In this document: positions 1-64,000 of the stretch, piece after piece
Position numbering within the stretch: position 1 is the first letter of the stretch
Layout of the letters: each line of letters opens with the position of its first letter
From: Eremomyces bilateralis CBS 781.70
Lineage: Eukaryota > Ascomycota > Dothideomycetes > Eremomycetales > Eremomycetaceae
Length of the DNA: 64,000 nucleotides
Assembly: GCF_010015585.1 (NCBI RefSeq)
Contig: NW_022985105.1
Span: 1 to 64,000, forward strand
Reading direction: 5' to 3'
Notes under the pieces: model-generated
Seen by the model: only the letters and a program-made list of their open reading frames with translations
The model's database searches: none
Told to the model about the DNA's origin: nothing
Translations under genes and position numbers: made by a program

Positions 1-393
1 CGTAGATAGACCGGTAGATTAGAATAGACGTTGGGAAATTTAGTAACGTTTAATAGAGAAACCGCATAGAGACTGTAGATTAGATTCATCAGTTACAAGG
101 CAAAACGTCTGGAATTCCGCCTGTTATGTGTGAATTAACCGTCCAAAACCGGATTAGCGTAATCATCGGTTGATTACCAGATATTTTAGTAGCCCCCTGC
201 GCCCTGCTGTAGTCTTCGCCCCCAAGATTAGAGAAAACCCCTCTCCGTTCCTCCAAATGCATCCATGATTCAATATCTCTCCTTCTAGTCATATAATCTC
301 TCTTATCCCCCGGTTCAGTCTGCCGCCATCGTTCCTTTTGACCCTCACTAAAATCGATACCCCCTCATACCCCTCTCTACGACATCTATCACA
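1..393. other. Left-edge intergenic and promoter region
   Basis: No gene is supported here. The last 100 bases before the methyltransferase ATG are rich in C and T, as is usual for fungal promoters and 5' leaders. Short open frames on the minus strand lack any recognisable protein. Confidence 0.5.
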
Positions 394-1265
394 ATGGCTC
401 CTCCTCCACCGCCCTTGGGACAGCGGCTTCTAGGCCACCTCCGACCTATGATACTCATCCTCCTCATGGCCCAAGGTATCTCCCACCTCCCTCCCCACCT
501 CCCCCCCACTAACCTTACCCAGCCTGGTCCGTCACCATCCTCACCCTCCTCCTCAAGCTCGACCTCCGCACCCTCTTCACCTACGACACCCTCCGCCACA
601 AAGCCTTCGGCCGCATGTGGGCCAAATACGGCGACCTCATGTCGCGCGAGATGCCGCTCAACACCGCCGCCCTCCTCGCTACCGTGCGCGGTACCGTCCT
701 CGACCTCGGCCCCGGCAGCGGCTCGCAGCTGTACCAGTTCACCCCAGGGCAAATCGACGTGGCGTACGGGGTGGAGCCGGCGGTAGACCTACACGTACTA
801 CTACGCGCGGCAGCGGAGAAGCGGGGGTTCGAGGGTCGGTATAAGGTGGTGACGGCGGGAGCGGAGCCGGAGTCGTTGGTGCCGGCATTGGCGAGGGAGG
901 GGGTGATTGGGGAAGGGGGGGCGGAGGTATTCGATGAGATTGTGTGCGTGAGGGTGCTGTGCGGCGTGCCGAGACAGGAGGAGGTGGTGAAGGGGTTGTA
1001 TCGGTTGTTGAAGCCGGGGGGAAGGTTGGTGGTGTCGGAGCATGTGGTGAACCCCTGGCGGTTGAAGGAGGGGAGTATCGTGGCGCGCGGCCTGCAAATT
1101 GGATATCATCTTTTGGGTTGGAAGTTTTGGGCGGGGGGTTGTTGCATGGATCGCGATACGGAGAAATCGTTGAAGGAGGCGGGGAGTTGGTCGAAGATTG
1201 CGTTGGAGCGCTCGCAGTCATGGGCGGTGATTCCGCATATCGTTGGATACCTGGTCAAGGCATGA
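394..1265 (+). CDS. Class I SAM-dependent methyltransferase (METTL7-like)
   Basis: Probable small-molecule or lipid methyltransferase. Two exons, 394-475 and 523-1265, join in frame around a 47-nt intron (GT at 476, AG at 521-522, branch CTAAC near 509) to give 274 residues. The N-terminus (about 10-40) holds a hydrophobic stretch that could anchor it to a membrane. Motif I, VLDLGPGSGSQLYQF, lies at about 86-100 and is the SAM-binding loop. A post-I acidic position (GVEPAVD) and a late LKPGGRLVVSEHV block follow, as in METTL7/UbiE-type enzymes. The substrate cannot be told. Codon third positions change from mostly C to mostly G near base 760. The next gene starts 262 bp downstream on the same strand. 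I am confident of the fold but not of the substrate. Confidence 0.85.
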
Positions 1266-1527
1266 AGGGATCTTTATAAGATCAATGATAAATAAAACTG
1301 CGGAGATAGTTCAATTATATTGTATCACGCAGACTGCAGTGAAAGCTATACTCATCCTATAATGGACTACTTTTACCAGGAGTATGGATTGTTTTAACAG
1401 GAGCAACCTGAGAATCAACCTCAATCCAATTGTGAAACCTCCAACATCGCACGTACAAAACAATCCCAAATACCGCTGAATAAACTTCTCATTCGGATTA
1501 TTCAAATTTGTCCAATAATCCGACGCA

Positions 1528-2670
1528 ATGTTACCTCCAGTAGATCCCCATGTTCTCGAGCAGAACCCGCATTTCGGTGCTCTGTATAAAGATTTGACGA
1601 CGACCAAGTTGAACCAAGATGGGACGACGATCAACCACAAAGACGAAGCCCGGCAAGCCGAAATACGAAGTGTAAGTAGGGTTTGCCAATCCTCTGCACC
1701 GAGTGATGACATCTATTCTATTGTCCATCTCGCTAACCCATCGGCAGCAACTCTTCGAAATCCGCGAGAGGTTGGCAAGGACCCGGATCCTTAGAGAAGC
1801 GCTGTTATCATTCGCATCCAAGAGCTCGGATCTACCCGATGAAGTGCGCTGAACAAATCTTGTTATTCGACTCGAAAAAGGGGTTTCTAACCTCCATCCT
1901 AGCTCCAAGAAGTCATCGTGCTGCTCTTATCCGAGTCCGAGAACGAGATCCGCATCCAAGCCGAAGAGCTCCTCCGGGATGACAAACAGTACTTCCTCGT
2001 CCGTCCCTTTCCCCAAACCAATAACGTCCTCAATCTAACACCTACAAGGAAAACATCGACCTCATAACCTCCACCCTTACCACCCACCTCGCCACCCTCG
2101 TCCCCCCTATCGCCGCCCTCCTCTCCCCCGAAGGTCCGTTTTATTCCCCCTTCCCCCCTCCTCACCTAACTAACCTCTACAGACCCCTCCATCCAAACCC
2201 TCACCACTCTACCACCACCCTCCACCCATCCCATCCCGCACCCCACCTCCCTCCCCCCTACCACTCTCCCCCTCGCCACCCACACCACCGCTCTCCAAAC
2301 CGCCCACACCACCCTCTTCCCCGCACTCATCACCCACCTCGAGCGGACGATCCACGGGCAGTCGGCGCGGCATGCGCGCGCCGAGGCGGAGCATTTGGGG
2401 TGCGTGGCGCGGGCGATGGAGTTGAAGGCAAGGGTGCTAGAGGGGGGGAGGGGGGATGCGGAGGTGGAGGAGGCGTTGAAGGCGTATGAGCGGCATTTGG
2501 GGCGGGTGGAGAGGGGGCTGGGGGGACGGGTGGAGGCGTTGAAGGGGGAGTTGGGGGGTTATGAAGGGAAGGGGATGAATGGGGTGGTAGAGAGGTATGT
2601 GGAGGTGGTGAGGGAGGTGGAGGAGGTGAGGAGGGAGGTGGAGGAGTTGGAAGGGAGGGTGAAGGGGTGA
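1528..2670 (+). CDS. Putative augmin (HAUS4-like) coiled-coil subunit
   Basis: Five exons, 1528-1671, 1748-1843, 1903-1998, 2049-2133 and 2183-2670, join in frame to 302 residues. All introns are GT..AG. The N-terminus (LPPVDPHVLEQNPHFGALYKDL) recalls the 'LxxNPxFxxLxxxL' start of HAUS4 proteins, which belong to the augmin complex that recruits gamma-tubulin to spindle microtubules; filamentous ascomycetes such as Aspergillus have augmin. The rest is helical: a middle segment with a Pro/Thr-rich loop (about 145-170) and a C-terminal charged coiled coil (about 200-300) of repeating E/R/V residues. No catalytic motif is present. The identification rests on my memory of the family's N-terminal pattern; another spindle or kinetochore coiled-coil protein is possible. 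It ends 89 bp from the convergent MTG1 stop. Confidence 0.6.
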
Positions 2671-2759
2671 TAGGAAGGGATCTGGAGGGTTGATATCAAA
2701 GAAGATCGATTGAAAGGGGTATCTTGGTCTATTATCGTACACGCGAAACAAAAAACCGG

Positions 2760-3999
2760 TCATGAGCCTCCTCCCGCCACCACCCTACCCCTTCCCCTCC
2801 GCTCCTCCCGCTCCATCTTCCTTAACTGATTCCCACTCATCCCCTCCTGCCCCCTCCCCTCCTTCCACGCCCTCACCCCCTCCTCACTCACATCATCCAA
2901 CACAAACCGCCCCACGACCCCATTCCTCCACCGCTGCACCAACCACCCCGCCGCCCCCTCCATATCCGCCTGCCCCCCCTTCACCAGCCGCCCTGTCCGC
3001 CGCGCCACCCCCTCCAGCAGCACCGCGACGTCGTTCGTCGGCGGCGAGTACTCCGCGTATAGCGACGGGTCGCGCAGGTTGAGTTGGTAGAGGAGATAGT
3101 CCGCCAACGTCTCCGATGGGACGATCCCGTCCTTCACACACCCACATAACGCGAGCTTCAACATCGCCGTCGCGTCGGGGACGTACGGGATGAATACCCC
3201 GGGCGTATCCAAGATATATATCCCCCCGCCCCCAAACTCCTCGACCCCCCCTTTTCTCTCGTACCCTCCTCTCTCCTTCTTCTCCCATCCCGCCTCCGCC
3301 ACCACCCCCCTCGGCCCCCCCTTCGGCATCTCCCCTCCGCCCCACACCTTCACCCCGGTCCCCACCTTCCGCGTCACACCCGGCTGGTCGCCCGTGCGCG
3401 CGGCTTTCCCCTTCCCGACGCCGACGCTGCGCAGCGCGTTGAGGAGGGAGGATTTGCCGACATTGGGCATGCCGACGATGAGGACGCGGGCGCCGGCGAT
3501 GGAGCGGGCGTGCGCGGTGGCGTGGGTGTGGATGGTGGAGAGGAGGGCACGGATGGAGGGGCGGGAGGTGGTGGTGGTGGGGAGGACGGGCGTAGGGTGG
3601 TGGAGGGTGCGGAGGAGTTGGTCGCGCTGGGAGATGTTAGTTGGTCGTCCGGAATGAATGGACGCGTGAGGCCATATGACTGGATATTGATAGGATATGA
3701 TTTCATAAGATGTAAGAAGCAAACCAACTCACCTCTCTCTCCACCTTGCCCCCGCCCCCAACCACCCCCAAATCCCGCTTCGTCAACACCACCACCCGCG
3801 CACGCTCCCCCAACGTCTCCTCGAACAGCGGGTTCGTCGACGTCAGCGGCACGCGGTAGTCACGGCACTCGACGATCAGGTCGATGGACGCGAGGAGGGT
3901 CTTCATCTTCGTGAGGCCCGCGGCGTGGTGGCCTAGGTAGTAGGAGCGGGGGAGTGAGAGGAGGGGTGGGAAGGTAGGGCGGGGGGTGAAGGGGGGCAT
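2760..3999 (-). CDS. mtg1: Mitochondrial ribosome biogenesis GTPase MTG1
   Basis: A YlqF/RbgA-class circularly permuted GTPase that acts in mitochondria on assembly of the large ribosomal subunit. Two exons, 3733-3999 and 2760-3626 (minus strand), join with phase 0 to 377 residues. The G motifs come in permuted order: G4 TKRD at 73-76, G1 GMPNVGKSS at 141-149 and G3 DTPG at 229-232. The N-terminal HHAAGLTKMK block is typical of the family. The stretch between G1 and G3 (about 180-225) is swollen by a Gly/Lys/Glu-rich insert, and the C-terminus ends in a basic, Arg/Gly-rich tail. The start is the ATG at 3999, just upstream of the conserved SYYLGHHAAG. It is tail to tail with the HAUS4-like gene. 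Third codon positions again move from C to G along the coding strand. Confidence 0.9.
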
Positions 4000-5606
4000 A
4001 GTAGTGGTGGGTTGGGGGCGGGTAGAGTTGAGGGGTGTGGTAGAGGCTATTTGGGTGTAGGGACGGGGACATGGTGAGGCATTGAGAGAATTGAAAGATG
4101 TTGGAGATGGGAGGATGGGGTTAACATTGAAGGTCGAAGATAATATGCGGAATCCAAAAAGTTAGATGGACATTTTTCGAGATGTTCCTCGCGAATGGCA
4201 CGTGCGTCTATCGCAAGTACCTTGATGGGCTGTGGTTGTCCCCAGACTCCAGGGCATCAATAATTCAAGATCATCCATATATAAAAAGTCACTATTCAAT
4301 CACAGACAACAATGTTATGCTGAACTCATTCCCATTCAACACATTCCTCCGAATAATCAACCCTCCCCTTAACAACATACACCCATCATCGCTTATGGAC
4401 CGCTTATTTCCTATCCCATAATCTCATAATTCCATCCCCAGAAAACGCCATGCTCAACCTAATGAATATCCATACGCATATCACTATTTCAAATTTCGTG
4501 TGCCCAGAATCCTGTCCCAGAACCCGCTGAACCAAATCCACCCAAACCAAATCCATCTCGCCCGGAAGAGAAAACGATTCGTGATCGGACATATATACCA
4601 TCCCGCGCCAGCCCCGCCGTGTCACCGGTGAAACGACCGAGGAGAAAAAACGAGTGGAAAAAGAGCAAGTGGAGAGGAAGAGGAGGCAGAAACAAGGCAG
4701 AGAAAATCCGCCCGATGAAACGTCCGACTTACAAGCTCCGTATCCACGTCTGCGCGAACGATGAAAAACAGCTCATAGACCACATGAACATCTCGCTCTT
4801 TCCGCGCTCCGACGTCGATGTGGAGGTCGAAGTCAGAGATGAGGGAAGCGCGACGGGCGGAGGCGATGGCGAGAAAAACAACCTAAGGGGAAAAACAAAC
4901 TTTTGACGCATCGCCGCCGGATGGAGAGGAAACGCAAACACAATCGCCATCGCAAACGCATAGCAGAGAGCAGAAGCAGAAAAGCAGACGCAATTACAAC
5001 CAAGAAACCGAGGTGAAATGTTTCCATAATACAGCCGCCCGTCCCGTCCCTTTTCGTCCGCGACTTTTGCATCGTCCCCATCATCCCTTTTCTCACCGAC
5101 GGCGGAACGAAGTGAAGTAAAGCAAAGAATACAGAAAAAACCAAAACAAAACGCCATCATCCGCTATCCGCTAATTTTGTCGCTGTTACTTTTCTGCCGG
5201 GAGGTGATTTTTTTCAGTGTGTCGTGTCGTCAGGTTAGGATCGATGATTTGCTCCTTCCTTCCCCGGTACTTTTTCTTCCTCGTCAATCTGCATCGTCTA
5301 CGCGACCAACCATTCCGCTCCACGCATTCATTCATATATTCATAGAACCCTCAAGTGCCGGTGCCGTCACCGAATCGCAGTGCGCCAAGTCACCCAACCA
5401 ATGGCTGTCGCTCAGTGACCCAACAGCACCGCATCACGCCCCAACAAACCGCGAACGATGAGTAGAAAAGGTCCGCACCCCCATTCCCCAACCCATCTCC
5501 CCGCGAAAAGAAGTAATTCTGCACCGGATAAAGCAATGAAGCCCTCCGAAAGAATCAGATCGTGGTGTTCGTGTCCGCCATGCCGCAACCGACCGACCCG
5601 ACCACC
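4000..5606. other. Intergenic region upstream of MTG1
   Basis: About 1.6 kb that serves as the MTG1 promoter and the 3' flank of the CBM21-protein gene. Short open frames on both strands (for example a Lys/Arg-rich one at 4619-4906) have no intron logic and no recognisable family, so I call none of them genes. Confidence 0.5.
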
Positions 5607-8088
5607 TCACCCACGAATCGCCGTCGGCTGATGATCGCCGAAGAACCCCGAATGCATCCCATGCTGATGATACATCCCTGCAGGGCTTCCCGACCGTGAC
5701 CCGATTCCCAGGCCATGCATCGGTACGGGCGATCCGGAGCGGGCGAGGAACGACGGGGAGCTGCGCGATGGGGAGGTGGTGCTCGTTGGATAGGGGGGAT
5801 TGTTGGTCGGGGTGGTTGGGTCGGATTTGGGAGGGGAGCGGGAGTCGGAGGCGCCGTCGAAGGTGGGGGACATGTGGGGGGAGGGGGGCGAGTTACTGCC
5901 GGAGGATTGGGCGCTGGTGGGGGCGCTGTGATCAGAGTCGGAGGTGGGAGTGTCGATGGGGTCGGGGAGGTGGTGGGTGATGGCGGTGGGGGGGGTAGTG
6001 GTGACGGGAGAGGAGGTGGGAAGGGAGGAGGTAGGGACCGCGGGAACGGGTGCGATTGGTGCGGTGTTGGGAGAGGAGGGTTTGCCGGAGCCGAACTGTG
6101 GGGGAAGGTCAGTATCCTATCCGACAGGGGAGGCCTGGACGACGAGGAAGAGGACTGGAGAGGGGGGACGGTAGGTGAGTCCATGGGAAGGTAGATGAAG
6201 TCTCTCAATACATCCTCGTCGCGGGGGGTGTACGTACGAAGCAATATTTCTGGATCAACTCATTGTATTCGGCCGACTGAAGGTCCGGTTTCTCCGATGA
6301 CAGCGTGTCCGGCCGTCCACGTCCGCGTCCCCGGTCCGGTACCCCTCCCACCGCCTTCGTGTCGAGGATGCGACGTTGCTGCTCTGGAGATACCGACGAA
6401 GTCGGTGCTCCTTGGGTCGCTTTCCCTTTCGGTTGGATCCCGCTTCGATCCCCTATGGCCGACTGTGCATTCGACAATGCCGCCGATAAGCTTGCCGAGA
6501 AGTCATATCGGTTGGAGAAGCCGTGCTGCGAGGGGTTGGCACGTCGACGTGCATCGTCCGGGAGGAAACCAGCTTTTCGAGGCTTGCCCTTGAGTCGCAA
6601 CACCGCAGCATTCGGTGCGTCGTTGAAGGAACCGAATTCGGACATGTTATCAAACTTAGAACCGAAGTCATCGTCGATATTCCGTGCGGTAGGGAAGCTG
6701 TAGGGGCGTTGTGTGGTCGCCGAAGCAGGCGAATGGCGACTGCGAGGAATGGCACCAAGAGAGCCGGACACTGGAGCCCCCTTTTTGGCTTTGGACTTTG
6801 GAGGGGAAACCGGCTTGCGGGTGAAATCGATGGAATAGTTCATCTTGTTGTTGTTATCCCAGAACTCCTGATCATTGACGGTATACCGGATGCAGAGGAG
6901 CATGGTTTTCGATTCGAGATTGGCTTGGTCAGAGAGCTTGATGTTGAAGTTGAAGCGATCATACCCGTCGTCGTATTTTCGACGCACATCGTTGTTAAAC
7001 TCCGCGACGACCTCCGACGTGGTCTTCCAGTAGTCGAGAGTGAACCGGCAGACCACGAATTTGTTAAACGCGAGGTTTGCAACGGCGACCACACCGACTA
7101 GCATCTTGGAGTCGCTGGACAAGAAAATCTTTTCGCACCACACGGGTTGTGTTCGCCTCTCCATCGTATCCCGGGGCCAGTTCACCAGGCGGATCTCGTA
7201 CTCGTATGTTTTCGGTCGCGACCCCCCTTCCGAGAAAAACGGATATTCTGCATCGCTCTCGTACATCTCGACAGGCGATGAACCAGCACTGACTGCGATT
7301 GGACGATCGATTTGAAGGAAATGTCGGACCTGCTCAATATTATCGTTGAAGTGGACCGCTTTGGAGAAGGTGGGAGTGCCCGGCATGCTCGATGGACGCC
7401 GATGAGAAGCAGGCCTCAACGCCGGCTTGACCAGTTCACCAGACTTTTTGCGGATGAGCGGGGGCTTGACCGACATGTCTTCCTCGCTGTCGTCGGTGCT
7501 ATGGATCAGGGAGTCGGGGATGTTGGTGACCAAGCTGGAGAGGGCCAGTTCGCTCGATGACCGCGAATGAGAGATCTTCCGAGCCTCAGGAGTCAAGGCT
7601 GGTCTCGGTGGTCGTTTGACCGGCGATCCTGAGGGCGACTTTACGCTGCCATCAGTCCCGCGGTCCGGGGAGGGATCCCGACGCTGAGGAATGTCCGCAA
7701 GAGCATGATGAAGCTCGGCGAGACTCTTGAGGCCCCGTCGATCCTCCTCATCGGAGCTGTGTGGGTCCCCGGATGCCATGTTTGAGCGAATGAGCTTGCC
7801 ATTGGCAGCGGTTGGGCCGAGAGACCGGGTACCAGCTCTCGATGAGCTCGACCAGACCGACCCATTCATAGCTGCCTTATTTCCATCGTTGTGGTCGGAT
7901 ATGGAGGGGGTTCGTCGGTGTTTCTGGAGGTAGGAAGTCGAGGTGACGGATCGGGGGAGGTGTGGTCGCTTGTGCTGCTCCTGTGGCGACAGAGCGTCCG
8001 GAGAGATATAGGAGTTATTTCGGCTGATAGTGGGACTGTTGGATTTTGACGAGGAAGGCGATCGATGAGAAGGTGGAGTGTAAGGCAT
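5607..8088 (-). CDS. PP1 regulatory subunit with CBM21 domain (GAC1/PIG-type)
   Basis: Targets protein phosphatase 1 to glycogen and so favours glycogen synthase activity. Two exons on the minus strand, 6238-8088 and 5607-6095, join in phase 0 across a 142-nt intron (GTACGT donor) to 779 residues. The N-terminal 240 residues are Ser/Pro-rich and probably disordered. An RVxF-class PP1 docking motif, KAVHF, sits at 243-247. The CBM21 carbohydrate-binding domain spans about 297-422 and shows the WPRDTMERR, VANLAFNKFVVCRFT, FNIKL and QEFWDNNNKMNY blocks. The C-terminal exon is again Ser/Pro/Thr-rich. The in-frame codons upstream of 8088 lack an ATG, so 8088 is taken as the start. The family assignment is firm; which of the yeast paralogues (GAC1, PIG1, PIG2, GIP2) it matches is not. 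Confidence 0.9.
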
Positions 8089-9960
8089 GTCCTCCACTTT
8101 ACACGTCGACAGGAGGATTATGATCGAAGTGGACCGGACAGCATTACAAAATGGATAATGCACGAAAAACCCGAGGTCCTGTCAAGAAGGGAGCAGTTAG
8201 CTTGCTGATTTTGGTGTATAGTGAGTAATAGGTGAGAAGGGAAAGGTCTGATGAGTGGGAGATCTCAGAGCAACGCCCGACCGACGTCATCACTAACTGA
8301 TCGAAAGATAATGAGTTTGAGCCAGTCCCAGCCGTGACAACCGATTCAAGCAATGTGTGCTCCTCAATTGGCCCGTGAAGACGGGTTTCATGAGGCCAAG
8401 TCCACCACCGAATGACAATCTCAACAACCACGCGTGGGGGTCGACTTCGAGGTCCAAGCTGGAACAACGGAGACGAGGCAATGCACACGGAGGACCAAGG
8501 CTGAGGCTAACAAGAATAATATGGGATACAGGAGTATAGGGTCGAAGGGAAGTGAGTGAGGTGTATACACACAGGCGATGCCTGGTGAGTCGCCGGAGTG
8601 TGTATCAGGGAAGCGGAACAGTGTGGAAGGAAAGAGCGATTCGATGTTGGTCATCAACGGCTCGATCGGACGAAGGAAGGAAGGTCGTACCTACCGGTGA
8701 TGAAGACAGAGACAGAGAAATAAATCTCTCCCGTGGTCGAAGGATGTCGTCGAAGGACTGACAAGGTAACCAGACCGAAAGACAGCAAGAGGTTGCTGTT
8801 CTATAACGGTGGGTGAGTGGTGATATGGTCGAACAATATATCGAACGGCAGCGGAGGCCTCGATTCCGGTGGAGGGCAAGTATTAATGTCGGGAGGAGAG
8901 AGCGGATACGTCGGGAGGGGAAGAAAGGAACTCAATCTTTCTTTGGATGACGAAGAGAAAGAGGGGCCTCGCTCGTATGATAATCTCGAGCAACCAAACC
9001 AGGATTGATACAGAGGAGAGGAGGAGGGAGGAGTAGTGGGTAAAGAGGAGTAGGTGGGATTCTTGAGGGCGGCGAGATTGGGTGAGAGTCGAGAGGCACA
9101 GAGGCGTCAGTGTGCAATGGCCCGGGAATTTTGGTGAGGATGATTGATGTCTTTTTGGTGGGTCTTTGAGGGGGCAAATAAGGCAATTCAGTGCATTCAC
9201 ACAATTGGTGAGGAGAACAAGGATGCGATCATCGATGGTCCAGGGCCTTTCCAGGGATGTTTAGGCGCTTGGCCGGTGCCGCTCGTTCTCTAAATCCTCA
9301 ACCATATCTCTCTCATGCCACCCGGGAGGCTAATTGATAATGCTACCAGTACCTGTTTCCCTTCTCCCAGGTTAGATAGACAGATACCGGATTAACTAGA
9401 TAAATGGATCATGCTACAAATCCGTGGCCGATCGTAAGATCGTCGACAAAATCTCTTCTTGGATCTGCCTTTTCTTTCGTAATGGTGCCTCAAATCCCCC
9501 GATTTTCGATTGAAGAGGAGAAGGTGCTCGTCTCGTGTAATGGTGACATTTGGACGACCGTTGAAAACGGGGAACTCAATGTCGGGTTCAGGGCAGCACA
9601 CGCGCACACACCATAAAAGTTGGTCTAGCCGTCTAGCCAGTGTCGGTGGTGGGAGACAGCGCGTGGGTCGAGACTTCTTCCTTCTTGTCTCTTCTATCTC
9701 AGTTCTCAGTTCTCATTTTCACCCTCTCTATTAGTTTCCTAGTGTCTGGCAGGGCTTAGAGCCCCCCTTGGCTGCCGTGTTCGCGTTGTTGGGTAAACGG
9801 GTTGCTGCAAGTGGCGTTCGAGGTCGGCGAAAGGAAAATACTTGGCGGGGGGCCCTGGACGCTCGTCAACTGCTGGGGCAGCGGTGGGCTGCGCTAAAAG
9901 AGGGGCTATTCCATCAAAGTTGGTGCTAGGATTACCGCCCGGTGGTAGGTATCATGGGAA
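8089..9960. other. 5' flank of the CBM21-protein gene
   Basis: Probably contains the promoter and 5' leader of the PP1-subunit gene. Several short purine-rich stretches are visible (around 8930-9060). I see no supportable gene, tRNA or repeat. Confidence 0.45.
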
Positions 9961-12900
9961 TGTTAACTTGCAGATGTGCGGCATTGGCAGGAATATGCAG
10001 AAGAGTGAGTCTGCATGAGTAGGTGCAATTTGCATCGATATTTGCATCGATTATGGGTAGGTATTGCTTGCTTGTTGACTTGGCTTACCTGTGCTCGAGT
10101 TGTGAGTAGTGACTTTTGTCGATGTGCCAATGTCAAAGGCGAAAGACGCAAGAAGACGCCGTCCGCAGCAGCGATGCTGCACCCAAGGGAGACGAGACCG
10201 AATTCAACGGGAACGGTCCAGTCTTCAACTGCAATTGATGAGTTTCCCACCAAGCGCAGGCCTCCCCTGGACCATACACCATTCCATGCCCAACAGTTCG
10301 AGCCCATCGCCAATGTTCCATCCGAATCCTTTGTCCTCGATACATCCACTACTCTAAAGATACAACTCTCGACATTCGGAAATCTAAATGTCACTACCCA
10401 TTTTCTGATCGAGGACAAAGTCAACAATGAACAAATACGATAATATCTGCAAAGTAGTCATCCCGCCCCATTCCGCCGCATCCTGCTCGCCCGCTATGAC
10501 CATTCCCAACTGAAACTCCCTTCTAAAAGCAATTGACATCCGCTTTTCCCGTCTGTAACGCGAAGAGGAAGTCTGATGACATGATCGTACGTCAAAACCA
10601 AAAATCCTTGGGGAACATTCCAACGCTTGGACTCTGCGCCTTGGGATCCCGTTTCATCCAAGTATCCATCCCACCCGGTCGAATCATCGCGTTCGATCCC
10701 ATCGTCCTAAAGTGATAAATGCACGAAATGATAGCAAGAATAGCCTACTGAGATCCAAAACGTCGTGGCTTGCCGATTCTATAGCCAATTCGCATCCCTA
10801 TCGGTATCTTAATCAATTCGTCATATGTATCGCACCATTCCCGCCAGGCCGCCACCCAGTCATTCCACATCGGCGTGGATCGTGAGCGGGTACAATCAGC
10901 CCATGTCGGTCGAATTCCCCGCCTATCTCAGATCACTCAACATCACCTAATAAATTAATATAAGGTACGGAATACGTAACTGATATCTACGTATCTCCAT
11001 CACCAGCCCCATCACCAACCGGATAAATCAACCCTCCCCAGTCCCCACCGCATCTCCGGACCATGTCCCTGAGCCGCAACCCCAAAGCCTATCACCAACT
11101 CAACCCAACGGAACCTCCGCTCGCTCCCGTTCCCAATTCCATCATTAATTCCTCAAATCAACACTTCAGTCTTCACCTTTACCTTCCCAATTCCATCCAT
11201 ACCCACCCATCCGCACCACCACGCCGTGTACCACCGCCCACCAACTGAAGCGGTCGTGTAACCGCCCCGCCGTGGGATCCCGGCGCTGGGCGTCCCGTGC
11301 GGAACACCGAACACGGGCGTCTGGCCGGTACCTATGGAGTAGGGAGTCGGAAATTGGGACGGGAGGGAGGGCGTCCTAGACCCTCTTTGCCGGTTAGTTT
11401 AGGCGGGCGGGCCGGGTGGGTCGGGGGCCTGGGGACGGGCGGTTGCTGGATCGGGGAGGTACCGTGGGTTTGGGGGCTCGTTTTGGTTGGTGAAGAAACG
11501 TCGGGGAGGGAATGGATAAACCGTAAAGGAGGTAGAGCTATTGATGCATTGTGCGATGCGGTGGAAGGGTGTGCTGAGATTCGCCCGAGAGGCGGAATGA
11601 GAGGAGTGGCGCGGCCTAAGGATTTTTGGATAGGCTAACCTATCGTGACTTTGTGATGATGGGGAGCCGTGACTGTAGAGCAGCTGAGCGACCTCTGCAG
11701 TATTCGTGCAAGACGATAATTAAGGTTGGGTTTATTTGACCATGTCCCGAATCTTTCATACGGATCTCTTCTCTCTTTCTGAATCCTCCAGTACCTAGCC
11801 AAATTGACCTCTACTCCGTTTCCATCTCGCAGCGCTTTCGCATCCCGAAAGAACCTCCTTCAGATCATCCCCAAGTACCAATATACGAGCAATACGGCGC
11901 TGCCCCCCCGTGCCTAAACCTGCAGTCATCACCCCGTACAAGTAAAGTCAAGCACATCACCTGCCCACTCGTACCCCGTCCCCCCATCTCCGTGTCCCAT
12001 CCTCATCTCTCCCAGCGCGGTGCACAAGTCACTATCCCTAATGCCGTGAGATCGCCATTCATTCCGTACACCTCCGCCGCATCACGACGTGCAGAAAAAC
12101 CTAACCTGCGATCGTGACAACCGATTCCAGAACCGACAAGACAAATGCATTCCTGCGATGACTGACGACTGATGACTGATGAGTGCGATCCGGTCGTGCT
12201 CGATCGCACCAACGCAACGAACTACTGAGCGCTACGCGCTTGTGATGGCTTGTCACTGGACCATGACGCGATGCGCCCACTGCGCGCGTCGTTCGGAATC
12301 CCGTCCAATCGACCATCGGCGCGGCGGGAACGGGAGTCGCCGATGATGTCATGTCGCTGCCCGCCGCAATTTCTGGCGTGGGATTTATGGGGACGAGGTT
12401 CTGGCTCGCGCCACAGTTCGTGATTCTGGAGTTCGAGAATCTGTTGAGCGTCGCCATGGTTTCAAACTTTCAATTGAATCCTCTTGATGAATCTTGCACA
12501 TCCACGATCAACAGCGCCAGATACCAGATCTCGAACTGATCTGTGCCTCGCCATTTCACCGCAATGAGGCGCAATCGCCCGCCATCTATCACGGATCTCG
12601 CCTCTCTGGTGTCTGGGTTCCTTCCTCCTCACTCTCAACCCTCAAGTCATTAGCCCTCAACCGAATTGAATTAAGTTAAGGCGTTCGCTACCTATTTTAG
12701 TGAGACGCCAGCGCTAAGGTACTACTCCACCCCGGCCCACTGTCCAGCCACCAAATCCCAATCCACATGGATAAATTCGACAATGGCACCAGCGAAATAA
12801 GCGAGCGGCGAAAGCGAGTTCGCCGTTCGGCCTTAGGGCGGTCCCACAGCGGCAGCCAAGCTGGGTGCGGTGCATGGATGATTTTTGCCAGTTGCACGAA

Positions 12901-15900
12901 CTGTCGCTGTTGATATCTGATAGGTAAATGTTAGAAGCGTTACATAACGTCGCGTTCGGACTTCAGCAGGTCAGGATTCGGCTCAAGGAATTCTTCAGAC
13001 AGGAGATGCGAGCGCTGGACGATTCAAAGAATTACCCGGCGGAGAAGTATTGGCTTTAGCCGCCTGTGCTCGTGAGGACCGCGCTGTAAAATGGATCCCG
13101 TATCCCGTTCCGTGTCTCACATTCTTCACCGCACCGTGATTCCCGTCCTCGTAAAAAGCAACATCTGGATGCCTCTCCTCACTTAGGTACTCAGTTATAT
13201 TGCCACCGCCCCCCACCACGTTTTGGAACGGGAAACAAGCGGTGACAAGAGCCGCGAACCAATGGCGTCCTCATCGAACTTCAGATTTGCTGGACGATAA
13301 GGCAAATAGGGATGGGGGAGGGGATGCCAATTTCCCATGATTGCTGACGTGCAGAATAAGAGGGCGCGGGGGCGGGGCATCCGATGGGGGACGATGCTGG
13401 GACGGGGCCGGCAGATTTGAGGTTGGGGAAGCTGACTAACTACTTCCATATTACCTTGAAATCCAGGCCGGCAGTCTTCGAACATCAAATATCGAGTGGT
13501 GTTGATGGATGGACAGAGCTGTCAGCCGTCAATGTCAGGTGTGATCGATCGCCGTTCTGTGCACCACCCATCGACACATCGACAAACGATCGGAGATGGT
13601 TCCTGATCTCCATCACCCTTCGCTACCTCCGAACCACGCCTGACAAAAAGCCGACCCTGAGATCGTCCAGATCTTCCGAGATGCGACCACCGCCGTGGTC
13701 GAAGGTCTGCTGAGGGTTTGGAGATATCGTTCGGATGCGTGACGGGTTGACGGTGACACCAATGCTGTGCTGACGCATGGCGCCTGGCAGGTGGTTGAGA
13801 TACCATACACGGGCTGTGGGGAAACCGGTTTGGGGAGGACGGTGCAGTCGGGTCGGTGATCACTGAATGCAGTGCGAGCAGTGCCCCAGGCCAGTCAGCC
13901 TTCAGGTCCACCGAATGCTAGAGAAGTATTGTATGAAGATTGAAGTGGGAGTTCTGCCCCGTCCAGCGTGCATCTTCGTGCATCTACAGACTCGCTACAC
14001 CCCGTATTTCGCCTCCCATACTACCCTCGTCGACCACACGCCGTGGAACGATGCTTGGACAACCACTGACAGTGTTGAACCACCGCGTTGTCCAATGGTA
14101 TACAGACGTAAGACGAGACAAAGGAGGGAACAACCGTTCATTAACTTGCCAAACCCTGCAGTGCCAGACTACAGTGCCTGTCAGGGGGTACGAGACGCCC
14201 TGCCATGTGGACTGGCCTAGTTATACAGGTCGCACTGACTTGTATCGGCAGACCACCACCAATCCGTGCCATTCGCCATCCATCAGTCACCTGCCCTTCC
14301 ACTTCGCAGCACCATCCCCCGTCGCTCAGCATGCCACCATCTCTCCTCCGCCGCCGCTGTAAAGTACTTAGTTCGAGCCGCAGCACTCCCGACATGCATC
14401 CCGTCCGCCCGCCTGCAACGACCATCGTGACCATGAAGCCCACCAGTCACGCATGTCAGAAAAATGCGGAAATGTGACCACGCTGCGCTCCGCGGAGGGG
14501 AATCCAGTTGTTTCCAGTGGCTATGGTCGGGGGTTGGCTCACCTTAGATGGAGCTGTCTGGCTGCATTTCTAGTTACGCAAAAGGAAGCTCGCAAGAAGT
14601 CTCGTGATTCGGGGGGGGGGGGGTGTGCATGGAATAGGTTCAGAGGATCACGAGATGAAAGCACTAGATAGAGGTTACTGGTGGGGATGTTGGGTGAGGA
14701 GCCGAGGAAAGATGGGAATTCGGGCATTTGGACATGATGGAGGATCTTCTATCAAGTGCGGCATGAGTAGCTAGATACCTTAGTTTTGAATCTGCATGTC
14801 GACTGTTGAGCCTTTGCGTCCAGGATTTCTTGATTCTTTATATTGTCTACATTACCAGCGAGTCAGGGTATATCCTAGTGCCGACAAAACACAAGTCCGT
14901 TCTTACTAGCCACAGGTAAACTGAGCCGCATCTTGATGAATGACGTACATGGTACATAGCATTGGCTATGGAGCCGCCGACGCCAGACGAGCTATCCCGC
15001 TTTCCGCGCCGGTTAAACTTCCAATTTCTAAATGACCGATTGCGCATACGTTCTGGCGATCGCCACGTCCAGTCACGCGTAGCGTGGGGTGGTAACCGCA
15101 TTGGGAAGTTGGGCCGTGAAAATTGAAAGATGGGATTCCCTAGCCTGGGATGGGAAATTTTGAATTTCTGGATCTTGGTTGGCCCGCTATTAGGTAGTGC
15201 TTTGAGCCCAATATCAAAATCCAAAGGTTCCCAGTTCCCACTGCTAGTTCTGCCATTCATTGCCTAATGCGGTAATCAACCTTATCGCATCAGTTCCGTC
15301 GAGTCGAGTCGAGGCGTCTGTTCTACTTATTGGCCGAGCCTTTCTTTGCCAAGCACCCGTCTGAATGCGGGGTGGGGTCGCATAAAAAAGCAGCGAGAGA
15401 AAGAGCTCCCTTTGCAGTTGCCCCGCCTGTTCACAGGAAAAATGGCCCCTTGCCATGAAAAATTGCAGTAATTTGGGGTACATGTTAAGTATCTGAGACA
15501 CCAACCGAGATATCGCGGAGGCCGGAAAGCACTGCAATGTCTCGCACAAGTCGCAGCGACTGGGCTCAGAACCGAGCCTCAACTCCGTTTGATAAAGGCG
15601 GAGATGTCCGCCGAAGGATCGAGACCAGGGAAATTCCGCGTCCAATGGATTTTCGACTTTCGAGCCGATAAAGCTATCAGTTTTCTGCCAATTCCCATGC
15701 TGAACTCCCAAGTCCCATGGCTTTTGGTAGGCAGGGATGTCCTGCATCCCGCCCTCCAGAACGTGTTTTGTCCAGGACGCACTGGATTGGCACACCGCCA
15801 GCTGCGGGCCGTGGCTGGTTGATTGGTATTGAGTTTGTAAAGTTCATGAATCATGAGAGACGCTTCGAAAAAGCAAAGGCAAGGCAAGGAGGGTTTGGTC

Positions 15901-18482
15901 AGTTTCGGTTGTCGTCATGTAACGGCCATATGAGAACATCTCAAAGGTACCATCCGATCTCCTGGGGTATTTTTCGGTCCGAGATCGTATGATCCGATGA
16001 ATGATTTATAATTGGTGTCGATTAACGCCTCGAGCCTTAAAACTGATATATTTTCCAGCTATCCTTGAAACTCGATCGCTTAAACCAGCTGAAAAGTACA
16101 TGCCCGATAATAACCAAGAGTGCTTGAAGAAACAAGGTGTCTATCTCCGCGGGGCTTCATTAAGTATACCTTGGTTACCGCCCTGATACAACAGCTAGAA
16201 CCAGGGTTCGAGACCATCAGATATTAGCCTCCATTGCCGATTCTCCGAACGTGTCTCTTAAACATATCTTGAAGACAATAGCTTCACATGACATCGGCTG
16301 CAGTTGTCTCTGTTGAGAACCAAGCCATTCGGATCAGCCGGATCGGCCAGCAAAGCGTTCCAATTTCGATGCCCGTCTCTTCCTGCTCCGCTGCATCAAC
16401 GGGAAATTGCCATCCCGTCGGAAAACGAACGCTTACTGTCGTGCAACCATCCTCAGAGGCTTTGAATGGATTTCAACGCGTGGAGAAGATGCTGGAAACT
16501 GGGGTGCAGCGATCGCGAGAAGCCATTCACCGGTTCTCTTGATGATGTGCGTCGAAAGATGGAAAGCCAAGATGGACATGCAGGGCTGGATTTGCTATTG
16601 CTTGGCCCATTTTCGAGGGATGAGGATGTTGACTTGCGCTTGTGTCAAATGTCAATACTAATCTTCGGGCGCTAGCAGCTATAATAGTCCGTCTTGATCT
16701 AGTGAGAACGTTCGTGTCAATAATTCTATCGCGGCTCTGTTCGGATGCCGAGCGTCTAGAACGAGTCAACTCATCGCGATAGGAACTCGGTCTGGAACAT
16801 ATACAACACGCCCTGATCGTCGACTACGCCCTTCTACCCTCCCACCTTAGTTGCCGTTGCGGACCGTTTCGCCCACCCTGGCGCTTCACCAGAGCCGGTG
16901 AGGTGGCGATATGCGGACTAGGGTTGCCTTATCTCTGCCCGACAAAACCTGGGTAAACAGCAGGCTCATATCAGCGCCAACACTCGCTACGGATGCCAGC
17001 TGGTTAGTCGCCTTTAATCCATGGCCAAGTAAGTTTGCGAAGGTGTCCATGAGGGTCGGCATATCGAACTTCTTGTTTAGTAGGCCCCGGATGCAATGGA
17101 GAACTACGAGGCAAGGGTAACGGAAAGCTGCCTCGAGCCACAAAGTTTGGCGCCTGGGTGTGCTAATTAAATGCCGTAGCCATTAGAAATCAATATCCAG
17201 GGCTCTGGGGATAAATATGCGACATCAAATAGTGGGCTCGAACGCAACGAAACTCGGTAGAACGGAGGATCAATGTCGGACATTAAAGACGGACTCTCAA
17301 CAAATTGTAACACGGCATTTAATTGGAGAAACCACAACTGCAGGTGCAAGGCCAGCTTCTAAGCCGTTCATGCACTACGTTCTACCGTGCTTGAGTGAGT
17401 ACAATTATCACTCAATCGCTACGCCGCAAAGACCTACCCCTCGAAACTCATTTGAAGCAAAGCGCCAAACGCCGCGAGAAGGCCAAGACTCGCAGCTGGG
17501 TTCTCCTCAATGATTGCGCTATTGGTTGATAGGAATTGGATCCGTGGAGCACGAGACAATAGCCTTGTAGCATGTACGTAGTTCGCCGTGCGCCTTCCCC
17601 TGTATTGCAGATGCTCCCCAGACTCCAGACCCTCGTGCAGATGTGGAGCGTCGTCAAATGCCACCGTAGACCGTACGCTCGTTCGCGGAGTCTGGAGATG
17701 TGAGTGGAGACGTGGATTGGTTGAGGAGAAATCTTCTCGCATGTGTGCTGCCATCGTCAGTTGTGAGCCGCCACCGGTTGTGTTGCAGCGCACGATGGAA
17801 CGTTGTGTAATTCGCTTCTCCATTAATTGCTTCCCCGACGGTCTGGATGAGTAGTCAATGTGGAACCCTAAGGATTCGTCTCGTTGGCATATGTGCTGGG
17901 GTATAACTCTGCCCTCTTGAGTGCCTAGAATAGCCTTCAGACTTAAGACAGGAGTATCGATACAAGTGATGAGTATGAGGGAGCCTGAGGCTACTTCGAG
18001 GTACAGGGACGAGCTCTGATACTTCAGTACATCTTCACGTTCATGATGCTGGATGCGGAGAAGCGGACATTTGCTTAATTGGCTTCATAATCAATCTCGT
18101 CTTGTGTTCCGCAAGTCGGCACATGACGAAGAGCTCATTTTCATAGCGAATATATAAATTTTATAAAGGTGATGAAGTCAAAAGAGACTTGACCAGTAGT
18201 TGTACCTCCACGTGACCATCCATAGTACCTCTAATCGAAGCTATCCGCTATCGTGATTGGCTGACTAACGCCATTGCTACCTTTCGGGAAATTTGTGTTG
18301 AAGTTGAGGATGAGACACCAAGATCGATCTACAATTGTCCACGCCATATCAAACAGCTCGCGACAGCTCAACGGTATATCGTCTTCCCCAAGCATCTGTT
18401 GATCATCTCAACTGACAGAGTTTCCAGAAACCTCACGACAATCCTTCCAGTTCGCACCAGCCTCCCATCTACAACCATCGTT
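9961..18482. other. Long gene-poor stretch
   Basis: About 8.5 kb with no frame that looks like a spliced fungal gene on either strand. Open frames are short (mostly under 150 codons), overlap each other on opposite strands, and show no recognisable domain. A 12-base run of G lies near 14611. The base composition is not strikingly AT-rich, so this does not look like a heavily RIP-mutated repeat block. Long regulatory DNA, unrecognised non-coding RNA genes or very decayed genes remain possible. Confidence 0.4.
14611..14622. repeat. Homopolymer G run
   Basis: A run of about twelve G bases inside the gene-poor stretch. It may be a polymerase-slippage site or a sequencing weak spot. Confidence 0.8.
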
Positions 18483-19032
18483 ATGGCACCCTCGAGAGCA
18501 CTCCTACGCATCCCAACATACCTTTCCCCGCATTTACATTGTATCCGCATGACTTCATCGATACGAAGGCCGACATATTCGCAACCCCTCCTCACTGTCC
18601 CAACGACGCATATTAGGATCCCTCAACAACAGGGGCGGAGGCAGCTGTCAACGGAAGCAAGTGCGGGGTCCGGACCAGCGCCTCCAGATTACCTCTCTGA
18701 AGCGGAGTTGAAGATATTCAATAAGCTCAAGGACACATTATCTCCGGAGAATCTAGTGGTATGTCAGGGGCTGCCATTCCTGCCAAAAACTTCCTTAAAC
18801 TATAAGTGTGGAATGCTCCCGGAAGGGTTCATGTTCATGAGAAGGTCTATGACTAACGTGTGTTAAGGTTCAAGATATAAGTGGTGGCTGTGGCTCAATG
18901 TATGCACTGGACATAGCTTCGCCCAAGTTCAAAGGCTTGACAATGATCAAACAACATCGACTGGTGAACGAGATCTTGGGGGAAGAAATTAAGCAGTGGC
19001 ATGGCGTGCAATTGCGGACGAGAGCACCCTGA
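18483..19032 (+). CDS. Mitochondrial BolA-family protein
   Basis: BolA proteins work with monothiol glutaredoxins in iron-sulfur cluster delivery. Two exons, 18483-18758 and 18868-19032, join in phase 0 across a 109-nt intron (GTATGT donor) to 146 residues. The first 60 residues are rich in Arg, Ser, Thr and Leu and poor in acids, a likely mitochondrial transit peptide ending near GRRQLSTEA, which points to the BOL1/BOL3 side of the family. The BolA core follows: LSEAELKIFNKLKDTL, then SGGCGSMY with the conserved Cys, FKGLTMIKQHRLVNEIL and HGVQLRT. An upstream in-frame ATG at 18399 would add 28 residues; I prefer 18483 because MAPSRALLRIP begins a better targeting sequence. Confidence 0.92.
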
Positions 19033-19059
19033 GGGAGGGAATGAACATCCCCAGATGCT

Positions 19060-19965
19060 GTGCTTGATGTCGGGCGCCTTTGAAATTCCACTCTGGCTAA
19101 CGGGATACGTAGACGGACGTTGTACGATAGAGACTGTGTGGAAGATGTTCTCCAAGATACCCTTGCGACTGCATATAGCATCTATGACACTAAAATACGA
19201 AGTACGCCTCCAGCGTATAATCCATGAAAGCCACTTTACAAAACAAAAGTCTATCTTGTGTCGATGCCTCAGTATACACCCGATAGAGAAGGGCTTATAT
19301 ACGCAAATCAAGAGGCGAGGACGATCCCATCCAGGATACTGTGGCGAAAAAGAACTCGATGGCTAACCATAAACTCTCACCAGTCAGATACGTTGAATCG
19401 TGTTTTGTCAAGAGTTATCAGACTGGCGGTGCCATGCCCACAAACCCGCAATGGACACACAATACTGTTGTCCCGATGCTGAACTTTGAACTCTTGAACG
19501 CATTCTTCATGGCCATGAGGTATGAATAAGGGCAATTACACATAGAAATCCTATGGCCCCTTGAAATTTGTAAGCCATTGAAAGCAGGGGACATGTAGTC
19601 TTGGAGGCTTTTGCTGAGATTGTTACAGATTCACTATAAGCAAGCCTGCTGAGTGAAGAACTGGTGGCGTACTTCGAGCACTGGCGAAGTGCTATACTCG
19701 CTGATTCCAGTCCGACTAATCCAAATCACCTATTATTCTGTACTTCTTCAGAATCGTGGGAGTATACTTTATGATATCAGCACACAGTCGTGTATTGTCA
19801 AAGAGCAATGTCCTTCGGGCTAATTCTGGGCTCTGGAAGGTTGAAGATGTGGCTATGGAGACATCCCGTTGGTGGACTGAAGTCTTTTTGGAACATTTAG
19901 AGAAGCCTGAGGCCCTACTGCAACTTCAACGAAGTAGAAAGGCGGAGCATTACGAGCGAGAATAG
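19060..19965 (+). pseudogene. Probable decayed gene, family unknown
   Basis: Downstream of the BolA gene, several gene-like peptide runs lie on the plus strand in different frames without usable splice sites between them: CVEDVLQDTLATAYSIYDTK near 19130, MPQYTPDREGLIYANQEA near 19265, a run ending MLNFELLNAFFMAMRYE near 19525, ELVAYFEHWRSAILADSSP near 19665, and LWKVEDVAMETSRWWTEVF near 19835. In-frame stops interrupt them, for example shortly before KPLYKTKVY near 19225. This looks like a host gene broken by several frameshifts and stops. I cannot name the family, and chance open frames are a real alternative. Confidence 0.35.
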
Positions 19966-20601
19966 TTGGTTTACTGGGGCCTTGGAAACAGGGGGCGAGA
20001 TGATGAATCATGTCACCCAGCTGGGTTTGTCGAGAAATAGCAGTCTAGAGCGTTTAAAATCCTCAGATGCTAATCCTAACCGCCACCGGGTTCAGTAAGC
20101 TGACGAGAATCAAACATCTAGAACCGTAGAGCCATAGGTCAATCACGATGCAACCGGAACCTAAAGACCGACCAGGCCTGGATGACCTTTGGGGACATCG
20201 GCAACGATGATTGATTCAATACATGATCAAGCGGCCACAGATAGCGGCACTGACGTGTTGACAAATATCGATTTTATGAGCCCCGAATGTTCCCCCGATA
20301 CTGAAATCACATTATCTAACTGTTAACTTTTGTGTAAGGCCCTATAGCCATTGCCTTTGCCATACCGCCATGAATCGTGACGTTGGGCCGTATCCTATAC
20401 CCTCTAACTAGAGGCTGCTGCCTGATATTTCACAAATGTGTGAATATGAACTTTCCGTCGATACTATACATGATGTACGTCTCTGATATACGCCGCTGCC
20501 GTGGTGTGTGAAGGGGAAATGAAATCCCCATGATTCTTTTGTGTGGTGTTAGTGATTTGTATCACCCTCGTGGCCCATGATCGCTGGCTGAAAGAAGATT
20601 T
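19966..20601. other. Intergenic, nothing recognised
   Basis: About 640 bp of moderately AT-rich DNA that forms the 3' flank of the AT-hook gene. I see no gene, RNA or repeat. Confidence 0.5.
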
Positions 20602-23600
20602 CTAGGCATGTCCCCACGTAGAAGGGCTGGTGGGATATTCTTCCTCTGAGACCCACACGGTCACCCGGATATTCTGGTCATTGAACACGGTGCCGGATCG
20701 TTTGAACAGGGACGATCCATCGCTTAGTTCTTGAATATGGTCGGCGAGGTCCTGGTGGACCTGGCGGTGCCGCAACACCTCGTCGATCTTCATAGAATTC
20801 GCGTTCGTGGTGAGGTTGAGGAAGACCATTCCAGCCTCTTCGTTTGCACCAGCCATGCTTTGGTAGAAACGATGAGTTGCCGGCCCGATCGTTTGAAAGA
20901 CGTGTTCATAGTCTTCGGTGGTCTCGGCGCAGACGGTCTTCTTCCACACCATGAAGAGCCGCATGGAGGTGGGGAAGGAGGGGGGTTGGAGGAGGACGAG
21001 GTTGCTCTTGACTTTGATTCTGTGACAGGGCTTGTCGGTTCGGATAATTTTAACTTCGACGGCAGGATTCTGGTTGGCGCACCGATAAAAGTACTCAGAG
21101 CAATCGCTGGAATGGGGGATCAGCCGGCCGACTTTGAGTTCTTCACGGGCAGCCTCGAGGGCATTCAGGAGAGAATTATATTCTTCTTCAATCTGGACCC
21201 ACTCACTATATTTGTTGCCAGTCCATTTCCGACTGTGAACGAAATATGAGAAAGCTTCGCCGGTTGAAGAAATAGGCGAACTGGGGGGGCAATCAGTATC
21301 GCTCTCTTCATCACTGTCGCACTCCGCGATTTTCTCTTCCAGAAACCGAACCCATGCAGGATTGCTGAGGGACTTGCAGCCAGTGGTGGGTCGAAGATCT
21401 ACCTCCTCATCAGCACGCTGTTTGCCTTTGACATTCTGAAGCGCACTAGGAACGGACTTTCTGCCGTAGGAGGGAGCACGGGAGCCAGGGACACGTTTGC
21501 CCGCGAATCCAGGGATATGCTTGACTGCTAATCCTCGTGCCGGGTGGGAGAAGTTGCCCTCAGAGTCGGACCCGGACGCGGTCTCGCCGTCGCCATCGGC
21601 GGAATCATCTTCAAAGTCATCTTCGGAGTCAGAGGACGAGGCGCTTGCACCGTCGCTTGGGCTTGATTCTGGGGATTCTTCACTCTCGGATTGCTCGGAT
21701 TGGGCGTTGACATGTTCAGAACCATTATGCCTGTCATAGGGGCGAAAATTGTCCATTTGTTGGTCCAGCTCCTCTGTATGAGGTGCGACCTCCTCCGCAT
21801 CTGACTGCTCTTCATCCGAGGACTCATCCTCAACATTGTCAACCACGCGTAAGTCTCCCCCCGCATTGACATCAGAGCCCGTGCCGCTTGATTTTCCATT
21901 GACAAGCGCTCCGGAACCAATGTCCCTTGCCATGGGAGCAACAGGCGCGCCCGAATTCGGAGCCTTTCCCCCGGGAACAATGGGCATCTGATGGAGCGGT
22001 GTGGTCCCGTTCTCAATGTAGACCCAGACACCACTGTACTGGGCATTGAAGACCCGATCCCCTATCGCCCCGTTCAACAGCTTCTTGGTCCGCACATGGC
22101 GCTGCTGAATCCCACCGGCCGTCAAGTTGTGCCCAAACGCCTTGTACTTCTCCGTGCAGACGCGCCACTTGAGCTTCTCGTCGTCACGCCACTTAACCAA
22201 CTCGAGGTCGGCAAGCAAGATGGTGTAGACGCGAGGCTTGTTTTTTTGGGCTCGGACCGCGCCGCCAGGTACTCGTGGGCCCTTGTTCTTTGAGCCCTTC
22301 GGACGGCCACGCTTGCGCTTTTTGGGAGGGGGTCCAGTCGTGTCGGGGGTTGTGTTGGGCGGCAACTTCTTATGACCGGGCGCGCTAACTTTCTTGCCTG
22401 AGATTGCTCTGGACGACGCGGGACCTGGGTCTCCATTAGCCGCCAGGTGAGCATCAGCAGCATCAGCGATGTCGCTTGGAGGAGAGGACGGCGCGGTGGA
22501 TTGGGATGTTTGGCCCGCGGTAGACTGGCCGGGAGAACCATTGGCCGAGCCTGCAGTCTCGGTGCTAGCGTCTGAGGCGTCGGAATGAACGGACGAATAG
22601 GCATGACTGTCTTGGATTGGAGAATGCGGCTGACGGTAGAACTGGGTGTCCCGTGGATCCACGAATTGACTTGGTCCTGTTGTTCTGTCAGTGAGAGTCC
22701 TATCAAATCTTGTGCTTGAATGTTGGTGGTATGTTGTTCTTGTCATTCTGTAACAATGTCTGGTCCGATCGGCTAACACGTAGGAGGCAACAGGGTTATA
22801 GAAAGTCTGAATACATATTGCAACCGGGTTTCAAAGTGGTAGTAGATTTCCTAGAAAACTTACCAGAATCCACAGCGCCACCACCAAGCTGGGGGTCGAT
22901 ATTCATCGCCCAGTCCATGGTGATGGCAGGTGCAGCATATGCACTGGCACCTTTCGTCGTATCAGGGGCACCAATATGATCGAAAATTCTCAGAGCGCTG
23001 CCGTCGTGCTCAGGGAGGACCCCCAAATCACCGAAGCCCATGGGGTCATAGTACTGAACACCACTGTTCGCGTCGAGCATATTAGGGAATGAGTAGCCCA
23101 TGAACGGGTTGAATGCAACGACACTAACGCCCGAAGAACTGTACAGTTGGTAATCTGAATTACAATAGAGAGAATAGGGGTCAATTACCTCGTAGCCACT
23201 GCAGTATTAGCCACTTGGGTACTGACGTTGCCTGGTAGGGCATGCTGGTGATTTTTTGCAATAAGGAAGTTCCTCAATGCTTCGGCATGCCCAGCAAGCT
23301 GAGGTGCGCTCATCCCGACCCCATTCGACGATTGTTCCAGATTGACAAGATCGCCGTCATGGTCATGAGGGTCAAGGCGAACCTTCTTCGTAGGGGAGGA
23401 AGACTCATGCACGTCGGCTTTTCGCTTCCCAGCCTGGTTGGCGCTCAGGGTATGCTCAGAAACGGAGAGCTCTGGGGCGATAGGACGAGATCCAATGGGA
23501 TCAGCGGGAACGGTGCTGCTGGAACCAGTGCTTTGGATCGGTCAGCGAGATTGCCGACGATGATATAAAGTAACTTACCTTTCCAAACGAGGAGTCACGA

Positions 23601-23631
23601 CCATCTCCAGTGATCCTATAGACGACATCAT
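20602..23631 (-). CDS. AT-hook nuclear protein, function unknown
   Basis: Four exons on the minus strand, 23579-23631, 23189-23530, 22864-23138 and 20602-22676, join in frame to 914 residues. An AT-hook core, RGRPKGSK, lies at about 346-353 in a Lys/Arg-rich patch, so the protein probably binds AT-rich minor grooves. A bipartite nuclear-localisation-like stretch (KRKADVHESSSPTKKVRL) occurs in exon 2. Just after the hook comes a dense, conserved-looking segment (VYTILLADLELVKWRDDEKLKW and on). A long acidic Ser/Asp/Glu-rich region follows (about 440-560). The C-terminal 260 residues again look folded (WVQIEEEYNSLLNALEAA; HIQELSDGSSLF). I do not recognise the folded parts. The third intron is long for this window (187 nt). 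A chromatin or transcription role is inference from the hook alone. Confidence 0.85.
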
Positions 23632-25026
23632 CGTGGCTACGAATAATGAATAGGAATGAGAAGAGAGAAAGACTGTGACGGATATGGATAGACTTGGACT
23701 GACAATGTGGGAAAGCGGCCCGGGGAGTATCTGGTAACTTGGCGTGAAGGGATAGTCTTGTGTGGGATTATAGTCCTGTGTGGGATACCTTGACAGTGAT
23801 CGCCTTGGATGTCGGCTGTTAGAAAACGATGGACGAGTTATCCAAGCAATACTTGGTCCCAGAGTGCTTGAAGAGATTGGTAGGATATAATCCGGAGGAA
23901 CTGCTGCTCGTGGTCGTGCGGGAGGCCCGGTGGTGGGAACAGTGGTCCCCCTCGTGGACTCTAGAAGACTGAGACTGTGAGGATGATGTTCTGATTTTGA
24001 GTGCCTTGAACGATCGCATGATAGGAATACCGAAGACGTGTCTGTGTGAATAGCGACAGTTCTGCGGAAGAAAGAATTGATGCACAGGAAATGGACGGAG
24101 AGGAAAGAGAAGCACTGTGAGAAGAATGTCTCATACCTCTCTTCGCCGAGAACGAAACGATCGTGTTGAATAGGCAGATCGATATAAGTGAATGGAGTAC
24201 CAAGTCAATGGCAATGAGAGAAGAGGGCTGAATGGTGAGGATCGGTGCCTTGGAGCAACAGACTACTACAATGGAGCTGCGATACAATTCTCAATCCGTG
24301 GTATTGAAGACCTTTACTATTATCATATCAGTGAACGGGAGACAATGGCTTCCCTATTGCATGTTCCTCGAGAATTAATGCCATTGAATGACTCAAGGCT
24401 GCGATTGACACCTTATCGATTGCGGAAGGCAGGGCGATGAAAGGAGGAAGCGAATCTGACAAGAAGAGGAGAGAGACCCGGCTTTATGGGTGAATGAAGC
24501 AGTATTAAATGTCAATTGGAGCCAGGGCCAATCGTTCGTGCCATTCACCAAATCGAGGACGTGTGAATGACTATAGTTCGCTCACCGCCGAGACATCTCC
24601 ACTTATTTGACAAACTGAACTTGACGTCGAGCATGTGGCACGATATATCTACTTTGTCGAGTCGTCTAACCGCATTGGGGCGCAATATGGCTGACTCTCT
24701 GAACGACTCTCTGTTCACATGGTTCCAGCGGCAGAGGTGGATCGTGGAGGAACTCAGGTATATGATACGCATTCCAAGCTCTTCTATGGCATGAACATGC
24801 TCGAGACCGCTGGCCTACACACCGCTTGGCCTGTGTAACGACATCATCACCACATGGAGAGTGGAGCTAGGAAAAGGAGACATGTGAGTTTCGCCCCTCA
24901 CATGATGACTCGACCACATGCACGTTTTGAACATATATAGGAAACCGAAGCGGTGAGAATGACAAATGCCATCATGTCGTGGGAAGCTCCGCTGTAACAC
25001 TTCAGAGGGAGCCGAAGGTGGTGGAC
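23632..25026. other. Intergenic and promoter region of the AT-hook gene
   Basis: About 1.4 kb between two minus-strand genes. It should hold the AT-hook gene promoter and the 3' end of the HAD gene. No further gene or repeat is supported. Confidence 0.5.
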
Positions 25027-25942
25027 TTATGCGGGCCGAGGGGTGACGTCGAGGCCATATCTCCTGTAGTCGAACTCCTCCAAGCTGTTGAGAATCTCGA
25101 TTTGACCATCTGCCAATGCACGAGGGATTGTCAAGGTTCCATCCTCAGCGTTGCTGGTTGAGGGTATCTGACTTGCCCATCGTTCGAGCGTCCCTAGATT
25201 GACGTCGTTCAACACCTCTTCCTCATGGCCCCGATATATCTCCCTTAGTTTGGCGTGTGGAACCCAAACGATGCGCATTCCGGCCGCATAGCCAGCTTGC
25301 ACGCCGGCGATGGAATCTTCAAAGACGACACACTCATCCGGCGTAATCTTTGGGCCGGGGACCGATTCGTTGATCAGATTGAGAGCGAGGAGGTAGACGT
25401 CAGGGGCGGGCTTTCCGCGGGCGGCTTGAATCCGCGGATCACGGCCGAGGACGCGGAGATGGGGAGGGAAATGTTCAAACAGAGGGCTGAGATGAGTGGT
25501 CTTGACTTTGAATCCCTCAGGCTGCGAGGAACTGACAAGAGCAAGGAAAGGAGGAGACGCCACACGGTTCTTGAGCGTGTGGAGGAGGGGTTCTACGCCG
25601 GGCAACGGTTCCGTTTTCGGGAAATGTTCCTGGTGGAGTTCCAGCTGTCGCGATTTATACTGTTCGATGGAGAGCGGGATGCCGGAGAAATCGAGCACGG
25701 CTTGGTTATTCTGTTGGTGTTAGCGGGATGTTATATCGTCATGTCGCTGACCAGTTCAGACGTGCTTGGTCTCCAGGTCGGCTTTGCATCTTCGCGACCA
25801 GCGTCCAGGGAATTTCCCCGTCGTATCCGTTCTCCACGAGGACCTTGTTTCGGACGGCAGCATATATATCCTCAGAATTGATCAAGAGTCCATCCATGTC
25901 AAAGAAGGCAGCTCTCACGGGAGGAAAGTGAGGTTGATCCAT
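25027..25942 (-). CDS. HAD-superfamily phosphatase (pseudouridine-5'-phosphatase/DOG type)
   Basis: A sugar- or nucleotide-phosphate phosphatase with the HAD fold. The ATG at 25942 opens MDQPHFPPVRAAFFDMDGLL; motif I is DMDG with the nucleophile Asp at 15. The second exon holds motif II (ALVSSSQ), motif III (RGKPAPDVYL) and motif IV (VFEDSIAGVQAG). The helical cap lies between motifs I and II, as in the HDHD1/GS1/DOG subfamily. The single intron is hard to place: GT at 25761 to AG at 25701 gives 284 residues but a cap two residues short of relatives; a GC donor at 25765 with AG at 25711 gives 286 residues and keeps the usual spacing. The protein ends at TGA 25027-25029. The next gene upstream is divergent, 499 bp away. 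The substrate is not known. Confidence 0.85.
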
Positions 25943-26441
25943 GGTCAAGTGCTCACGGAAGATATTTACTCAGGAATGTCAGTGTCTATAGTGTCGGGTA
26001 GATCAAGGTGAGATATGAGACGAATGAACTGAATGTCTTCGAAATCTCACACTCTAGTGACAAGAAAGTTAGACATTGTTTTCCATCTCGTCCAGAATAC
26101 GATGTCGAGTTTATTGAAACTGAGGATTGGTGTCAAAGAACATTTGATGAAGTCAGGCTGCTGCCTTGGCGCCTTGTATAGATGCCTGAATCCTGACCGC
26201 AGCATCAGCTTTCAGCAACTTGCACTTCGCATTCAGGATTCCGGTATCCGTATTGAGCGCACCTGCATCACGGAATCTTTTCTCAAGGAAACCAACACTA
26301 CTAGTAACTACTTATACATTGAACTCAACCTCCGCGCTCGATCTCCCATCATTCGTTCCCACATTGCGCTCCGAGACTTGAGATATAACCCAGCGGGCTC
26401 CGCATCCCTCAGAACGCGTGCCGATTGAATACGCGGTCACG
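25943..26441. promoter_or_regulatory. Divergent promoter between HAD and INO80F genes
   Basis: A 499-bp space lies between two start codons that face away from each other, so it must hold both promoters. No binding site stands out. Confidence 0.6.
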
Positions 26442-27349
26442 ATGCCGTCTTCAGGTCTGTGGCCTTTCAGATCATGATATTCTCATGTCAAGGCTATAAG
26501 AAGCTAATATTCAATCCCAGCCACCGTCCAACAAATCAAAGGCGTCACCGCCAACTCCCCTCTTCCGCCCTCCGTTGAGTATGCATACTACCAGAAGTGC
26601 ATCGCCCTGAAACGCCGAATCAACGAAATCGAAGATAGCAACGACACCGTTCGGTTGAGAAAAGCCCGCGTCTCCCGTGCGATCCTGAAAATGCGCCTAG
26701 AACGCGCCCTCCTACTCGAGCAGCTCCAGAAACGCATGGAGCACAACCCCGATGACTCGGACCGCACCGACAGTCCACCCCCGACGGTGAGTGCCATGGA
26801 ACTGCGCTGAATCCCGCTTTTCTCTACCACCCCATCATCAAAGCCGGGCGCTGACGACGTGTGCCTGGCAGCCGCAAGAGAAACCTCTCCGCTCCAAGCG
26901 GGCACACCGAAAGTCTTCGCCCCACGCGAGCCCCGCTCCGCCCGGGCCCGCATCTCCCTCCGCCTCTGCCTCTGCCCTCCCGGCCTCCCAGAACGCCTTC
27001 CCCCTCTCCCAATCCTCCCACCCTGCGCCCCTCTCCTCTACCAATTCCACCCCCGACCCCGCGCGCGCGCCCGCCTCGTTCTTCGGCGGCGGCGGCGGCA
27101 TCCCCCTCCCTGTGATCGCGCGCTCCATGAACGGCGCGCCGGCGGCACAAGTACTACGCCATCCCCCAGCATATTTACCAGAATATATCACTAACCGGTT
27201 GCGTGCTGCAGAATGGTATCGATGGCGCTGATGCCGATGAGTCTGGACGGAGGGTGGAGAATGGGGAGATGAATGGAGCGAGGGGGGACGTGGAGATGGA
27301 CGATGCGCAATCGGGGTTCGGAGCGGGGTTTACGGCGGTGAATCGATAG
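26442..27349 (+). CDS. INO80 complex subunit F-like protein
   Basis: Probable small subunit of the INO80 chromatin remodeller. Four exons, 26442-26454, 26521-26786, 26872-27150 and 27212-27349, join in frame to 231 residues; the first exon is only 13 nt and codes for MPSS plus one base. Residues 22-95 form a coiled coil, EYAYYQKCIALKRRINEIED followed by RLRKARVSRAILKMRLERALLLEQL, which matches the INO80F/TFPT-type domain as I remember it. A basic patch (RSKRAHRK), a long Ala/Ser/Pro-rich linker and a Gly run follow. The C-terminus is acidic (ENGEMNG, GDVEMDDAQ). A bZIP factor was considered but there is no basic DNA-contact region ahead of the heptads. Confidence 0.83.
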
Positions 27350-27749
27350 CGGAGGGTACACAATAGCATTTGAACATGGCGTTATGGGGGGTTTGATATC
27401 AGGAGGGTTGTCTAAGAGGGTATGGGAAACTGGGAATGCTTTGCGGGTGGTTCTACATTAGGCACCAGTATGAATACCTCTTTTTTTGGCTGAGTGCCTG
27501 TATAGGCCATTCGAATTTCAATACGACGGGGGATAGCGTTGAAGGCAGCCATGAATGGAAACAATGATCAGGACATGGTATTAATACTTGAAGAATCCAA
27601 CTTAGTAATCATTACTGCCTCGTGCTCTTCCTTAGCTCGTCATGACTCCTCAAGAGGTCTGGTTGTGAGAGCAGTATTATTATACGAATATTCCCGAACT
27701 TAGCAGCTGTGTAATCGTCTTTCTATGATTGGTTTTATTTTCTGTCCAC
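27350..27749. other. 3' flank of the INO80F-like gene
   Basis: About 400 bp between the gene's stop and the Fot1-type transposon. It should contain the 3' untranslated region. Nothing else is recognised. Confidence 0.5.
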
Positions 27750-27751
27750 TA

Positions 27752-27805
27752 AGTTCGAACCCCTGCCTGTTGGCCAACCACCTACTTGGCCAGTATCACC
27801 ATCTT
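27752..27805. repeat. Left terminal inverted repeat of the Fot1-type element
   Basis: 54 bp, identical in reverse complement to 29510-29563. It contains the short inner palindrome TTGGCCAA. Confidence 0.97.
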
Positions 27806-27854
27806 CACCACCATCACCAAACGCGTAATATCTCAACCACCATATCGTATTACG

Positions 27855-29441
27855 ATGTCAAATTCAGAGGAGATACTCCTACAGGCTATCCATGCCGTAG
27901 AGACCGGTCAATGCAAATCACAAAATGAAGCTGCGGCCCTATTCAAGGTCAATCGAGCTACGCTTCAAAACCGCCTCAAGGGCATGCAATCGCGCTCTAC
28001 AGCTCAACAATCGAACCAACGCCTTACACCGGTGCAAGAGAGGTTTTTAGTCGACTGGATACTTGAGAGTGACGCTCAAGGATTCCCCCCTACCCACGCA
28101 CGTCTGCGTGAAATGGCCGCGCGAGTTCTAGAGCTTCAGGGTGATTCTACACCCCTTGGGAAGAATTGGATACCACGATTTCTACATCGAAATCCACGCG
28201 TTGCGACGTGTGTTGGGCATAGTCTAGATGTCGTACGACGTCAGGCTGCAACCCAGGATACAATCAATGGGTTTTACGCGTATTTTCACCAAGTTCAGAC
28301 ACAGTACGATGTCCACCCTTCCGATACATGGAATATGGATGAAGTCGGTGTTGGAATGGGAATATGTGCTAATTCTACTGTCATCGCAGACTCGCAGAAG
28401 TCGACAGCTTATATCACGAGTCCTGAGAACCGGGAATGGTGTTCTATCATAGAATCAGTCTCTGCGACCGGTCGCTATATCAAACCAACCATTATCCAGA
28501 AAGGCGCGTCCCTACAAGCTGCTTGGTTCCCTGAACAACCTCCAGACTTCCATTATGCGGTATCACCAAACGGCTGGACTTCAGATCAACACGCGTTGGT
28601 GTGGCTTCGTACAGTTTTCCTCCCTGAAACCGCTACAGAGCGACGGTACAGGATCCTACTCATGGACGGGCACGGAAGCCACGCAACCGTCGATTTCCTA
28701 TACGAATGCAGGATAAATGACGTGATTGTGGTCTTCCTACCTGCGCATACCTCCCACATCCTTCAGCCTCTCGATCTCGCCTGTTTTTCACCTCTGAAAC
28801 GCTTCTACAAGGCCCTCCTCCGCCAAAGCGCGTATATCGACGAGGCGCTACCGATTAAACGACGAAGATTCATTGTCCTCTATGCTGAGGCGCGTCGGGC
28901 ACGCCTAATTGACCGTACAATCAGATCAGGGTGGAAGGCTGCAGGTCTTATACCGTGGGACCCGTCAAAAGGTCTCAATAACCGGTTCGTGGTACCGCCC
29001 ACGCATACCGAAACCGCATCCTCAATTCCACGACCAAACACGCCTCCACGCACCCCAATACTAGTCGCCTCGGTCCTCCAGACGACGCCCTACAAGCCCA
29101 AACAAATACAAAGTGCATTGCGCGTTCTTAGCAAGAACACACGCGTGACGAAGTGGACGAAGGCCTACATAGGGAAGGCAGCCAAGGCAATCGGAGTGCT
29201 ACAGGCGCGTCAGGCTGCATCAGATCTGAAAATTGCGAGTCTCCAGGCCCGTCTAGATGCCGCCTCAGCCCCAAAACGCAAGAAGAAGGTTCGGATAGAT
29301 CCCAATGTTAAGTTCGCACAGATTAAAGAGATCAAAGTAGCGCAAGAGGCTGTACGGCTTCTGGAGGCAAATACTATACTAGAACAGAGTATTCCCGTGG
29401 CTGAAACTATACCAGACGCTCCCCAAGATGCTGTACAATAG
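27855..29441 (+). CDS. Fot1/pogo transposase
   Basis: Cuts and pastes the surrounding element. The first ATG at 27855 gives 528 residues. Residues 1-50 form a Psq-type helix-turn-helix (ETGQCKSQNEAAALFKVNRA) and about 55-125 a CENP-B-type DNA-binding half (QERFLVDWIL, FPPTHARLREMAARVL, WIPRFLHRNP). The DDE_1 catalytic core has D162 (WNMDEVGVGMG), D271 (LLMDGHGSH) and D307 (LQPLDLACF), a DD35D spacing as in Fot1. A C-terminal helical tail (about 430-500) is rich in Lys/Arg. The frame stays open upstream into the terminal repeat but has no ATG there. No internal stop or frameshift is seen. Confidence 0.95.
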   Translation: MSNSEEILLQAIHAVETGQCKSQNEAAALFKVNRATLQNRLKGMQSRSTAQQSNQRLTPVQERFLVDWILESDAQGFPPTHARLREMAARVLELQGDSTPLGKNWIPRFLHRNPRVATCVGHSLDVVRRQAATQDTINGFYAYFHQVQTQYDVHPSDTWNMDEVGVGMGICANSTVIADSQKSTAYITSPENREWCSIIESVSATGRYIKPTIIQKGASLQAAWFPEQPPDFHYAVSPNGWTSDQHALVWLRTVFLPETATERRYRILLMDGHGSHATVDFLYECRINDVIVVFLPAHTSHILQPLDLACFSPLKRFYKALLRQSAYIDEALPIKRRRFIVLYAEARRARLIDRTIRSGWKAAGLIPWDPSKGLNNRFVVPPTHTETASSIPRPNTPPRTPILVASVLQTTPYKPKQIQSALRVLSKNTRVTKWTKAYIGKAAKAIGVLQARQAASDLKIASLQARLDAASAPKRKKKVRIDPNVKFAQIKEIKVAQEAVRLLEANTILEQSIPVAETIPDAPQDAVQ

Positions 29442-29509
29442 TCCTATGGTTTGAATTTTCAATATAATTACGTGGTGGTAGAGATGTCACGGTTTTCATG
29501 ATGGTGGCT

Positions 29510-29563
29510 AAGATGGTGATACTGGCCAAGTAGGTGGTTGGCCAACAGGCAGGGGTTCGAACT
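29510..29563. repeat. Right terminal inverted repeat of the Fot1-type element
   Basis: 54 bp, the exact reverse complement of 27752-27805; followed directly by the TA duplication. Confidence 0.97.
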
Positions 29564-29565
29564 TA

Positions 29566-30042
29566 GCAAACCATGCCGATTCTCCGATCTCGCTGGTTGC
29601 TTGAATTGAACAAAGAATCGGCCTCTGAATAGAAGGCACGTGATATCAATTCCAATCTTTCTGTTTCAGATGATCGTCTTATCATCCACATTCCCTCACG
29701 ATAATCATTGCGATCGAAATAATTGATAATACACTACTGTGAAGTCCTTCAGAATTCCATTGTAGTGAAAGATCTTTGGAGCTCCGGTTCTGGTTAGCGC
29801 CATCGATTGAACCCTTCCCCCTCGCAAATCGCCGCCATTCGGCGTTTTGATTCCGTATTGGTAGTACTGCTGCAGACCGCTGCCCACCAAACCACCCAAC
29901 CAACAGTCATCCATCAAAAATTCATCTTCGCCCCTCGATAACACTTCCACCTCTTCCACCTCCTTCGACTTTTTCATACTTTTGACTCTCCATCTTATCT
30001 CAACCCGGTCAAACTGGCCATTAGATTCCAATAGTTGCGCTT
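29566..30042. promoter_or_regulatory. CPA1 promoter region
   Basis: About 480 bp between the transposon and the attenuator uORF. A near-match to the general amino-acid control (Gcn4/CPC1) site, TGACTCT, lies near 29982. The transposon forms the upstream border of this promoter. Confidence 0.5.
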
Positions 30043-30355
30043 ATGCGTGTCTCTCCGTCCGTCTTCACTTCTCAGGTATGATACGATCCGTTCCCTAAAT
30101 TTCCCGCTGGATGAGTCTCTTATCTACGCTCTATGATCCTGACCCATCCACTTTCAACATCGCCTCAACCTTTCAAATTTTTGCCATTGACAACCCCTTT
30201 GCATCGACTATGGAGTAATAGAAGGCTAATTGAGTTTCTGTTATAGGATTACATCTCGGGTAAGACTTCAATCCGACTCATTACCGCCCCGATGGCACTG
30301 GAGTGGTGATACTGATAAGGTTCTAGATCACCTGTGGAAGGCTTCAAATAACTAA
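30043..30355 (+). CDS. Arginine attenuator peptide uORF of CPA1
   Basis: A regulatory uORF of 24 codons plus stop that, in fungi, stalls ribosomes when arginine is high and lowers translation of the downstream gene. Three exons, 30043-30075, 30247-30259 and 30327-30355, join in frame; the middle exon is only 13 nt. The peptide contains PSVFTSQDYISDHLW, nearly identical to the core of the Neurospora arg-2 peptide, and Asp-12, which is known to be essential there, is kept. The last four residues (ASNN) differ from the usual ALNA. Introns inside this uORF are known in other ascomycetes. The uORF stop at 30353-30355 is 69 nt ahead of the CPA1 ATG. I am very sure of the identity because both the peptide and the gene it precedes match. 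Confidence 0.94.
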
Positions 30356-30424
30356 AAGACGATATATCCTTCGTTGAACAAACCTATACCCACACACAAC
30401 ACCCTCATTATCATTATCGACATC

Positions 30425-31897
30425 ATGATTTCGAATATCATGAAGCCTTCCACGGTGCGACCCGTCATGGCCGCTGGTGCCCGAGCATTCCGTATGCCAG
30501 CCCCAGTCCGATTCATGGCCACGGTCCAGGGCAACACGGAGCGAAAGATGCCAGCAGTGAGGCCGAAAGGCACGCCGGCATCGTTTGAACGAGCGACCTT
30601 CACCATTAGGGTATGTATACATCCCCAAACGGTGAGTAAAACAGACCGGTGACTCACCGCCTTTTAGGATGGGCCGATCTTCGACGGCAAGTCGTTCGGT
30701 GCGAAGGCCAACATCTCCGGTGAAGCGGTGTTCACCACCTCGCTCGTGGGATACCCCGAATCGATGTCCGATCCTTCATACCGTGGACAGATCCTCGTGT
30801 TCACCCAGCCGCTGATCGGGAACTACGGCGTCCCCTCATCGGTTCGCGATGAGTATGGCCTGCTCCGTCACTTCGAGTCGCCTAACATTCAAGCCGCCGG
30901 CGTGGTGGTCGCGGACGTGGCGCTGAAGCATAGCCATTGGACGGCGGTAGAGGGACTCAGCGAGTGGTGTGCGCGCGAAGGCGTCCCCGCCATTTCCGGC
31001 GTGGACACCCGCGCCATTGTCACGTACCTCCGCGAGCAGGGGTCCTCCCTCGCCCGCATCACCATTGGAGAGGAGTACGACGCCGACGAGGACGAGGCCT
31101 TCATCGACCCGGAAGCCATCAACCTCGTCCGCCGCGTCAGCACCAAGGCGCCCTTCCACGTCAGCGCCCCCAGTGGCGACCTACATGTCGCGCTGCTCGA
31201 CTGCGGCGTCAAGGAGAACATCCTCCGCAGCCTCGTCAGCCGCGGCGCTAGCGTTACCTGTTTCCCCTACGACTATCCGATCCACAAGGTCGCCCACCAC
31301 TTCGACGGCGTCTTCATCTCCAACGGCCCCGGCGATCCCACCCACTGCCAGGAAACCGTCTACCATCTCCGCAAGCTCATGGACTCTTCCCAGATCCCCA
31401 TCATGGGCATCTGCATGGGCCACCAGCTCCTCGCCCTCGCCGCTGGCGGCAAGACCATCAAGCTGAAATACGGCAACCGCGCCCACAACATCCCCGCCCT
31501 CGACCTCACCACCGGCCGCTGCCACATCACCTCGCAGAACCACGGCTACGCCGTCGACATGACCACCCTCCCAGCCGAGTGGAAGGAGTACTTCGTCAAC
31601 CTCAACGACTCGAGCAACGAGGGGCTCATCCACACCTCGCGACCCATCTTCTCCGCGCAATTCCACCCCGAGGCGAAGGGTGGCCCGCTCGACTCCGCAT
31701 ATCTGTTCGATCAGTACGTCGAGAACGTGCGGAAATATAAGGATGGTCAGGCGGTGTTCACACCGTTGCGGGATAGTCGGCCCAGTCCGTTGTTGGTGGA
31801 TTTGTTGGCGAAGGAGCGCGTGGGCGTGCATCCGAGTTTGCCGGATGTGAAGGAGCAGGTGGTAGAGGAGGCACCGGCGGTCACGGCGACGGCGTGA
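30425..31897 (+). CDS. cpa1: Carbamoyl-phosphate synthetase, arginine-specific, small subunit
   Basis: The glutaminase subunit that supplies ammonia to the large subunit (CPA2/arg-3) for carbamoyl phosphate in arginine synthesis, in mitochondria. Two exons, 30425-30610 and 30668-31897, join in phase 0 to 471 residues. The first 50 residues are rich in Arg, Ala and Pro with no acids, a transit peptide. The CPSase small-chain N-domain spans about 63-200 ([36 protein letters not shown]). The class I glutamine amidotransferase domain spans about 233-430 with catalytic Cys311 in GICMGHQLL and His395/Glu397 in QFHPE. The start could be the ATG at 30425 or 30440. Expression is probably controlled by the arginine attenuator uORF upstream. 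Confidence 0.97.
30650..30656. promoter_or_regulatory. Gcn4/CPC1-type site in the CPA1 intron
   Basis: TGACTCA, the exact consensus for the general amino-acid control activator, within the palindrome GGTGACTCACC, inside the 57-nt intron of CPA1. A near-match, TGAGTAA, lies about 20 bp upstream in the same intron. Use as a site in vivo is inference. Confidence 0.5.
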
Positions 31898-32081
31898 GGG
31901 ATGTTATCAGGTTGGGACGATCATTGGAGGCGTATAACGAGATAGTAGGCGTTTTGAGCTTTAAACTCGCTAGCGGATTTAGTGAATTGATTCTTTTGGA
32001 TTACATGGTTCTGCTGCCTTTTTGTGACTGGTCTGTAGCCCGTATTCATATCCGTGAACCAAACAATCCAAATCCCCCCAT
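31898..32081. other. Convergent intergenic space
   Basis: 184 bp between the CPA1 stop and the stop of the minus-strand F-box gene. It holds both 3' ends and nothing else I can see. Confidence 0.6.
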
Positions 32082-33067
32082 CTACTCCCCCTCCCCATCC
32101 CCCAACACCACCATCACGTACTTCACCCACCACTCCCCTCTCCCCCTCCACTCCTCCCGTCCCCAAACCCACCCCCTCCCCACCGCCTCCCGCAACCCCA
32201 CCGCCTCTCTCTCCCACCCCCTCCTCTCATCCTCCCGAAAGAAATAATACCCCACCAATCCGCTCCCCTCCACCTGCGCATACCCCACCCGCTCCCACGT
32301 CTCTGCATCCACCGTTCCGCAGACGTCGCAGGTGGCGGCGCAGGAGCAACGGTACCGTGCGTGAGTGGAGGCGGACCAGCGTATGAAGCCGCAGTGGAGG
32401 CAGAGGGGGCGGGAGGTGAGGAGCCAGCGGGGGGTGAGGTTGGGGTCGGTGGACGAGTTGCTCGACGCTATGTCCGAGCATGCGGGGTCAGCGTCCGAGG
32501 TCGCCATCTCGTTGTCCGCAGCTATCTCCCCTTCCCGCTCACCGAACGCCAGGTTCGCGTCGTTCGGCGCGGCGGAGAGGACGGTCCGCGGCGATTGGGT
32601 GGTGAAGCGGGCGCGGTGGCGGGGGCAGACGGAGTGTGGCGGGGTGGGGAGGATATCACCGGGGCCGGCGAGCAGGTCTTTTGGGGCGCGGGGAAGGTGG
32701 GTGTCGNNNNNNNNNNNNNNNNNNNNNNNNNNNNNNNNNNNNNNNNNNNNNNNNNNNNNNNNNNNNNNNNNNNNNNNNNNNNNNNNNNNNNNNNNNNNNN
32801 NNNNNNNNNNNNNNNNNNNNNNNNNNNNNNNNNNNNGAGGGCGTTGCAGAGGTAGCAGTAGTGAGATTGGGGGGTGGAGAGGAGGGTTTTGGAGAGCCAT
32901 TTGTGGTCGCAGGGAGGGAGGATGGTGGGGGGTGGGATGCGGGTATGGAGGGAGGTGGAGGTGAGGCGGAGGGAGACGCGGTGGCAGGGGCGGAGGTAGG
33001 AAACTATTTCGTGGAGAAGCTCGTTTGGGAGGGCCGTCAGATGGGCCGGTTGACGCGATGTGTCCAT
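32082..33067 (-). CDS. F-box protein with C-terminal cysteine cluster (interrupted by assembly gap)
   Basis: A likely substrate adaptor of an SCF ubiquitin ligase. The ATG at 33067 opens a protein whose residues 9-40 form an F-box (LTALPNELLHEIVSYLRPCHRVSL). A Cys pair follows (HYCYLCNAL) just before the 130-base N run at 32707-32836. After the gap the protein continues in a different frame through SVCPRHRARF and a cysteine cluster (CLHCGFIRW; RCSCAATCDVCGTVDAETW) to a TAG at 32082-32084. The coding stretch plus the literal gap is not a multiple of three, so either the gap length is a placeholder or an intron lies in it. The overall plan (F-box plus zinc-ribbon-like tail) is common in fungi. 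The target is unknown. Confidence 0.8.
32707..32836. other. Assembly gap
   Basis: 130 consecutive N bases inside the F-box gene. The flanks are very G-rich on the plus strand, which may be why sequencing failed here. Confidence 0.99.
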
Positions 33068-34900
33068 AGTAACACTCGCCTGCTGGTTACACCACCCCAA
33101 CCGTCCCTCAAGCGCTGATTCGAAGGTTAGAGAGACTGGTATCGTTAATCCATCTGGTCCGCGTAAGGGAAGATATAGGCGCCGGAGGAGATGGCTTATA
33201 AGCCTCTCTACACACTGCTTCATCGTCGCGGAGGGGTGACTGTCCGTCGTGGAAGATACCGACCCATGGAGCATGGTGAGGAGTTTTATGAGACGCCTGT
33301 GATCCAGGGGAAGTACTGCAGTCAGTTTAACAGCCATCTTCTATCCACGTGTCTGGGATTATTGTATGGCAGACTCACGGCATGTTGGCATATCCACTGT
33401 CAGAAAGTTTACTGGTCGTACGTGCCATGACTCCGTCAGGAGTGATTTCACTATACGCTGTCCTTTCTATGTTCTGCAGCATCGGATCCATCGTGGACGA
33501 ACGGATAGTCTTATAGATCAGTCTCCACGCTAACAGTCTATTGAGATATCGACAATAACGATGCTGTAGTGTTCAAGAGCCAGATCTCAGGAGATATGAT
33601 AGTGTTTTCACGACTTCGTCTTGCCCAACCTATTGACAGTCCGGATTGTTTGGCGCCGTTCGAGCCTGTGTAACAATAGTCATGCGTAAAAGAAGCAGCA
33701 TCATCTGTTGGCAAAAGGACTTGAGTGCAAGAATCAGAAGAAAGGGGCACTACCGAAAAATCAAGGACATCAACACGCAGACCAAAACAGCATGCAAGGA
33801 GTGAAGCAGAATGAAACGGGTGAAATTAGAAGCAAAGCCATCATTTCCAGCCAGGACATCTTGGAAGGAAAGCAGGGATATCCGATCCTTATCACCTTCA
33901 GTTTGCCTTGTCTCCCATGCTTGTATCACCCACTGAGACCTGACATCATTTCCGCTCTGTTCCCAGGGGGGGGAATACGGTTCCAGCCGTGCCGCAGAAA
34001 TAAGAAGGGATACACATGACCTTCTGAATCTGATCAACCACATTGTATTCGGTCTCTGTCGAAGGTTGGAGGGTGCAGACAGTCCTCTGACGCGCTGACT
34101 GGTGTCACGGAAAGCGGATGACCACAGGTGGCTCACACGACGACGGAAACACTAGTTGGTCTGCTCTTTCGCGTGACGCTCTGAATCAGTTCTGGTAGGG
34201 GCCCATTCTGATATCATCTTATTATATATTATGTGACCTTCATAGTAGATGACAGAAGTAGGTCATATCAGAATGGAACATTGTACTGGATGGTGGATGC
34301 AGGTTGATGTGTGAACTGTGAAGTTGTGATGAGGTGTAGTAGAGTGGAACAGCCAAACGCTAGTAATAACTAATGGAAATTAATCGCCCAATTTAACCTA
34401 AGTTAGCACATGATTTCCCCAGAGCAGCCTCGCGATGTGTTCGCAACGCATTTTAAGGCCTTGCACTCCTTGCTGACCTTTCAAGACCTCGAAGCATATT
34501 AAAAGTTGAAGTAGAGGTTCACTTGCAGTATATTCAGATCATGCGACTTCTTGTACCAAAATTCCTGATCGATGCCACCCATGACCTGTAGCTGAAACTC
34601 CCAATAATCTCACTCTATGAATACACATTGATTATACCAACGGCGCTGATGAACAGTACTGGCAAACTCCGAGAGCGCTATCTCGGCTACTTTGCCTTCC
34701 TCTGCTACAGTTTTCGCAATGGCCTCGTTTAACTTAAGCCACAGGCCCACGATATTCTCCGCAGCTCACGGAGACTCTAAGGCGCTTTCAAGAGGACACA
34801 GAGCAACTTAAAGCGGAGAGAACACGGCGTTATAGCGACTCTCCTCCTTCCTACCAGACATCTGGCACCACCACGTAACCTGATACTCCCGGGGCAAGTG
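33068..34900. other. Intergenic, nothing clear
   Basis: About 1.8 kb with the F-box promoter at its left end. A 12-bp inverted repeat (34203-34214 against 34265-34276) could form a hairpin with a 50-bp loop. No gene is supported. Confidence 0.45.
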
Positions 34901-34918
34901 AAGAAGCGAATGAGATGA

Positions 34919-36026
34919 CCAGGTACTACGATCGAATATTTGACCGCCGACGTTCGAAACCCGTCGCACAGTTCGAAAGCCAAGTCCGTAGGGAGAGAAC
35001 GAATATTATATCAAGGGCAAGAGGAAAGACTCGGGCGGAGGCAGACGCTACGTTTTGACCAATCTTCTGATTACCGAGCAAATTCCGAGAATAATGTCAG
35101 GGCTCGCTGGATTGAACGACGGATCTGGAGAAGAGAATGGGCCTGCATGGCCTCGTGATTCCCGCTCTTCAACGAATACATGGAGCTCGTCTTCAATATC
35201 GAGAAGTTTCAGAGGGCCACGAATCGCCGATGGAACAGAATACACCGCCTACTGGGTTCATGAGCAGAGTGCGATGGAACCCGTTCGACCGCATACAGAT
35301 AATAGGACCGGCACAGACCGCTCCCAAACTAACGCAGAATATGCAACAGAAGAGATATTGAAATTACGAGCGGTTTCAGACAGTCTTGCAGCGGAAATCC
35401 TACGATATTCTGCGTCCGAATAAGATGTGGAAGAGGAAGAAGAAATACAACCTAGTCGGGATGCATCAATCATTGGAATGGGTCGGGTCCTCAGTCGCAA
35501 AAAGCGTCGAAGGCGGGAGAGAGAATCTAAAATTATCGAAAAGCAACAAGCGTTGCTGAGGGATCATGATGCGCTTCTTACCATCAAGAGTCATGCTGAT
35601 CTATTCTCAACGTTGAAGCTGGATATTGCAGCCTCGCGGCCCCGAAACCAATTTCTTTTCCAGTTGTCTAAAGAGCGAGAATGGATTCAAGACGAGTTCG
35701 ACTACAGTGGAAAACTCGACATCGATGTTGATGAAGTGGCATATGAGAGCGTCAAAGCACAACGGGTGGAAGACAAAATTTGGAATCCGAAGTGAGGACG
35801 GCTACCCGGCGAGACCTGGATTCATGAGGATAAGGACGTGAGTGGACCTTTAACGCCCGAAGCAGTGGAAATGATAAGGGTTCAGAATCAGCGGCTGGAA
35901 GCCCTGCAGGAGGCAAGGCAAAAGCTGGTCGCTACGATGTCTCCGTCCTCAGCAGGGAAGACGGCAAGTCATATCCCTCGGCAGACGAAAGCCGTGCAGG
36001 CTGCTGGGCAAAGGGAGGCACCATGA
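34919..36026 (+). pseudogene. Decayed member of an uncharacterised fungal gene family
   Basis: The peptides match a lineage-expanded fungal family whose proteins repeat the pattern 'DVDEIAYENVKxRWxxxGIWxxxWGxxPGxxWxHE'. I see a first unit near 35060-35160 (NNVRARWIERRIW, then in another frame ENGPAWPRDSRS) and a second near 35600-35840: SRPRNQFLFQLSKEREWIQD, LDIDVDEVAYESVKAQRVED, IWNPK, stop, GRLPGETWIHEDKD. The stop at 35793-35795 (TGA) stands where the family has Trp (TGG), a G-to-A change as RIP mutation would leave. A second in-frame stop (TAA at 35424-35426) and at least one frameshift are present. The function of the family is unknown to me, and the family memory is not backed by a search. 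Confidence 0.5.
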
Positions 36027-36480
36027 AGTCTTTGCCTACCACCGGTAGAGCTACCCTTCAGAACGACACGACCGACACAAGTTAATACCTTAAACGAAAA
36101 CGCGACCAGCAAGAACCATACCGTGCCTCCTTTGTGCGGGAAGAGTCGACCGCCAGACTAATTGAAGCGAATCCCTGGTCGGGTCAAGCCAGATACCGCA
36201 GGACCTGGGGAGATTCACCAAACGGTGGGTCTAGTTAAGCTAGCAACACTTGATTGGATTTTCTAGACTGGACACAGCGTTTGGATATTGATAGATGGGA
36301 TGAGACATGTCTAATGAACTAATGTAGGCCCCTTCAGATCTCTTGCTATGTCTCCTGGTTAATAACATGTGAAATATTCCTGAATTGCCTATGATTTCTA
36401 AGGTAGGATAAACAAAAACTATCTTTATCATTGTAAGTTATGTATCTAAGTCATAAAAATTTGTTATGATACACACTTCA
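36027..36480. other. AT-rich intergenic stretch
   Basis: About 450 bp with no gene. The part from 36240 to 36480 is visibly AT-rich. Confidence 0.5.
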
Positions 36481-36483
36481 CTG

Positions 36484-36719
36484 TTGTCACGGTCCTACGA
36501 TGAGTGGTGGCCCCTATGAAGATCAGATCAGGAGTTTTGACCACGTGATGAGAGGTCACGTGGTGGTGGTTTCTGTGGAGTGTTGCATTTCACCCACCAC
36601 GGATACGTCTAACTCAGTCCTCCTACCTTTCCTTTTTTCTTTCTCCCTTCTTTAGCTTAATTCTAGCGAATAAACCTATTCAAACTGCTCACTGAGTGAC
36701 CCTAGGTGTCATCATCACA
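36484..36719. repeat. Possible solo LTR (Ty3/gypsy-like)
   Basis: The stretch begins TGTTGTCACGG, contains CACGTGA motifs, a pyrimidine-rich block, an AATAAA-like signal near 36669, and ends CATCATCACA. This layout resembles fungal Ty3/gypsy LTRs. I find no matching target duplication and no internal retroelement sequence nearby, so this is a weak call and at most an old relic. Confidence 0.3.
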
Positions 36720-37237
36720 GGTTCAGTAATTAGTTGGGATGTCGGACATGATACTTAAGACCGAAGTTGATTTCATCATATTTCGTAATGGGAGCAAATG
36801 AGAATTGCGGCGCGTTGCGGCGCGTTCCGTGCGCCCACCATGAGCCCAGCTGGGTCAGAAATGTGTGAACGTGTCGCGATCTAGGGGACGATCCTAGGAC
36901 CTAGAGTTGTAGTAGATTAATAGACTTGATTCGATGAATGGTGCAGTCATGAATGGCGCAACGGGGTGAGTGGCATACGTGATCGTCTGGGATCGTCTGT
37001 CAAGACTGAGCTTGTCCACTGCGATATCTGACACCAGCAACGATCGATAGATAACAAATGGTTAATTGTAAAGTTGCGTGATCTGTATGGTATATTCGAT
37101 AATACGCGGGGAGTTTTGAAAATGTGCCGAATATCCGCCAGGATATATAAAATCAGGACTCAACGGCACTGGAAAGGAAGGTAGAAACACTCAGATTACA
37201 ATTTGAACTCATTCAACAACGGAATATTTTAGCAAAT
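36720..37237. promoter_or_regulatory. Promoter region of the dioxygenase gene
   Basis: About 520 bp ahead of the TauD-type gene. A TATA-like TATATAAA lies at about 37143-37150, some 90 bp before the ATG. No operator is recognised. Confidence 0.5.
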
Positions 37238-38510
37238 ATGGCACCCTCAGCAATTGTGGCTCCCGCAGTGACGGAACAGGATGTTCCAATCGCTACCAAA
37301 GGCAGACCGCTGCCGTTGGAATCGTCCGGTCTCCTTGATCAATTCGAGCAATTTGATGTAACTCCAGTCATCGGCACGGAATTCTCAAGTGCCAAACTGG
37401 TCGAGTGGATTAATGCTCCAAATGCAGATGAACTCTTGAAGGAGTTGGCCATCAAAAGAAAGACCCCCTTACCGATATAGGCGTGCTCTAGACTAACGCA
37501 CTCGCAGTATCCCAGCGCGGTGTCGTTTTCTTCCGTGCCCAAGACGACCTTACGAACGATATTCAGAAGGCATTGGTTCAGCGACTCGGCGAACTGACGG
37601 GAAAGCCAAAAACCTCGGGCCTGCACATTCACCCGTTGGTAAACTCTAGCCGGGAGTTTGGAGGATCCGATCTGGAGATCGGCACAATCAGCTCTGTCAA
37701 GCTCAAGAAGCTTTATGGCAGCGCTGAAGGTAAAGAACCTCCTGCAAAGACGCTGGGCGCTGGACTGTGGCATTCGGATATCGCCTTCGAGCCGGTCCCC
37801 GCTGATTATTCCTCGCTTCGACTTGTTGAACTACCCAAGACCGGGGGAGGTAGGTAGAACCTACGACGGTAGATCGTCGCTAGTAGCGCTAACAGCCACT
37901 ATTAGACACCCTCTGGGCATCCGGATATGAGCTCTATGACCGTATCAGTGAACCATACCAGAAGTTCCTTGAGGGTCTCACGGGGACCTTCGCTCAACCG
38001 GGATTTAGCGCCACTGCAGCTCGCGCCGGCTTCGAGCTCTATGACAAGACCCGCGGTGCACCTGAAAACGTTGGTAGCGCGATGAAAGCAGTGCATCCCA
38101 TTGTGAGGACCAACCCTGTGACAGGTTGGAAGAGTCTTTTCTCCGTTGGTGGCCATATCCAGCATATCAATGGACTGACGGAAGAAGAGTCTAAGTCCCT
38201 CCTGAGCTGGTTCTTAGATTTGATATACAAGAACCACGACCTGCAGGTCCGCCTCAAATGGAAGAACCCGAACGACATCGGTAAGCATCCCGTCGTCCCA
38301 AGGAAGTTGAGGCTCAGAGCTGATATATGACTAGCGATCTGGGACAACAGAAGCACCTTCCACAGCGCAACCTTCGATTATGACGGCCAGGGTGAGCGCC
38401 TCGGGAACCGAGCGGTAGGATTGGCTGAGCGACCGTATTTTGATCCTAATAGCAAGTCACGCAGGGAAGCTCTGCGTGAGCATGCTCCTGGTGAGAAGAT
38501 TCGTGTATGA
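37238..38510 (+). CDS. TauD/TfdA-family 2-oxoglutarate dioxygenase
   Basis: An Fe(II)/2-oxoglutarate oxygenase of the taurine or alkylsulfonate class, which in fungi frees sulfite from sulfonates. Four exons, 37238-37457, 37508-37849, 37906-38280 and 38335-38510, give 370 residues. Iron ligands are H162 and D164 (GLWHSDIAF) and H322 (RSTFHSATFD). Blocks SQRGVVFFRAQDDL, SVGGHIQHINGLTEEES and ERPYFDP are typical. The first intron is odd: its 3' end (branch CTAAC, AG at 37506-37507) is normal and the join restores the family sequence AIKISQRG, but the donor reads GAAAGAC where GTAAGAC is expected. Without splicing, translation stops at 37480 after 80 residues. The gene may be recently damaged or may use a rare GA-AG intron. 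The other splice sites are normal. Confidence 0.83.
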
Positions 38511-41500
38511 TTGAGTCCGTGAAAATCTCAGGAGCTCATTCGTGGCATTACAGTCCGCAGCCATCTATTCATGTTAAACCAATTAGGGAGGCCAATTGAA
38601 CTTATGATGAATGAAATAATAGCTTCTGAAATAAGTCCCGTGCGTAATTGAAAAGACTAGAATAGCGAACTTGTGGAGATGTTGAGGTCTGGTGGTTCAC
38701 GAATGCGGATAGCCCATCAGAGAATTTCAAGGTGCATTAAAGAAAAGTGTAAGGAGCCATTCAAGGCGGATTTTGGCAGAAAAAGAGCGAGAATAAGAGA
38801 GAGAGATATTCATACGCCCGTCAGGCCTCTTCGCGAGGCCCATGTGGCCGACCTAGGGCAGTTCAAATGATCACTAAGGCTCAAGGAACGCGGCATTAAT
38901 AGGTCCGAGCATTGTTGAGTCATCCAACCATCCTTCATCATGAAGATTGAAGCCATATACATACACGTCCATTCCTGTTATGGTTTGGTCATTTGAGTGA
39001 TGAAGATGTCGATTACAAGACTGTATACAATTGGAGAGAGCTATAAAAGAATGGGTAGGATCCCCAAACACCGATGTGGGAGCCTCAGGTACTAATATTT
39101 AGGGAGTGCTATACCTAATTGGGCTAGTATCTATGACGGCTTAATGAGCGCTAGGGCTAAATCGGGTTAGATTTCATGAAGACTTTAGTATTAGCCTATG
39201 AGGACGGCGTGCCCTAGAGTAGTTGAGACAATCAGATATTACTAATCAAATTTTTATTTCGACACGAACTGAAACGTGATAGAAATACGAACGCAACGAG
39301 ACAGCGCCAGCTCCACGGCAGTAGACATGAGGTATTCTAGCGCAGACACACTTTCAGTGGGGAGAGGGTAGTTTGCCGCCAAACAACGGGGATGACAATG
39401 TTGCAAGTATCATCGACTTTATGGACATGCTCTATTTTGGATCAAAGCTGTATTGGGAGGTACTCATTTAGCAAGTTCAATAGCTGTTGTAATCACCTAA
39501 TCCCGAGACATGTTCTCATATTCATCTTATGGCAACAGAATATTGAGCATTCTTCAATCTTACATTTGCTCCCTCAAGTCTACAACGAGCCAATACTTTG
39601 TCAAGAAACGAGAAGCCTAAGTCAAAGAACAGAATTCCATGGGTCTCCGGATTACAAGACCGTACATCTCACCCGTCGGCGAAGATGGAGGAGATGAGCA
39701 CTCCGAGGACTTGGTCAGGAAAGTCACCACAGCCGGTAATAATAATGGCGCAAGCCGCCATGGTGCTGGCAACTGTAGCCGCCTCAAGCGCCCGTCCAAT
39801 ATTTCCCTAACCCTCTGGACATCCCCGTCTAATTAGCGCAAGAAACGGTCGAAGCCATGTCCCGCTCTGGGCCTGTCACAATCTGGCTATTTGATCATTG
39901 ATGACAGATATCGAATTTACCCATCGGATCGTGCTCGAGGCGGTCGAGGCGTTCGCTCTCCTGCTGGCTGCCATGGAGGTGGGCTGACAGAATTATTCCA
40001 GCATGGAGAACTGCAGAGCCTGATTAATATAGAGGCGCATGATGGGGATTCGGGGTAAGACTGGATGCCACGCGGTATTGCAGTGTGGAGGGTCGAGACT
40101 CGAGACTCGAGGCCCGAGGGAGCTAGAGCCTTGTTGGTCGTCACTCGCCTGGCGGAAGGAATGGTATTCTCGGTTGCATGTCACGGCCCACGGATTGCTG
40201 CATATGCAGTATTATGCACACATCAACAACTACGTGATCGGGACCTAGCAGAGGTATCCCCCACTTGTTCTCGGTTCTCCCCGCTGCGTTTATGCTCGAG
40301 GTCGCTCGAGTCCTGGGGGTCTCTCGTCCCGATCTCTCTACCCGTCTCCATGTGGGTTGAAGGCCATCGGTGTCATCCAACCCAAATCCCTCACCCATCC
40401 AACGCTTACAATCGGAAGGCCGAGCCGAGCAATTTATGTACCATGCCTGATATCATGATCTTCACCTTCCCAGCTCGCGAGCCGACGCAACGATGGAGGT
40501 TTGTACAGATTAGTCAAGGATACCCGAAGGAGGCGTCGGGTCACCCACGCGAATCCCTGTCGGCAGAGGTGACGGTGGATGGTCGCATGGCGGATAAAAG
40601 GCAGGTCATCAAGTCGACGTCGGCGGTTCCTTTGTGCAAAGCGGGGTTCTCCGCATCTGCGAAGTGATATGCGGTTCCGGTTGATGACAGGACATAAGTA
40701 GACGTAGGGATCAAGCGTGCTGATTCTTGAAAGGGAGGGTGGGGTACGAAGTATGGCGAAGCGGAAGCGAGTCGTCGAGGGATTCGACGATTGACATGTG
40801 TCATTGCTGGGGATATCGAACTCAGGGTTATACGTAGTACGGTATACCAAGCCCATCGGATTCTGTATAGCCACTATACAGAAATCAAAATGAGAAAATT
40901 ACGGAGGCAGATCGGAGCGTTCCGTGAGATGATGAAGGATCCCGATCCCGAGCCCTGCGATGAGGAAAAGGGCATGTCCTGGAGCATCTCATCAAGATCG
41001 TGCAGACACCTGTGAGTTCGGTTGTAGCCATTCCATCGATTTCCCTGCGGATCAGAAGTGGTCGAGTCGAGCCGCCAATCACCAGAATCTCATCTTCAGC
41101 ACGATAATGTCCAGGGACCGGGATGCGTCGCTCAGATTGCATCCGACGGATCATGAAAAGTTGCGTCTGATGGTTGGGACCCCGATCTAGAAGTCCATCC
41201 GAAGACTCGAATGTTATTGAAAGTACTTGAGATTCGGCTTCGGTCTCCAGAAGAGAAACATCGGAAGAGATCAACTAGTCCAAACTCCAAACCCCTTTTT
41301 CGAAATCAAAATCAAGGCAAGAGCATCATATATTTGAAGGGCTCAGTGGTTCCTCGAAAGTGGTTCCGATATGGTCCCAATTTCCGCGCACCCCCGATTT
41401 TCCCAGGCGAGGGACGGAGGGGAGGGACCGGAGGTTCGCGTGATCCATCCACGGATGCAAATCATCAGCATGGAGCCATGGGCTAGTCGTCTAGTCGCGA

Positions 41501-42648
41501 TGGGGGAAATTTCTCTGTGTTTACGGCCTGCTTTTCTCTTGGGGTCTTGCCATCTTGGGGATTATGAAGTGGTAGAAGTATCTGGATCAAGACATCAAGA
41601 ACAATCGACCATCAACAAGCTACCCATATTCAATTGAGCGAATGACAGTAGGATAATGGGGATAATGAGGATAATTCGAGGACATGATGATGATTTAATG
41701 CCACCATGCAAGTGGATGAATTAGCGTGGGCGGACCCAGAGACTCCTTTTGAACTCGCACGCCCGAGACAACCGTGATTGACACTCGGATTGACACTCTG
41801 ATTGATGATTCTGCCAACGCGAACCACTCCACCAAATCCCTTAATTAGTTAGAGGCCTTCCGTAATAATCAATAATAATGAGTATTAGTACCATCGCTAG
41901 TAATAATTCCTCTTAAGGGTGAATACTGGGTGATTGTCATTTGTCGGCTTGGATCCTGTTTCCATCCTTGATCCTCCATCCTTCCATCCCGCTCGGCTTC
42001 TTCTTCTTCTTCGCTTCTTCCGTGTCTTCTTCTTCCCTCCCTCTCTTCTCTCCTTCACCGTGACACTTGCTCATTCATATCATCACATTGTGATTCTTTT
42101 CACCTTGCATATCGCCGCTTCCTCTTCTCCCTCCTCTCCTTTTAAATCCCGCGGCCATTTCTCCCGACTTTACCCTTTCCATCCACCCGTCCACATCTCA
42201 TCCTGTGAGCCCCATACAAAATTTCTTTCCTCTCCCCCCGTTCCTCGGTAAGCATGCAGAACACCAGACACCCCCATTGCAGAGCTGTGAATCGCTTCTT
42301 CCGGTTCATCCCTTGTCTTTGAATGAATGGTCCAATTCATTGTTTTCCCCTCCAGCGTTCTGTAGTACACGAAGTGTTGTTGGTGCGGTTCTCCGCACTT
42401 GGTTGACTTGTCCATACCCCATCCTTCCTCCATCATCTCCCATCGTTGACGACCTTGACATCAACGGCTAACGGTTCATCCGAAGTGTTGAAGCGGTTTT
42501 CGAGCCTCGCTCCCCCTCCGATTTCTTGCGCTCTCGAGCACTCACCTTGCACGTGGCCTATCAATCCTTCACCATTTCCTGATCCGACGATCCGGTCATT
42601 TGTTTCCGATACCGAATATTCTCTTTCTCCTAATCGCATCGAGACGCT
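38511..42648. other. Gene-poor stretch
   Basis: About 4.1 kb with only short overlapping open frames. A small direct-repeat patch, GAGACTCGAGACTCGAG, lies near 40094. The last 700 bp are pyrimidine-rich (TTCTTCTTCTTC near 42000) and probably form the promoter and leader of the next gene. No gene is supported. Confidence 0.45.
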
Positions 42649-44211
42649 ATGGCCTATTACGATAACAACAACACCTGGGGTGCTTCGACCCCGACCAGGC
42701 AAGGTTGGGAGCAACCTGCGGCGCCGTCGCGTTCTGGTAAGGATATAATGGAGGTTGAGTAAGGTTGAGGAGCGTTGTCTAACGGATCGCGTGCAGGGAA
42801 CAGTTCAACGGTCAACCGCGAACCCGACTCTTCGAGTGGGACCATTGCGTTCCTCCACCAATTCGAAGGTACGTGCCGCCGGTTTTTAGTACCACAAAGT
42901 TTGCACCGGGGTTGCGGAGAGCGAGCAGATGACTCCATTCCCCTGTACCAATCCAGGGTGCTGAAATGTGGTGGAATTGTATCTAACAATCTGCAGAGGT
43001 CGATCGTGCTATTGATAACCTAGTCAAGAGCGGCAAGCCTTTCCCTCCTCCGCCAGCGAGGCGCGACTCTATGCCGATGATGCCTGCGCGTCCAGCGGGC
43101 CCAGCGGTGGACTATGGTATGTACAACCGCATTGGATTTCCCACCATGTATACTAATCCCTCCAGGAATGGCATCTCGTCACTCCGTTGCTGAGTTTGAT
43201 GGCGGGCGCCCTGGCTCGTCCTCCAACCTGCAAAGCTTCTATGCCAACCAACGTTACGGTCCCCGTACCGAAGGTGATCCGGCCGCTCAAGCCAAGCGCC
43301 GAGCCGCCGCCGCTCGCGAACGCGAACTGCGCAACTACCATCAGGAGCAACAATACAACCGCAGTACGTCTAATCTCCTCGTCACCCCGGAGCTCAGTTC
43401 ACGTGGAGCCCCGCGAGATGAAGGGTTTCAACTGACGTGCCCCTCAGGCGTCGTGGCTGACGTTTCTGGCAACAACAAGTCTGACCGCTCGATGAGCCCG
43501 AACACCATGAGCGAAGACGAACGCCGTGAGCTCATTGCCCGCCAACACCGTGCCCTGTACGGCAACGACTCGAGCCTGTACACCGAAGCCAGCCAACCTC
43601 CCTCCCAAGACGCGCGAGTCGCCACCGCCGGCATCCGCGGCCACTCTCCCCTCGCCTTCGACCCCTATTATGGCCAAAACCCCCCACAAGGCACCGTACC
43701 CCCCCGTGACCCCTCCCAACCGTCCGACGCCTCCCAACCCCCCAACAAGGACGCCCCTCCCCCCCAACAATCCCGCTCCCGTGCCAACTCTACCTCCTCC
43801 CCCGCCTCCACCACCCAACCCACCACCTTCTCCCTCTTCGACAACGCCAATCCCCCCGCTCAACAATCCTCCCGCACCTCCACCTCCTCCCCCGCCGGCT
43901 CCCCCACCACCCAACCTGGCAAAGGCTCCGCCCCCTCCTCCACCGGCACCGTCGCCCCCATCGGCACCCGCCCCGCCGGCCCGCCGCAGAGCAAGCGCGC
44001 AACCACCCCCGGCCTGCCGAGCCCCTTGTCATTCGGCTACAACGCCGGCGAGGGACTGTCCAACGAGCGCAGCACCAGCGCGACGACGTCGAGCGCGCAG
44101 GGTGCCGGCGTGGAGAAGCAAGTTAGCGGCCTGGGCGCGTGGGGGAACAACGGCGGTGTCTGGGGCACGAAGAGCGGATTGGGAATGCAGGCGGGTGTCG
44201 CGTGGAGTTGA
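42649..44211 (+). CDS. Conserved fungal low-complexity protein, function unknown
   Basis: Five exons, 42649-42736, 42797-42868, 42997-43116, 43166-43363 and 43448-44211, join in frame (all phase 1) to 413 residues. The N-terminal half is dense: MAYYDNNNTWGASTPTRQGW, FLHQFEEVDRAIDNLVKSG, a RRDSMPMM patch, then a basic helix (AAQAKRRAAAARERELRNYH) and SEDERRELIARQHRALYG. The C-terminal half is Pro/Ser/Thr/Gln-rich and probably disordered, ending in Gly-rich GAWGNNGGVWGTKSG. The helix-with-arginines block suggests RNA or protein binding, but I do not recognise the family and propose no function. Five phase-1 introns in the conserved half against none in the disordered half is worth noting. Confidence 0.85.
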
Positions 44212-45786
44212 TCGGCGATCTCACACGACGACTTAATTCCCTCTCGGTTTCATTTTTGGCGGCGTGGGTTCCGGTGCATGCGGTTTCGCTTCTCGGCGGC
44301 ATTAATGCGGTGTTCGAACGCTTTTTTTTTCCTTCCTGGCTCTCTCTGTCATCGGATGGGGGATTTTTCTTTTGGCTTTGCGTGGCACGGCGACGGGTTT
44401 CGGTATCGGTAATACCATGGACGCAACCACGGAACGGGATCCGGGGCTTTCGGGCAATTTGGGGACAACACACTCACGGACACACAATTGGGTTTGCCTT
44501 ACTTCCTCTTCGACGACGGCACACTCTCACGGTCTCGGGCGCTCATCGACTTTTCCTTTCTCCCCAGCAATCCACCATTTCCTTTCGCATCATCTTGTTT
44601 CCCTTTCTTCGGCGTTTGTTTTCCCCCGACTCCCCCTGTTTTCTTCCGCCCCTCTCGAGACAACCCCTGTCCAACAAATGTGTATACGGGCGGTGGACAC
44701 CGGTCTTCCCCCCCACGGTACGGAATGGGTGGAACTCGGAGTTATTTCGAACGCGGATGTCGCGTTGCTTCTTCTGCATTTATGTGGCGCGGTAGCGATC
44801 AAAACACATCGTCATTGGGAGATACCCGTGCGTTGCGGGTTGTGGGGAGATGGGTGATTTCTCGGTTTTCGTGGTGGGATATGGTTTTCGAGGATGGCGC
44901 GTTGTGTGGTGTGTGTATGTGTGTGTGTGTGTGTGTATCAGTGCGATCTATGTAACATCGGTGGGCGGGATGTGGACTGGGTGGATACTGGGAGTCTGGT
45001 GGCTGCTTGCATCGACGGACAAATTACTCTACCCTGTCCTCAGACGCGCACGATTCCATCCTCTCGTCATATCTTCCCCTTCTCATTCCACGAGCCGCAT
45101 CATCGGTTGTGTGTTCATGCGGGATATTTCGGTTCCCTCGGCACGGTTTCAGGATCTTGGAGTTGCTCAAGAGTGCGGATAGCCTAATGGGCGGCGGAGC
45201 CACGATCGATCGGCCATCGCGGGAGGCTACAGTGTGCGTTCTGTTGCATCGGGCGGCGGAGTCGCAGTCTATAATTTGGGGTTCTGGGTTCGTGTTTTTG
45301 CTTTTGGGGTTTGTTTGTGTAGGGTTGGACTTTGGAGGGTTTCCTGGATGCGGATTTGGGGGATGTTAGTTTACTGTAGTCAAGGAACCTAAAATATGGT
45401 GATTACTGTTTCTACAGTTAATTGTTGTGCCACTGAATGAAGATGAATGTGCATTGTCTCTCTACGGTGCAGACATATCTTGTCCATTAATTCTGTGTTG
45501 GTGGTTCTTCACATTAATCTGCAGCGTCGATTTCCAGGAGTCGATCCAGATTACGCTAAACCCAAACGGGACAACCCGGTCACCCTTGCTCTCCACGAAA
45601 TCGTGTCCTCAACTTCACGACTTCGCACCTTGAGCTTCTGATAATCCTCACACAACTCCATTGAATTGCCTCCGCCACCAGCAGACCTCTCTATATTCCA
45701 TCCTCCTCGTCCTAGCCGCCTTCCAAAAATCCAGTCCATCTAAAGGGAAAGGCCTGCCGCGCCTTTTCCAACTCCATCCACACACA
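44212..45786. other. Intergenic region with a GT microsatellite
   Basis: About 1.6 kb between the low-complexity gene and Sec61 beta. Overlapping open frames on both strands have no recognisable domain. A GT repeat is listed separately. Confidence 0.5.
44902..44937. repeat. GT dinucleotide microsatellite
   Basis: About 36 bp of nearly pure GT repeat on the plus strand, broken by a few A and T bases. Confidence 0.85.
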
Positions 45787-46399
45787 ATGGTACGCTCTCT
45801 CCACCTCGTCGCACATCCCCATCACCAGGAATGCCATCCACACACAACTCCCCTAAGCGCGCCCTTTCCGCGCTCAGAATCTCCCCTATGAATCTCCCGC
45901 CCCCTTCCTCTCCCTCCTCCTAATCCCCACGAACCCCCCCAATCCCATAACTAACCACCCCCAGTCCACATCTCCACCCGCAACCGGCACCTCCACCGGC
46001 GCCTCCACCTCCCGCCCCTCCTCCCCCAAACCCCCGGGCGGCCCCGCAACTGCTATCCGCCGCAAAGCCGCCGCCGAGCGCGCCGACCGCGCGCAGAATG
46101 CCCGACCGAGCAGCACGCGCGCGGCGGGCGCCGGTGGGAGTTCCGGGACGATGTTGAGTATGTGATTTGGGTTCGATGGCTGGCAGAAAGGATCGGAGCT
46201 AACGGACGGGTAGAGTTGTATACGGATGATTCACCGGGGTTGAAGGTCGATCCGGTGGTGGTGATGGTGTTGAGCGTGGTGTTTATTGCGAGTGTGGTGG
46301 CGTTGCATGGTAAGTTAGGAGGGGATCGTGGGGATTTGGGAGATGGAGCTAACGGGAACAACAGTGTTGGCGAAGATTACGAGATATTTCACAAAGTAG
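45787..46399 (+). CDS. sbh1: Sec61 beta subunit of the ER translocon
   Basis: The tail-anchored small subunit of the Sec61 protein-conducting channel in the endoplasmic reticulum. Four exons, 45787-45789, 45965-46157, 46214-46309 and 46365-46399, join to 108 residues. The first exon is the ATG codon alone, followed at once by a GTACGC donor; no other ATG precedes the conserved part. Residues 2-60 are the usual Ser/Thr/Pro-rich cytosolic head with a basic [15 protein letters not shown] patch. The signature [20 protein letters not shown] leads into the single membrane helix ([21 protein letters not shown]) and a short basic tail (KITRYFTK). Length and layout are normal. Confidence 0.95.
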
Positions 46400-47329
46400 A
46401 GTTCGGGGTGGCATTGCGGAGTCGACGGAGAGAAGCAAGATGAACTGAGGATCACTCGATATCTATGGATGGCATCCAGGATCCTTGGCTGGTGATGCAG
46501 GTGGGGGCCATTGTGTTGAGGCATGCTACGGTGAAGAGCAACGGATCACCGAATAGTGGGAGTCGTTCGATGGCGTACGAGTAAAACTGCTGTATTATAT
46601 GGATTCTGAAAGCCCTGGATTTGAACAAAGTCTCCTTGATTCTCCCGAATGATGCCCTCTATCGATCTGCTTCCGTTCGGGCCCTTCCGATCCTGCACGA
46701 TCCAGAACCAGTCTGAGCACCCCTTTCCATTTCTCTGACCACGCTTCTCTCTATGCCTAAGGGATCCGCTTGTTCTACACAAATTCATCTCCTTCGTTTC
46801 GGTCATTTCTGTCGTCTACTGAACTCCATTTTATCCACATCCTTGAGGAGAATAGATAAGAGCCGTTGGTAGAACCAACATTCCGTCGACATTTAGTCGT
46901 GGATGGCACCTCGAACCTCATCGGATATCTATGCCTTGTGGACGTCCCTACCGCACCGTTGGGTCTTCCTTAATCTTATTCCGTTCTCGTTGATTACCAT
47001 ACCGTACGTCCTGGATTCTGCTTTCCTACGAGTGTGTATTACAGATCCCACGTTGAGCAGGCAACCGAATTCTACTACAAAGGCAACTTGGATGTTCGAA
47101 TATCGTTGATTATCTATCCATAGCATGATCTCACGATCTCATATCAACATATCCGATCCGAAAGACTAGCAGATCCACCGACTAACGCCGCCTATGTCCC
47201 AAACTCTTTTTCTGGTCCATACCTTCGCCCCAACGAAGCGGTAAGGTAAACTCATGCGCCGTCTATGATGCATAAGATATCATCATGACTAATGTGATGA
47301 ACGAGTTCAGACCAATAAGCCGATTCCCC
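46400..47329. other. Convergent intergenic region
   Basis: About 930 bp between the stops of Sec61 beta (+) and the FLC-type gene (-). It should hold both 3' ends. Nothing else is recognised. Confidence 0.5.
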
Positions 47330-50273
47330 TCACTTGTCCACACTCCCACTCCTCTCGACACCGATACCCCCGCCACCTAGCTCCCGCATACTCCAACTCG
47401 CCTTATGCGGCACCGCCCCCCTCGGCAACGACCCATAACTCAGTCCTCCCGACGCCGACCTCGTCCCCGACGACTCTGACCTCGACACCGATGTACTTCC
47501 ATCACTCCGACTCCTCCGAACCCGAGCAACCGTCAAGCCGCTTGCACCCCCCTCCGAAACCCCTGGTGATCTGGAGCCAGAGCTCCCGCTGTCCACACTA
47601 GCGTCACTGCGCGGACGCGACGCCGCATCCGCCGGCGTCCCATCCCACTCAACCCCCGTATCTATCCGCTCCAGCCGCGGACGCCGGGGTATGGCAATGC
47701 GCTCAGGAGACATATTCGGGCTCACAGACTGTGCCACGCTCGACGGAGCACGTGTGGTTTCGTCCTCATCTGCAGCGGGGTTGACCAGTACCGGATCCGC
47801 ATGGAAGTCCGCTGCAGACAGCGCTCGCTCGCTCCTGATATCCGGGTCCTCATCCTCGATCTTCGCGATCCGACGCACACTGCTGACCCGGAACCCCGTT
47901 ACGGGCGCCACGGTGCTGGTAGTGCTCTCGGACGCGAGACGCGACGCGTTGGGTCGCTTGCGCCAGAACAACAAGCTTTCAACGCTGATGGACGGTGATT
48001 TCTCCTGGGCGTCCTCCTCGGAGGGAGTCGAGCCTGCGCGGGCGAGGTAGGCGAAGTATTTCTCGCGGAGGCGGCGCCAGCGCTGCGGATGGAAGTCCTC
48101 AGTGGGGCGGTCGCGCATGATACTCATCCAGGAGGTGGCGGCGCTGATGGCGATGGCGACGAGGAGGAAGAGGGTGAGGAGGCTGTGAAGGACGATGATG
48201 ACAATGCCGATAGCGGTGGCGGGGATGCGGGGGAGGGCGAAGGGGGTGTGGAAGGTGGCAGCGAGGGCGAGGGTGGCAACCTTGCTGAAGCCGAGGAGGT
48301 AGACGACGAGAGCGTTGAGGCGGCGAGATTCGTAGGGATTGGCGTAGATGATGCCGCAGAAGGCGAGGGTTTCGACGGCGAGGAGTCCGAAGACTTGGAC
48401 CATCGGATGCCCGCTTGCCCCGCCGTACAATGTTGCACGAACGAACTCATAAGCTAACCAGTAGCAGAAGAAGAGCCACTGCGATCGGCGATACCGAGAG
48501 ACGAGCCAACCAAACCTAGTCATGTAGTCGATATCTTCGTGCACCGTTATCCCATCTTCGTTAGGAGTGTATTTAATGACCGGGACACAGAAGTGGATAG
48601 TACCCCTTTCACCCTCAGAATGCGAGACGCTGTCGCGGGAGATAGTCCACCACGGCATGATTTTGAGAACCCTTCCCTTCCCAACGCAGAACACTTCCTT
48701 GCCGAAGGTCCAAGTTCCACGCTTCATGCGATAGTAACCAGCGTATCCTGCAAGAGTGAAGCCGCCAATGAAGAAAAGGAGGAAGACCGTGGTAGAAATG
48801 CCTATGACTGCCGAAGCGCCATGATAGGTGAACTGGAATGTTGTAAGGAATATTATCATGAAGAATCCGATGAACAACGTCCTCAAGACTGCTGCTTGGG
48901 TGTAGAATTGCCAGTTCTTCCTGAAAAAACCAAGTCGATGACCTTTGACGAGATTGACCCGCATCATACCCTCCAGGGTCCATTTGAACAGTGCAACTGA
49001 GCTTCCGATTATAACGACGGCAGTGAGTAGCCAGAGGAACCCGGTCATGAACGCATTCGAGGCTGGGATATTTTCGAAAGAGAGCGTGCCCGCAAATCCA
49101 GAGTAATTTCCAGGTAGCGGTAGCCCAGCGTTAGCGGCTTTGCCATACCGGCTAAACCCGTTTGCCTCAGTCAAAAGGGCTCTCGTCGCCCACATATGAG
49201 TGGAATCGTCCGCGTCTCTTTTGTAGATCTTCCGGAGGTCATATTTGCCGGCAAGATTCTCGATTCGGAAACCAGTTCCTGAGGCACCAACGGCCATGGG
49301 GTTGCCCTTGTCCTCTCCAACTAGACGGTTGATCGAGCTTTGCATCGACTTGGTGAAAATCATTCCACCGGCCCACGCATAGTTGCTCCAGAATGCTACC
49401 AGGACACTGGGCAAGTTCAAAGACAAAGCCCCAGTGTAGTAAATGTGCTGGAAGACGGCAAAGACCACAAGAACAGACATGGAATGCGCATAGTGCTTCC
49501 TCATCTCAGGGACATTGTGGCCATAGATTGCTGTAGCGAAAGAGGAGACGATGGCAATGGTTGCGAAAACCCCCAATAGGGACCCGACTGCGTACGGGTG
49601 AGAGAACGTGGCGCCATTAGTGACCACCGCTGAGATACATCCAATTTCTGACTTCGTGGAGTTGGCAAATATTTGAAAGATGGCTCTGCCTTCGAAATCT
49701 GGAATCGTAAGGGCAATATCTAAGCCACATCAGCGTCATGTTTCCTCATTCCGAAAGTAGATGTCATACCAGGAATATTCGCGATGTCTTCAGGGGCGAC
49801 TAGGATATTCCCTCTGGCCTCGATCGGGATAGACTTGCTGAGAGGGCATGCGCTCCGGATATTGGCACTGCATGGGTTGAAGGGCAGCTGGAAACGGGTT
49901 TCGCCATATGCGGAGACGCCGATGTACACTATGAAGATCAGTTTCCATTGCTGCTCGACGTTGAAGAGATCGACGAACTCATAACCGCCTCCTTCGCCAG
50001 GGTGGTCGACCCTTGCAAATGAAACACCACTGTCATGTTATCCTTGTAAAACGCGGCATCGAACCTGGTCACCTTGACCAATGAGCTGCTGCCCATACAG
50101 TCGCCAAAATCCCCAGTATATAGGGCTGGCTTCCGGCTATCTCGGAGGGGGATCTTTTTGCCGTCAGGGCCCTGGACCGTGATCCATTTCTCTTTGGGGA
50201 CGATCGCCAACGTCTGTTGGAATACGGCGAAGAGGACGAGGAGGAACACGAGGATGCCACGGAAAACCGACAT
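47330..50273 (-). CDS. FLC/TRP-like membrane protein (flavin carrier, Pkd2-like)
   Basis: A fungal TRP-channel-like protein of the FLC/Pkd2 family, linked elsewhere to calcium flux, cell-wall integrity and FAD transport. Three exons on the minus strand, 49979-50273, 49770-49928 and 47330-49719, join to 947 residues. The first 23 residues are a signal peptide (FRGILVFLLVLFAVFQQTLA). The ML-like lumenal domain runs to about 185 and keeps the cysteines of NPCSANIRSACPL and SEIGCISAVVTNGATFSHP. About nine membrane helices follow, from LLGVFATIAIVSSFATAIYG to HSLLTLFLLVAIAISAATSW. The C-terminal 270 residues are cytosolic, Ser/Arg/Asp-rich and disordered. The second donor (A, then GTTCGT at 49978) was chosen because it restores the family's VMxYIxVxAYGE stretch. 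Confidence 0.94.
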
Positions 50274-51563
50274 CTTGGACTCCTGAAGCTTCGAAGGACG
50301 AATTTAGATGCTTGCTAAATCTCCATTTGGCATTGTATGAGAACAAGTCTCAGCCGGAGGGTCGAGGATGGTGGGGATATTTGACCAGAGTTCCCCTTGA
50401 AACTGAAAGTGAATATAAGGGCCGATGGCCGTCGATTGGATTCATCAATAGACGATAAGTGAATTCGAGAATCGACAAAGTGGTATAATGATTGTACCAA
50501 GTGTTTGCGCATTCAAGACTCGTACAATGGGAATTAACACCTTGACCATTCACTCTGGCTTCATCTTTCATTCTCGATGGCAAGAATGCCAGCAACTAAG
50601 GGAAGGTGCTGCACACTGAAAGCCTGGGATTTTCAACTTCTATAGAGACAACAGTAATAAGCAAAGCGACATCACAGCGCAACCTGAACAGCGCGTCGAT
50701 GATATTCTCGACATTTGCCAGCTGTGGACGCATTCGGTGATGGACGACGATTCATGCTGCGAGAGTGACCTCATTCCGCACTTCAGCATTTCTACGGCAC
50801 CCTTCTCCCGCACACCAGCAGGCGAGCGTAACCTAGAATTCAGACCTGCAGCAAACTTAGAGGCTGCTGACACAGTTTCTAAAGTGCTCTTCTGATCCAA
50901 ATCTAGATCTTCTCTAATTAGATCGACCGTGTCTCATAGCTGTACCTTGAAATGATTCATTGACTGAGCCCATCAACGGGACCAGCGAGGATGCGTCATT
51001 GCAGTGACACCTGTGGTCTTGTTGGTAGTCTGCGGATAATCCTTCCTCTTCTAATTACTATTAACAGAAGAGCATGAAGTCTATATAATCTATAGAAACC
51101 GGAAGTTCGACCCATGAGCTGTCTCCTTCTCCGCCCTCCGCAATCGGTTCGTCACCCACGGTTGGAACTTGAACCATTCGTGGGAGTCCCGATCGGCGGT
51201 GGTGGCTTGCTTTAGTGCCGGGATATGCGGGGGCTAGCGACTAGTTACCGAATATCGTACCAAAGTCTAACGCCTAACGGCCACCAATCAAACAGACAGC
51301 AGTTTGCAAGATCGATGACGACGCCACGAGCACCAAGTTATTGAATACAAATATCGGGATTTTGGGGGTATGATTAGAATATACGGTTGCACTACAATGT
51401 CGAGTATTTGGACCTCGCTAACTAGTTCGGAAGACATGCTCTTCTAACACATGTGCGGAATGATTCCTACGAGGAAGTTTGATGAACAGGACGTAGGAGA
51501 GACGGTAGTTCATGCCGGGTCGTGGGTACGGATTGATGTGTGAGACTTGCCGATTTGCAATCG
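50274..51563. other. Intergenic and promoter region of the FLC-type gene
   Basis: About 1.3 kb between two minus-strand genes. A pair of short open frames (50640-50900 and others) shows no family. No repeat or RNA is seen. Confidence 0.5.
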
Positions 51564-52611
51564 CTAAGTGTGGAACACCTTGTGGCCCGGACCGGAAGAT
51601 TGCCCGTTGCTCGCACCCGTAGCACTCTCAAAAGAGCCGTCTCCGTGATGCCAATCCGGATTATCCCAGTTGGGCAGGACATTGGTCAGATGTTCTGGCA
51701 GCTGATCCGGCCAATTTTTTCGAATCACCTGGAGCACTTCATCGTACAGGATGCGATATCCCGAGGGAGATAGGTGAAGACCTGCAACACATGAGCTTGT
51801 CATCAAACCCCGAACCGGAGCGACCATAACTCACCATCATGCAACAACTCCTCCAAGACTGGATTCGGTCCAAATTTTCGGCTGCCAGGTAGTACCGAAC
51901 TTCCAAGCTCCCAACCAGCTTTCAGCATGATTACTGTCCACATGTCCACGACTGGAACGCCCAGTTTCTCACCAAGTTCTCTCGTCGCCTCGGCATACTC
52001 TTTCGTCCGCTCAGCAGTCCGCCGGGGTTGATTGTAGCCTTTGGCTTGATCAACAACCCACTGCATGTACTCGTTGATCGGGGGTGGGGTAATGAGGATT
52101 ATTCGAGCGTTATGGGCCTTCACTTTCGCATGGGTCATTAGATGAGTTAGGTTTTCGAGGTACCGTGGAAGCGGAACGCTTTGATTGAGGTATGAAGTTG
52201 GCCAGCATGAGTCGTTGGCGCCGAAGAAGACGGTCTGCTTTATATGAGCCTTGCGAACAACCAATGAAGAGACTGAATATACCATGAGACGCATTCGGGC
52301 TTCGGTGACGGCTGGGATACAGCGGAGGAGGACTTTGATAGCCATATCTGTGTTGTAACCGCTGCTCCCAGTCAATGCATGCCACTTGAATGACTCAGGA
52401 GGAATTTTTGAAGTACCTTAGGCCGCGATTGACCACGTCCAACTTCCGGATATACGCTAGTGGATGGTCATTCTCTCGTCGTCGGGTCCACGTTGATTTT
52501 CTGACACTAACCATCTTGCAATGCAGCAGCGAATCCGAATCCTCGCTCTTGGGAACTAGCCTGCTGGGTGATAGAATCCCCTAGTAACAAGAAAAGGTCG
52601 TATAGCGGACC
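51564..52611 (-). CDS. SGNH/GDSL-type esterase (IAH1-like), 5' end unresolved
   Basis: A serine ester hydrolase of the isoamyl-acetate esterase group. Exons on the minus strand: 52512-52611, 52417-52456, 51835-52361 and 51564-51781, all joining in frame. Block I is LYDLFLLLGDSITQQ with the nucleophile Ser, block II NRGLSGYNTD with the oxyanion Gly, block III FFGANDS with Asn, and block V HDGLHLSPSGY with the catalytic Asp and His split over the last intron. The C-terminal tail is Gly/Ser-rich. The first listed exon follows an AG acceptor at 52612-52613 and has no start codon, so a short first exon lies upstream. One option is the ATG at about 52734 with a GTGTTC donor, giving MNCMYRLTRYNFQKL ahead of the core; another is the ATG near 52899, whose phase does not fit. 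Confidence 0.87.
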
Positions 52612-53292
52612 CTAATGGACTTAGATCGCAGACTTGAATATCAAAGGCGCGGAACCATACATATGCATTTTCATCATAAAGAACACCAGTTTCTGGAAAT
52701 TGTAACGCGTCAGACGGTACATACAATTCATGATGTATAATAGCAAATCGCGAGACTTGAGATTTGAGACTTGAGACTTGAGATTTGAGACTTGAGACTT
52801 GAGACTGGGGTCTGGGAACTGGGGACTGAGGATGACTTGGAGTTTTGTGTGTACCTGGGTGTCCCCCTGCTCGCAACATACTGGGCGACAGACGCGTCAT
52901 GATGTCTCCATATGATTTGATCGAATTATAAGTATCGGTGTCTTAATTTTAGGATCTCATGTAAGACAAAAAGTGAATGACGGAAAGGCTCGAGCTCAAA
53001 GAGTTCGAGAAGATACCTTTATACGAGCAGGAGAACTTCATGTTGAAGGGTCACGAGCCGTTTCAGATGCACCGCCTGACCCACCCGGCCGGGGGTCTTC
53101 GGCTGCCCTAAGAATCACGATGCGGAGTTTCATGATAACTTCTAGGACACAACAATCATATTGTGCTTCATGTTTGACGTTTCCTATCACATAGTGTTTG
53201 AATGGAACATGGATCTCCAAACATATGGCTTTCCTTATCAAACTCACTTCTCGAGATACAGACATATGCTGGTACCGCTTAGTCATCCTCCA
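52612..53292. other. Upstream region of the esterase gene
   Basis: About 680 bp between the first sure esterase exon and the Mutator-like element. It should hold the missing first exon and the promoter, and it contains the 7-bp tandem repeat listed separately. Confidence 0.5.
52752..52806. repeat. Heptamer tandem repeat
   Basis: About eight units of 7 bp, alternating GAGACTT and GAGATTT. It lies upstream of the esterase core exons, probably in its leader or first intron. Confidence 0.9.
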
Positions 53293-53798
53293 TATCCATA
53301 AGGGCTGGTGAGATTTCTCCCTCACGCTAATAATGGTGGAAATTAATTGCTCAATTGGGCCTAGCGTGCAATTTCCTTCGTCCTCGCCTAGTTAGGGACA
53401 ACTTCAATTGTCAATAGTTATTCAATTTATTCCTTCTCTTACAGACCTCAGCATGGGGAATATCGCCCCTCCTCCAGGTAGTCTTCACATGTCCTATGAA
53501 GAAGCCTACAATGCTCTCAAGATCTATGGTATGCAGCATGGTTACGGCTTCGTACTCAAACGGAGCAACCCTCACGGTTCTGATATAAAGACGCGATATT
53601 ACTATCAATGTGATCGGTCCGGAAACTATCAGTCAAGAGCAAGGATTCTAAGCACAAGCACACGCATAATAGGGTGTAATTTTAGGCTTGTCATATTCAA
53701 GAACAAAAATGACGACCAGTAGAAGCTAGAGGTGCTACACAAACATCATAACCAACCCCGGTCGCTTAACCCTAGTACGCATAATGTCCAACTAACTA

Positions 53799-54222
53799 AC
53801 GTATTCCACAAGCGAGTGGCCCATACAAGCGAGTGGCCCAGCTCATTTTACTAGTAAATTCGACAAAATTCGATATCAATATCTCAACAACCACTGGATA
53901 ATATAGTCTGAAAACTTAGAGTTAGGTTTTCCTAGCCATTTCTAGCTTACTATTGAAATATTAAAGCCCTAGCTTTTACAGGTATAGAGATACCTACTTC
54001 TTGGCAAGATTTAGAGACCAAATCTCTATACCTTTATAACTATAAAAGATAAAGCTCTAAGATTCTAATAATAAGCTAGAAATCGATAGGAAACCCTAAT
54101 TCTAAGTTTTCAGACTATATTACCCAGTGGTTGTTGAGATATTGATATCGAATTTTGTCGAATTTACTAGTAAAATGAGCTGGGCCACTCGCTTGTATGG
54201 GCCACTCGCTTGTGGAATACGT
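53799..54222. mobile_element. Palindromic MITE nested in the MULE
   Basis: A 424-bp element with TA duplications (53797-53798 and 54223-54224). Its two arms, 53799-53949 and 54072-54222, are inverted repeats of 151 bp with only a handful of mismatches. Each arm begins ACGTATTCCACAAGCGAGT and carries two tandem copies of ACAAGCGAGTGGCCC. The 122-bp AT-rich middle codes for nothing. TA duplication and non-coding structure fit a Tc1/mariner-mobilised (Stowaway-like) MITE. It interrupts the MULE transposase, so it arrived later. Confidence 0.93.
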
Positions 54223-55854
54223 TATCGTAAGCGTATATTAGTAACCATAGAAAGATATAATTAAATCAATGACACATGCTAGGGTACGGCCGATGCAGAT
54301 AATGGCTACTATTCAAAAGGAGGATCCGAACACGCTAGTATCTGCTACCGATATTCGCGGCGAGAGGAAGGCAATTAGAGAGAAGTACTTAAATGGGAGG
54401 AGTGTTATGGTCTCAGGCCTGTGGCCTGAGCCCTTGGGTGTGGCTGGTGGATTGCATAGGGATTATCAGAAAAGCAAACATAGTTACACTGCATTAGGGC
54501 AGCAGAGGGGAGAGTCGCTACTTCACGCACAAAGGCGCCAGGAGATTCTCTCTTTCCCTCTCTCTTCAGTTTAGATTAATGGAACTTGGTAATCGCAGAT
54601 CTTGCGCATCCAAACCGTGTCAAGGAGTCCGATTAAGACATTATTAGATGGCCTGTCTACGCCGAAATAGGTCTTTACTATTAAGAAGGATGCGGATAAT
54701 CACGTATAAAGTCTCTTCTTTGCCCACCAGAAGCAGAGAATTGCTAAGCACCGGGCTCAATTTATGAAACGTTAGAGTCAGGTATGCTCCCCGCTAATAG
54801 CCTAAGAGGCGTTTCTAGAAGGCTTCCGGGAATGCCTCTTATAATTCTTTTATGGAACTGACTGGAATAGCTTGTCTACGCAAAGAGTCTATATACATTT
54901 AAGCTAAAGTGGAACGAGTTACTCAAAGACTATGTCGACCAGCGAGAACTTTGCCAATACTTACGTGACAATTAATGGCATATACGTACCGAGTGGGCAG
55001 CTGCTTAGACGTCTCAGCATCGACACTATAATATAATCATAACCTCTCCTGGTGAAGGAATGCATAAGGTATTGAAGGACTACCTTATGGCTTCAACAGG
55101 CGACTTGCTGCGTGTTGTTAGAAGGATTAAGCAGATAGTTAAGAGCCAATACAATAAGTATAAGAAACAGATTGCTTCTTCTAAACACAGCATTAAATTC
55201 GAGCACAGACTAGAGTCAATGCCATTCCTATCTCCCGGCATTTATAACATCCTTACACCAGCGGCAATTGAACGCATTAAACAATAGGATCTATTACGCC
55301 AGAAGGAGCAAAGACAACGCCGTAGCGGGCGTCCTTGTTCTGGCCTCTTTGAGAAGATAAACGGTCTTCCATGTCATCATACGCTGCGAGATGTAATAAA
55401 TTCTGGATCGACATTACGACCAAATCACCTTTACGACGATCATTGGCGCTATTAACGTGAGCAAGGACGGTCAATAAGCCTCTCTCCAAGGCCATATCAA
55501 TCTATCCTAGAGTCGCTTCCTGCTTAAACAAGAAGTGCACCGAGGAAGAACGAGGCATCAACTCGTCGAGATCCATCAGCTTTTGAACGACGTGTGCCAC
55601 CTTCTATCCCTCAATTTTAGCCTCCTCCTCAACCTCAGGGTCAAACACTTGCTGAGGTCTTACGACACCTAAACACCTCTGTCGCTGTGTTAATTCCTAC
55701 ATCTGCACTAGCTACGAACACTATAACTACTTCTATATCTGTGTCGGTCCCTACACCTACTCCTATATCTTCCCCTACTCTATCTTATTTGTCTTCACCT
55801 GTCTCTGTTACAGTGTCTGTCACTATGGCTTAATCCCCTCTACAGACTGCTTGG

Positions 55855-56241
55855 CAACCTCCGACGTTGGAAGAGTTCTTTACTGACATCGAACGTCGAC
55901 GGCTTCAGCCTCTTCCGCATAACAGCAGTGACTTTGGTACAGTGACCAATTTTTTGGCAGAGACAGGGCAGGAAAGGGACCGGGCAGAACTGATCGAAGC
56001 ACGAAATATGGCTCTCGCTACAAGCGGAGTATATGCTTCCTGCACCCCAACAATGGCATGGAATTATCACTTTGGAGATATGCAAGCTTTCTACGCCGCA
56101 AAATTTGCACAAGTCGATGCTCAAAATCCTCTTTTTGGGTCTGGGGATGTGCGTAGACAGCGTCCTAAGCGTGCTGCAGCAGAGACGGTTTCAAACGCTT
56201 GGAAAGGACTTAGCCCGCGCAAGAGACAGCGACGTCAGTAG
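55855..56241 (+). CDS. Accessory ORF at the 3' end of the MULE
   Basis: An open stretch that encodes WQPPTLEEFFTDIERRRLQP, ARNMALATSGVYASCTPTMA and a basic end (RPKRAAAETVSNAWKGLSPR). It has no ATG at its upstream edge and may be the intact C-terminal exon of the broken transposase rather than a separate gene. The basic tail could bind DNA or direct nuclear entry. Uninterrupted sequence here contrasts with the broken transposase upstream. Confidence 0.4.
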   Translation, partial: QPPTLEEFFTDIERRRLQPLPHNSSDFGTVTNFLAETGQERDRAELIEARNMALATSGVYASCTPTMAWNYHFGDMQAFYAAKFAQVDAQNPLFGSGDVRRQRPKRAAAETVSNAWKGLSPRKRQRRQ

Positions 56242-56427
56242 AAAGAAGATAGGCCTAATAAGGAATACATTGAAACATTGAAGTTCGTTCGCAGAGGAAA
56301 ATGGGAAACTGCGCGCTAGGCCCAGTTGAGCAATTAATTTCCACCATTACTAGCGTGAGGGAGACATCTCATGCAAAGGAGAAATCTCAAATACGAAGGG
56401 AGAAATCTCACCAGCCTATCCATAACC

Positions 56428-57309
56428 TCAACGACGAGTATTAATCGCGTTGTGTGCATCCAACGTGTTAGAAATCTCCTCGAGAGAGTCCCATTCTTCC
56501 CTCGTCCAGTTGTTTGAAGCCCTCATACCCTGAACGCTTCTCCATATCTCGCGGAAGATCGCATCCGACTTGCGCTGCAACTGGGCCCGTCGGGTCTCTT
56601 CGCCCCGCCTCGACCCCCAGATCTCCATGTCCAATTCGTACTTCCGTCTCAACAAATCGGCACATCGCGCGATGCCTTTGGCTTTTGCGGCCGCTGCCTT
56701 TCCATCTTCTTCGTGTCCCGGAGGGTACAGCGGCGGCGGCGGCGGTTGTGCCCGGTTGCCCTCCGCGTTCTGACCGTAAGGCGCGTTGTAAAATGGCTCC
56801 AGATCCGCCCCCGATAACCCGCCTTTCTTCTTCTTCGGTCGGAGTTTGGTTAAGGCTTCAAACATCATGAAGAGCCCGAACGTTCCTAACACTGAAATGG
56901 AGGCCGAAATACCGTGCACAAGGGATATGATGGACGTTCTAATGGTGTCGACTTGGGTTCTTCCGGCCCCTTCAACGACGATACGGCAATCTGAGGCCGG
57001 ACAGGCTTGAGGTGCGTCGCAAATATTCGTCAGAGATATATTTGATCGATATGGTGGACTCGGCGGTTCCTGGTAGTAGGAAGAATAGTTATAATACTGT
57101 TGACCCTCCAGCCCGCTCAAAGGTAATCCGCCGCAAGAATACGGCAGCGTCCAGGCTTCCACGACACTGTTCGTGATCGACGTGTTAACCCGTCCTTGGA
57201 TGGCGACGAGGTTGGCTGGAAAAGGTTCCAGACCCCATCGAGCAGCGGTGATGGATAAAGCGAACAGTGGAGAAATGGAGCTGTGGTTGATGAATTTCCA
57301 AGCTTCCAT
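56428..57309 (-). CDS. Single-pass membrane protein, function unknown (N-terminus uncertain)
   Basis: From the ATG at 57309 the protein has 293 residues. Residues 1-130 look extracellular, with N-glycosylation sequons (NTSITNSV, YYNYSSYY, NISLTN) and four cysteines (YSCGG, NICDAPQACPASDC). A membrane helix follows (IISLVHGISASISVLGTFGLFMMF), then a cytosolic part with KLRPKKKKGG, a Pro run and a charged helix to the end. The frame stays open upstream of 57309 (GIFGATAIV), so an upstream exon with the true start and a signal sequence is likely; I could not place its splice site. The stop codon (56428-56430) is 2 bp from the MULE target duplication, so the 3' untranslated region must now be transposon DNA. 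I do not recognise the family. Confidence 0.65.
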   Translation of the reverse strand: MEAWKFINHSSISPLFALSITAARWGLEPFPANLVAIQGRVNTSITNSVVEAWTLPYSCGGLPLSGLEGQQYYNYSSYYQEPPSPPYRSNISLTNICDAPQACPASDCRIVVEGAGRTQVDTIRTSIISLVHGISASISVLGTFGLFMMFEALTKLRPKKKKGGLSGADLEPFYNAPYGQNAEGNRAQPPPPPLYPPGHEEDGKAAAAKAKGIARCADLLRRKYELDMEIWGSRRGEETRRAQLQRKSDAIFREIWRSVQGMRASNNWTREEWDSLEEISNTLDAHNAINTRR

Positions 57310-57876
57310 CACGATCGCTGTCGCGCCAAAGATGCCTGACCGACAGGAATCCTTTTTTTTAGATTATCGTCGAAATCTTCCCAGGCCTCATGATGCGAGA
57401 AAAGGCCATACAACTACATGGGCGTTTGGAGATTGGGGGCAGTGCTTCGGTGCGAGGATACGAGGCAAGGCTGGAAGCCACCGATGCATTTTCATTTGCT
57501 AACGAATGCAGGTTTTGGCTTTAGATGTGCAGCAAGGCAGTCCACAGCCTTTCGACCGGAAAGCAGAGCAGCTCCAAAAGGCATTGAGACTTATAGTAAG
57601 CGCTACGTAATCTTGGACAGTGATTGATGTCGCCTTGAAACCGACTACGCTGGACAAGATTGCGATGTTGTTGAAGCTACGCCTTTGCTTTCGGTCGTGT
57701 TGTATAGTTTTATTATGGGAAGACTTCACTCGGATTGGGAACACGCGCGGAGTCTAGGCTACGGTGGCCTCGAACTGATCAACGGACGCGAACTGAACGG
57801 AAGAAGCGATTCCGATTGAGATAATTACATTGTAAGTTTCTTGGAACCAAACGGTGTCCTCGATCGAGTTAGTACT
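57310..57876. other. Intergenic, may hold a first exon
   Basis: About 570 bp between two minus-strand genes. An ATG at about 57493 opens a 35-codon frame that could be the missing first exon of the membrane-protein gene. Nothing else is seen. Confidence 0.4.
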
Positions 57877-60523
57877 CTACATTTTATTGTTACCCTTTAG
57901 TCCTGTACGATATTTTCTTTCCGTCACCCCATTGCGCTTTATTCGACAGACAACCTCATCAGAGACTTCAATCTCTGCAACAAGATCCACGGTTAAGTAA
58001 TACCCGTACCCTTTTGCTTTCTTCTGTTCTCGAAGTTCATATCGTGGTATCGCGCCCATGTTTACCACCAAGTTCTTGATTTCATGGTTACCTAGAGCGA
58101 TCATCAGTATTCAGTTAACAATCCACGACCTTGACAACACGCTGACGCCAATTGGCAGACGCAACAACTTGATGAGCATTACGACTTACCATTTTTTAAT
58201 TCTGAGATGTTTGCTGGTGCTTCAGGAAGAGTGGTCGCCACGAAAGTCACACTCAGCTCATACCCTTTCTTGTGTTGATTCTTCGATGTGTGGCCTTCTA
58301 TAGGTATCGATGATTTGATCGGCGAGCCAGGAATGATGACATCGCCTCGTTTCGCGGCCCATATTATCTGACCCGGAATCAGCTTCCTGAGGTGAAACCG
58401 ATCGTTGACGGCTTTCCCATCATCATGCTCCGGCCTCCAGTCCTCGTAAAATTCACTGAGGCAGATGCCATAATGTCTCGGGCAAAATTCGACTTTGGTA
58501 GCCACCTCAGAGCCGATCCCCATCCCCTTGAGAAGGGCGCCCTGAACGACCGCGGTCCAGCTAGATGATCTGAGTAAGCAGCGGCCTACGCATCGGATGT
58601 TATTGTGCTTGCCAGTTGTCTGCTCTTTGGACTCCGATATGAGCAGTGCTATCAGCATACTCCTTGACCTTCTTGTAGAGGTATGGATTTTGAGCGAAAC
58701 CTCCAGACATAAATATATTCTGGGAGTAATGAGCATCTCAGGTGCGGGTAGATCGCATACACCCAACTTACTTCTACACGCAGGTACCCCTGGGGACGTC
58801 TTTTCATTTCGACGTTCCTCACTTGCCGTCTGATCATACCGATGGTCGTGTTTACGCTCTTCTCGAATATGTGTTCGAGGTCGGAACTACAACACGGCTT
58901 AGTAGTTAGATAACGATTCGGCGACAATGTAGCCTTACTGCGAGAGCTTAACGACTCCATCTTTTATGGCAAACTTGTGGGCTTCGGCAGGCTTCAGTGT
59001 ATGGAGCCTGTTGTCTGCATCGCGATATGTCTGAGGGAGCTGTATGTTTCCCTTGTCGGTGCTGTCGAACGCTTCTTTGACTGGCTTGAAGCGCTTGAGG
59101 AGGAGGCTTGTCAAAGGAGAGAAAACAGAGTGCCCTCCAGCCGTTACATCTTCCGAAAATAGGTGTACATTCGCTAACTTTGGCTCCAGCCACTCTAGGA
59201 AAGCCCTGTCGACAAAAGTTGCGCCGCATCGACTCTCGGATCCTGCTCACTGATAAGTATTTGTGCATATTGTTGCGCGCGATCTTACCGTCGTCTTTTT
59301 CAATCAAGGACAGCTTAAAAGGATCGATATTCTCAACACAGTATGTTGCGATATCCTCATACAGACGTTAGCTTCGTCGTTGACCCGGACGAATGTCATC
59401 CTAAGTATGGGTACTTACCACAGTGCCCCCGCCGGCATCAACAAGCACGAAGCATTCACCCTGAATTCATCAGAACCACTATTTATTCATAAAGAGACGA
59501 AAATCCCACTTCGATGACTGATGGGTGGCTTTTCGCCAGCATATCTTGAGTAGTGGACAATGCACATGCTTCTGGCTCCTGTACAACATAGAAGTCTCGG
59601 ATATGCGGGAAGAGACCTTTATGGCAGGCATGTCTTACTGCAGTGATGGTTGCATTAAGAGCATGGTAATCCCATATCTAGAAGATGTCAGTCGAGCGGA
59701 AACCGCTTCTCAGCGTGAGTATACAGAGCAAGCATGAACGTACGAGAGGGTGAGTCACGACGATGTCGAGAGGAACTTCACGAAGAGCTTCCCTTGCTGT
59801 CGCCATCATGTGTGCACGCCATTCTTTGGCAACCTTATCCAGGTAATCCTCAATGATCTCTCCCGCGTTCTTCCTCAAATGCTTCGGGAGTTCATAGTCT
59901 CGATTCCCGCTTTCTTGAAATTGCTGCAAGAGACTCAGGCCTTTCAGGAGATTTCGCAGCACCGCCAACTCTGTCTCTGGCGACTGAAGCATTAACTCTA
60001 ACTTGGTCCAGCGCAGGATCAAGGAGTCTTTGTCCATCGAGTAGCCCCATTGCTTTTCTCGGTTTTTCGCCGCCGAATAAGAGAACTCCGATGGCACTTT
60101 CTCTTGGTTCTCCTCTACCTCAGTTACACCTGGCCAGCGCGGGAACACGGTGATGTCCTGAATTGAGCTCTTCACAAGAGCATCATCTTGCTGGACCCAT
60201 GCTACTCCTGGGAAGTCCGGTGTCAGATTATGAGCATTTCGCTCTGAAGAGGACTCACCAGTGAAAGTTGTTCCATAATCTATGCCCAATAGGACCCTCG
60301 GGCCCGGTTTCAGTCCCTCCAACGGTGCTGCAGTTTCCGAGTCCTGGGGTTTCGGCTCCTGGGCTCGTCGTCGCACAGGCATGTCATTAAATATCGAGCC
60401 TCTTTGATGTCTGGTTGACTCCGACGCGTTAGCCACTCGATGTCTTTGCGCTTCCTCCTGGCCATCTCTCCCTCGCCCTTCTCTTCGTTCGGCATCCCTC
60501 TCTCTTACCCGTGGAGAGTCCAT
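57877..60523 (-). CDS. Hsp70-like ATPase (HSPA12 type)
   Basis: An atypical Hsp70/actin-fold ATPase without the usual substrate-binding half, of a group widely expanded in fungi. Ten exons on the minus strand (60259-60523, 59744-60207, 59510-59677, 59419-59460, 59289-59355, 58939-59245, 58772-58886, 58613-58719, 58190-58560, 57877-58091) join in frame to 706 residues. Phosphate loop 1 is LGIDYGTTFTGVAW, phosphate loop 2 LVDAGGGTVDIATY, and the adenosine motif FMSGGFAQNPYLYKKV. GATFVDRAFLEWLEPKL and CWTAVVQGALLKGMG are HSPA12-type blocks. Residues 1-75 are a charged, Arg-rich, disordered head. The intron after exon 8 starts with GC (58612-58611) in a good GCAAGC context. The gene is divergent from the coiled-coil gene 392 bp away. 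The client or pathway is unknown. Confidence 0.95.
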
Positions 60524-60915
60524 TGTTTTGATGGTGTTAGGAAATGGAAAAGCTACGGGAAGCAGGTAGGAAATGGGAAGTTGCCATCGACCAGCCTTGT
60601 CAGCCAGGAAGAAGAGCTGTTTAGGCGGCCTCGGTGTAGAACCTAGTCTAGCCTTGCCGCGAGACCCAGAAACCTTTTCTCGTGTACGCATCATATCGGC
60701 TGTAATGGCAAGGCTGAATTTTCATGCTGATGCACTGCCCCAATCAAGAAGCAACCAAACTGCCAGGTCATAGGTAGGCTCTGCATAACAAATGATTGAT
60801 AAGTGTGAAGGATAAGGCTGGACTAGCTACCAGCTCAATTCGGTTTCAACTACGATACCCTCAAGCTCACCGGTCAACCGTTCTCGACAAGCTATCTTCC
60901 GTGGCTCTCTAAAAA
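60524..60915. promoter_or_regulatory. Divergent promoter of the Hsp70-like and coiled-coil genes
   Basis: 392 bp between two outward-facing start codons. It must serve both genes and suggests joint control. No known heat-shock element array was recognised. Confidence 0.6.
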
Positions 60916-62253
60916 ATGGACTTATTACACTGGAGAAAGGACGAGAGAAGTGCCTTGGATATCAGAAGAGACTACAACTCACGAATCCAGAGGTTCTTCC
61001 AACAGGTGGAGGTCAATCTAGATTCTTTTATCGGCGAGGGGGACTCTCTGGAGAAGCTATTCCGATGGAGCGCCAGCGTCAACAGCGCGAGACGATATCT
61101 CAGTAATCGCCTTTCCACTGAACAGAGGAATTGCGATATTGCTGAGGAGGAGCGGGACAGGTTAAGGGCCCAGCTTCATGAAGCAAACCAAGAACTATGC
61201 GGCCTACACAGCGAAATCAAACAGTTGGTCCTGGATCATTCCGATGCACTTGATTTTGAGAAAGCAGCCCGCAGGAACGAAGTAAATAAAATCAAGCAGG
61301 AGTACAAGGACGAGACGAATAGACTAAAGGGACAGCTCCTTGTGAACCAGGACGATTTCAAGCGATGGCCAGACGACAAACTCAAGAGCAGGTTCAAGGA
61401 GTTACAGATACTGATCAGTAATATCACTGATCCGGGCAGAGTTGAACTGCGAGTTCCAAGAGGTCGGCCACTCGATATCGATTTCGACCCGACTGGATTT
61501 TTAGCTCGCGCTGGTGGGGAGAGGGCGCATGTGCTGTTCAAAAGCATCATCTGGGTGATCCTTGACGAGCACTTCTTCTCCTTACCGTATGGCTTTGGAG
61601 TTCTCGGCCCAGCGACACCAGAAAATACACTATTAGGGGCATATGGATCGTGGTATACTGCTCTAGGAGGGAAAGTTGAACCACGTAAGTCTCCTATGAC
61701 TTTTCTGAGGTGCTCCATAACGATGGCAATTCTAATGGGAATTCTAGTTCCTTGCATTGCCGAAGGCCTCAAAGTCTTCCACACTGACCAACTGGCAAAC
61801 GGCTGGAGGTCCGCAACCTTCCAAAGCCTCTACTCAGCTATCGTCAGTCCAACAGCCTCCAACGCCACCGCAGCCCAAAGCTCTGCGAACATTGACGCGG
61901 CGGTGAAGCGAATATCTCAATTGTTCACGGCAGCCTCGCAGTATTTCTCCAACCCGTCTCCAATACAAGATCCTGAAATCCTCCAAGCAGCGAGACTAGC
62001 GCGAGATATCGCTGTTCAGTTTGGTGTGCATCCCGCTCACCTACGGCTTGTGATACCTCAGCATACCGACCGAGTGCAGATTGGAAGCAACTACCACGAT
62101 TATCGTAACGGACCAAGTGACATCGGATCTCTGGTTACAGTAGACTTGGTGACACTGCCAGGTTTGCAGAAAGTCGGGAATGGGAGGGGCGGTTTGCAGG
62201 GTGTCCTGACAATTGTACCTTGTGAAATCTGCACTCAAACGGACGCGGAATAG
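60916..62253 (+). CDS. Coiled-coil protein of unknown function paired with the Hsp70-like gene
   Basis: The ATG at 60916 opens 445 codons without a stop; a canonical intron (GTAAGT at 61685, TAG ending 61747, 63 nt) would shorten it to 424 residues. The first 150 residues are a long charged coiled coil (STEQRNCDIAEEERDRLRAQ; NKIKQEYKDETNRLKGQL). About 155-190 reads DDKLKSRFKELQILISNITD, a pattern I have seen in uncharacterised fungal proteins. The middle is more globular (FKSIIWVILDEHFFSLPYGF) and the C-terminal part is helical then mixed. No catalytic motif or membrane helix is visible in the spliced form. Function is unknown; the shared promoter with the Hsp70-like ATPase is the main clue. 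Confidence 0.78.
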   Translation: MDLLHWRKDERSALDIRRDYNSRIQRFFQQVEVNLDSFIGEGDSLEKLFRWSASVNSARRYLSNRLSTEQRNCDIAEEERDRLRAQLHEANQELCGLHSEIKQLVLDHSDALDFEKAARRNEVNKIKQEYKDETNRLKGQLLVNQDDFKRWPDDKLKSRFKELQILISNITDPGRVELRVPRGRPLDIDFDPTGFLARAGGERAHVLFKSIIWVILDEHFFSLPYGFGVLGPATPENTLLGAYGSWYTALGGKVEPRKSPMTFLRCSITMAILMGILVPCIAEGLKVFHTDQLANGWRSATFQSLYSAIVSPTASNATAAQSSANIDAAVKRISQLFTAASQYFSNPSPIQDPEILQAARLARDIAVQFGVHPAHLRLVIPQHTDRVQIGSNYHDYRNGPSDIGSLVTVDLVTLPGLQKVGNGRGGLQGVLTIVPCEICTQTDAE

Positions 62254-63097
62254 GCCGCTTTACTCGGCTGGCTTCATTAAACGGTTTCGTAGGCCGTGCG
62301 ACAGGAGCCCGGAAGTTCCAATTGTGGAGCCTTGATGATGGATAAGGACTCCATAGATGTTGGGAATACCTACGTACGGCCTATCCTAGTTCAATTGTAG
62401 GTATGGTGCGTCCAAGAGAGTGGTGGGTTTTCCTGACATTTCCTCGTCAATATTGTTTCTAGACAACAGTCCGAGAAGCAAATCATCGTTTGATATTAGA
62501 TATCCACAGAAAAGAGGCTCCATATTGTGACTATATTTCTGCTTTGACCGGAGCAAACCAGAGGCAAGCAGTACTGGAACTGAAGCGGCATTAACCACCT
62601 ATCCTTCTGAAAATTTGTCCAATCTCAGGCATGGACTATCAAGATGCCGTTTATGCAATTATGTTTACTTGTAATACATTTTTTTAGCAAAATACACGGA
62701 AATCAGTAGATCATGCCGAGTAGATCATATCACTGATTTCCTGAAGGCTGAGTGCCTTGCAGGTAGATTTTAGACACGTCACTATCACTATGGTACCATT
62801 GCATGCGGCTGAGAAGGCGTTCTGAATCTTTCATCGACAAATTAACACCTTCTTTTGGCCGCAAGCGGCCTCGCTGGTTAGGTCTAGACTTTTCTGGTGT
62901 TCAAATGCAAGCCTTCGGAGAGACAAGGCTAGTAGGTACGGAGGGATGAGGCTGAGCTTCCCAATCTTTGACCTCTCTGGCTTTCCGGCATACCCGGGCT
63001 AATAATATGGTTTATGAGAAAGTCATAAGTTCTCATTTCTCTCGTTTCGGTGCCCGCCAATGGACTGCCGGAAATCTGGTGTTGCTTATTAGTCCCA
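62254..63097. other. Intergenic, nothing recognised
   Basis: About 840 bp, with the promoter of the membrane-protein gene at its right end. Short open frames only. Confidence 0.5.
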
Positions 63098-64000
63098 ATG
63101 GGAGGAGAGCTTAACGGACTGTGGGATGTTCCCACCAAGACAGTGTCATCTGGTATTGGTATGTCCGTGTGGAATGGACTGGCAGCCTTGCTTGTCACGA
63201 TACCGGTTGTAACCCTCACGATAAACACGATAAGACTTGGACATAGAGCATGGCCGCAGACGCGCGTCTTGAATTACGGGCTTATATGTCTGAGCCTGTA
63301 AGTCGAAAGCTCAACTCCTAGCACTGTGGGAAATATTTGAACCAGAGAATAATAATAACGCTCATCCAGATACCTCATTGTCCACTGGATTGACTCCATC
63401 ATCCACGTATCTCGAACGAAAGTGACGTACGGCTATATCCTCATTTCAACCTTCTTCAGCGTCCTCAAGATTATATCGGACGTGCTTGTCCTTTGCGGGA
63501 GTCTGAAGCTGCTCTTTCGACTCGAACACCTATCTCCTCGGTTTGGAATGGTAGAGTACAGAGGGTTAAACCGGCTCTTCCTCGCATTCCTCTTTCTTTC
63601 ATTTTATCATATCTGCCTCCTTTTTGCGCGTGATATCGCTTGGTTGTACGCTTCGGACCCTCAGGTCATACAACTACTCGCAACGGCTCGGAATGGGTTT
63701 GAAATCGCATATATGGCCATGCAGTTTTTGGGAGCAGTGATTGCGTTCTCTTGGGCTCGTGATCTTGATACGGTATCCATCAGCGGCTACTATCAGAGAT
63801 ATATAGTAAGCACAGACATCTGTTGTTATAGATCCTTGTTCTCGGAGGACTCGAAATGGCTGATTTCAGATTATAGCGGGAGGCACCTGTTTCATTACTC
63901 TGCCTTGTTGCGCGCTCTTTCTGTGAGATTGTCATCGTTGGTCAGCTAGACCGATGGCCGGCGCATTTGGCAACAATCTTCCGTGCCAGAGACGTTACGT
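63098..64000 (+). CDS. Multi-pass membrane protein, partial (runs off right edge)
   Basis: Exons 63098-63297, 63370-63805 and 63877 to the window edge join in frame to at least 253 residues. Membrane helices are plain: WNGLAALLVTIPVVTLTI, VLNYGLICLSLYLIVHWI, GYILISTFFSVLKIISDVLV, RLFLAFLFLSFYHICLLF, FEIAYMAMQFLGAVIAFSW and VSLLCLVARSFCEIVIVG. At least six are present, spaced as in seven-helix proteins, with short polar loops. The third exon start (AG at 63875-63876) was chosen because it opens a hydrophobic frame; reading through instead ends at 63949. I do not recognise the family. The C-terminus lies outside the window. Confidence 0.68.

Follow-up and report, generated by a model that had tools for sequence, protein, structure and literature searches.

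It is well known that a short leader peptide of a fungal arginine-synthesis gene halts ribosomes when arginine is plentiful. In the yeast and Neurospora crassa systems, the stall takes place at the stop codon of an upstream open reading frame (uORF) (PMC7969011), and at high arginine it blocks scanning (PMC7969011, PMC11550727). In the yeast-type uORF, the D13N exchange abolishes the arginine response (PMC7969011). The yeast and Cryptococcus CPA1 uORFs have also been linked to nonsense-mediated decay (NMD): in S. cerevisiae, CPA1 undergoes NMD that depends on the uORF, and the CPA1 homologue of C. deneoformans is up 5-fold without Upf1 (PMC7049704).

The uORF considered here belongs to the same gene as the S. 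cerevisiae leader peptide and the Cryptococcus CPA1 uORF. It lies in Eremomyces bilateralis CBS 781.70, in the first 64,000 nt of contig NW_022985105.1 (the whole of this stretch is called the window). The arginine attenuator peptide (AAP) family, of which it is a member, is well known. In the literature, as searched by titles and abstract starts, we found no description of a three-exon AAP uORF. The work of Hood, Spevak and Sachs (2007) on the evolution of the CPA1 uORF is said to mention introns in some AAP uORFs. We are rather confident that a genuine AAP uORF precedes a fungal CPA1/arg-2 gene at this locus, that its three exons are joined by ordinary splicing and that it operates by classical attenuation.

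The uORF, its peptide and the downstream gene

The leader and the CPA1 gene are predicted to be organized as follows (all on the + strand):

30043..30075, +, uORF exon 1: 33 nt, codons 1-11 (MRVSPSVFTSQ), AUG in the weak context GCGCTT ATGC
30076..30246, +, uORF intron 1: 171 nt, GTATGA...TTATAG, branch-like GGCTAAT 17 nt from the intron end
30247..30259, +, uORF exon 2: 13 nt, codons 12-15 (DYIS) and the first base of Asp-16
30260..30326, +, uORF intron 2: 67 nt, GTAAGA...TTCTAG, branch-like TACTGAT 11 nt from the intron end
30327..30355, +, uORF exon 3: 29 nt, the remainder of Asp-16 through the stop (HLWKASNN, TAA)
30356..30424, +, intercistronic leader: 69 nt, without AUG
30425..30610, +, CPA1 CDS exon 1: AUG with A at -3 (GACATC ATGA)
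30611..30667, +, CPA1 CDS intron: 57 nt, GTATGT...TTTTAG, containing TGACTCA at 30650
30668..31897, +, CPA1 CDS exon 2: CPSase small chain and glutamine amidotransferase domains

An earlier note had read the uORF as three exons with a middle one of only 13 nt, and this reading holds to the base. The segments 30043-30075, 30247-30259 and 30327-30355 join into a 75-nt open reading frame (24 codons, stop counted in addition), which encodes MRVSPSVFTSQDYISDHLWKASNN followed by the stop. Intron 1 falls between codons 11 and 12, and intron 2 splits codon 16 behind its first base. Both introns have GT-AG ends, and the joins, as predicted from the DNA, bring the three exons together exactly and keep the frame.

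The identification as the AAP uORF of CPA1, also made in that note, is borne out by the peptide and by the domains encoded downstream. When the spliced peptide was compared by phmmer with 177,635 distinct PDB sequences (E up to 10), the sole sequence returned was 2xl1_A, an arginine attenuator peptide, with an E value of 1.9e-8 and identity in 16 of 21 aligned residues. As a sequence match, this is far beyond chance. The 2xl1 peptide, which we take to be the N. crassa arg-2 AAP, shares with the uORF peptide its length of 24 residues, the register and the PSVFTSQDY-SDHLW core, and both sit 5' of the gene for the small subunit of carbamoyl-phosphate synthetase (CPSase). Asp-12, whose presence the note had stressed, is in register with the 24-residue 2xl1_A chain, as is Trp-19. 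It presumably corresponds to the Asp that is exchanged in the yeast-type D13N variant. Within the aligned residues 3-23, the uORF peptide has V-S for G-R at positions 3-4, I for L at 14, K for R at 20 and S for L at 22. The C-terminal ASNN is a true difference and, as a departure from the solved peptide, a point against the main explanation, but it is confined to the last four residues, which in AAPs presumably tolerate change. In terms of sequence, the uORF thus has the conserved core with Asp-12 and Trp-19, the length of about 24 residues and the location in the CPA1 leader that mark the family. The split of the coding sequence concerns E. bilateralis, whereas 2xl1 was compared as a peptide alone.

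The CPA1/arg-2 coding sequence (30425-30610 and 30668-31897) encodes 471 amino acids in an intact reading frame, and its AUG lies 69 nt past the uORF. Exon 2 matches the Pfam families CPSase_sm_chain (E 4.2e-42) and GATase (E 1.4e-52), and judged by these domains, the gene codes for the small subunit of the arginine-specific carbamoyl-phosphate synthetase. The genome contains two CPSase_sm_chain matches. The second one, on another contig (C18), presumably represents the pyrimidine-pathway enzyme. Between 29700 and 30424, the spliced leader contains a single AUG ahead of that of CPA1, namely the one of the uORF. It has C at -3, a weak context, whereas the CPA1 AUG is better placed with A at -3. 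This predicted layout would allow ribosomes to leak past the uORF at low arginine, in agreement with the leaky scanning described for CPA1 (PMC7969011).

Splice signals and mis-spliced leaders

The splice signals of the uORF were calibrated against 24 introns of the E. bilateralis genome from CCT, actin-family and proteasome genes, which were obtained from 30 segment pairs tried. The joins were hand-picked from candidate lists, and some of the picks were not the top-ranked ones. For L008, an acceptor was placed manually on the basis of the sequence. The first 18 introns came from all 18 CCT and actin-family pairs tried, and they lean towards good donors because the donor consensus aided the ranking. 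For the 12 proteasome pairs the donor was not used in the choice; six were kept. L105, L106, L111 and L118 were dropped for want of a candidate, L107 because it fitted poorly, and the second L121 pair because it was ambiguous. The neighbouring pairs L035/L036, L038/L040 and L041/L043, with gaps of at least a few hundred bases, were left out of the calibration.

Beside the 24 calibration introns, the two uORF donors score in the mid-range, above 14 and above 9 of them. With the first 18 introns alone, the scores were 5.22 and 1.92, near the bottom of the leave-one-out range (1.64-10.31), the reason being that this set has neither A at +6 nor G at -2. The effective pseudocount was unchanged, and the rise is due to the six introns added later; A at +6 occurs in two of these. 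The donors, first read as weak, are therefore not claimed to be so. The calibration introns are 47-173 nt long, and the 171 nt of intron 1 exceed 23 of the 24, the sole longer one having 173 nt. Leader and 3'UTR introns in Cryptococcus are likewise longer than the average intron (118 vs 63 nt; PMC7049704). The branch motifs CTAAT and CTGAT lie 17 nt and 11 nt before the ends of introns 1 and 2, whereas CTRAY-like motifs in the first 18 calibration introns are found 9-15 nt before the end, so that the motif of intron 1 is slightly farther from its acceptor. Together with the length of intron 1, this distance is a point against the main explanation. In all, this small sample shows no departure of the uORF introns from ordinary splice signals.

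A structured RNA element at the locus was considered and rejected. A comparison of 29450-31000 with Rfam (E up to 1) gave no match, and the 313-nt locus does not fold unusually well (z +1.38; 91 of 100 shuffles fold at least as well).

The consequences of failed splicing were computed from the sequence for four forms of the leader. Retention of intron 1 keeps the AUG, cuts the uORF to 12 codons and brings in four further AUGs, and retention of both introns likewise leaves 12 codons and adds five. If intron 2 is retained, the result is a 31-codon uORF without Asp-16 to Trp-19, together with one AUG. Skipping of exon 2 leads to a 27-codon uORF whose tail is foreign, and it alone among the four forms adds no AUG. 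The expectation that mis-splicing destroys the conserved half of the uORF was thus confirmed in all four forms. None keeps the arrest sequence, so attenuation depends on splicing. The further proposal, that attenuation is then simply lost, stands only in part: the arrest peptide is indeed gone, but retained introns add upstream AUGs, and a clean release of CPA1 is therefore not expected. Instead of being derepressed, intron-retained transcripts would probably show poor translation or undergo NMD, and for these forms a release of CPA1 is no more likely than NMD or a reduced CPA1 output. Among the four forms, only exon-2 skipping would bypass attenuation cleanly.

Proposed mode of action and rival explanations

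By analogy with the known family, we infer stalling, an arginine response and NMD for the E. bilateralis uORF. Its exons would be joined by ordinary, mostly constitutive splicing ahead of export. Most scanning ribosomes would bypass the uORF AUG with its weak context, and those that start there would make the 24-residue peptide. At high arginine, the peptide would jam termination at the uORF stop, the stalled ribosome would block scanning to the CPA1 AUG, and the stall would probably mark the mRNA for NMD. Splicing itself may contribute to the last step, because the genome encodes a Mago nashi homologue, which makes an exon-junction complex likely, and the CPA1 coding-sequence junction lies 255 nt past the uORF stop.

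This raises the possibility that the introns matter constitutively, through splicing that deposits exon-junction complexes and raises export or expression, with the CPA1 junction strengthening NMD upon a stall. The Mago nashi homologue, the position of the junction and the 5-fold effect of Upf1 loss in C. deneoformans are in its favour. However, S. cerevisiae CPA1 is a uORF-dependent NMD substrate, and to our knowledge it does not have such introns. The idea is compatible with the main explanation, and we regard it as possible, but doubtful. It is extremely unlikely, in our view, that the uORF is no more than a relic or is bypassed, with the main CPA1 mRNA beginning past 30043 or within intron 1 and the attenuator unused. 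A transposon that ends about 480 nt upstream might have altered the promoter, but peptide, frame and splice sites show no damage, and this speaks for selection. Moreover, the stretch 29700-30042 is free of ATG, as in a scanned leader. Zero ATGs compare with 3.8 expected there, and only 35 of 2000 mononucleotide shuffles are as low, although the start was picked post hoc (the nearest ATG further upstream is at 29670) and the 29850-30042 part on its own is unremarkable (zero vs 1.54 expected; 421 of 2000 shuffles as low).

The earlier note had also proposed splicing as a second control layer on CPA1. According to this proposal, the ratio of spliced, retained and skipped leaders would shift with arginine or growth state and set the share of transcripts with a working attenuator. 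Each of the four mis-spliced forms (12, 12, 31 and 27 amino acids) loses the stalling residues, and the donors had seemed weak in the smaller, 18-intron calibration. There are also precedents for such control. In Trichoderma virens, a condition-dependent microexon switch is known for Xlr2, likewise a very short exon of a filamentous fungus whose inclusion decides function, and the leader of the N. crassa SAM decarboxylase (SDC) gene, likewise a metabolic gene with uORFs near splice sites, is alternatively spliced into isoforms with and without uORFs (PMC11121469, PMC5640933). The parallels go only so far: Xlr2 is a glucose-responsive transcriptional regulator, whereas the CPA1 uORF exon is not known to be regulated, and its 13 nt are not divisible by three, as the length of the usual microexon is (PMC11121469). 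The SDC leader has a structured RNA motif (PMC5640933), whereas the Rfam and fold tests found none at the CPA1 uORF locus. The splice and branch signals look ordinary, the donors being mid-range beside 24 introns, and intron retention would not lead to clean derepression, which exon skipping alone would give. The proposal of a second control layer is thus not borne out, and a regulated switch appears quite unlikely. As to its most specific version, we consider it very improbable that the 13-nt exon is skipped purposefully, which would turn the arginine-sensing tail into an inert 27-codon uORF without added AUG and switch off feedback on CPA1. A working attenuator that is produced by routine splicing is very likely, and the gene structure is neat and elegant, yet probably ordinary.

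Genomic surroundings and detectability of split attenuators

Upstream of the leader, at 27750-29566, there is a Fot1/pogo-like DNA transposon with DDE_1 and HTH_Tnp_Tc5 domains and a 551-aa open frame. Its termini are 94-nt inverted repeats (90% complementary) with TA at both ends, and about 480 nt separate the element from the CPA1 uORF. Elsewhere there are three full-length copies at 100% identity and many diverged or partial ones, so the insertion near the uORF is probably recent. At C1:963947-965736 of the same genome, both transposon ends match at 100%, with no match reported for the middle of about 1.1 kb. This element may be a non-autonomous relative with a replaced interior, or its middle may simply be unscored. 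The TGACTCA at 30650 inside the CPA1 coding-sequence intron is presumably a GCN4/CPC1-type site. TGASTCA occurs five times in the window, and the region from about 27000 to 33000 has no other instance. At 32707-32836, 130 consecutive N lie within small overlapping frames about 800 nt past CPA1, and a TRP-type channel gene (PF06011, E 1.7e-101) is encoded on the minus strand at 47333-49729.

Relatives were sought in several sequence sets. In the unspliced genome of E. bilateralis itself, nothing was reported for the spliced peptide in a search run without a positive control and with a query that is perhaps too short for it; the result fits uORF pieces of 11, 4 and 8-9 residues. A degenerate pattern for an uninterrupted AAP matched no stretch of the genome contig set. 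CPA1 exon 2 found 52 loci in the same set, all bacterial by title and at most 49% identical, and no fungal relative. A regular-expression search of these 52 loci for AAP-like motifs gave FTSQ only, in CarA-like and other frames. Among viral contigs, five stretches fit a pattern in the comparison with CPA1 exon 2, and none was a relative.

A ribosome-arrest peptide of 24 residues has thus been kept nearly unchanged in E. bilateralis, even though two introns interrupt its coding sequence. As a consequence of such interruptions, scans of unspliced DNA can miss an AAP uORF. If the 13-nt exon were regulated after all, splicing and nascent-peptide sensing would be joined on one mRNA.
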